Below are positions 1-36,160 of a stretch of 36,160 nt of DNA, in pieces. The stretch lies in NCBI GenBank assembly GCA_012837685.1, contig DUQS01000034.1, forward strand, positions 1 to 36,160, given 5' to 3'. The notes under the pieces are model-generated. The model did not search any database. It was not told the DNA's origin and worked only from the letters and a program-made list of their open reading frames with translations. Numbering within the stretch: the first letter of the stretch is position 1; every line of letters starts with the position of its first letter. Both the position numbers and the translations under genes were made by a program. This stretch comes from Bacteroidales bacterium. Its GTDB lineage: Bacteria > Bacteroidota > Bacteroidia > Bacteroidales > Paludibacteraceae.

Positions 1-275
1 TACACCATTTTGCCAAAGCCGACGTGTGGCTGAACGCTCCCGTAGCGTCGCTGCAAGAACTCTACAATATGGACGAACGTCATCACCTATTTAAATCAGC
101 ACAACAGCAACGCGTGTATGGATTTTTCGCTCGCACAAAAGCCGGCGGTGCCAACGATTTTTGGGAAAGTGCCGTAGCGCATCCCGACATTGTGTTGAAA
201 GATGTTGTATGGGCTTTGCACCCCGAACTGTTATCCGATGATTATCAGCCTAAATACCTTATTAAATTGAAATGA
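1..275 (+). CDS. ABC transporter substrate-binding protein, FecB/BtuF type (C-terminal part)
   Basis: This is the 3' end of a gene cut by the window edge; the reading frame is open from base 3 and stops at 273-275. The visible 90 residues include the pattern AKADVWLNAP and a closing HPDIVLKDVVWALHPELL segment. This resembles the C-terminal lobe of periplasmic binding proteins for Fe-siderophore, heme or cobalamin, in which the last helices describe the ligand-bound protein's lower lobe. The permease starts 7 bases downstream, so the two are surely one operon. Such proteins sit in the periplasm or as lipoproteins and deliver substrate to the FecCD permease. The N-terminus, signal peptide and most of the binding cleft lie outside the window, so the substrate cannot be told. 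Confidence 0.8.
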   Translation, partial: HHFAKADVWLNAPVASLQELYNMDERHHLFKSAQQQRVYGFFARTKAGGANDFWESAVAHPDIVLKDVVWALHPELLSDDYQPKYLIKLK

Positions 276-282
276 ACAAATA

Positions 283-1284
283 ATGAAAAGTATAAAAAAC
301 GGATTGCTTTTTGGAGGTTTAATTGTTTTGATGGGCGTAGTATTAGTGTGCGACATCATTTTTGGCAGCGTACGATTGCCTTTAGAAGCACTGTGGTCGG
401 ATGATACACTCTACCGCGAAATTATCTACAACTTCCGTCTCCCAAAAGCTTTAACGGCTGTCATTACAGGAGCGGCAATTTCGGTGGCGGGACTGATTAT
501 GCAAACGCTTTTTCGCAATCCGTTAGCAGGACCTTACGTTTTAGGGGTTAGTTCCGGAGCGAGCCTTGGGGTGGCTGTTTATTTGCTTGCCGGCGGTCTA
601 TTGCCGGTTGCATTGACGCAAAGCGGATGGGGGTTGGTTATTGCAGCCATTACGGGAGCCGTTTTGGTACTGTTGCTGGTTTTGGCTGTATCGCTGCATG
701 TGCGTCAAGCCGTATCATTGCTTATTATCGGTATTATGTTCGGACAAATAGCCGGCTCGTTGGTTACTATTCTGCAAAACAGCAGCAACCCCGACTCGCT
801 GAAACTTTTTGTTGTATGGACATTCGGCAGTTTATCGGCGGTGGGCTGGAACTATATGCAAGTGATGCTGTTGTTAATTACTGTAGGATTAACTATTGTT
901 TTCGCTATACAAAAATCGCTTAATGGCTTGCTGTTAGGCGAAAATTATGCACAAGGATTGGGCATCAACATTACCCGCACCCGTTTCTTAATTATCGTTG
1001 CAGTGGCTTTGCTTGCCGGGACTACGACAGCATTCACAGGTCCCATTGCCTTTATAGGTATGGCGGTTCCACATTTGGCGCGTGGCTTGTTCCGCACGTC
1101 CGACCACAGTATTACTATTCCCGGAACAATGCTTTGCGGTGCTATATTGCTATTGCTTTGCGATTTGGCTACACAATTACCTGCCGACGGCTACACGCTT
1201 CCAATTAATGCCATAAGTGCTCTTGTGGGTGCGCCTATCATCATTTGGATAATTTTGAAAAACAAACGGACAATTGAAAATTAA
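283..1284 (+). CDS. FecCD-family ABC transporter permease
   Basis: The 333-residue protein is almost entirely hydrophobic with about nine to ten membrane segments, the usual size for the BtuC/FecCD family. Family hallmarks include the FRLPKALTAVITGAA stretch near residues 45-60, the FRNPLAGPYVLGVSSGA stretch just after it, and the GPIAFIGMAVPH stretch in the second half that forms the coupling region for the ATPase. It forms the inner-membrane channel of an importer for Fe3+-siderophore, heme or vitamin B12. It lies between a binding-protein gene 7 bases upstream and an ATPase gene 59 bases downstream, the standard order. The substrate is not decided by the sequence. A B12 role is attractive because nrdJ, which needs adenosylcobalamin, is the next gene, but this is inference only. 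Confidence 0.93.
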   Translation: MKSIKNGLLFGGLIVLMGVVLVCDIIFGSVRLPLEALWSDDTLYREIIYNFRLPKALTAVITGAAISVAGLIMQTLFRNPLAGPYVLGVSSGASLGVAVYLLAGGLLPVALTQSGWGLVIAAITGAVLVLLLVLAVSLHVRQAVSLLIIGIMFGQIAGSLVTILQNSSNPDSLKLFVVWTFGSLSAVGWNYMQVMLLLITVGLTIVFAIQKSLNGLLLGENYAQGLGINITRTRFLIIVAVALLAGTTTAFTGPIAFIGMAVPHLARGLFRTSDHSITIPGTMLCGAILLLLCDLATQLPADGYTLPINAISALVGAPIIIWIILKNKRTIEN

Positions 1285-1343
1285 AATTTTTTAAAAAAAA
1301 TAATGGTTTGCTCTTTTGTAAAATTGTAAATTTATAAATAATT

Positions 1344-2297
1344 GTGCTGAAAACCACTCATTTAAATATCGGCCACGGTAAACACTTCGTACAACGCGAC
1401 CTGAACCTATCGGCTTCGGCGGGCGATTTGATTTGTCTGACAGGCATCAATGGCACAGGAAAAAGTACTTTATTGCGCACTCTGGCAGGCTTGCAAAAAA
1501 CGCTTGGCGGACACATCACCATTCAGGGAAAAGATGTCGAAAAACTAACCAACGCCGAACGCGCCACACTCTTATCGCTTGTGCTGACTGACACTATAAC
1601 TGTTGAAAATCTTACGCTGCATGATTTGGTGGCAATGGGACGTTTTCCTTACACCAATTGGGCTGGAAAACTTTCAGAAGAAGATGAAAATATTATAAAT
1701 CAATCACTTGAACAAGTTAATTTAACACATAAAGCCAATTGCTACATTTGCGAAGTGAGTGACGGTGAAAAACAAAGATGTGTAATCGCAAAGGCATTGG
1801 CACAAGATACGCCTTTGGTACTTTTAGATGAACCGACTGCACATCTCGACCTTCCAAACCGCATCGAAATTATGCTGTTGCTGCGTCGCCTATCAGTAAA
1901 TATGCGCAAAACATTTTTACTTTCGACACACGAACTCGACCTTGCACTTCAAATGGCTGATAAAATTTGGTTAATGGGAAATGACGGTGTACAAGTTGGC
2001 ATTCCTGAAGACTTGATGCTTGACGGTAAATTTCAAGAAACGTTCGGCAGTGATACATTTCGTTTTGACGAAACCGACGGGCACTGCAAAATAAACCATC
2101 CTATGGGCAATTTAGAAGTAGCTGTTATTGGCGAAAAGCCTGCTATACTTTGGTTGGAACGCGCCTTACTCCGCTGTGGCATACGCACCGTACCAACTGC
2201 CGACATTACCATAGAAGCGCACCACGACCATTTTGCCATAGGCGACCGCAAAGCAAATTCCATTGAAGAAACGCTTAAACTTTTAGCAGAAAAATAA
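1344..2297 (+). CDS. ABC transporter ATP-binding protein (FecE/BtuD type) with C-terminal extension
   Basis: The start codon is GTG. The 317-residue protein has a Walker A motif GINGTGKST at residues 34-42, a signature motif in the form VSDGEKQR at 138-145 instead of LSGGQ, Walker B PLVLLDEP at 157-164 and the H-loop histidine at 196. It powers the permease encoded upstream, in the cytoplasm at the inner membrane. FecE and BtuD proteins are usually about 250-260 residues. Here about 70 residues follow the nucleotide-binding domain, with a repeated beta-alpha feel (LEVAVIGEKPAILWLERAL, then ITIEAHHDHFAIGD). The role of this tail is unknown; it could be regulatory or a ligand-binding fold. The gene is probably the last of the transporter operon. 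Confidence 0.9.
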   Translation: MLKTTHLNIGHGKHFVQRDLNLSASAGDLICLTGINGTGKSTLLRTLAGLQKTLGGHITIQGKDVEKLTNAERATLLSLVLTDTITVENLTLHDLVAMGRFPYTNWAGKLSEEDENIINQSLEQVNLTHKANCYICEVSDGEKQRCVIAKALAQDTPLVLLDEPTAHLDLPNRIEIMLLLRRLSVNMRKTFLLSTHELDLALQMADKIWLMGNDGVQVGIPEDLMLDGKFQETFGSDTFRFDETDGHCKINHPMGNLEVAVIGEKPAILWLERALLRCGIRTVPTADITIEAHHDHFAIGDRKANSIEETLKLLAEK

Positions 2298-2314
2298 AAA
2301 ACGGATAAAAAGAA

Positions 2315-2343
2315 ATGCGGACAAGCCTTTTTTGCTGCCGCAT
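2315..2343 (-). terminator. Possible terminator of nrdJ
   Basis: A perfect 6-bp outer stem (ATGCGG with CCGCAT) plus an inner AGC/GCT pair sits between the converging ABC ATPase and nrdJ genes. Read on the minus strand it is followed by a T-rich stretch, as expected for an intrinsic terminator of nrdJ, but it lies about 90 bases after the nrdJ stop and the stem is interrupted. It has no T-run in the plus direction. Confidence 0.35.
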
Positions 2344-2434
2344 CCCTCCTCACTTAAAACGTTAGGAAAAATGAATTTTATTTTATTAGTAATATTTTTT
2401 CTTTACGTTCAGAGACAACAAATTCGTTTGCCAA

Positions 2435-4990
2435 TTATCCTCCGCATTGCGAATGACCGCAATTAGTGCAAATGGCGCATCCGTCTTGTTTTATCATTGT
2501 TTGCTGATGACATTCAGGACATTCAAGTCCTTTAATTTCAGAACCTTCCGGAATATATTTTTTCAAAGCGCGCTCTACACCGGCTTTCCATGTGTTAATG
2601 GATTCACTATCGAGTTGAAGACTGCTTACCAACTTAATAACTTGGTCGATAGGCATACCGTAGCGCAATACACCTGAAATCAGTTTTGCGTAGTTCCAAT
2701 ACTCTTTGTTAAACTTGTGCGAAAGTCCTTCCATGGTGGTTTTGTAACCACGAGAATTTTTGTATTGAAAGTCGTAGCGTTTGTTGCCATCTTCGTCCAC
2801 TTCCTTTATAATTTTACCTGATACAACTGTTTTGGGCAGCAAAATACCCTCATCATCATCAGCCAAACCGGTAAAAATTTCATACGGACGGTCGTCTTTA
2901 AGACCCACAAAAGCAATCCACTTTTCTTTTTTATTTTGAAAACGTACCACATCGCACTCCAACTCTTTTGGGCGAACTAAACGTTCAGTTTCATCGTAGC
3001 AAACACACTTACGGTTGGGGTCATTTTCTTTTTTATCATTACTGTCAGCGGCAACCAAAACACCACTGCGCGATCCTTCGCGATAGACCGTAACGCCCTT
3101 GCAGCCCGACTTCCAAGCCTCTATATACAATTCGTCCACCAATTCCTCTGAAACATCTTCGGGCAGATTAATAGTTACACTAATAGAATGGTCGACCCAT
3201 TTTTGAATGCGTCCTTGCATGCGCACCTTTTGCATCCAATCAATATCTTCGGCAGTAGCTTTGTAATAGGGCGATTTGGCAATCATTTCGTCCAATTCTT
3301 CCTGCGAATATTTTTTAGTAACATCATAACCATTTACCAACATCCACGTAACAAATTTGTGGTGAAATACTGTGTATTCTTCCCAGCTATCGCCCTCAGA
3401 ATCAACAAAATCCACATGAACATTAGAATCGTTCGGATTGACTTTGCGACGACGTTTGTACACCACTTTAAATACCGGTTCAATGCCCGATGTTGTTTGC
3501 GTCATCAAACTGGTAGTTCCCGTGGGTGCAATGGTGAGACAGGCAATATTGCGCCGTCCGTATTTTTTCATCTCCTCATACAAAGCAGGGTCAGCTTCTT
3601 TAATACGTTTAATGAATGGATTTTCGGCTTCGCGTTTAGTGTCGTACACCGTAAATGCGCCACGCTCTTTTGCCATATTCACCGACGAGCGATAAGCCTC
3701 TATGGCAATGGTTTTTTGCACTTCCTCAGCAAAATTAGTAGCTTCATCGGTGCCGTAACGTAAGCCCAAAGCTGCCAACATATCTCCTTCGGCAGTAATT
3801 CCCACGCCCGTGCGACGACCTTGTAGCGATTTTGCTCTGATTTTTTGCCACAATTGGTATTCTGTCAATTTTACGTTGTCGTCTTCGGGGTCGGACTCAA
3901 TTTTAGCAAGAATTTTGTCGATTTTCTCCAATTCCAAATCAATAATGTCGTCCATAATACGTTGTGCCAAACGTACATGTTTTGAAAACAACTCGAAATT
4001 AAATTTAGCTTTCGATGTGAACGGATTTTCGACATACGAATAAAGATTGATTGCCAACAAACGGCAACTATCATAAGGACACAAAGGGATTTCGCCACAA
4101 GGATTGGTGGAAACGGTACGAAAACCAAGGTCGGCATAGCAATCGGGTACCGATTCTCTTAAAATAGTATCCCAAAAAAGCACACCCGGTTCAGCCGAAC
4201 TCCATGCGTTGTGAATAATTTTTTTCCACAACTCCTTAGCATGAATCTCTTTTTTATAGGTAGGACGGTTCGAATCCGTGGGATATTGCTGTTTGTAGAT
4301 GCCTTCGGAAACAACGCTACGCATAAAATCATCGTCTATTTTCACAGAAACGTTTGCACCTGTAACTTTTCCTTTTTCTAATTTTGCATCAATAAAACTC
4401 TCAGCATCAGGATGTTTTATAGAAACAGACAACATCAGTGCGCCACGCCGTCCGCCTTGAGCCACTTCACGAGTCGAATTCGAGTAACGTTCCATAAACG
4501 GTACTAATCCTGTAGATGTAAGCGCTGAATTTTTTACAGGCGAACCTTGAGGACGGATGTGCGACAAATCGTGCCCCACTCCGCCGCGGCGTTTCATCAA
4601 CTGCACCTGCTCTTCATCGAGTTTAATAATGGCACCGTACGAATCGGAATCGCCATCAATGCCGATAACAAAACAGTTGGACAATGAAGAAACTTGAAAA
4701 TCGTTTCCGATACCGGTCATAGGGCTGCCGGCAGGAATAATGTAACGAAATTGGTCAAATAAATCAAATACTTCCTTCTCTGTGAGCGGATTAGGATAAC
4801 GCTTTTCGATACGCGCCACTTCGCGTGCCAAACGCCAATGCATATCTTCCGGCGATTTTTCAAACAAATTGCCATCCGAATCTTTCAACGCATATTTGTT
4901 AACCCAAACCTGAGCGGCTAATTGGTCGCCGCCAAAATACTCAAACGATGCTTGTTGAGCTTCCTCATTAGTAATAATCTGTTTTTCCAC
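2435..4990 (-). CDS. nrdJ: Adenosylcobalamin-dependent ribonucleotide reductase (class II)
   Basis: This 851-residue enzyme converts ribonucleotides to deoxyribonucleotides using a thiyl radical made with adenosylcobalamin, without needing oxygen or a separate radical subunit. The active site shows N296-P-C298-G-E300, the conserved NxCxE triad with the radical cysteine. The likely redox cysteines are C106 (LSNCFV) and C309 (SCRLLAINL). An APTGTTS loop is present in the middle. The C-terminus carries CPEC, CAIC-x2-C and a final CGG, a zinc-ribbon or redox tail typical of the long NrdJ form. The start is GTG. No close promoter match and no cobalamin riboswitch were recognised upstream. It converges on a FecCD-type importer, which may or may not bring in its cofactor. 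Confidence 0.95.
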   Translation of the reverse strand: MEKQIITNEEAQQASFEYFGGDQLAAQVWVNKYALKDSDGNLFEKSPEDMHWRLAREVARIEKRYPNPLTEKEVFDLFDQFRYIIPAGSPMTGIGNDFQVSSLSNCFVIGIDGDSDSYGAIIKLDEEQVQLMKRRGGVGHDLSHIRPQGSPVKNSALTSTGLVPFMERYSNSTREVAQGGRRGALMLSVSIKHPDAESFIDAKLEKGKVTGANVSVKIDDDFMRSVVSEGIYKQQYPTDSNRPTYKKEIHAKELWKKIIHNAWSSAEPGVLFWDTILRESVPDCYADLGFRTVSTNPCGEIPLCPYDSCRLLAINLYSYVENPFTSKAKFNFELFSKHVRLAQRIMDDIIDLELEKIDKILAKIESDPEDDNVKLTEYQLWQKIRAKSLQGRRTGVGITAEGDMLAALGLRYGTDEATNFAEEVQKTIAIEAYRSSVNMAKERGAFTVYDTKREAENPFIKRIKEADPALYEEMKKYGRRNIACLTIAPTGTTSLMTQTTSGIEPVFKVVYKRRRKVNPNDSNVHVDFVDSEGDSWEEYTVFHHKFVTWMLVNGYDVTKKYSQEELDEMIAKSPYYKATAEDIDWMQKVRMQGRIQKWVDHSISVTINLPEDVSEELVDELYIEAWKSGCKGVTVYREGSRSGVLVAADSNDKKENDPNRKCVCYDETERLVRPKELECDVVRFQNKKEKWIAFVGLKDDRPYEIFTGLADDDEGILLPKTVVSGKIIKEVDEDGNKRYDFQYKNSRGYKTTMEGLSHKFNKEYWNYAKLISGVLRYGMPIDQVIKLVSSLQLDSESINTWKAGVERALKKYIPEGSEIKGLECPECHQQTMIKQDGCAICTNCGHSQCGG

Positions 4991-5195
4991 TAGTAATAAA
5001 AATAAAAAGGATTAGTATCTAAAATAATCGACTATAAAATGTCCGTAATGGCATATTTTTTCTAATTTCCGTACCAATTAAAAAAATCTTTTGCAAAACT
5101 CAAGCGCAAAAAAATAATAAAACTTATCCGAAAAAAATCGAAAAAACTTTATTTATCAATTAGTTACTAAAAAACAAAAGACCTGAAGTTGTCGG

Positions 5196-5241
5196 AAATA
5201 GAAAATTTCAATTCCATTTTCGAGAATAAAATTTTCTATTT
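5196..5241. repeat. Perfect 13-bp inverted repeat with 20-base loop
   Basis: AAATAGAAAATTT at 5196-5208 is the exact reverse complement of AAATTTTCTATTT at 5229-5241. The repeat stands about 200 bases from each flanking start codon. It could be an operator for a dimeric regulator, an RNA hairpin or a cruciform. There is no T-run directly after it, so it does not look like a terminator. Part of the match may be chance in such A+T-rich DNA. Confidence 0.6.
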
Positions 5242-5372
5242 GCAAAGTAATAACATTTTTATCGAAGAAAAAAAAATCTCACAAAAAATATGATAATAAA
5301 GTTATCAACAACTCCCAAAATGCTCCTTCAAACCTTGTTTTTGTGTTCAATCTACACTCAAAGAATTTTTCA

Positions 5373-5403
5373 TTGTCAATTATGCCATTTTTATTTACCT
5401 TTG
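5373..5403 (+). promoter_or_regulatory. Bacteroidetes-type promoter for nfeD
   Basis: TTG at 5373-5375, a 20-base spacer, then TACCTTTG at 5396-5403 fit the Bacteroidetes sigma-A pattern TTTG/TAnnTTTG. The start codon is only 15 bases beyond, so the leader would be very short. Confidence 0.6.
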
Positions 5404-5418
5404 TGAAAAATTATCTTT

Positions 5419-6771
5419 ATGAAAAAATTGCTTTTTTGGGCGATAATTGCTGCTACGTCCTTGTCGCAAGCTGCCACTATTTACCAAATTGACATTAACG
5501 ACAATATCGGCAGTAAAACGTGGGTGTACACCAAACGCGGTTTTAGTGAAGCTGAAGCGTTAAACGCCAATCTTGTATTGCTGCGCCTCAATACTTATGG
5601 CGGCGAACTTTCCTTTGCCGACAGCATACGCACACAAATTCTCAATTCCGACATTCAAACAGTTGCTTTCATTGATAATAATGCCGCATCAGCCGGAGCG
5701 CTCATTTCTATTGCCTGCGACCGCATCTATATGCGCAAAGGTGCAAGTTTAGGAGCTGCAACAGTAGTAGCCGGCACCGATGGTCAGCAAATGCCTGACA
5801 AATACCAATCGTATATGCGAGCCACTATGCGTTCTACCGCCGAAGCTCACGGCAAGGATAGTCTTGGTCGATGGAAACGCGACCCGCTTATAGCTGAAGC
5901 CATGGTGGACAATCATACGGTAATTCCCAACATTATTGATTCGGGCAAAACGCTGACATTCACCACTGAAGAAGCCATTGCCAATCGCTACTGCGAAGGT
6001 GTTGCCGAAACGGTAATCGATGTGTTGGAAAAAGAAGGTTATTCTGTCGGCGAATATGAATTAATCACCTATAAGCCAACATTTTACGATAAATTAAAAG
6101 GCATTTTGACCAACACAATTTTCCAAAGCCTGCTGATTATGTTCATTATCGGCGGTATCTATTTTGAACTGCAAACGCCCGGAATAGGCTTTCCGCTTGT
6201 TGTGGCTATTGTGGCATCGGTGCTCTATTTTGCACCACTCTACATTGATGGTTTGGCAGCCAATTGGGAAATTATCATCTTCTTTATTGGCGTTATACTA
6301 CTTATTTTGGAAATTTTTGTCATTCCGGGATTTGGAATTGCAGGCATCAGCGGCATTGTCTGCGTTGTTTTCGGATTGGTTATGAGCCTTATTGACAATG
6401 TCAATTTCAATTTTGAACGCGTGCGCCTACCCGATGTCGGCGAAGCTGTTTTTACTGTTTTTTTAGGTCTGTTGACTTCTTTCTTTGCTATTTTATACTT
6501 TTCACACAAAATTGGCAGCCGAGGCTTATGGGGAAAATTGGCTCTAAAAACGGCACAAGAAAAAGAGTCGGGATTTGTAGGCGTGCCTACCGAACAGCAA
6601 TCACTTATCGGTAAATCGGGCATCGCTGCCACTGACTTGCGCCCTTCGGGCAAAGTGGAAATTGACGGAAAACGGTACGATGCTGTATCCAATTACGCCG
6701 GATTTATTGCCAAAGGAACGCCCATTTCGGTGGTTCGCTACGAAACAGGACAAATCTATGTCGAAAGTTGA
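5419..6771 (+). CDS. NfeD-family membrane-bound serine protease (ClpP-like, long form)
   Basis: The 450-residue protein begins with a signal peptide (residues 1-18 or so, ending SQA-A). A ClpP/SppA-like protease domain follows: NTYGGEL at about 58-64, nucleophile S91 in AASAG, GASLGA at 108-113 and a candidate dyad lysine at K128. Four to five membrane segments span roughly residues 230-365. A C-terminal OB-fold NfeD domain (GKSGIAATDLRPSGKVEI and on) faces the cytosol or periplasm. Characterised long NfeD proteins cleave stomatin-like partners and help membrane quality control. Usually a stomatin/flotillin gene is adjacent; none is here, as tgt follows. The dyad assignment rests on comparison with the archaeal PH1510 protease and is inference. 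Confidence 0.88.
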   Translation: MKKLLFWAIIAATSLSQAATIYQIDINDNIGSKTWVYTKRGFSEAEALNANLVLLRLNTYGGELSFADSIRTQILNSDIQTVAFIDNNAASAGALISIACDRIYMRKGASLGAATVVAGTDGQQMPDKYQSYMRATMRSTAEAHGKDSLGRWKRDPLIAEAMVDNHTVIPNIIDSGKTLTFTTEEAIANRYCEGVAETVIDVLEKEGYSVGEYELITYKPTFYDKLKGILTNTIFQSLLIMFIIGGIYFELQTPGIGFPLVVAIVASVLYFAPLYIDGLAANWEIIIFFIGVILLILEIFVIPGFGIAGISGIVCVVFGLVMSLIDNVNFNFERVRLPDVGEAVFTVFLGLLTSFFAILYFSHKIGSRGLWGKLALKTAQEKESGFVGVPTEQQSLIGKSGIAATDLRPSGKVEIDGKRYDAVSNYAGFIAKGTPISVVRYETGQIYVES

Positions 6772-6809
6772 CCGAAAAAATCCATTTTTCGTATTCTAAA
6801 AAAATTACC

Positions 6810-6817
6810 TAACTTTG
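6810..6817 (+). promoter_or_regulatory. -7 promoter element for tgt
   Basis: TAACTTTG matches the Bacteroidetes -7 consensus TAnnTTTG and stands 20 bases before the tgt start codon. The -33 side is only T-rich (around 6784-6790), so the match is partial. Confidence 0.5.
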
Positions 6818-6837
6818 TCAGTTTAAAACAGAGAAAA

Positions 6838-7968
6838 ATGTACTTTAAAGTACACTATAACGACCCAAATAGTAACGCTCGCGCCGGCGAAATCACTACC
6901 GAACACGGAGTTATACAAACCCCCATTTTTATGCCTGTCGGTACGGTGGCTTCGGTTAAAGCTGTGCATTTCAGAGAATTGCGCGACGATATTGGTGCAC
7001 AAATTATTTTAGGCAATACCTACCACCTCTATTTGCGCCCGGGATTGGATATTTTGGAACAAGCAGGCGGTTTGCACAAATTCAACGGTTGGGAACGTCC
7101 CATATTAACCGACAGCGGCGGATTTCAAGTGTTTTCGCTTTCCGACAGGCGTAAACTCAAAGAAGAAGGTGCCTATTTTCATTCACATATTGACGGCTCT
7201 AAGCATTTGTTTACGCCCGAAAATGTGGTGGACATACAACGTACTATCGGTGCTGATATTATGATGGCTTTTGATGAATGTACACCCGGAGATGCCAACT
7301 ACACTTACGCCAAACAATCGATGGAACGCACGCACCGTTGGCTGGAACGCGGTCTGAAACATTTCAACGAAACGGAACCGAAATACGGCTATCAACAAGC
7401 TTTTTTCCCCATAGTGCAAGGCTGCATTTATCCCGATTTGCGCCGACAATCGGCGGAATTTGTCGCTTCGCAAAACTGTGCAGGCAACGCCATTGGCGGA
7501 CTATCTGTAGGTGAACCTGTGGAAAAAATGTACGAAATGACAGAGTTAGTAAATTCTATTTTACCCAAAGATAAACCACGTTATTTGATGGGCGTAGGAA
7601 CACCCGCTAATATTTTGGAATGCATTGAGCGCGGCGTGGATATGTTCGACTGCGTAATGCCTACGCGCAACGGTCGCAACGGTATGTTATTTACACGCAA
7701 CGGCATTATAAACATAAAAAACAAGCAATGGGCTAACGATTTTTCGCCTATTGACGAAGAAAGCGACTGTTTTGTCGATAAACACTACACAAAAGCCTAC
7801 CTGCGCCACCTGTTTGTGAGCAGAGAATTGTTAGGAATGCAGATTGCCTCGATACACAATTTGGCTTTCTATCTATGGCTGGTTGGCGAAGCGCGCAAAC
7901 AAATTATCAATGGCACATTTACCTCTTGGAAAGCTGAAATAATAAAAAAAGTAACACAACGTCTATAA
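6838..7968 (+). CDS. tgt: Queuine tRNA-ribosyltransferase
   Basis: This 376-residue enzyme exchanges guanine 34 in the anticodon of Asp, Asn, His and Tyr tRNAs for preQ1, a step in queuosine synthesis. The general acid/base D92 lies in TDSGGFQVFS and the nucleophile D271 in FDCVMPTRNGRNG, both intact. The substrate loop QGCIYPDLR and GGLSVGEP are present. The C-terminal zinc site is unusual: by alignment with E. coli C302, C304, C307 and H333, the residues here are S309, C311, D314 and H340, so two cysteine ligands are missing. The rest of the region (YTKAYLRHLF, QIASIHNL) is well conserved, so the gene is not decayed. An LptF/G-type gene follows after 12 bases, suggesting co-transcription. 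Confidence 0.96.
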   Translation: MYFKVHYNDPNSNARAGEITTEHGVIQTPIFMPVGTVASVKAVHFRELRDDIGAQIILGNTYHLYLRPGLDILEQAGGLHKFNGWERPILTDSGGFQVFSLSDRRKLKEEGAYFHSHIDGSKHLFTPENVVDIQRTIGADIMMAFDECTPGDANYTYAKQSMERTHRWLERGLKHFNETEPKYGYQQAFFPIVQGCIYPDLRRQSAEFVASQNCAGNAIGGLSVGEPVEKMYEMTELVNSILPKDKPRYLMGVGTPANILECIERGVDMFDCVMPTRNGRNGMLFTRNGIINIKNKQWANDFSPIDEESDCFVDKHYTKAYLRHLFVSRELLGMQIASIHNLAFYLWLVGEARKQIINGTFTSWKAEIIKKVTQRL

Positions 7969-7980
7969 GATTTTAAACGT

Positions 7981-9057
7981 ATGCTCAAACGACTTGATTG
8001 GTACATCATAAAAAAATATTTGGGAACATACACTTTTTCCATTATACTGATTATCAGCATTTCAGTGATTTTCGATTTAACGGAAAAAATCGATAATTTC
8101 TTTGAAAACGATGCGCCATGGGAAGCCATTGTATTCGATTACTATTTGAATTTCATTCCGTTCTTCGCCAACTTGTTTACGCCGCTGTTTGCCTTTATTT
8201 CGGTCATATTTTTTACTTCAAAAATGGCAATGAACAGCGAAATTATCGCAATTTTGGCAAGTGGCATCAGCTTTAATAGATTTTTACGCCCTTACTTCAT
8301 TTCAGCCACACTTATAGGTCTTTTTACGTTCTTTTTGAGCGGTTACGTCATTCCGCCATCCAACAAAGTACGGTTGGCATTCGAAGATAAATATATCTCG
8401 CGTTTCACGTCTGAAGTGGTTCGTAATGTGCAATTTGAAGTGGAAAAAGGCACTATTGTCTATTTTGAACGTTTTGAAGAAAAAAGCAAAGAAGGTTATC
8501 ACTTTTCAATGGAAAAATTTGATGGTAAAACATTAATTTCGCGTATGACTGCCGAAAACATAAAATGGGACTCTCTCAACCACTGGACATTGTACAACTA
8601 CACCATCCGGGACTTTGACGGAATGTATGAACACATTTCGCAAGGCTACGAAATTGACAGCGTTATCTGCATGGATCCTGCCGATTTTTTTGTTACCGCC
8701 AAAAATAGTTCCGAAATGAAAAATCCGGAACTGCGCAACTACCTCAAACGCCAAAAAGAACGCGGAATGAGCAACATACAAGCCTTTGAAGATGAATACC
8801 AAAAACGCTTTTCCATGCCATTTTCAGCACTGATTTTAACCCTTATCGGCGTGTCGCTTTCATCGCGCAAAGTGCGTGGCGGCATGGGCTTGTATATAGG
8901 CGTGGGCATCGCTTTGAGTGCGCTCTACATTTTGTTTATTTCTTTGTCAAGCTCTTTTGCCATAAATGGCAGTATGCCATCGTTATTAGCGGTGTGGTTA
9001 CCCAATATCATCTTTATGATTATAGGTCTGTTTTTGTATTACAAAGCACCAAAATAA
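7981..9057 (+). CDS. LptF/LptG-family permease (YjgP/YjgQ)
   Basis: The 358-residue protein has the LptF/LptG layout: an N-terminal KRLDWYIIKKYLGTY motif followed by a membrane segment at about 15-35, two more hydrophobic segments up to about residue 120, a periplasmic beta-jellyroll-type middle (about 130-260), then three membrane segments from about 275 to the end. In the Lpt complex these proteins form the inner-membrane channel that extracts lipopolysaccharide and passes it to LptC and LptA. The sequence does not decide between LptF and LptG. It lies 12 bases behind tgt and 43 bases ahead of mfd, so the three may be co-transcribed. Confidence 0.9.
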   Translation: MLKRLDWYIIKKYLGTYTFSIILIISISVIFDLTEKIDNFFENDAPWEAIVFDYYLNFIPFFANLFTPLFAFISVIFFTSKMAMNSEIIAILASGISFNRFLRPYFISATLIGLFTFFLSGYVIPPSNKVRLAFEDKYISRFTSEVVRNVQFEVEKGTIVYFERFEEKSKEGYHFSMEKFDGKTLISRMTAENIKWDSLNHWTLYNYTIRDFDGMYEHISQGYEIDSVICMDPADFFVTAKNSSEMKNPELRNYLKRQKERGMSNIQAFEDEYQKRFSMPFSALILTLIGVSLSSRKVRGGMGLYIGVGIALSALYILFISLSSSFAINGSMPSLLAVWLPNIIFMIIGLFLYYKAPK

Positions 9058-9100
9058 CATTCGGTCGAAAATACAAAATTGTTGATAACTCAAAAGTACT

Positions 9101-12100
9101 TTGCAACAAGTGAGATTGAATCTTTCTGAATTTGTAGCTCTCTACGCACAACATCCACAAATAAAGCACATCGCAAAATGGATGCGGAGCGCATCATCAG
9201 CTCTGCGCATATCAGGATTGCAAACCTCTGCAAAAGCGCTTGCCGTAGCTACCCTATCGAATGAAAAAACACCGCCGCTGTTTGTAATCGAAAACGATGC
9301 TGATACTGCCGCCTATTTTTACCACGATTTAACGCAACTGCTTGGCAATGAAACCGTTTACTTTTTTCCTTCCAGTTATCGAAACAGTTTGAAAATAGGC
9401 ACAAAAGACACTTCCAACGAAATTCTGCGAACTGAAACACTCGCCAAAATAAGTGCAGGAAAAGCCGCTATTGTAGTGAGTTACCCCGAAGCGATAGCCG
9501 AAAAAATAATATCAGGAAAAACACTGAAAGCCAATGCTTTAAATTTAACTGTTGGCGAATTGACGGACACTAACCTCATCACCGCTTATCTGCAAAAGCA
9601 AGGTTTTATTCAGGTGGATTTTGTTTACGAACCCGGGCAGTTTTCCATACGCGGCAGCATTTTTGACATTTTTTCCTACTCATTCGAAAGACCCTACCGC
9701 ATTGACTTTTTCGGCGATGAGATAGAGAGTATTCGCACTTTCGATATAGAAAAACAGTTGTCGCTCGAAAATAAAAAAAGCATCACAGTACTGCCAAACA
9801 TCAGCGAAATAAAAACCGATAGAAAATCATTTTTTGAATTTATCGGCAAAGAAAGCATTTTCATTTTCAACAATGTTCTTTTTGTAAAAGGAAAAATTAA
9901 CCAACTGTACGACAATCTTTTAACAAAATTAAATCAAAGTAACACTTTACCCGATTTACACGCACAACTCATTGTTGGTGACGAATTTTTAAACTGCCTT
10001 TCAGCTTTCCGAACCATAGAAATAGGCACCAAACAGTTCTTTAAATCAGCCCAAGAAATAGAGTTCCAAACCTCGGCACAGCCTATTTTTCACAAAAACT
10101 TTGACCTTTTATCCGAACAATGTAAAAGCTACCTGCAAAAAGGCTACCGTCTCTATATATGCAGCGACAGCGTAAAACAGACCGACCGCATTGCTGCCAT
10201 TTTTAAGGATAGAAACGAAAATATTAACTTCACGCCGGTTGTAAAAACCCTGCACGAAGGCTTTATCGACCACGATTTATCTATTTGTTGCTTTACCGAC
10301 CATCAGATTTTTGACCGTTTTCACAAATTTTCATTGCGTAGCGACCAAGCTAAAATCGGCAAAATGGCACAAGCACTGAAAGATTTGAGCCAGTTCCGCA
10401 TCGGCGATTACGTGGTACATATTGACCACGGCGTAGGAAAATTCGGCGGTTTGTTCAAAACCGAAATTAACGGCAAACAACAGGAAGTTATTAAGCTGAT
10501 TTACAAGGATAACGACATTATTTTCGTCAGCATTCACGGACTTCACCGCATATCGAAATACAAAAGCAAGGAAGGTGCTGAACCCACCATTAATAAATTA
10601 GGCACCGGCGCATGGGAACGCTTAAAAGAACGCACTAAAACCAAGGTAAAGGACATTGCGCGCGACTTGATAAAACTCTATGCACAGCGCAAAGCCCAAG
10701 AAGGTTTTCGATTTTCACCGGACAGCTACCTGCAACAGGAATTGGAAGCTTCGTTTCTTTACGAAGATACACCCGACCAGAGCAAAGCCACTGCCGACAT
10801 AAAACACGATATGGAATCGGCACGTCCAATGGACAGACTAGTATGTGGCGATGTTGGTTTCGGAAAAACGGAAGTAGCCATGCGAGCTGCTTTTAAAGCT
10901 GCCACAGATGGCAAACAAGTAGCCGTACTTGTACCGACAACTGTTTTAGCATTGCAGCACTACCACACGTTTACAGACCGCTTCAAAAATTTCCCTATAA
11001 AAATTGAGTACCTAAGCCGTGCAAAAAAATCGGATGAAGTTAAGAAAATACTCGCCGAACTAAAAGAAGGTAAAATTGATGTCATCATAGGCACTCATAA
11101 AATTGTTGGTAAAAATGTGCAATTCAAAGATTTAGGGCTGCTAATTATCGACGAAGAACAAAAATTCGGTGTCAGCATAAAAGAAAAGCTGAAACAGATG
11201 AAAGTGAACGTGGACACGCTAACGCTGACCGCCACACCTATTCCACGCACATTGCAATTTTCCTTAATGGGAGCACGCGACCTTTCCATTATCAACACAC
11301 CGCCGCCAAACCGCTTCCCTATTATTACAGAAGTGATAAATTTTGATGAAGAGATTGTAAAAGAAGCCATTATTCACGAAATAGAACGTAACGGACAGGT
11401 ATTTGTGGTTAATAATCGCGTACAAAACCTCTATGTGCTGCAAAACACACTAAAACGTCTCGTGCCCGAAGCCCGAACAGCAGTAGCACATGGTCAGATG
11501 CAGCCCAACGAACTGGAAGAGACCATTATGGATTTTATTAATTACGACTACGACATACTGATAGCAACCACCATCGTTGAATCGGGGGTTGATATTCCCA
11601 ACGTCAATACCATAATCATAAACAATGCTCACATGTTCGGCTTGAGCGACTTGCACCAACTACGCGGACGTGTAGGACGCAGCAACCGCAAAGCCTATTG
11701 TTACCTGATTGCACCGCCTTTGAGCGACATTACAGACGATGCGCGACGAAGGTTGCAAGCCATTGAAACTTTTGCTGAACTCGGCAGCGGCTTCAACATT
11801 GCTATGCAAGACTTGGATATTCGCGGTGCAGGCAATATTTTGGGAAGTGAACAAAGCGGATTTATTGCCGATTTGGGCTACGAAACCTACCAAAAAATAC
11901 TTAACGAAGCAATGATAGAACTTCGCGAAATGGAATTCAAAGACCTTTTCGATGAAAAAGAAAAAAACGATGGGCAATACAATTATGTTACTGATTGTCA
12001 AATAGAATCAGACTTGGAACTGCTCTTTCCCACTTGGTACATTGAAAATGTTTCGGAACGGATGGCGCTTTACCGCGAATTAGACAATATAAGCACGCCT

Positions 12101-12442
12101 GCCGAACTCGAAGCCTACAAGCAACGTTTGATTGACCGATTTGGAAAAATTCCGCCGGAAAGTGAAGATTTGATGAAAATTTTGCCGTTGCGTTGGAACG
12201 CACTGAAATTAGGCATTGAACGATTAGTGCTCAAACAAGGACGAATGATAGCCTATTTGGTTTCCGATATCGCTTCACCGTTCTACCAGTCAAATACCTT
12301 TGGCGACATCATCAATTACATTGCCAACCATCCGCGCAATTGTCAAATAAAGGAAGTAAACCACAAACGCTCCGTAGATTTCGGTCACATCACTTCTATT
12401 GATAAAGCTTTAGCTATACTTGACGCAATATTAAAAAAGTAG
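9101..12442 (+). CDS. mfd: Transcription-repair coupling factor
   Basis: The 1113-residue protein has full Mfd architecture. The N-terminal UvrB-like module contains the EPGQFSIRGSIFDIF segment near residue 178. The CarD-like RNA polymerase interaction domain begins near 430 (FRIGDYVVHIDHGVGKF). The RecG-like motor has Walker A GDVGFGKTE near 583, the DEEQ box DEEQKFG near 684 and TATPIPRTL near 710. The helicase C-terminal lobe carries RGRVGRSNRKAYCY, followed by the TRCF regulatory domain (about 960-1090). Mfd pushes stalled RNA polymerase off damaged template and recruits UvrA. The first codon used is TTG at 9101; GTG at 9110 is an equally likely start, so the extreme N-terminus is uncertain. 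Confidence 0.97.
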   Translation: MQQVRLNLSEFVALYAQHPQIKHIAKWMRSASSALRISGLQTSAKALAVATLSNEKTPPLFVIENDADTAAYFYHDLTQLLGNETVYFFPSSYRNSLKIGTKDTSNEILRTETLAKISAGKAAIVVSYPEAIAEKIISGKTLKANALNLTVGELTDTNLITAYLQKQGFIQVDFVYEPGQFSIRGSIFDIFSYSFERPYRIDFFGDEIESIRTFDIEKQLSLENKKSITVLPNISEIKTDRKSFFEFIGKESIFIFNNVLFVKGKINQLYDNLLTKLNQSNTLPDLHAQLIVGDEFLNCLSAFRTIEIGTKQFFKSAQEIEFQTSAQPIFHKNFDLLSEQCKSYLQKGYRLYICSDSVKQTDRIAAIFKDRNENINFTPVVKTLHEGFIDHDLSICCFTDHQIFDRFHKFSLRSDQAKIGKMAQALKDLSQFRIGDYVVHIDHGVGKFGGLFKTEINGKQQEVIKLIYKDNDIIFVSIHGLHRISKYKSKEGAEPTINKLGTGAWERLKERTKTKVKDIARDLIKLYAQRKAQEGFRFSPDSYLQQELEASFLYEDTPDQSKATADIKHDMESARPMDRLVCGDVGFGKTEVAMRAAFKAATDGKQVAVLVPTTVLALQHYHTFTDRFKNFPIKIEYLSRAKKSDEVKKILAELKEGKIDVIIGTHKIVGKNVQFKDLGLLIIDEEQKFGVSIKEKLKQMKVNVDTLTLTATPIPRTLQFSLMGARDLSIINTPPPNRFPIITEVINFDEEIVKEAIIHEIERNGQVFVVNNRVQNLYVLQNTLKRLVPEARTAVAHGQMQPNELEETIMDFINYDYDILIATTIVESGVDIPNVNTIIINNAHMFGLSDLHQLRGRVGRSNRKAYCYLIAPPLSDITDDARRRLQAIETFAELGSGFNIAMQDLDIRGAGNILGSEQSGFIADLGYETYQKILNEAMIELREMEFKDLFDEKEKNDGQYNYVTDCQIESDLELLFPTWYIENVSERMALYRELDNISTPAELEAYKQRLIDRFGKIPPESEDLMKILPLRWNALKLGIERLVLKQGRMIAYLVSDIASPFYQSNTFGDIINYIANHPRNCQIKEVNHKRSVDFGHITSIDKALAILDAILKK

Positions 12443-12502
12443 TAGTATGTGACGTTAAACACACGTTTCAAACTTTCAATTTGTCTTTTTCGGCGAACAA
12501 AC

Positions 12503-12533
12503 TTGTACACGTTAGGATAAAATTGTAATTTTA
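12503..12533 (+). promoter_or_regulatory. Weak promoter candidate for the nitroreductase cluster
   Basis: TTG at 12503-12505, a 20-base spacer and TAATTTTA at 12526-12533 match the TTG/TAnnTTTG pattern except for the last G. The start codon is 45 bases on. The spacing is right but the element is imperfect. Confidence 0.3.
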
Positions 12534-12578
12534 CAGCCAACAATAAATTTCGTCAAACCCACATAAAAACATTTGAAT

Positions 12579-13106
12579 ATGGACTCATTTTACGAATTGG
12601 CGAAAAATCGCCGCAGCATACGCAAATACCTCGACAAACCTGTAGAGCGCGAAAAAATCGATTCTATTTTACGCACCGCCTTAATGTCACCGGCATCCAA
12701 ACGTGCCAATGGCTGGGAATTCATCGTTGTCGATGACCGTGAAAAGCTCGTAAAGTTGTCGCAATGCCGCGATTTCGGCAGTAAATTTGTTGCCGAAGCA
12801 CCAATGGCTATCGTCGTTGCCTACGACCCCGAAAAAAGCGACGTGTGGTTTGAAGATGCCTCTATAGCCGCCACTTTCATACAATTAGCCGCAGAAGATT
12901 TAGGGCTGGGCAGTTGCTGGGTGCAGGTTTACAAACGCCACTACAACGAAACCACCACTTCGGAAGATTATATCAAAGATTTGCTGGGCATTCCTGCTAC
13001 ACTTCGCGTACTGAATATGATTACCATAGGCTATAAAGACGAAGAACGCAAGCCTTACGATGAAGCAAAATTGCTTTACGACAAATTGCACTACAACCAA
13101 TTTTAA
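12579..13106 (+). CDS. Nitroreductase-family FMN-dependent protein
   Basis: The 175-residue protein opens with the family motif NRRSIRKYLDKPV, whose arginines contact FMN phosphate. It continues with SPASKRANGWEF (flavin contact) and a GLGSCWVQV segment in the middle, as in NfsB/FRP-like oxidoreductases. These bind FMN as homodimers and reduce nitro compounds or quinones with NAD(P)H; the physiological substrate is unknown. I chose ATG at 12579 instead of the in-frame TTG at 12573, since the sequence from MDSFYELAKNRRS fits the family start. The next gene begins 3 bases after the stop, so this is the first gene of a five-gene run (12579-16017). Confidence 0.88.
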   Translation: MDSFYELAKNRRSIRKYLDKPVEREKIDSILRTALMSPASKRANGWEFIVVDDREKLVKLSQCRDFGSKFVAEAPMAIVVAYDPEKSDVWFEDASIAATFIQLAAEDLGLGSCWVQVYKRHYNETTTSEDYIKDLLGIPATLRVLNMITIGYKDEERKPYDEAKLLYDKLHYNQF

Positions 13107-13109
13107 GGC

Positions 13110-13901
13110 ATGCCTCACAAAAACCAACATATTGTACTGATTGGTGCTGGAAACTTAGCAACGCAACTCGGTTTAGCATTGTACGAACAAGGCTACTCCA
13201 TAGTTCAGGTTTATAGTCGTACAATTGCCGCAGCGCAAACATTGGCTTCACAAATTAAAGCAACTGCTACCGATAATCTTGCCCAATTGATGCCAACAGC
13301 CAATCTCTACATCTACGCCATAAAAGATGATGCGCTACCCGAAGTTATCAACAAAGTTACTATTGATTACGGAATTCATGTACACACATCAGGAAGCGTT
13401 CCAATGGCTGTTTTTGAAAAAAAACGCACCAATTTCGGGGTTTTTTATCCGCTGCAAACTTTCAAAAAAGAGAAACGAGTGGATTTTCAACAAATACCGA
13501 TTTTTTTAGAAGCATCAAATAAGCAAACATTTGATAATCTGAACGATATAACTAAAACCATTTCGGAAAATGTTCATAATTCCACATCCGAAGATAGACA
13601 AACACTTCATCTTTCAGCAGTATTCGCTTGTAATTTTACTAATCATTTTTACGCTATAGCCGGTGAAGTGCTAAAATCAACCAATCTGCCCTTTGCGGTA
13701 CTTTTACCGTTAATACGCGAAGGTGTCAATAAGCTGGAAACTCTTACACCAAAAGAAGCACAAACCGGACCTGCCGTCCGTAACGACCAAAACATAATTA
13801 ACAATCACCTGAAACTGCTAAAAGCTTATCCCGAATGGCAAGAAATTTATCAACAGATAACTAAAAACATACAAAATTATCATAACACTAAAAACGAATG
13901 A
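13110..13901 (+). CDS. Rossmann-fold DUF2520 oxidoreductase-like protein
   Basis: The 263-residue protein starts with an NAD(P)-binding Rossmann motif (IGAGNLATQLGLAL at about residues 11-24) and a following VYSRT turn, resembling the ProC/F420-type dehydrogenase fold. The second half matches the helical DUF2520 pattern (ACNFTNHFYAIAGEVL and LTGP-like QTGPAVRND). No enzyme activity is established for this family to my knowledge. Its stop overlaps the start of the KdsC-type gene by 4 bases (ATGA), pointing to translational coupling. The pairing with KdsC, UbiA and Maf recurs in Bacteroidetes from memory, which I could not check here. Confidence 0.85.
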   Translation: MPHKNQHIVLIGAGNLATQLGLALYEQGYSIVQVYSRTIAAAQTLASQIKATATDNLAQLMPTANLYIYAIKDDALPEVINKVTIDYGIHVHTSGSVPMAVFEKKRTNFGVFYPLQTFKKEKRVDFQQIPIFLEASNKQTFDNLNDITKTISENVHNSTSEDRQTLHLSAVFACNFTNHFYAIAGEVLKSTNLPFAVLLPLIREGVNKLETLTPKEAQTGPAVRNDQNIINNHLKLLKAYPEWQEIYQQITKNIQNYHNTKNE

Positions 13902-14422
13902 AGAATTTTAAGCAACTCCTGCGCCAAGTAAAAGCTTTCGCTTTCGATGTAGACGGCGTTTTATCATCAGATTCCATTCCATTGTCGCCCGAAGGCGAAC
14001 CGATGCGCGTTATCAACACTAAAGACGGCTATGCTCTGAAACAGGCAGTCGTATGCGGTTTTCCGGTAGCCATTATCACCGGCGGAAATACATTAGCCGT
14101 GCGCAAACGCTTCGAATCGCTGGGCATACAAGATATTTACATGGGTTCGAGCTACAAATTGGACAGACTCAAAGATTTTATGAAAAAATACGAGTTGAAA
14201 GCCGAAGAAATTTTATTTATGGGCGATGATATTCCAGATTATGAAGCACTTAAACACGTAGGTGTACCCACCTGCCCCGCTGATGCTGTTTCTGAAATAA
14301 AAGAAATTTGCTGTTACGTTTCACACCTGAAAGGTGGCGAAGGCTGCGGTCGCGATGTGATAGAACAAGTGTTGAAACTCAACGGAAAATGGATGCACAA
14401 TGTAGAAGCATTCGGCTGGTAA
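13898..14422 (+). CDS. kdsC: KdsC-type HAD phosphatase (3-deoxy-D-manno-octulosonate 8-phosphate phosphatase)
   Basis: The 174-residue protein is a cap-less HAD-superfamily phosphatase of KdsC length. Motif I is FDVDGVL with D17 and D19, motif II is IITGG, and motif III/IV is MGDDIPDYEAL. The GGEGCGRDVIEQVL C-terminal stretch is typical of KdsC. It would remove the phosphate from Kdo-8-phosphate in the synthesis of the lipopolysaccharide inner-core sugar Kdo, in the cytoplasm, acting as a tetramer. A sugar-phosphatase of related specificity (for example on other nonulosonates) cannot be excluded from sequence. It overlaps the DUF2520 gene by 4 bases. Confidence 0.87.
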   Translation: MKNFKQLLRQVKAFAFDVDGVLSSDSIPLSPEGEPMRVINTKDGYALKQAVVCGFPVAIITGGNTLAVRKRFESLGIQDIYMGSSYKLDRLKDFMKKYELKAEEILFMGDDIPDYEALKHVGVPTCPADAVSEIKEICCYVSHLKGGEGCGRDVIEQVLKLNGKWMHNVEAFGW

Positions 14423-14456
14423 GATAAAAAAGATTCAAAAAAAATTACTTAAAGCA

Positions 14457-15440
14457 ATGCTTAAATTAATTAGATATAAAAACTTGCTATTCATTGCATT
14501 GGTGCAAATATTAATTGCATTATCTGTCATCAATCCAATTTTAGCTGCCTACCGATTAGACCCCCTTACACCGAACTGGATTTTGGCAGCAATTATATTA
14601 TCGACCGTATTGATAGCAGCCGGCGGTTACGTTATCAACGATTATTTTGACGTGAAAATAGACCGTATCAATCGCCCTGACAAAGTCATAGTCGGCACCG
14701 AAGTAAGCAAAAAAGCGACCATGCTTTTTTATCAAATACTCACCGGTGCAGGTATTTTGATAGGTTTAATCGTCAGTTTTTACATTCGCAGTTTTACTTT
14801 CGGTTTCATTATTGTTGTCGTTCCCGGAATGTTGTGGTTCTACTCTAGTTCGTACAAGCGACAACTCATTATCGGTAACCTCATTATTGCACTATCTGCC
14901 GCCTTCGTGCCATTGATGCCATTGATAATCGAAACAACGCTACTCAACGCCTACTACGGTGATTTGATTAAAGAAACACCCATTATCAGCCTGATGTACA
15001 AATGGGTATGCGGATTTGCGGCTTTTGCTTTCTGGTGGACACTTATACGCGAAGTTATAAAGGATATGCAAGACCAAAACGGCGACCGTGAAATGGAGTG
15101 TCATACTATTCCTATCGTATGGGGCGAAAAAATTGCCAAAACAATACTGATAAGTTTAATTGCTATTGCCGTTGGCATGCTCTATTGGCTTTCACACTTC
15201 GTTATCAATTTTCCAATCGAAAGCAATCTAACGCGCCATTATTTTTGGTTTGGAATAGTTTTACCGGCAGCGTGTCTCATCGTTCTACTTGTGATAGCAA
15301 AAAACCAGAAAGATTACCAAAACGCCAGCACACTTACTAAATTTATCATGGTCATCGGAATTTGCTATGCGCTAATTTACTATTTCTGCATCGCAAAATC
15401 ATACGGACTTCTATTTTTCAACCTATTTTATATCAAATAA
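14457..15440 (+). CDS. UbiA-family prenyltransferase
   Basis: The 327-residue membrane protein has about eight to nine hydrophobic segments and both Mg-diphosphate motifs of the UbiA superfamily: N61-D62-x-x-D65-x3-D69 and D203-x2-D206-x3-D210. These enzymes move a prenyl chain from a diphosphate to an acceptor. Related Bacteroidetes proteins are often labelled geranylgeranylglycerol-phosphate geranylgeranyltransferase, but the acceptor here is not known. It is not obviously MenA, UbiA or heme A/chlorophyll type by context. It follows kdsC by 34 bases and precedes maf by 4 bases, so it belongs to the same transcription unit. Confidence 0.88.
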   Translation: MLKLIRYKNLLFIALVQILIALSVINPILAAYRLDPLTPNWILAAIILSTVLIAAGGYVINDYFDVKIDRINRPDKVIVGTEVSKKATMLFYQILTGAGILIGLIVSFYIRSFTFGFIIVVVPGMLWFYSSSYKRQLIIGNLIIALSAAFVPLMPLIIETTLLNAYYGDLIKETPIISLMYKWVCGFAAFAFWWTLIREVIKDMQDQNGDREMECHTIPIVWGEKIAKTILISLIAIAVGMLYWLSHFVINFPIESNLTRHYFWFGIVLPAACLIVLLVIAKNQKDYQNASTLTKFIMVIGICYALIYYFCIAKSYGLLFFNLFYIK

Positions 15441-15444
15441 TTAG

Positions 15445-16017
15445 ATGTTAAAAAATTACAAGGTCATCTTAGCATCGCAATCGCCACGCCGCCAAGAGTT
15501 GTTCAAAGGTTTGGATATTCCGTTTACCGTACAAACATTGCCCGAACTCAAGGAAAGTTATCCGCAAGAATTGCAAGGAACTGAAATTCCTCTCTATCTC
15601 GCACAACAAAAAGCAAATGCATTTCGCACACTTTTAACCCCTGACACACTGATTATTACCGCCGATACCATTGTGTGGCTCGATGGAAAAGTGTACGGCA
15701 AACCCAAAGACACTACCGAAGCCAAGCAAATGTTGCATGCTCTATCGGGTAAAACACACGATGTTATAACCGGTGTTTGCGTTACCACACAAGCACGCCA
15801 AGAAAGTTTTTCAGCCACTTCAAAAGTAACTTTCGCCACTCTTACCGATGCGGAAATAGATTATTATGTGGAAAAATACCGCCCAATGGACAAAGCAGGC
15901 AGTTATGGCGTACAAGAATGGATAGGTTATATAGGTGTGGAACGCATCGAAGGCTCATATTACAATGTGATGGGATTGCCCATTCAACGTCTCTACAATG
16001 TATTGAAAAATTGGTAA
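15445..16017 (+). CDS. maf: Maf-family nucleoside triphosphate pyrophosphatase (YhdE-like)
   Basis: The 190-residue protein has the Maf opening ILASQSPRRQELF (residues 8-20), the D74 metal site in TADTIVW, the GKPKD stretch and the DKAGSYGVQEW and GSYYNVMGLP motifs. It should hydrolyse non-canonical or pyrimidine nucleoside triphosphates (dTTP/UTP class) to monophosphates, either for pool cleaning or in growth control; Maf proteins were first named as septum inhibitors. The split between YhdE and YceF subtypes is judged from the VQEWIGYIG region and is moderately sure. It is the last gene of the run starting at 12579; the following 95 bases hold no strong terminator. Confidence 0.92.
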   Translation: MLKNYKVILASQSPRRQELFKGLDIPFTVQTLPELKESYPQELQGTEIPLYLAQQKANAFRTLLTPDTLIITADTIVWLDGKVYGKPKDTTEAKQMLHALSGKTHDVITGVCVTTQARQESFSATSKVTFATLTDAEIDYYVEKYRPMDKAGSYGVQEWIGYIGVERIEGSYYNVMGLPIQRLYNVLKNW

Positions 16018-16112
16018 AAAATCGCTATTACTATCCTTTTTCTTGTCAATCCGTTCTATCTGCGCATTTCTAAAACGCATATTAAGCTTTCTGTAAAAGT
16101 AGAAAAATTTAC

Positions 16113-18335
16113 TTAATCTATACGCTTAACACTCTTTACCGATTTGATTTTCAACAAATTAAGGCAAAGATTATTAAGGTCTTCAGTATTATGCACATAC
16201 ACGGAAAAAGTGCCTTTAAAAATGCCGTCTTTCGTTTGTATGTTCATATTTTTGATATTGATGGAGTAATCATCAGTAATAACTTTGACAATTTCGCGCA
16301 ACACACCCATTTTATCAATGCCCGAAATTTCTATAGAAGCAAGAAACGAAAGCACCTGTTGCGTTGCCCAGTCGGCTGAAACAATTCTGTTGCCAAAACT
16401 GCTTTGCAACTTGACCGCAATATCACAATTTATTTTGTGTACGATAACGGTGCCGTCATCAGCCAAAAAACCAAGTACGGAATCGCCGGGTATAGGTTGG
16501 CAGCAATCAGCTAATTTATAAGCTGTTCCGGCATCGGAAGCCGTCAAGTGTATGGTATCTTTTTTAGGCGTATTTTTGGCATCGTCCTTTTTCTTAGAAG
16601 TATTGCCAAAAGTAAGTTTCCATATATTTACAAGCTTACTTCCCGATGTATTTTTAAAAATAGTGCGTATGCCTGAACTTAACGGTATTTTGCCTCTACT
16701 GATATCGTAAAATAGCTGGTTAGTAGAGTTAATGTTGTAGTATTCCAATATTTTTTGGAGGTTGTCGGAGTTAAAAGGCAAGTTCAATTGAGCAAGTTCC
16801 TCTTCCACCATTTTTTGTCCTTTTTGGTAATCGCTCTTAAATTCCTTTTTGAACAAATAACGCAAATGCCCTTTGGCTTTAGCGGTGGTAACAATCTCTA
16901 TCCACTCTTGTTTGGGCTTTTGCGATTTGGAGGTAAGTATTTCCACTTGGTTGCCACTTTGTAACACATAGCTAATGGGCACCAACTTGTGGTCAACTTT
17001 TGCACCTATACAGCGTTCACCAAGTTCAGTATGTAACTGAAAAGCAAAATCAAGCGCAGTGGATTTTGCCGGCATTTTGATGATTTCACCTTTTGGCGTG
17101 AACACAAAAATCTCATTAGAATAAAGATTCAGCTTAAAGGTGTCCATAATTTCGATAGCATTGCTGTAATCGGTGTTGTCCAGCATTTCTTTCACAGAGC
17201 GAAACCAATTATCAAGGTCTGACCCCTCTTCGCCTGTTTTGTATTTCCAATGTGCCGCCAAGCCTTTTTCAGCAATATCATTCATACGCTCACTGCGTAT
17301 TTGTACTTCAATCCATTTACCATTTTGCGCCATCACAGTAACGTGTAATGCTTCATAACCATTGGTTTTTGGTGCATTCAGGAAGTCGCGCGTACGGTCG
17401 GGATGCGCTTTGTATATCGAAGTAATAACAGAGTAAGTAACCCAACAGTTAGCTTTTTCATTTTCACCGGGTTTTGGTTTTAAAATAATGCGAACAGCCA
17501 GAATATCGTACACCTCATCAAACGGAATATTTTTTTTCTGCATCTTTTTAAATACAGAATAAGGCGTTTTTATACGATTTGTAATGGTGTATTTGTAGCC
17601 GTAACCATTAAGTACTTCGGTAATAGGTTTGATAAATTCCTCGTAATCCTTTTCAATGTTAGGTGTTACGCGGTCAATATCATCTTTTATGGTTTGATAG
17701 AGCTTGGGTTGTTCGTATTTGAAACTGAGGTCTTCCAATTCTGTTTTAATAAGGAAAAAGCCCAACCGTTGTGCAAGCGGAGCATAAATATATTGCGTTT
17801 CACCCGCAATTTTAAGCTGTTTTGCCGGTGGCATAGAACCGAGAGTGCGCATATTATGCAGACGGTCAGCCATTTTTATCAGAATTACCCGCACATCTTC
17901 AGGAATAGTGAGGATAAGTTTGCGAAAATTTTCAGCTTGTTCGGAAGCTCTTTCGCCAAAAATACCACCGGAAATCTTGGTAAGTCCTTCAACAATAGAG
18001 GCTATTTTAGGATTAAACTCCCGTGCAATGTCTTCGCAGGTGTAGTCGGTGTCTTCCACTACATCGTGGAGCAACGCCGAACAGATAGAAGTAGAACCCA
18101 GCCCCATTTCTTTAACTACAATTCGTGCCACAGCCAACGGGTGCATGATGTAAGGCTCTCCCGAACACCTTTTGGTGCCTTTATGGGCTTTATGGGCAAA
18201 TTCAAAAGCACGAGTAATAATCTCTACTTTTTGTACATGCGCAGTATTGGCGTAATCATCTAAGAGAGCACGAAACTCGTTTTGTATCATGAGTTCCTCT
18301 TCTTCTTCCGTTAAATTGAGATAGGTGTTTTTCAT
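16113..18335 (-). CDS. rel: Bifunctional (p)ppGpp synthetase/hydrolase (Rel/SpoT family)
   Basis: This 740-residue stringent-response enzyme has all standard domains. In the hydrolase HD domain, R56, H65, H90-D91 and E94-D95 (LLHDVVEDT) are present, so hydrolysis should be active. In the synthetase domain, YDILAVR (about 276-282) and GYEALH (325-331) are intact. The loop reads RTRD at 314-317, close to the RxKD charge type of bifunctional Rel and unlike the ExDD of RelA. A TGS domain starts near 410 (FVFTPKGEIIKMP), a zinc-finger-like DCCQPIPGD segment follows near 600, and an ACT domain ends the protein. It makes and degrades (p)ppGpp in response to starvation. The M23 gene ends 11 bases upstream, suggesting co-transcription. 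Confidence 0.95.
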   Translation of the reverse strand: MKNTYLNLTEEEEELMIQNEFRALLDDYANTAHVQKVEIITRAFEFAHKAHKGTKRCSGEPYIMHPLAVARIVVKEMGLGSTSICSALLHDVVEDTDYTCEDIAREFNPKIASIVEGLTKISGGIFGERASEQAENFRKLILTIPEDVRVILIKMADRLHNMRTLGSMPPAKQLKIAGETQYIYAPLAQRLGFFLIKTELEDLSFKYEQPKLYQTIKDDIDRVTPNIEKDYEEFIKPITEVLNGYGYKYTITNRIKTPYSVFKKMQKKNIPFDEVYDILAVRIILKPKPGENEKANCWVTYSVITSIYKAHPDRTRDFLNAPKTNGYEALHVTVMAQNGKWIEVQIRSERMNDIAEKGLAAHWKYKTGEEGSDLDNWFRSVKEMLDNTDYSNAIEIMDTFKLNLYSNEIFVFTPKGEIIKMPAKSTALDFAFQLHTELGERCIGAKVDHKLVPISYVLQSGNQVEILTSKSQKPKQEWIEIVTTAKAKGHLRYLFKKEFKSDYQKGQKMVEEELAQLNLPFNSDNLQKILEYYNINSTNQLFYDISRGKIPLSSGIRTIFKNTSGSKLVNIWKLTFGNTSKKKDDAKNTPKKDTIHLTASDAGTAYKLADCCQPIPGDSVLGFLADDGTVIVHKINCDIAVKLQSSFGNRIVSADWATQQVLSFLASIEISGIDKMGVLREIVKVITDDYSINIKNMNIQTKDGIFKGTFSVYVHNTEDLNNLCLNLLKIKSVKSVKRID

Positions 18336-18346
18336 AAGTTAAATTA

Positions 18347-19318
18347 TTAATCGAACACTTGTCCCGCGTTTTGCGACAATTGTAACATTATGTCGTATTC
18401 TTCAGGTGAAAGGTCTAAGAAGTAATAATTTTGTGGATTGACGGGCGTACCTTTGAAGTGTACTTCGTAATGAAGGTGAGGTCCGGTTGATTTTCCGGTA
18501 TTGCCTACTTCGCCAATAACATCGCCGCGTTTGACACTTTGACCGACACGAGCAGTAATTTTATGCATATGCGCATACAACGTTTCATAGCCAAATCCGT
18601 GGTTAATTTTTACGCATTTTCCATAGCCTTGTCTCCAGCCCGCTTCCTTTACAATACCGTTGCCGGTTGCAAAAATCTCTGTGCCTATAGGTGCCGTGAA
18701 ATCCATGCCTTGGTGCATCTTGCGAGTACGGTATATCGGGTCAATGCGCATTCCGTAGCCGGATGCCACGCGCGTAAGATCTTTATTATAAATTGGTTGT
18801 ATGGCTGGTATGCAAAGTAGTTTTTGCTCGTTCTGTTTCGCCAACATAATAAGTTCATCGTAAGATTTGAACTGAATGTAGGTTTGCCGTTTCAAATCGT
18901 CCATTTGTTTGGTAATATCGACCATTATCTTTGAGTTACTCATATTTTGCAACGCTTGATAGCGCTGGTCATTCCCCATTTGGCGATGGCGCACTTCCGA
19001 CAATATAGGGTCGGCTTGGAAGATAACGCGGTATAAATTATCGTCCCTTTGCTGTAAATCGGTCAAGAGACTTTGCAGTTCGTTCATTTGCTCTTGCAAC
19101 AAATCGTATTGTGCCTGCATGTGAATATTTTCTTTTTTCAACTGCTTTTCTTGGGGCGATTCAAGAAATAAAATAAAAATAAGAAAAGCTATAAACCCAC
19201 CGCACAAGCTGGTAAATAGATAGACAGCCACTTTTTTTACCAATGCAAAAAAAGTCAACTCTATCTTTTCAAATGAGAGTGTTTCCTGATTATAATGAAA
19301 TTTTGCTCTGCGTGCCAT
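18347..19318 (-). CDS. M23-family metallopeptidase, membrane-anchored
   Basis: From the proposed ATG at 19318 the protein has 323 residues. It starts MARRAKFHYN, typical of Bacteroidetes M23 proteins, then has one membrane segment at about 29-52, a coiled coil at about 55-95, and a C-terminal LytM domain. Zinc ligands are visible as H-QGM-D (HxxxD) and HLH (HxH), with a further YAHMH stretch, so the peptidase appears intact and not a NlpD-type degenerate form. It probably cuts peptidoglycan cross-links in the periplasm. A longer reading frame reaches 19366, but it would run through the likely promoter element at 19364-19371, so I prefer the shorter start. Confidence 0.9.
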   Translation of the reverse strand: MARRAKFHYNQETLSFEKIELTFFALVKKVAVYLFTSLCGGFIAFLIFILFLESPQEKQLKKENIHMQAQYDLLQEQMNELQSLLTDLQQRDDNLYRVIFQADPILSEVRHRQMGNDQRYQALQNMSNSKIMVDITKQMDDLKRQTYIQFKSYDELIMLAKQNEQKLLCIPAIQPIYNKDLTRVASGYGMRIDPIYRTRKMHQGMDFTAPIGTEIFATGNGIVKEAGWRQGYGKCVKINHGFGYETLYAHMHKITARVGQSVKRGDVIGEVGNTGKSTGPHLHYEVHFKGTPVNPQNYYFLDLSPEEYDIMLQLSQNAGQVFD

Positions 19319-19363
19319 TAAATAAAATAAACTTGAAAAGGCTTTTTTTGCCCCGAAAGCCCA

Positions 19364-19371
19364 CAAAAGTA
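19364..19371 (-). promoter_or_regulatory. -7 promoter element for the M23-rel unit
   Basis: On the minus strand this reads TACTTTTG, matching TAnnTTTG, and gives a leader of about 40 bases before the ATG at 19318. No good -33 TTTG is seen at the usual distance. Confidence 0.4.
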
Positions 19372-19383
19372 ATAAAAAATCAC

Positions 19384-19391
19384 TAATTTTG
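19384..19391 (+). promoter_or_regulatory. -7 promoter element candidate for alaS
   Basis: TAATTTTG matches TAnnTTTG about 80 bases before the alaS start. It lies nearly back to back with the minus-strand element for the M23 gene. The -33 side is not recognisable. Confidence 0.35.
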
Positions 19392-19473
19392 CATTTGTTT
19401 TAACCGAAATGTTAATTATTATTCGGTAAATCACTCATAAAAAACTCAAAAACAACGACTTAAAAGTATTTAT

Positions 19474-22089
19474 ATGACTTCAAAAGAAATCCGTCAATCT
19501 TTTTTGGACTTTTTTGCCTCTAAAGAGCACAAAATTGTTCCGTCGGCACCCATGGTGATAAAAGACGACCCGACACTAATGTTTACCAACGCCGGTATGA
19601 ATCAGTGGAAAAATATCGTTCTCGGCAACGACCCGATAAAACATCCGCGTATCGCCAACTCACAAAAATGTTTACGCGTGAGTGGAAAACATAACGATTT
19701 AGAAGAAGTTGGACACGATACCTATCACCATACCATGTTCGAAATGCTCGGTAATTGGTCGTTTGGCGACTATTTCAAAGCCGAAGCCATTGCGTGGGCA
19801 TGGGAATACCTTACCGATGTACTGAAACTCGATAAAAATCGTCTGTACGTTACTGTTTTTGAAGGTGCACCAACCGAAAATCTCGGTCGTGACGACGAAG
19901 CTGCCGAAATTTGGGCAAAATATATTAACCCAAATCGTATTATTGATGGCAATAAACACGACAATTTTTGGGAAATGGGCGATACCGGTCCTTGCGGTCC
20001 TTGCTCCGAAATTCACATTGACTTGCGCCCCAACAGCGAACGTGAAAAAATAGACGGTAAAGATTTGGTAAACAAAGATAATCCGTTGGTCATTGAAATT
20101 TGGAACAATGTATTCATGCAGTACAATCGCAAAGCCGACGGTTCACTCGAACCACTTCCCAAAAAAGTTATCGACACCGGAATGGGATTTGAACGTCTTT
20201 GCGTGGCTGTTCAGGGAAAAACATCGAATTACGACACCGATGTATTCCAACCACTTTTGAAAGCCATAGGTGAGATTTGCAACTGCACTTACAATAAAGA
20301 AGCCAAAACGGACATTGCTATGCGCGTCATAGCCGACCACATTCGCACCATCGCATTTGCCATTACAGACGGACAACTGCCAAGCAATGCAAAAGCCGGT
20401 TACGTTATTCGGCGCATTTTGCGCCGCGCCGTGCGCTACGGTTACACGTTTCTCAATCAACGCACCGCCTTTCTCTACAAACTTATTCCCGCCCTTATCG
20501 ACAACATGGGCGAAGCTTATCCCGAATTGAAACACGGTCAAACGCTGATAGAGAAAGTTATTAAGGAAGAAGAAGATGCGTTCTTACGCACGTTGGAAAA
20601 AGGAATCAGTTTGCTTGATAAAGTGATGGATGAAACGAAAAAACAAAAACGTACCGAAATTTCGGGCGTAGATGCTTTCACTTTGTACGATACTTACGGT
20701 TTTCCACTCGATTTGACGGAACTGATTTTAAAAGAAAACGGTTTAACGCTCAATATCAACGATTTCAACGCAGAAATGCAGAAACAAAAAGAACGCGCAC
20801 GCAATGCGGCTGCTGTCGAAACTGGCGACTGGGTAATTTTGCGCGAAGGCGAAACCGTATTTGTCGGCTATGATTGTTTGGAAAGCGAAACGCAAATTCT
20901 CCGCTATCGCAAAATGACCACCAAAGGCAAAGAATATTATCAATTAGTTTTGAGCAAAACGCCATTTTACGCCGAAATGGGCGGTCAGGTTGGCGACACG
21001 GGTGCGTTGCTGTGTGATAACAAAATTATCGAAATAAAAGACACTAAACGCGAAAACAACCTGCCTGTACACATCGTTGGTTACTTGCCGACCGATGTAA
21101 CAGCCACATTTACAGCCAAAGTGGACACCCGTCGCCGCGCTGCTATAGAAGCCAACCACTCAGCCACTCACCTGCTCCACGAAGCATTGCGCGAATTGCT
21201 TGGCGAGCATGTTGAACAAAAAGGTTCCTACGTTTCGCCCGAAGCATTGCGTTTCGACTTCTCTCATTTTCAAAAGGTTACGCCGGAAGAAATACGTAAA
21301 GTAGAACACATGGTAAACCAAAAAATACGCGAAAATTACCTACTCGATGAACATCGCAACATACCAATTTCCGATGCAAAAGCGATGGGCGCCATAGCTT
21401 TATTTGGCGAAAAATACGACGATAATGTACGCGTTATCCGTTACGGAACATCGGTCGAATTGTGTGGCGGAACACACGTGAAAGCTACCGGAAATATCGG
21501 TATGCTACGCGTTACAGCAGAATATTCCATAGCAGCCGGTGTACGACGCATCGAAGCCATTACAGGCGAAGCCGTCGAAGATTTGATAGACGATATGCAA
21601 GATATGCAAATAGCTGTGCGCGAAATGTTTAACAATACTCCCGATACTATTGCGGCTATTCAAAAATCGCTTGACGAGAATGTGGATATGCGTAAAAAAA
21701 TAGAAGCGTTCATGACCGAACGCGCTCTGCAATTGCGCGACGCCATGCTTCAACGTGCCGAAGATATTAATGGAGTGAAAGTCATTCGCCATATCGGTAA
21801 CGAATCGCCTGATATGTTTAAGGCTATTGTGCCTTACTTCAAAGGTAAATTTGCCGATGTAAAATTTATGTTTGTAGCCGGCACAATTTACGAGAATAAA
21901 CCGAATTTGACGGTTTTTCTTAGTCTGCCAATGGTAGAAGCCGGTTTTCATGCAGGCAATATGGTGCGCGAAGCTGCCAAATACATACAAGGAGGCGGTG
22001 GCGGTCAAGTATTTATGGCAACAGCCGGCGGCAAAAATCCCGATGGAATGGACGAAGCCGTAGCCAAAGTAATAGAATTCGTGAAATAA
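19474..22089 (+). CDS. alaS: Alanine--tRNA ligase
   Basis: The 871-residue length equals that of E. coli AlaRS (876). The class II catalytic core begins at the N-terminus (motif 1 [36 protein letters not shown] near 170-185). The editing domain shows HSATH near 562-566 and the zinc-binding CGGTHV near 664-669, so correction of Ser and Gly mischarging should work. The C-terminal C-Ala region with GGGGG-type turn ([16 protein letters not shown]) is complete. It charges tRNA-Ala in the cytoplasm. trpS follows after 38 bases and likely shares its transcript. The two are divergent from the M23-rel unit. Confidence 0.98.
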
Positions 22090-22127
22090 AATAAGAAGAA
22101 TACAGAAACATTTATATTCATACTTTT

Positions 22128-23207
22128 ATGGCAGAAATGGAACACATCAGCAGTTATGAAACAGCTGTTAAAATCAGCAAAAAAATTGAAGACGACATTG
22201 TCAAAAACCCATCAAAATACCGTGTACTAACGGGCGACCGTCCAACGGGACGCTTGCATATCGGGCACTATTTCGGTTCGTTGGAAAACCGTGTACGTTT
22301 ATCAAAACTCGGTGTATCAACAATGATTTTAATTGCTGACTATCAGGTGCTTATTGACAGAGACGCTTATCAAGAAATCAATCAAAACACCAAACAGCTT
22401 GTTATCGATTATTTGGCGGCAGGTATTGAGCCAAGCGAAAATGTCATTATTTTCCCGCACAGTTACGTACCGGAAGCCAACCAACTCATGGTGCCGTTTC
22501 TGACGCTGGTTTCCAACGCTGAACTCAGTCGAAACCCGACCGTTAAGGAAGAAATTCAGGCTGCAGGACTAAAAAGCATCAATGCCGGCATGTACACCTA
22601 TCCGGTGCATCAAGCAGTTGATATTCTGTTTTGTAAAGGTAATGTTGTGCCTGTGGGAAAAGACCAATTGCCACATATCGAAATGGCGCGCACCATTGCC
22701 CGTCGGTTCAACGAAAAATTCTGTGCCGGCAAAACACCTATTTTCCCCGAGCCGCAAGCTTTATTAAGCAAAACCCCCAGCATTATGGGACTTGACGGGA
22801 CACAAAAAATGAGCAAAAGTCGCGGCAACGCCATCATGCTTTGTGCCACGGAAGACGAAACAGCAGCCTTAATCAAAAAAGCTAAAACAGATGCCGACCG
22901 CCACATCACCTACGACCCTATTAACCGTCCGGAAGTGGCTAATTTGCTGACTTTGATTTCGCTTTGTACCAACGAAGAACCGCAAAAAATAGCCGAACAC
23001 ATTGGTGACGGCGGAGGAGGTATGCTCAAAAAAATGCTGACCGAAGCTCTAAACGAGAAATTACGTCCATTGCGCACACGTCGCACCGAATTAGAGAAAA
23101 ATCCGGAATATATCCGTCAAATACTGTTGGATGGCTCTCAGCGTGCGCGCGAAATTGCTGCGAAAACACTAGTTGAAGTGCGCACAGCTATGAATACGGT
23201 TATTTAA
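22128..23207 (+). CDS. trpS: Tryptophan--tRNA ligase
   Basis: The 359-residue class I synthetase has the HIGH signature at residues 44-47 (GRLHIGHYFG) and KMSKS at 227-231. It charges tRNA-Trp. It is about 25-30 residues longer than common bacterial TrpRS because of an N-terminal segment of about 35 residues before the catalytic fold; a second ATG lies at codon 4. The GDRPTGRLHIGHYFGSLENRV opening is of the TrpRS subtype also seen in Clostridia and Bacteroidetes. It is preceded by alaS and followed by a strong terminator, so the alaS-trpS unit ends here. Confidence 0.95.
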   Translation: MAEMEHISSYETAVKISKKIEDDIVKNPSKYRVLTGDRPTGRLHIGHYFGSLENRVRLSKLGVSTMILIADYQVLIDRDAYQEINQNTKQLVIDYLAAGIEPSENVIIFPHSYVPEANQLMVPFLTLVSNAELSRNPTVKEEIQAAGLKSINAGMYTYPVHQAVDILFCKGNVVPVGKDQLPHIEMARTIARRFNEKFCAGKTPIFPEPQALLSKTPSIMGLDGTQKMSKSRGNAIMLCATEDETAALIKKAKTDADRHITYDPINRPEVANLLTLISLCTNEEPQKIAEHIGDGGGGMLKKMLTEALNEKLRPLRTRRTELEKNPEYIRQILLDGSQRAREIAAKTLVEVRTAMNTVI

Positions 23208-23226
23208 CTTTACCGAAAATACTATA

Positions 23227-23257
23227 AAAAAAGCACAACTGTTGGTTGTGCTTTTTT
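23227..23257. terminator. Bidirectional intrinsic terminator between trpS and cca
   Basis: A 13-bp perfect stem (AAAAAAGCACAAC-type arm at 23227-23239 with 23245-23257) closes a five-base loop. A-run and T-run flank it, so it can end trpS on the plus strand and cca on the minus strand. It lies about 20-30 bases past each stop. Confidence 0.92.
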
Positions 23258-23286
23258 AGATTAAGATTTTCGTAACACAGTTGTCA

Positions 23287-24702
23287 CTATAAATCAGTTT
23301 TAGCTTTTAAGCCCTTTTCTTCGGCTATTTTGAACAGCAGTTGTAAAGCTGCATCGTATTCATTGGGAATAATTCCGTCCAAAATGGCGTCCTTTATTTG
23401 CGTTTTCAAATCACCTACCACTTTCCCGGGCGGTAAATCGAACAACTGCATGATTTCCTCACCTTTAATTGGTGGCTGGAAGTTACGAATACGGTCTTTC
23501 TCCTCTACTTCCACCAACTTTTGGCGCACTATTTTGAAATTGTTGAGATACAAATTTACCTTTTCCTGATTGCCCGAAGTAATATCTGCTTCGCACAGCA
23601 ACATCAGTTTGTCGATATCATCACCGGCATCAAACAGCAAGCGACGCACAGCAGAATCGGAAATTTCGTCCTCTATCAACACTATTGGACGCATGTGTAG
23701 CAACACTATTTTTTGCACAAACTTAAGCGGTTCACCAAGCGGCAGTTTCAAGTTGCGGAAAATGGCAGGAATCATCTTATAGCCGACATAATTGTGATTT
23801 TTGAATGTCCATCCTACCTGCTCGTCCCACTCTTTAGTGGCAGGTTTGCCAATATCGTGGAGCAAAGCCGCCCAGCGCAGCCACAAGTCATCACTCTTTA
23901 GAGCCACATTGTCCAACACTTTCAGCGAATGCAAAAAATTATCCTTATGCCCTCTTCCATTGCGCTTTTCAACGCCTTTCAGTTTGTCCAATTCAGGAAA
24001 AACAAACGGCAGAAGACCCGATTTTTCCATCAACAAAAAGCCTGTAGAGGGTTGCGGTGATTCCATTATTTTGTTGATTTCCAAAATAATACGTTCCTTC
24101 GTGATGATTTTTATCCGTTCTTTATTTTTCGTAATTGCTTCAAATGTTGATTCTTCCAAAAAGAAACCAAATTGTGTAGCAAAACGGATAGCGCGCATCA
24201 TACGCAACGGGTCGTCAGAAAAAGTAATATCGGGATTGCAAGGCGTTTTTATCATTTTTAAATCCAAATGCCTGACACCTCCAAAAGGGTCAATCAATTC
24301 TCCCAAACGCTTCTCGTTAAGGCAAACCGCCATAGCGTTAATAGTAAAATCGCGGCGCAGTTGGTCATCTTCCAGAGTACCGCACTCTACTATCGGATTG
24401 CGCGATTCGCGCTGGTACGACTCTTTGCGCGCACCCACAAACTCAATTTCAATTCCTTTGTGCTTTACTTGAGCCGTTCCATACGACTTAAAAACAGCAA
24501 TACGCGCACCACGTCCCAAACTTTTAGCAAACTCTTCAGCCATTTGAATGCCGTTGCCAACTACCACAACATCAATATCTTTCGACGGGCGTTTCAGTAA
24601 CAAATCCCTGACATAGCCGCCAACCACATAACATTCCAGTCCCAAAGCATCAGCCACGGCACCTATTTTTTGAAATATCGGTAAATTCAATTCTATCGTC
24701 AT
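23287..24702 (-). CDS. cca: CCA tRNA nucleotidyltransferase / poly(A) polymerase family, with HD domain
   Basis: The 471-residue protein has the class II nucleotidyltransferase head: GGYVRD at 28-33, the metal pair D42 and D44 in KDIDV, and RRDFTINAMA at about 116-125. An RNA-binding neck (PLRMMRAIRFATQFGF) follows, then an HD phosphohydrolase domain with H282-D283 in LLHDIGKP. It probably adds or repairs the CCA end of tRNAs; sequence alone does not fully separate CCA-adding from A-adding or poly(A) enzymes. Its start overlaps the rlmD stop by 4 bases (ATGA), so it is translationally coupled to rlmD. Confidence 0.92.
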   Translation of the reverse strand: MTIELNLPIFQKIGAVADALGLECYVVGGYVRDLLLKRPSKDIDVVVVGNGIQMAEEFAKSLGRGARIAVFKSYGTAQVKHKGIEIEFVGARKESYQRESRNPIVECGTLEDDQLRRDFTINAMAVCLNEKRLGELIDPFGGVRHLDLKMIKTPCNPDITFSDDPLRMMRAIRFATQFGFFLEESTFEAITKNKERIKIITKERIILEINKIMESPQPSTGFLLMEKSGLLPFVFPELDKLKGVEKRNGRGHKDNFLHSLKVLDNVALKSDDLWLRWAALLHDIGKPATKEWDEQVGWTFKNHNYVGYKMIPAIFRNLKLPLGEPLKFVQKIVLLHMRPIVLIEDEISDSAVRRLLFDAGDDIDKLMLLCEADITSGNQEKVNLYLNNFKIVRQKLVEVEEKDRIRNFQPPIKGEEIMQLFDLPPGKVVGDLKTQIKDAILDGIIPNEYDAALQLLFKIAEEKGLKAKTDL

Positions 24703-26108
24703 CGTTTCTCCAATAATAAAACGTTTTCGACATGATGCGTGTGTGGAAACATATCAACAGGCTGTATGGCAACCACTTTATACTGTTCATCCAATTGCGA
24801 AATGTCACGCGCTTGCGTAGCCGGATTGCAGCTTACATAAACAATGCGGCGCGGCATGATGAAAAGGAGCGTTTTTATCACATCATCGTGCATGCCGGCA
24901 CGTGGCGGGTCAGTTATTACCACATCGGGCGTACCGTGTTCGGCTATAAATTCGGTGTTAAGCACATCTTTCATATCGCCTGCAAAAAACAGCGTATTCG
25001 TTAAACCATTCAATTGAGCATTGGTTTTTGCATCCTCTATTGCTTCAGGAACATACTCAATACCAATTACTTTTGCGCATTTTTTAGCCAAAAAATTGGC
25101 AATAGTTCCCGTTCCCGTATATAAATCGTACACCAATTCATCGCCTTTAAGGTCAGCAAAACGGCGCACCACAGAATAAAGCTCATAAGCCTGTTCGGAA
25201 TTGGTTTGGTAAAACGATTTTGGACCTATTTTAAACTTCAATCCTTCCATTTCCTCGTAAATAGCATTGGAACCTTTAAAAACGCAGATATTTTTATCGG
25301 TCAGCGTATCATTCGCCTTGGAATTGATAACATACATCAGAGATGTTATTTGAGGAAATTTTTTGGCAATATGGTTGAGCAAAGCTATTCTTGTCGGCTC
25401 GTCTTCGTGAAAAAATGACATTATCACCATCAATTGACCGATTGAAGTTGTGCGCACAATTAGTGTTCGCAAAAAGCCTTCTTGTTTACGTAAATCAAAG
25501 AAAGTCAAATTATTATCTAACGCATAACGGCGTATTTCATTGCGTATTTGGTTGGAAATATCGTCCTGCAACCAGCATTTTTCAATATCCAGCACTTTGT
25601 CGAACATTCCCGGAATATGAAATCCGACAGCATTCATTGTGTCGAACTGTTTGCCCGAAGCTATATCTTCATACGTCATCCACCGCCTATTGGAAAAAGT
25701 AAATTCCAGCTTGTTGCGATAAAAAGTTGTCTTTTCCGACCTTAAAATAGGCATTGGTTCGGGCAGTTCTACCTTACCGATACGCGTCAAATTATCCATT
25801 ACCTGTTTCTGTTTGTAAAACAGTTGCTCGGCATACGGCAATATTTGCCATTTACAGCCGCCACACACGCCATAGTGCGAACAAAACGCTTCACAGCGTT
25901 TTTCTGAAAAACGGTGAATTTTCACTACACGACCTTCCATGTAATGGTGTTTTTTCCTCGTAATTTGCACATCTACCACATCTCCGGGAACAACATATTG
26001 CGTAAAAATTACCATTTCATCGTGTTTAATGATGGCTTTACCCTCGGCGGCTACATCCGTAACCTCTAATTCCTTGAATAATGGTAATTGTTTGTTTTTA
26101 CGTGCCAT
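24699..26108 (-). CDS. rlmD: 23S rRNA (uracil-C5)-methyltransferase, RlmD/TrmA family
   Basis: From the ATG at 26108 the protein has 469 residues. An N-terminal TRAM domain (about 10-68) is followed by an iron-sulfur motif C76-x5-C82-x2-C85 with a fourth cysteine C178, as in RumA/RlmD. The SAM-binding domain has YDLYTGTGTIANFLA, and the catalytic cysteine lies in VSCNPAT. It should methylate a uracil in 23S rRNA (U1939 in E. coli numbering), though the exact target in this lineage is not certain. The longer frame reaching 26171 is rejected because a perfect promoter lies at 26135-26165. It is the first gene of the rlmD-cca unit. Confidence 0.92.
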   Translation of the reverse strand: MARKNKQLPLFKELEVTDVAAEGKAIIKHDEMVIFTQYVVPGDVVDVQITRKKHHYMEGRVVKIHRFSEKRCEAFCSHYGVCGGCKWQILPYAEQLFYKQKQVMDNLTRIGKVELPEPMPILRSEKTTFYRNKLEFTFSNRRWMTYEDIASGKQFDTMNAVGFHIPGMFDKVLDIEKCWLQDDISNQIRNEIRRYALDNNLTFFDLRKQEGFLRTLIVRTTSIGQLMVIMSFFHEDEPTRIALLNHIAKKFPQITSLMYVINSKANDTLTDKNICVFKGSNAIYEEMEGLKFKIGPKSFYQTNSEQAYELYSVVRRFADLKGDELVYDLYTGTGTIANFLAKKCAKVIGIEYVPEAIEDAKTNAQLNGLTNTLFFAGDMKDVLNTEFIAEHGTPDVVITDPPRAGMHDDVIKTLLFIMPRRIVYVSCNPATQARDISQLDEQYKVVAIQPVDMFPHTHHVENVLLLEKR

Positions 26109-26134
26109 AAACTGTTTTACTTTAAAACGAATGA

Positions 26135-26165
26135 CAAAGATACGAAAATAGTAACAAGTGGCAAA
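26135..26165 (-). promoter_or_regulatory. Bacteroidetes-type promoter for rlmD-cca
   Basis: On the minus strand TTTG (26162-26165), a 19-base spacer and TATCTTTG (26135-26142) match the consensus exactly. The ATG at 26108 lies about 27 bases further on. Confidence 0.75.
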
Positions 26166-26182
26166 TCCCACAGCTGAAATAA

Positions 26183-26213
26183 AAAAATCACAGCATGTTA
26201 TACTGTGATTTTT
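26183..26213 (-). terminator. Intrinsic terminator after serC
   Basis: An 11-bp perfect stem (26183-26193 with 26203-26213, core TCACAG/CTGTGA) is followed on the minus strand by a T-run. It stands about 45 bases past the serC stop and just upstream of the rlmD promoter. Confidence 0.85.
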
Positions 26214-26258
26214 ACTGATTTCATCACCGTTTTTCAGATGCCTATAATGTGTATAAAA

Positions 26259-27335
26259 TTATCCAAGTATTTGTTTTTCAAAATCTTGCATACATTTTAC
26301 AAGTGCCTCGATACTTTCTATCGGACAAGCATTGTAGATAGAAGCACGGAATCCGCCCACCGAACGGTGTCCTTTAATTCCCACCATGCCATGCGATTTA
26401 GCATAATTCAAAAATGCCTCCTCGTGGTCTTCGTAACCTTCTTTCATTACAAAGCAAACATTCATGATAGAACGGTCTTCTTTGGCAGCCGTACCTACAA
26501 ATAATCTGTTTCTATCTATCTCATTGTAAAGCAATTCTGCCTTTCTTAAATTCACTTTATGAATAGCTTCTACTCCACCGTTTTTCTTCAGCCATCTCAA
26601 TGTTTGCACCATGATGTAGATAGAGAACACGGGGGGAGTATTAAACATAGAATCGTCTTTTATATGTACAGAGTAGTCCATCATAGTTGGAATATAGTGG
26701 GATACTTTACCCAAAATATCCTCACGAACGATAGCAAACGCAACGCCCGCAGGTCCTACGTTCTTTTGTGCACCACCGTAGATAATACCGTATTTTGAAA
26801 CATCTATCGGACGACTCATAATATCGGACGACATATCGGCAACCAACGTTATAGGCGATTCGATATCGTGTTTAATTTCAGTACCATATATGGTATTGTT
26901 AGTGGTTATGTGGAAATAATCGGCATCCGTAGGAATGGTATAATTCTTAGGAATGTAGTTGTAAACCGTATCAGCTGAAGAGGCTACCACTTCCACTTCG
27001 CCAAAACCTTTTGCTTCTTTAATAGCTTTTTTTGCCCAAACACCGGTTTCCAAATAAGCTGCTTTTTTGTTCAGCAAATTGTAGGGAACCATCAAGAACT
27101 GCATACTTGCGCCACCGCCCAAGAACAGTACTTTATAACCATCGGGAATATGCAAAAGCTCTTTCCATAAACTTTCACACTCTTCCATAATGCCTTCCCA
27201 CTCTTTCGAACGATGCGAAACCTCAATAACAGACATTCCCGTTCCTTTAAAATCTTTTAAAGCAGCGATTCCCGCCTCGATTGCTTCGTCGGGCAAGACA
27301 CAAGGCCCTGCATTAAAATTATGTACTTTTTTCAT
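26259..27335 (-). CDS. serC: Phosphoserine aminotransferase
   Basis: The 358-residue enzyme begins with the family motif [12 protein letters not shown] and has the phosphate loop GGGASMQF (about 73-80). The PLP lysine is K191 in [12 protein letters not shown]. It converts 3-phosphohydroxypyruvate to phosphoserine in serine synthesis, and may serve in pyridoxine synthesis. Length equals the family norm. No serA is adjacent; in many Bacteroidetes serA follows serC, and here rlmD is next after a terminator. It starts 53 bases after thrS; the spacer has no clear promoter, so transcription from thrS is likely. Confidence 0.96.
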
Positions 27336-27388
27336 AAATTATTATTTATAATTAAAAATAAACCAACCATTTAACATTCTAATTTTAA

Positions 27389-29332
27389 TTAATATGCCTC
27401 CATAGACGCAGCCACTTCATCATTGACTAATTTAGCAAATTCGTCCACACGCATACAGCCTTTGTCGCCTTCGCCTTGTTTACGTACCGATACGGTTCCT
27501 TCTGCCATCTCTTTTTCGCCGACAATCAACAGATACGGAATGCGTTTCAACTCGTTGTCGCGTATTTTGCGACCAATTTTTTCGTTGCGGTCATCAACAA
27601 TGGTGCGCACATCTTGTAATTCTAATTTTTGCGCCACTTCATGGGCATAATCGTTGAATTTTTCACTGATGGAAAGCACTACCGCTTGAGTTGGTGTAAG
27701 CCACAGCGGAAATTTGCCGCCCGTGTGTTCAATCAACACAGCCACAAAGCGTTCCATAGAGCCAAAAGGCGCGCGGTGAATCATTACCGGACGGTGCTTT
27801 TGGTTGTCTTCGCCCATATATTCCAAATTGAAACGTTCGGGCAAATTGTAATCTACCTGTATAGTTCCCAACTGCCAACGGCGACCAATGGCATCCTTCA
27901 CCATAAAGTCAAGTTTAGGACCATAGAAAGCTGCTTCGCCATATTCCACTTTCGCCGAAAGTCCTTTTTCGTTGCAGGCTTCCACTATGGCTTGTTCGGC
28001 TTTTTCCCAAAATTCGTCGCTGCCGACATATTTTTCGTGGTCGTTGGGGTCACGCAGTGAAATTTGTGCCTCAAAATTCTCAAAGTTCAACGCTTTGAAA
28101 ATAATTTGGATAATATCCATAACTTTCACAAATTCCTCTTTTACTTGGTCGGGACGGCAGAAAATATGAGCGTCGTCCTGCGTAAAACTCCTAACGCGCG
28201 TCAATCCGTGAAGTTCGCCACTTTGTTCGTAACGGTAAACCGTACCAAATTCGGCATAGCGCAACGGAAGGTCTTTGTACGAACGCGGGGAATTTTTGTA
28301 AATCATACAGTGATGCGGGCAATTCATCGGTTTGAGCAAATAAATTTCGCCCTCTTCAGGAGTTGTAATCGGCTGAAAACTGTCTTTGCCATAGTGGTCC
28401 CAGTGACCGGATGTTACATACAATTCTTTATTACCGATGTGCGGTGTCATCACTTGCACATAGCCGAAACGTTTTTGTATTTGCTTCAAAAAGTCCTCCA
28501 ATCGCAAGCGCAACGCCGTGCCTTTCGGCAACCACATGGGAAGTCCTTTGCCCACCATTTCGGAGAACATGAACAATTCCATTTCCTTGCCCAATTTCCG
28601 ATGGTCGCGTTTTTTCGCCTCTTCGAGCAACGCCAAATGGTCATCGAGCATTTTCTTTTTGGGGAACGTAATGCCGTAGATACGCGTCAGTTGTTTGCGT
28701 TTTTCATCACCACGCCAATAAGCTCCGGCAACACTTAGCAGTTTTATCGCCTTAATCTCGCTCGTATCAACCATATGAGGTCCACGACAAAGGTCGGTGA
28801 AAGCTCCTTGCGTATAGGTAGTTATGGTTCCATCTTCCAATTCGTTTATCAGCTCAACCTTGTAAGTTTGGTCAGTTTCAGCGAAAAATTTCAACGCATC
28901 GGCTTTGCTTATCTCTTTACGGACAACAGCCTCTTTCTTGGCAACCAATTCCGCCATCCGTTTTTCGATAGCCGGTAGGTCGCCGTCTTTAATAACAGTG
29001 CCGTCAGCAGGCTCAACATCGTAATAAAAACCGTTTTCAATAGCAGGTCCAATGCCAAATTTAATGCCGGGATACAATTCTTGCAATGCTTCAGCCATCA
29101 GGTGAGCGGAAGTGTGCCAGAAGGCGTGTTTGCCTTCTTCATCATCCCATTTATGAAATTTAAGTGTACAATCGGACTTTAACGGGCTATTGAGGTCACA
29201 AAGTTCACCATTGACACTTACAGTGAGCGTATCGGCTGCCAAACGGGGGGAAATAGATTCGGCTACTTGGTAGGCAGTAGTACCTTTAGCGTATTCGCGT
29301 ACAGAGCCGTCCGGAAATGTTATTTTTATCAT
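27389..29332 (-). CDS. thrS: Threonine--tRNA ligase
   Basis: From the ATG at 29332 the protein has 647 residues. It has the N-terminal TGS domain ([13 protein letters not shown]), the editing domain ([11 protein letters not shown] and [11 protein letters not shown]), the class II catalytic core with the zinc-binding cysteine in [10 protein letters not shown], motif 2 region [12 protein letters not shown] and motif 3 [11 protein letters not shown], and the anticodon-binding domain ([11 protein letters not shown] to the end). It charges tRNA-Thr and edits Ser-tRNA-Thr. A TTG at 29353 would add seven residues, but the ATG gives the standard TGS start. In many bacteria, including Bacteroides, infC-rpmI-rplT follow thrS; here serC follows. 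Confidence 0.96.
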
Positions 29333-29393
29333 GATTCTAACAAGTTTTATCAATCAAAAATAAGGGGATACTCCTTGTTTCAATTTGAAGCTA

Positions 29394-29401
29394 CAAAGGT
29401 A
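29394..29401 (-). promoter_or_regulatory. -7 promoter element for thrS
   Basis: Minus strand TACCTTTG fits TAnnTTTG and would leave a leader of about 55 bases. A second candidate, TATTTTTG at 29355-29362 with TTG at 29381-29383 (18-base spacer), lies closer to the start. Which is used cannot be told. Confidence 0.45.
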
Positions 29402-29525
29402 ATCATTTTTTTGCGAAAAAAGCGTAATGTAAAAAAAACATTTATTGCTTTTTTTCATTACATTCCTAACAATTACTAAAACAGAAGTTTACTTTTCATA
29501 TTTCCTTACATTTTTTGTGTTGTTA

Positions 29526-29556
29526 TTTGCCATACGGAAATTAATTTGTACATTTG
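29526..29556 (+). promoter_or_regulatory. Bacteroidetes-type promoter for rnpB
   Basis: TTTG at 29526-29529, a 19-base spacer and TACATTTG at 29549-29556 match the consensus perfectly. Transcription would begin at about 29562, just before the P1 stem of RNase P RNA. Confidence 0.8.
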
Positions 29557-29561
29557 CGCAT

Positions 29562-29926
29562 AAAAGTAGGACGGTTTGCCGCTGCATAGTTTTCTATGAA
29601 GAGGAAAGTCCGGGCAACAGAGAGCACCATTCTTCCTAACGGGAAGTGGGCTGTGAAGTTCAAGTAGCGTAACAGAAAATAACCGCCTTGATTCGTCGAG
29701 GTAAGGGTGAAAAGGCAGGGTAAGAGCCTACCGTGGTCGTGGCAACACAACCAGCCGTACGCCTAATGGGTTGAAAGATCATGTATATCAGCGCTATAGG
29801 GCTGCTCGTCCGATGCTGAGGGGTAGATCGATAAAAGCTAATGGCGACATTGGTTTTAGATAAATGGCAAACATTCCGCCTGTCGGAATACAGAACCCGG
29901 CTTATAGTCCTACTTCTTATTTTTTG
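29562..29926 (+). ncRNA. rnpB: RNase P RNA (bacterial type A-like)
   Basis: The catalytic RNA of RNase P matures the 5' ends of tRNAs. The conserved P4 5' strand GAGGAAAGTCCGGGC is at 29601-29615 and the 3' partner region ACAGAACCCGGCTTA at 29890-29904. The ends pair in a 9-bp P1 stem: AAGTAGGAC (29564-29572) with GTCCTACTT (29907-29915). A T-rich tract follows P1 (29917-29926), so P1 plus the T-run may also end transcription. Length of about 360 bases is normal. Exact ends are estimated from P1 and the promoter. It lies divergent from thrS. Confidence 0.95.
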
Positions 29927-29944
29927 ATTTTATCAAATACGACA

Positions 29945-31291
29945 ATGAAGAATAAAAAAGCGACATCATCGTTTGGCGAACGGATAAAAAGAATTTACCG
30001 CTTTTTAATCGTTGATATTTGGCACATTACGGAAACGGAAATGTCAAAAACCAGTCGTTTTTTAGTCCGTTTGTTAAAAAAACTTATTCTTTCGGGAAGC
30101 GGTTTCTTCGACCACAGTCTCTCCGCCAAAGCCGCTTCGCTCACCTACTACACGCTAATGGCAATAGTTCCCATTTTTGCCTTGGTCATTGCTATTGGTC
30201 GCGGATTTGGTTTTCAGCACATTATAGAAAATTGGGCGACTAATTTTTTCTCATCGCAAAAGGAACTGATACCTTACATCATACAATTTGTAAATAATTA
30301 TTTGGAACAAGCGCAAGGCGGTCTGTTTTTAGGTATCGGCGTAGCAGTACTATTGTGGTCGGTAATGAGTGCTTTTCGCCAGATAGAGAAAAACTTCAAC
30401 AGTATTTGGGACGTAAAAAAGTCGCGCTCCCTACTGAACCAGTTTACCACCTATTTTTCAATTATGTTCATTACCCCTGTTCTCATTGTTCTTTCTAACA
30501 GCATCTCTATTTTTTTTAACAACCAATTGCGCGCAATGGGCATTGCGGAACATTTTTCGTTTCTCTACACATTTGTCATGCGTATTACACCTTACATTAT
30601 ATATTGGACGCTGTTCACATTTTTGTTCATTGCCATACCCAATACAAAAGTAAAATTTAAACACGCACTATTCGCCGGTATCGTTGTTGGAACATTGTTT
30701 CAAATTTTCCAATGGCTTTACATCAACGGTCAGATGAATTTGTCAAAATACAATGCAGTGTACGGTAGTTTTGCCGCTATTCCATTGTTACTATTTTGGT
30801 TGCAAATATCTTGGTTGATAGTTCTTTACGGAGCAGAACTCACTTTTGCAAGCCAAAATATAGACAACTACAATTTTGCAAAAGAAACAGCACAAATCAG
30901 TCCCCGTTACCGCGATTACGCCGCTATTATCATTATGCGTTCCATAATTTTGAAATTCAAAGACGGCGAACCGCCAATGAATTCTTTGGAAATAGCTAAA
31001 AAAAGCCACACACCCATACGATTGACCAATCAACTTTTAAATATGCTGGTTGAAATAAATTTATTAACGGAAAACTACACGCCCAACCAATCGGACAAAA
31101 CCTATCAGCCCGCTATGGATATTAACGCAATTACAGTACAATTGCTACTGGACAGGATAGAACAAAACGGTTCCGAGAATTTTAAGATTGAAGAAAACTC
31201 TAAAAAATTTGAATCAATTTGGAAGAAGCTGAAAACATGGAAACAAAATAATAACAAAACCTGTTCATCTGTATTAATTAAGGATTTATAA
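29945..31291 (+). CDS. YihY/BrkB-family inner-membrane protein with C-terminal extension
   Basis: From the ATG at 29945 the protein has 448 residues. A longer frame begins at 29864, but those 27 codons lie inside rnpB, so they are not real. The core has about six membrane segments between roughly residues 70 and 300, with the family pattern KAASLTYYTLMAIVPIFAL and VLLWSVMSAFRQIEKNFN. The last 120 or so residues are soluble and look like a winged-helix fold (SLEIAKKSHTPIRLTNQLLNML then EINLLTE). YihY proteins were once called RNase BN, which was an error; their function is unknown, with envelope or transport roles suggested. The NamZ gene starts 19 bases on. Confidence 0.88.
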   Translation: MKNKKATSSFGERIKRIYRFLIVDIWHITETEMSKTSRFLVRLLKKLILSGSGFFDHSLSAKAASLTYYTLMAIVPIFALVIAIGRGFGFQHIIENWATNFFSSQKELIPYIIQFVNNYLEQAQGGLFLGIGVAVLLWSVMSAFRQIEKNFNSIWDVKKSRSLLNQFTTYFSIMFITPVLIVLSNSISIFFNNQLRAMGIAEHFSFLYTFVMRITPYIIYWTLFTFLFIAIPNTKVKFKHALFAGIVVGTLFQIFQWLYINGQMNLSKYNAVYGSFAAIPLLLFWLQISWLIVLYGAELTFASQNIDNYNFAKETAQISPRYRDYAAIIIMRSIILKFKDGEPPMNSLEIAKKSHTPIRLTNQLLNMLVEINLLTENYTPNQSDKTYQPAMDINAITVQLLLDRIEQNGSENFKIEENSKKFESIWKKLKTWKQNNNKTCSSVLIKDL

Positions 31292-31310
31292 TAAACAAAA
31301 AAATTAAGCT

Positions 31311-32489
31311 ATGCGAAAAACACTCATTATCAGCTTAATATGTCTTGCTACCCTACCCGTGCATGCCAACGGAGTTATTGTAGGTGCTGAGCAAATTGCC
31401 GCCTACCTTCCTGTTATTAAAGGAAAAAAGATTGGCATTGTGGCTAATCAATCGAGCATGGTAAAAGATATACATTTGGTCGATTTTTTGGTAGCCATCA
31501 ACACACGCATCGACTGCATTTTTGCAGTTGAACACGGTTTTAGAGGCACTGCCGATGCCGGAGAACACATTTCCAGCTACACCGACAAAACCACAGGAAT
31601 ACCCGTGCGTTCACTTTATGATGGCGGCATAGGAAAGCCTTCGCCCGAAGTTATGGCTGAACTGGACGTGGTTATATTTGATTTACAGGACGTTGGACTG
31701 CGCTACTATACCTATCTGACCAATTTAGCTAAATTGATGGAAGCTTGCGCCGACAGCGAAACGCTACTACTCATTCTCGACCGTCCCAATCCCAACGGAC
31801 ACTATGTGGATGGTCCTATTTTAGACATGAAATATAAATCGGGAGTCGGCTATTTGCCCATTCCCATTGTACACGGCATGACTTTGGGCGAAATGGCACT
31901 AATGATTAACGGCGAAAAATGGCTGCCAGACGGAAAACAGTGCAACCTGCGCATTATTACTTGCAGAAATTACACTCACCAAACGCTCTATACGCTGCCA
32001 ATACCACCGTCGCCCAACCTGCCAAATATGCGCTCTATTTACCTCTATCCGTCACTTTGCTTTTTTGAGGCTACTCCTGTAAGTTTAGGACGCGGCACAA
32101 CTACTCCGTTTCAGGTTTATGGACATCCCAATATGATAGGCTATAATTTTTCGTTCATTCCACAATCGACAAGCGGTGCGCGTAAACCACCGCAAATGGG
32201 ATTGAGATGCTACGGACGCAACCTCACCACACAGCCAACCAACGAAGAAGTTTTCAAGCGCGGTGTGGATTTGCAATACCTAATAGATGCCTACAACAAT
32301 TTGCATATAGGCAACCACTTTTTTAATCCTTTTTTTGAAAAACTCATCGGAGTGGATTATGTACGAAAAATGATATTGAACGGTAGTTCAGCCGATGAAA
32401 TCAAAGCAATGTGGCAAGATGATGTGGAAAAATTCAAAAAACAACGTGCTCCTTATCTTTTGTACAAAGATGATGCACTTCAACAATAG
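31311..32489 (+). CDS. Exo-beta-N-acetylmuramidase NamZ family (DUF1343)
   Basis: The 392-residue protein has a signal peptide (cleavage likely near VHANG, residue 19-21) and the DUF1343 pattern: KIGIVANQSSM at about 40-50, EHGFRG at 74-79, and FDLQDVGLRYYTY at 123-135, followed by DRPNPNGHYVDGP. Characterised members (YbbC/NamZ of Bacillus and the Tannerella homologue) release MurNAc from non-reducing ends of peptidoglycan fragments. The protein should act in the periplasm. It is followed by a DUF4301 gene 27 bases downstream, so a shared cell-wall role is possible. Catalytic residues were not assigned with certainty. Confidence 0.88.
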   Translation: MRKTLIISLICLATLPVHANGVIVGAEQIAAYLPVIKGKKIGIVANQSSMVKDIHLVDFLVAINTRIDCIFAVEHGFRGTADAGEHISSYTDKTTGIPVRSLYDGGIGKPSPEVMAELDVVIFDLQDVGLRYYTYLTNLAKLMEACADSETLLLILDRPNPNGHYVDGPILDMKYKSGVGYLPIPIVHGMTLGEMALMINGEKWLPDGKQCNLRIITCRNYTHQTLYTLPIPPSPNLPNMRSIYLYPSLCFFEATPVSLGRGTTTPFQVYGHPNMIGYNFSFIPQSTSGARKPPQMGLRCYGRNLTTQPTNEEVFKRGVDLQYLIDAYNNLHIGNHFFNPFFEKLIGVDYVRKMILNGSSADEIKAMWQDDVEKFKKQRAPYLLYKDDALQQ

Positions 32490-32516
32490 ATTATTAAACC
32501 TTTAAAATATAACAAC

Positions 32517-34019
32517 ATGTTTACACCAGCAGATTTACAGCAATTAGCATCGAAAGGAATTTCGATTGCACAAGCAGAAGAGCAACTAAATTACTTCAAA
32601 CAAGGATTTCCACAGCTCGAAATCAAACAGGCAGCCAATGTCGGCAATGGTATTTCACGTCTTTCCGACGAAGAGCAAGAAAAATATATCGACCTGTGGG
32701 AGAAGTATTTAGACAGTGATAACACCATTGTAAAGTTTGTTCCGGCATCAGGAGCAGCCAGCCGTATGTTCAAAAATCTTTTTGAATTTTTAAACGGCAA
32801 TCAAGAGCTTCCGAATACCGAATTTATGCTATCGTTTTTTCACCAAATAGCAAAATTCTCTTTTTATAACGAACTCAACGATGCTTGTAAGAAAAACGAA
32901 GGAGCCAGTATAGAAAAATTGATGGCTGATAAAAATTACAAAGCGATTGTATCCAACCTGTTGGAAGAAAAAGGATTGAACTATGGAACATTGCCAAAAG
33001 GTCTTTTAAATTTCCACACTTACGTTGAAGAAGTACGGACACCATTTTTGGAACATTTGGTAGAAGGTGCGCTGTATGCCAACAACAAAAAAAACGAAGT
33101 CAATATCCATTTCACTGTGTCGGGTGAGCATAAAGAGCTGTTTAAAAAGCACTTAATGGACAATCTTTCCAGTTATACCGAAAAATTCGGCGTAAAATTC
33201 AACATCAGCTTTTCCGAACAAAAACCGTCCACCGATACTTTGGCTGTGGACAAAAACAATGTACCGTTCCGCACCGCCGAAGGCAAATTACTGTTCCGCC
33301 CGGGAGGACACGGCGCACTTATACACAATTTGAACGATATTGAGGCAGACGTTGTTTTCATTAAAAACATTGATAATGTGGTTCCCGACCGTCTCAAAAA
33401 TTCAACTATTACCTACAAAAAGATTATCGGCGGATTTTTAGTGGCTTTGCAGCAACAAACATTTGCTTACCTGAAAGAATTGGAAAATGAACAAATATCC
33501 GATTCAAAATTGATGATTATCAAGCAATTCTGCGAAGCTCGATTGAATAACATTCAGCCAAACGAGCCAAAAAATCGCAACGAATTAATCGATTATCTGA
33601 AGCAAAAACTCAACCGACCTATTCGCGTTTGCGGCATGGTGAAAAACGAAGGCGAACCCGGCGGAGGTCCTTTCCTTACGGTAAATGCCGACGGAACCAT
33701 ATCGCCCCAAATTTTGGAAAGTTCGCAGATAAAAGACCAAAACATAATGACGCAATCGACACACTTCAACCCTGTAGATTTAGTGTGCGCTATAAAAGAT
33801 TACCGCGGTAACCATTTCAATTTATTAAGCTACGTGGACAAACAGACCGGATTTATATCTTCCAAATCTTATGACGGCAAAGAGCTGAAAGCCTTGGAGT
33901 TACCGGGCTTGTGGAATGGCGCCATGAGCGATTGGAACACCGTTTTCGTAGAAGTACCGTCAGACACTTTCAACCCTGTAAAAACTGTAAATGACTTATT
34001 GAGAGAAGAACATCAATAA
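32517..34019 (+). CDS. DUF4301 family protein, possible GT-A-type nucleotidyltransferase
   Basis: The 500-residue cytoplasmic protein matches DUF4301, a Bacteroidetes family without known function. In order it shows a glycine-rich VPASGAASRM (75-84), LPKGLL with K161 followed by TPFLEHLVEGALY (175-187), FTVSGEH (199-205), FSEQKPSTDT (232-241), RPGGHGALIHNL (261-272) and KNIDN (283-287). This order resembles the UDP-sugar pyrophosphorylase family: G-rich loop, PKG lysine, MTS, F-x-Q, PdGnGg and the vDN metal site. I infer a nucleotidyltransferase fold acting on a sugar phosphate; the substrate is unknown. It follows NamZ by 27 bases and is followed by a strong terminator, so it ends the yihY-namZ unit. 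Confidence 0.8.
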   Translation: MFTPADLQQLASKGISIAQAEEQLNYFKQGFPQLEIKQAANVGNGISRLSDEEQEKYIDLWEKYLDSDNTIVKFVPASGAASRMFKNLFEFLNGNQELPNTEFMLSFFHQIAKFSFYNELNDACKKNEGASIEKLMADKNYKAIVSNLLEEKGLNYGTLPKGLLNFHTYVEEVRTPFLEHLVEGALYANNKKNEVNIHFTVSGEHKELFKKHLMDNLSSYTEKFGVKFNISFSEQKPSTDTLAVDKNNVPFRTAEGKLLFRPGGHGALIHNLNDIEADVVFIKNIDNVVPDRLKNSTITYKKIIGGFLVALQQQTFAYLKELENEQISDSKLMIIKQFCEARLNNIQPNEPKNRNELIDYLKQKLNRPIRVCGMVKNEGEPGGGPFLTVNADGTISPQILESSQIKDQNIMTQSTHFNPVDLVCAIKDYRGNHFNLLSYVDKQTGFISSKSYDGKELKALELPGLWNGAMSDWNTVFVEVPSDTFNPVKTVNDLLREEHQ

Positions 34020-34024
34020 TAGCG

Positions 34025-34054
34025 AAAGAGGCGTTTTCAGACGCCTCTTTTTTT
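34025..34054 (+). terminator. Intrinsic terminator after the DUF4301 gene
   Basis: A 10-bp perfect stem (AAAGAGGCGT at 34025-34034 with ACGCCTCTTT at 34041-34050), a six-base loop and a run of seven T. It starts 5 bases after the stop codon and ends only 11 bases before the next start codon. Confidence 0.92.
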
Positions 34055-34065
34055 AGTGATTATCA

Positions 34066-34989
34066 ATGAAAGAACGCATAAACTACTATAACATCCGACT
34101 AAAGGAACTGTTTAACGGACGCATACAAAAGCTCTCAATCAATGCCGGATGCACCTGTCCCAACCGCGATGGCAGCATCGGACGAGGCGGCTGTACCTAT
34201 TGCAATAACGAAACCTTTCGCCCTGACTATTGCCAAGCACAAAAAAACATCTCACAACAAATAATCGAAGGCATCAATTTTTTCAAGGATAAATACAGCA
34301 GTCAGCACTATTTTGCCTATTTTCAAACTTACACTAATACTTACGGCGACACCGACAAACTCATCCGAAAATATGACGAAGCGTTGGAAAATCCTATTAT
34401 AGAAGGACTGGTTATTGGCACTCGTCCCGACTGCATGAATGCCGATTTGTTCGACTATTTCAAGAAAAAAAGCAAAAGCCGCTACATTATGATTGAATAC
34501 GGCATTGAATCGACACACAACGCAACTTTAGATTTCATACATAGAGGACACAGCTACGAAACAGCAAAAGAAACCATTTTCAAAACAGCAGAAAACGGTA
34601 TACACGTTGGCGCACACCTTATTTTAGGATTGCCTTTCGAATCGCATGAAATGATGATGGAAAGTGCGAAAGAGATAGCGCATCTACCGCTGGATATGGT
34701 AAAACTGCACCAACTACAAATAGTAAAAGGCACACAAATGGCAGAACAATACGCCCAACATCCCGAATGGTTTTCACTGTTCACACTCGACGAATACATT
34801 AATTTAGTTATTGATTTTATAGAATATTTGCCACCAACCATCGCTATCGGACGTTTTGTATCACAATCGCCGAAAAACTTGCTGATTGCACCCGATTGGG
34901 GCATAAAAAATTACGAATTCAACGAAAAAATCAATAAACGTATTAAAAATAGAGAGACTTATCAAGGACGTTTTTCGCAAATTCCATAA
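34066..34989 (+). CDS. Radical SAM protein, YhcC/TIGR01212 family
   Basis: The 307-residue protein carries the radical SAM cysteines C31-x11-C43-x2-C46 in the YhcC form (TCPNRDGSIGRGGCTYC). Further family segments are YFQTYTNTY, IGTRPDC, EYGIESTHNATL and GAHLILGLP. It should bind a 4Fe-4S cluster and cleave S-adenosylmethionine; the substrate is not established. The family is related to the Elp3/MiaB-like radical SAM fold. Its start is 11 bases after a terminator, so it has no room for a normal separate promoter and leader. It may rely on read-through or on a promoter within the terminator region. Confidence 0.9.
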   Translation: MKERINYYNIRLKELFNGRIQKLSINAGCTCPNRDGSIGRGGCTYCNNETFRPDYCQAQKNISQQIIEGINFFKDKYSSQHYFAYFQTYTNTYGDTDKLIRKYDEALENPIIEGLVIGTRPDCMNADLFDYFKKKSKSRYIMIEYGIESTHNATLDFIHRGHSYETAKETIFKTAENGIHVGAHLILGLPFESHEMMMESAKEIAHLPLDMVKLHQLQIVKGTQMAEQYAQHPEWFSLFTLDEYINLVIDFIEYLPPTIAIGRFVSQSPKNLLIAPDWGIKNYEFNEKINKRIKNRETYQGRFSQIP

Positions 34990-35029
34990 AAAACAGGTCA
35001 ATTATCCCACTTATCCCATTTTTTTTAAC

Positions 35030-35037
35030 TATATTTG
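35030..35037 (+). promoter_or_regulatory. -7 promoter element for udk
   Basis: TATATTTG matches TAnnTTTG, 24 bases before the udk start codon. The -33 region at the expected distance has no TTTG. Confidence 0.45.
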
Positions 35038-35060
35038 CCAAATTATAAAAACAAATTTTT

Positions 35061-35735
35061 ATGTTAATTATCGGAATTGCCGGAGGTACCGGTTCGGGAA
35101 AAACCACAGTCGTACAGAAAATTATCGAAAGCCTTCCCCCGGGCGAAGTTGTTCTACTACCACAAGACTCTTACTATAAAGACAGTAGCCACGTACCGGT
35201 AGAAGAACGCCAATTTATCAACTTCGACCATCCTGACGCCTTTGATTGGGCACTGCTGTCAAAGCAACTAAATATGCTAAAGGAAGGTAAAAGCATCGAA
35301 CAACCCACCTACTCTTACATTACCTGCACACGCCAGCCCGAAACCATACATATAGAGCCGCGTGACGTAGTCATTGTCGAAGGAATTTTGGCATTGTGCG
35401 ACCCGAAACTGCGTAGCCAAATGAACTTAAAAGTGTTTGTGGATGCCGACCCCGATGAACGTCTGATACGCGTCATTAGTCGCGACGTGGTAGAACGCGG
35501 ACGCACTGCCGAAATGGTAATGGAACGCTACACACACGTGTTGAAGCCCATGCATCTGCAATTCATAGAACCGACAAAACGCTACGCCGACCTCATTGTA
35601 CCGCAAGGCGGAAACAATAAAGTAGCTATCGATATTCTCACCATGTACATCGAAAAGAACCTAAAAAACTCAACAAAAAATAAGTTTTGCTATGCAGTAC
35701 ATTCCATTGGAAAAAATACTGTTTCTCGATATTGA
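35061..35735 (+). CDS. udk: Uridine kinase
   Basis: The 224-residue P-loop kinase has Walker A GGTGSGKT at residues 8-15, the PQDSYYKD and NFDHPDAFDW segments and the EGILAL motif. It phosphorylates uridine and cytidine using ATP or GTP in pyrimidine salvage. Udk usually ends near residue 205-210; here about 20 extra residues (after IEKNLKN) have no family resemblance and overlap the next gene by 44 bases. One additional A in the A-run near 35675-35681 would create a stop there. The frame therefore may reflect an assembly or sequencing slip, or a genuine overlap. The catalytic part is intact. Confidence 0.93.
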   Translation: MLIIGIAGGTGSGKTTVVQKIIESLPPGEVVLLPQDSYYKDSSHVPVEERQFINFDHPDAFDWALLSKQLNMLKEGKSIEQPTYSYITCTRQPETIHIEPRDVVIVEGILALCDPKLRSQMNLKVFVDADPDERLIRVISRDVVERGRTAEMVMERYTHVLKPMHLQFIEPTKRYADLIVPQGGNNKVAIDILTMYIEKNLKNSTKNKFCYAVHSIGKNTVSRY

Positions 35736-36160
35736 GACCGTTCCGCAAACGGAATCGTTAGATAACTTGCCGCCCGAACTGCGTCTTTTGTGGAAAGAAA
35801 AATTCAACACCATAAAACTGCGCATGCCCGAAAAATATGAAACGGAAACAACAGCCGAAGAAGGCTATAAAAAAAGTGCCGGTATTTATTCCGAATTTGC
35901 AAAAGTTGTCTGCATTTCTGTCGGTTTTATCTACTTTAAAGATAAAGAAATGTACATCAAAGTAAAATCTTTTGCCGGTGATGACGAAATTCAGTTGCTA
36001 AATGATTTTGCCGCAATGATGGAAAAACAGCCACAATACTACCTATGCGGACACAATATCAAAGAGTTTGATATTCCTTTTTTGTGCCGACGTATGTTGG
36101 TAAACGGAATTACTATTCCCCTCTCTATGAATGTTGCCGGCAAAAAGCCTTGGGAAACAA
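35692..36160 (+). CDS. 3'-5' exonuclease, PolB-like DnaQ fold (5' part, truncated by the window)
   Basis: The frame from ATG at 35692 stays open to the window end, giving 156 visible residues. ExoI motif is FLDIETVP with D13 and E15, and ExoII is CGHNIKEFDIPFLCRR. This fits the predicted PolB-like 3'-5' exonuclease family (DNA_pol_B_exo2), a stand-alone DEDD nuclease. ExoIII lies beyond the edge. Its role is not known; single-strand DNA or RNA trimming is expected from the fold. It overlaps the udk reading frame by 44 bases, and the two probably share a transcript. Confidence 0.85.
   Translation, partial: MQYIPLEKILFLDIETVPQTESLDNLPPELRLLWKEKFNTIKLRMPEKYETETTAEEGYKKSAGIYSEFAKVVCISVGFIYFKDKEMYIKVKSFAGDDEIQLLNDFAAMMEKQPQYYLCGHNIKEFDIPFLCRRMLVNGITIPLSMNVAGKKPWET

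Follow-up and report, generated by a model that had tools for sequence, protein, structure and literature searches.

What does a DUF4301 protein do? The family is near-universal among the sampled relatives of the organism studied here, occurs phylum-wide and has no assigned function; our literature search found no functional report on it, and returned one paper with a single mention of the name. The original prediction, made from the letters of the window (the whole stretch of 36,160 nucleotides analysed here), had read the protein as a divergent UDP-sugar pyrophosphorylase-type nucleotidyltransferase, a placement that gives the family a testable activity. Fold and family affiliation are both supported, by Foldseek, VIA-align, profile searches, Pfam and hhalign. 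What is new is that a family lacking annotation receives a predicted function, together with a kinase fusion; the chemistry is of a known kind.

The locus and its homologs

The gene and its immediate neighbors are as follows.

31311..32489, + strand: NamZ exo-beta-N-acetylmuramidase gene, upstream neighbor (context only)
32517..34019, + strand: DUF4301 (PF14134) gene, 500 aa from ATG to stop; predicted divergent UDPGP-type nucleotidyltransferase
34066..34989, + strand: MnmL/YtqA-type radical SAM protein gene, downstream neighbor (context only)

NamZ lies upstream of the DUF4301 gene with a gap of 27 bp, and the stretch 29864-36160 reads YihY/BrkB, NamZ, DUF4301, MnmL, Udk, a run also present in the one same-genus genome that was read (G296, locus L217). 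The protein belongs to DUF4301 by a full-length Pfam match above the cut-off (residues 5-500 on profile positions 3-507 of 507; E 1.5e-229; 763.5 bits, cut-off 27), and NCBIfam assigned it no family, yielding one chance match far under cut-off. Homologs were recovered from 578 loci in named genomes, the best 80 of which are Bacteroidales by title, at 57-65% identity. Two alignments were used: A1, comprising the window protein and 42 relatives obtained by thinning these best 80 of 578 loci at 85% identity, and A2, comprising the window protein and 44 diverse members from the phylum (n=45; 33-65% identity to the window protein). The latter were drawn from 5 of the 80 Bacteroidales loci and 39 of 40 fetched regions, L150 being excluded as its gene is in two pieces.

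Predicted fold

The AlphaFold2 model built from A1 (pLDDT 90.9, pTM 0.89) was compared with the PDB. By description, the best 44 Foldseek matches (2.1e-11 to 4.2e-7) are pyrophosphorylases, some of them putative, for UDP-glucose, UDP-GlcNAc or UDP-sugars, and further GT-A enzymes come next, from 4e-4. VIA-align placed yeast Ugp1p at Z 21.6 (320 residues aligned, 3.5 A, 18% identity) and AGX2 at Z 21.2, with GlmU following at Z 16; 303-344 residues were aligned with UGP, UAP and USP chains, most rows spanning model residues 1-500. A GT-A fold in the predicted structure had been set beforehand as the test on which the reading would stand or fall, and the model has one, of the UDPGP type that defines the UGP/UAP/USP structural family. 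As far as computation goes, UDPGP-type fold and homology are established.

DUF4301 was compared with the closest known enzymes. With UGP (PF01704; human 3r2w, yeast 2i5k) it has the fold of the catalytic region in common, at about 9-20% identity in structure alignments. Against UAP/AGX (3oc9, 1jv1, 4bma) VIA-align gives Z of about 17-21, and a GNGG or GHGG sequence in UAP stands where DUF4301 has GHGA. The PF00483 nucleotidyltransferases (GalU, RmlA, GlmU) belong to the same GT-A superfamily and carry out the same type of reaction as UDPGP enzymes; their catalytic part is shorter, whereas DUF4301 has UDPGP-type motifs. The window protein has no PF00483 match at E <= 1, and DUF4301 has no match to the GalU model TIGR01099 at E <= 1, leaving the GalU threshold of 326.8 bits unreached.

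Conserved motifs and their register

The motifs that tie the protein to UDPGP enzymes occupy the following positions.

32742..32768, + strand: PASGAASRM, residues 76-84; putative nucleotide-binding loop, flanked in the model by strand 71-75 and helix 81-93
32796..32990, + strand: mostly helical insertion with approximate borders, about residues 94-158, separating the loop from the PKG lysine; not present in UGP
32994..33002, + strand: PKG, residues 160-162; K161 aligned with the PKS lysine of UGP
33210..33221, + strand: FSEQ, residues 232-235; Q235 aligned with the FNQ glutamine of UGP
33297..33320, + strand: RPGGHGAL, residues 261-268; aligned with YPPGHGDI (UGP) and APNGHGGL (Entamoeba UAP)
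33363..33377, + strand: KNIDN, residues 283-287; aligned with SNIDN (UGP) and HNVDN (UAP)
33651..33674, + strand: GEPGGGPF, residues 379-386; GG aligned with the GG of DVKGGT (UGP)
33714..33782, + strand: LESSQI ... FNPVDL, residues 400-422; aligned with LVEIAQV ... FNTNNL (UGP)
33972..34001, + strand: NPVKTVNDLL, residues 486-495; aligned with LPVKTTSDLL (UGP), K489 opposite K396 in the human sequence used

All six motifs of the original prediction are present, although SGAASRM spans 78-84 and not 77-84 as first given; LPKGLL lies at 159-164, TPFLEHLVE at 175-183 and FTVSGEH at 199-205, and within the C-terminal block LESSQI and FNPVDL take up 400-405 and 417-422. Conservation across DUF4301 homologs, on which the prediction also depended, holds throughout the 45 diverse members of A2. 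Invariant there are P76, A77, S78, G79, R83, M84, P160, K161, T200, S233 and Q235 in the N-terminal half; R261, P262, G264, H265, G266, L268, K283, N284, D286 and N287 in the middle; and G382, G383, E401, Q404, F417, N418, V488, K489, D493 and L494 in the C-terminal part, with N492 and L495 kept in at least 90% of members. Because the named motif residues are invariant in so diverse a set, their conservation is not chance.

Two of the earlier motif assignments need qualification. A loop is present where the G-rich nucleotide loop had been proposed, but SGAASRM is Ala-rich, and it falls outside the part aligned by hhalign. It sits at the right place in the model for a GGxGT-type loop, and this position is the basis for a putative equivalence of loop 76-84 with the GGxGT loop and for a tentative register between them. 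The LPKGLL lysine K161 does have a counterpart in the PKS lysine, yet it lies 77 residues past M84, across a helical insertion absent from UGP: 75 mostly helical residues separate M84 from P160 (model helices 102-109, 117-128, 132-137 and 141-149), whereas 4 residues separate the loop from PKS in UGP.

Sequence evidence independent of the model

When the A2 profile was searched against 177,635 PDB sequences, the single match at E <= 10 was the UDP-GlcNAc pyrophosphorylase 3oc9 (E 0.006), in which APNGHGGL is paired with RPgGHGaL and HNVDN with KNiDN; UAP is thus the sole PDB family reached by the DUF4301 profile. A phmmer search of the PDB with the window protein alone gave six matches at E 0.19 or worse, with no nucleotidyltransferase among them. 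In a Pfam scan at E <= 1 (24,736 families), UDPGP was the commonest family after DUF4301, matching 17 of 45 members in a first set (best 1.1e-4) and 27 of 43 in a second (best 2.4e-3), the two sets having 5 members in common. DUF4202 ranked third, with 3 members in the set of 45 and 6 in the set of 43, where its best E of 0.0016 is slightly below the 0.0024 of UDPGP.

The hhalign comparison of A2 with three UGP sequences scored 34.6 (P 0.0017), at a probability of just 15.7%. Controls, namely 75 alignments of neighbor proteins taken as the first 75 neighbor clusters with at least three members and unmatched to DUF4301 in length and depth, averaged 17.1 (sd 2.6, maximum 23.05). Relaxed alignment paired K161 with the PKS lysine, Q235 with the FNQ glutamine, RPGGHG with YPPGHG and KNIDN with SNIDN, and further along GGGP with KGGT, LESSQ with LVEIAQ, FNPVDL with FNTNNL and NPVKTVNDLL with LPVKTTSDLL, so setting Q235, H265, D286 and K489 on UGP counterparts; the global mode gave a meaningless alignment. 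The PKG/PKS lysine, the base-reading Gln, the GHG (or GNG) loop, the DN pair and the PVKT..DLL lysine of UDPGP all have equivalents in DUF4301, and the order and register of PKG/PKS, FSEQ/FNQ, PGGHG/PPGHG, NIDN, GG, LExxQ, FN and PVKT..DLL are common to DUF4301 and UGP. The C-terminal motifs GEPGGGPF, LESSQI, FNPVDL and NPVKTVNDLL, which the original prediction did not include, rank with the strongest ties to UDP-glucose pyrophosphorylase.

Behind its nucleotide loop, DUF4301 carries 65-75 mostly helical residues that the compared UGP sequences do not have; it also differs from UGP in its Ala-rich loop, FNPVD where UGP has FNTNN, K283 for S and R261 for Y. Its chain stops shortly past the PVKT..DLL motif, a few residues beyond the point that aligns with human residue 403 (of 508), whereas the human protein continues for about 105 more; the C-terminal extension of UGP, a left-handed beta-helix, is absent from DUF4301, and matched UGP chain ranges end at 370-412. 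PF01704 itself (gathering cut-off 22 bits) leaves the window protein unmatched at E <= 1. Among 41 relatives it gives a weak match in 5 genomes, and in 4 of them the match overlaps the DUF4301 gene; one of these exceeds the cut-off with frame neighbors included, the overlapping matches running beyond the gene end and across stop codons. This search detects DUF4301 in just 4 of 37 carriers among the relatives and in none of 20 carriers in a sample of the class. Given the insertion, the missing extension, the unmatched window protein and its weakly matching relatives, DUF4301 is, by sequence, best placed as a sister family of UDPGP, outside PF01704.

Predicted reaction

We conclude that DUF4301 is very probably a far-diverged bacterial line within the UDPGP-type GT-A enzymes and that it would most likely interconvert UTP and sugar-1-phosphate with UDP-sugar and PPi. 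Nucleotidyltransferase catalysis as such is predicted with equally high confidence, and UTP is predicted, somewhat less firmly, as the probable donor. In UGP and UAP, the phosphates, the metal and uracil are handled by H, K, D and Q residues, and the FNQ glutamine matched by Q235 is one that we take to contact uracil. By analogy, the nucleotide would rest on loop 76-84, its base read by Q235; H265, K161 and K489 would hold the phosphates and D286 the metal, and the acceptor pocket would be formed from the region of GGGP, E401 and N418. Fold, homology, conservation and the motif register from residue 160 on are computed here, whereas these residue roles are carried over from UGP and UAP; they were not found in passages of a UAP structure report (PMC3888555), and a literature search yielded no active-site residue numbers for the Leishmania enzyme.

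Phyletic distribution and clues to the sugar

DUF4301 was found in 37 of 41 relatives from the window's order, 20 of 149 genomes of the class and 51 of 296 genomes of the phylum. The galU gene exceeds its cut-off in 5 of the 296 phylum genomes, 2 of which (G190 and G249) carry DUF4301 too, and most of the 296 have neither. A general anticorrelation between galU and DUF4301 is absent across these genomes and was rejected. In the 41 genomes sampled from the window's order there is hardly any galU above cut-off and, DUF4301 itself apart, hardly any UDPGP gene: galU exceeds its cut-off in none of the 37 DUF4301-carrying relatives and in 1 of the 41, G333. This genome belongs to the four relatives that have no DUF4301, a coincidence with odds of about 4/41 by itself. 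G311, also among those four, has a completeness of just 67%.

In the window's genome, UDPGP gives no match and galU none above cut-off; both listed galU matches, of four in all, sit outside DUF4301, in other genes. Its three PF00483 matches are RmlA, over cut-off, and a GDP-mannose type and a MurU-like protein, both below. It also has a GT3 glycogen synthase match over cut-off. Such matches occur in 11 genomes, 5 with DUF4301 and 6 without, and tight co-occurrence of the two was rejected on that count. According to passages of PMC11046441, UDP-glucose is the substrate of eukaryotic GT3 enzymes, and GT3 synthases occur in Bacteroidetes. None of 9 PF00483 matches in B. fragilis Q1F2 was judged GalU-like; NCBIfam named two (RmlA and glucose-1-phosphate cytidylyltransferase), one had no match at 1e-40, and six were called by eye. 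A second candidate UDP-sugar enzyme was seen in Prevotella communis, where L210:1372-3399 (- strand) encodes a 676-aa fusion of a GHMP kinase and a GalU-like nucleotidyltransferase.

DUF4301 in Bacteroidales is a candidate UDP-glucose pyrophosphorylase, given the lack of galU above cut-off in the 37 carriers and the GT3 glycogen synthase of the window's genome, UDP-glucose being a reasonable if unproven product. Glucose-1-phosphate as acceptor there is a tentative choice, although UDP-glucose is the leading single guess. The assignment is weak because galU and DUF4301 coexist in 2 of the 5 galU genomes, the GT3 link is loose, P. communis has the GalU-like fusion, and the G333 coincidence carries the odds given above. 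A fructose phosphate-activated UDP-glucose pyrophosphorylase activity of Prevotella bryantii is cited, from Lou et al. 1997a, in passages of PMC4432691; were DUF4301 to make UDP-glucose, it would supply the gene. Judged by title and abstract, none of the papers found in our literature search, which mostly did not reach subscription journals, describes a gene for UDP-glucose pyrophosphorylase in Bacteroides. In some lineages DUF4301 may be the missing enzyme for an activated sugar.

Association with a NadR-type kinase

In one family, designated f6 and probably Flavobacteriaceae (partly because Flavo-1 RNA was found in 3 of 10 loci scanned), 23 of 26 DUF4301 genes lie directly downstream of, or are fused to, a NadR-type kinase (AAA_28), with 11-27 bp between the kinase and DUF4301 matches. 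Kinase and DUF4301 occupy one frame of 733-800 aa in 15 of the 51 carrier genomes, all of them f6; in the one such protein scanned, AAA_28 and DUF4301 both score. An example is

L128:5553-7664, + strand: kinase-DUF4301 frame (also in L019, L126 and L144)

Three f6 kinases align with the kinase part of TIGR01526 (E 6e-27 to 5e-30). PnuC lies within four genes of DUF4301 in 12 of 15 f6 loci read and immediately before it in the three f6 genomes that have no kinase close by; the three PnuC proteins scanned all pass the threshold set for the nicotinamide riboside transporter model. Several f6 loci continue downstream with genes for an RF-1 domain protein and for a TonB-dependent receptor, with one scanned example apiece. 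In L150 (G289), the DUF4301 gene is in two pieces, right after PnuC, with no close kinase.

The same PnuC-kinase-RF-1 operon stands without DUF4301 in the f6 genomes G029, G088 and G107 (L168, L169, L170). Two genomes that lack DUF4301, G126 and G072, have a PnuC-kinase pair, and in G273, G194 and G111 such a pair lies apart from DUF4301. Outside f6, none of the 25 other carriers has an adjoining kinase, counting the best kinase match per genome and excluding a weak partial one in G289 (E 7.9e-4, far from DUF4301); G230 and G238, from the window's order, have no kinase match. Since the operon is also found without DUF4301 and 25 other carriers have no adjacent kinase, the link is real in one family and dispensable for both partners. 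A small neighbor that by eye resembled a thiamine-binding protein had prompted a thiamine uptake reading of the PnuC operon, which was rejected; no TPP riboswitch reached the Rfam threshold in 10 loci, the neighbor had no Pfam match at 1e-8, and the scanned PnuC proteins score as nicotinamide riboside transporters.

Outside f6, DUF4301 is often divergent from relA (41 of 117 loci, 39 of them among the best 80 of 578; relA identified from one example scanned). The 45 commonest neighbor clusters of the 117 loci, most judged by eye, showed no clear association with another specific sugar pathway. These neighborhood counts rest on a simple longest-ORF caller that failed to call DUF4301 in 4 of 121 loci (L035, L062, L066, L075).

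Alternative readings

With the kinase adjoining or fused in 23 of 26 genomes, DUF4301 of f6 may have another acceptor. NadR joins an NMN adenylyltransferase to a nicotinamide riboside kinase, and one family fuses DUF4301 to a NadR-type kinase domain, so that here the UDPGP fold might replace the adenylyltransferase half and act on NMN or another riboside 5'-phosphate. The proximity of PnuC, which directly precedes DUF4301 even in the three cases with no kinase close by, fits such a role. Yet it is unlikely, for PnuC and the kinase travel without or apart from DUF4301 in the eight genomes named above, the 25 carriers outside f6 dispense with an adjacent kinase, and Q235 and the motifs aligned to the UGP sugar pocket favor UTP and sugar-1-phosphate. 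The adenylyltransferase of NadR has a HUP fold, unrelated to UDPGP. It is slightly less likely again that the probable Flavobacteriaceae fusion is a new NadR-like salvage enzyme that activates a PnuC-imported riboside phosphate (NMN or a relative); if true, it would be the first UDPGP-fold enzyme to act on something besides a sugar-1-phosphate, as to our knowledge none is known.

That DUF4301 is an active UDPGP-type enzyme for a sugar other than glucose (for example a hexosamine, a uronic acid, a pentose or another hexose-1-phosphate) has a chance only a little short of even. UDPGP-fold relatives vary in their sugar, with UGP, UAP and USP all among the structural matches; the pocket differs at FNPVD, K283 and R261; and galU accompanies DUF4301 in G190 and G249. 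Against this, the neighbor clusters offered no other specific sugar pathway. A protein that has kept the fold and lost catalysis, serving as a nucleotide or UDP-sugar sensor, would account for the Ala-rich loop where Gly-Gly is expected and for the large helical insertion beside the nucleotide site, but it is an improbable reading, as the counterparts of the phosphate- and metal-binding residues are invariant in 45 members, which is unexpected for a retired enzyme. Far less probable than any of these is a part in peptidoglycan sugar recycling, making UDP-MurNAc beside NamZ. The 27-bp spacing in the window invites it, but NamZ is adjacent only in the window's genus: in 1 of 9 relatives read, the same-genus G296, and in 0 of 120 other loci, with flanks of varying length (full 10 kb on both sides in only 42 of the best 80 of 578). 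The window's genome, moreover, already encodes a MurU-like protein paired with an AmgK-like one, each scoring under its curated cut-off. With adjacency confined to the genus and a MurU-like gene elsewhere in the genome, NamZ-based recycling was rejected, and a UDP-sugar pyrophosphorylase-type activity is the reading that we prefer.

At L189:1495-3651 (- strand; G000:C13), in the window's own genome, a MurU-like nucleotidyltransferase follows a kinase of the APH type (AmgK-like) that carries a fused RapZ C-terminal domain; this kinase-RapZ fusion seemed unusual.
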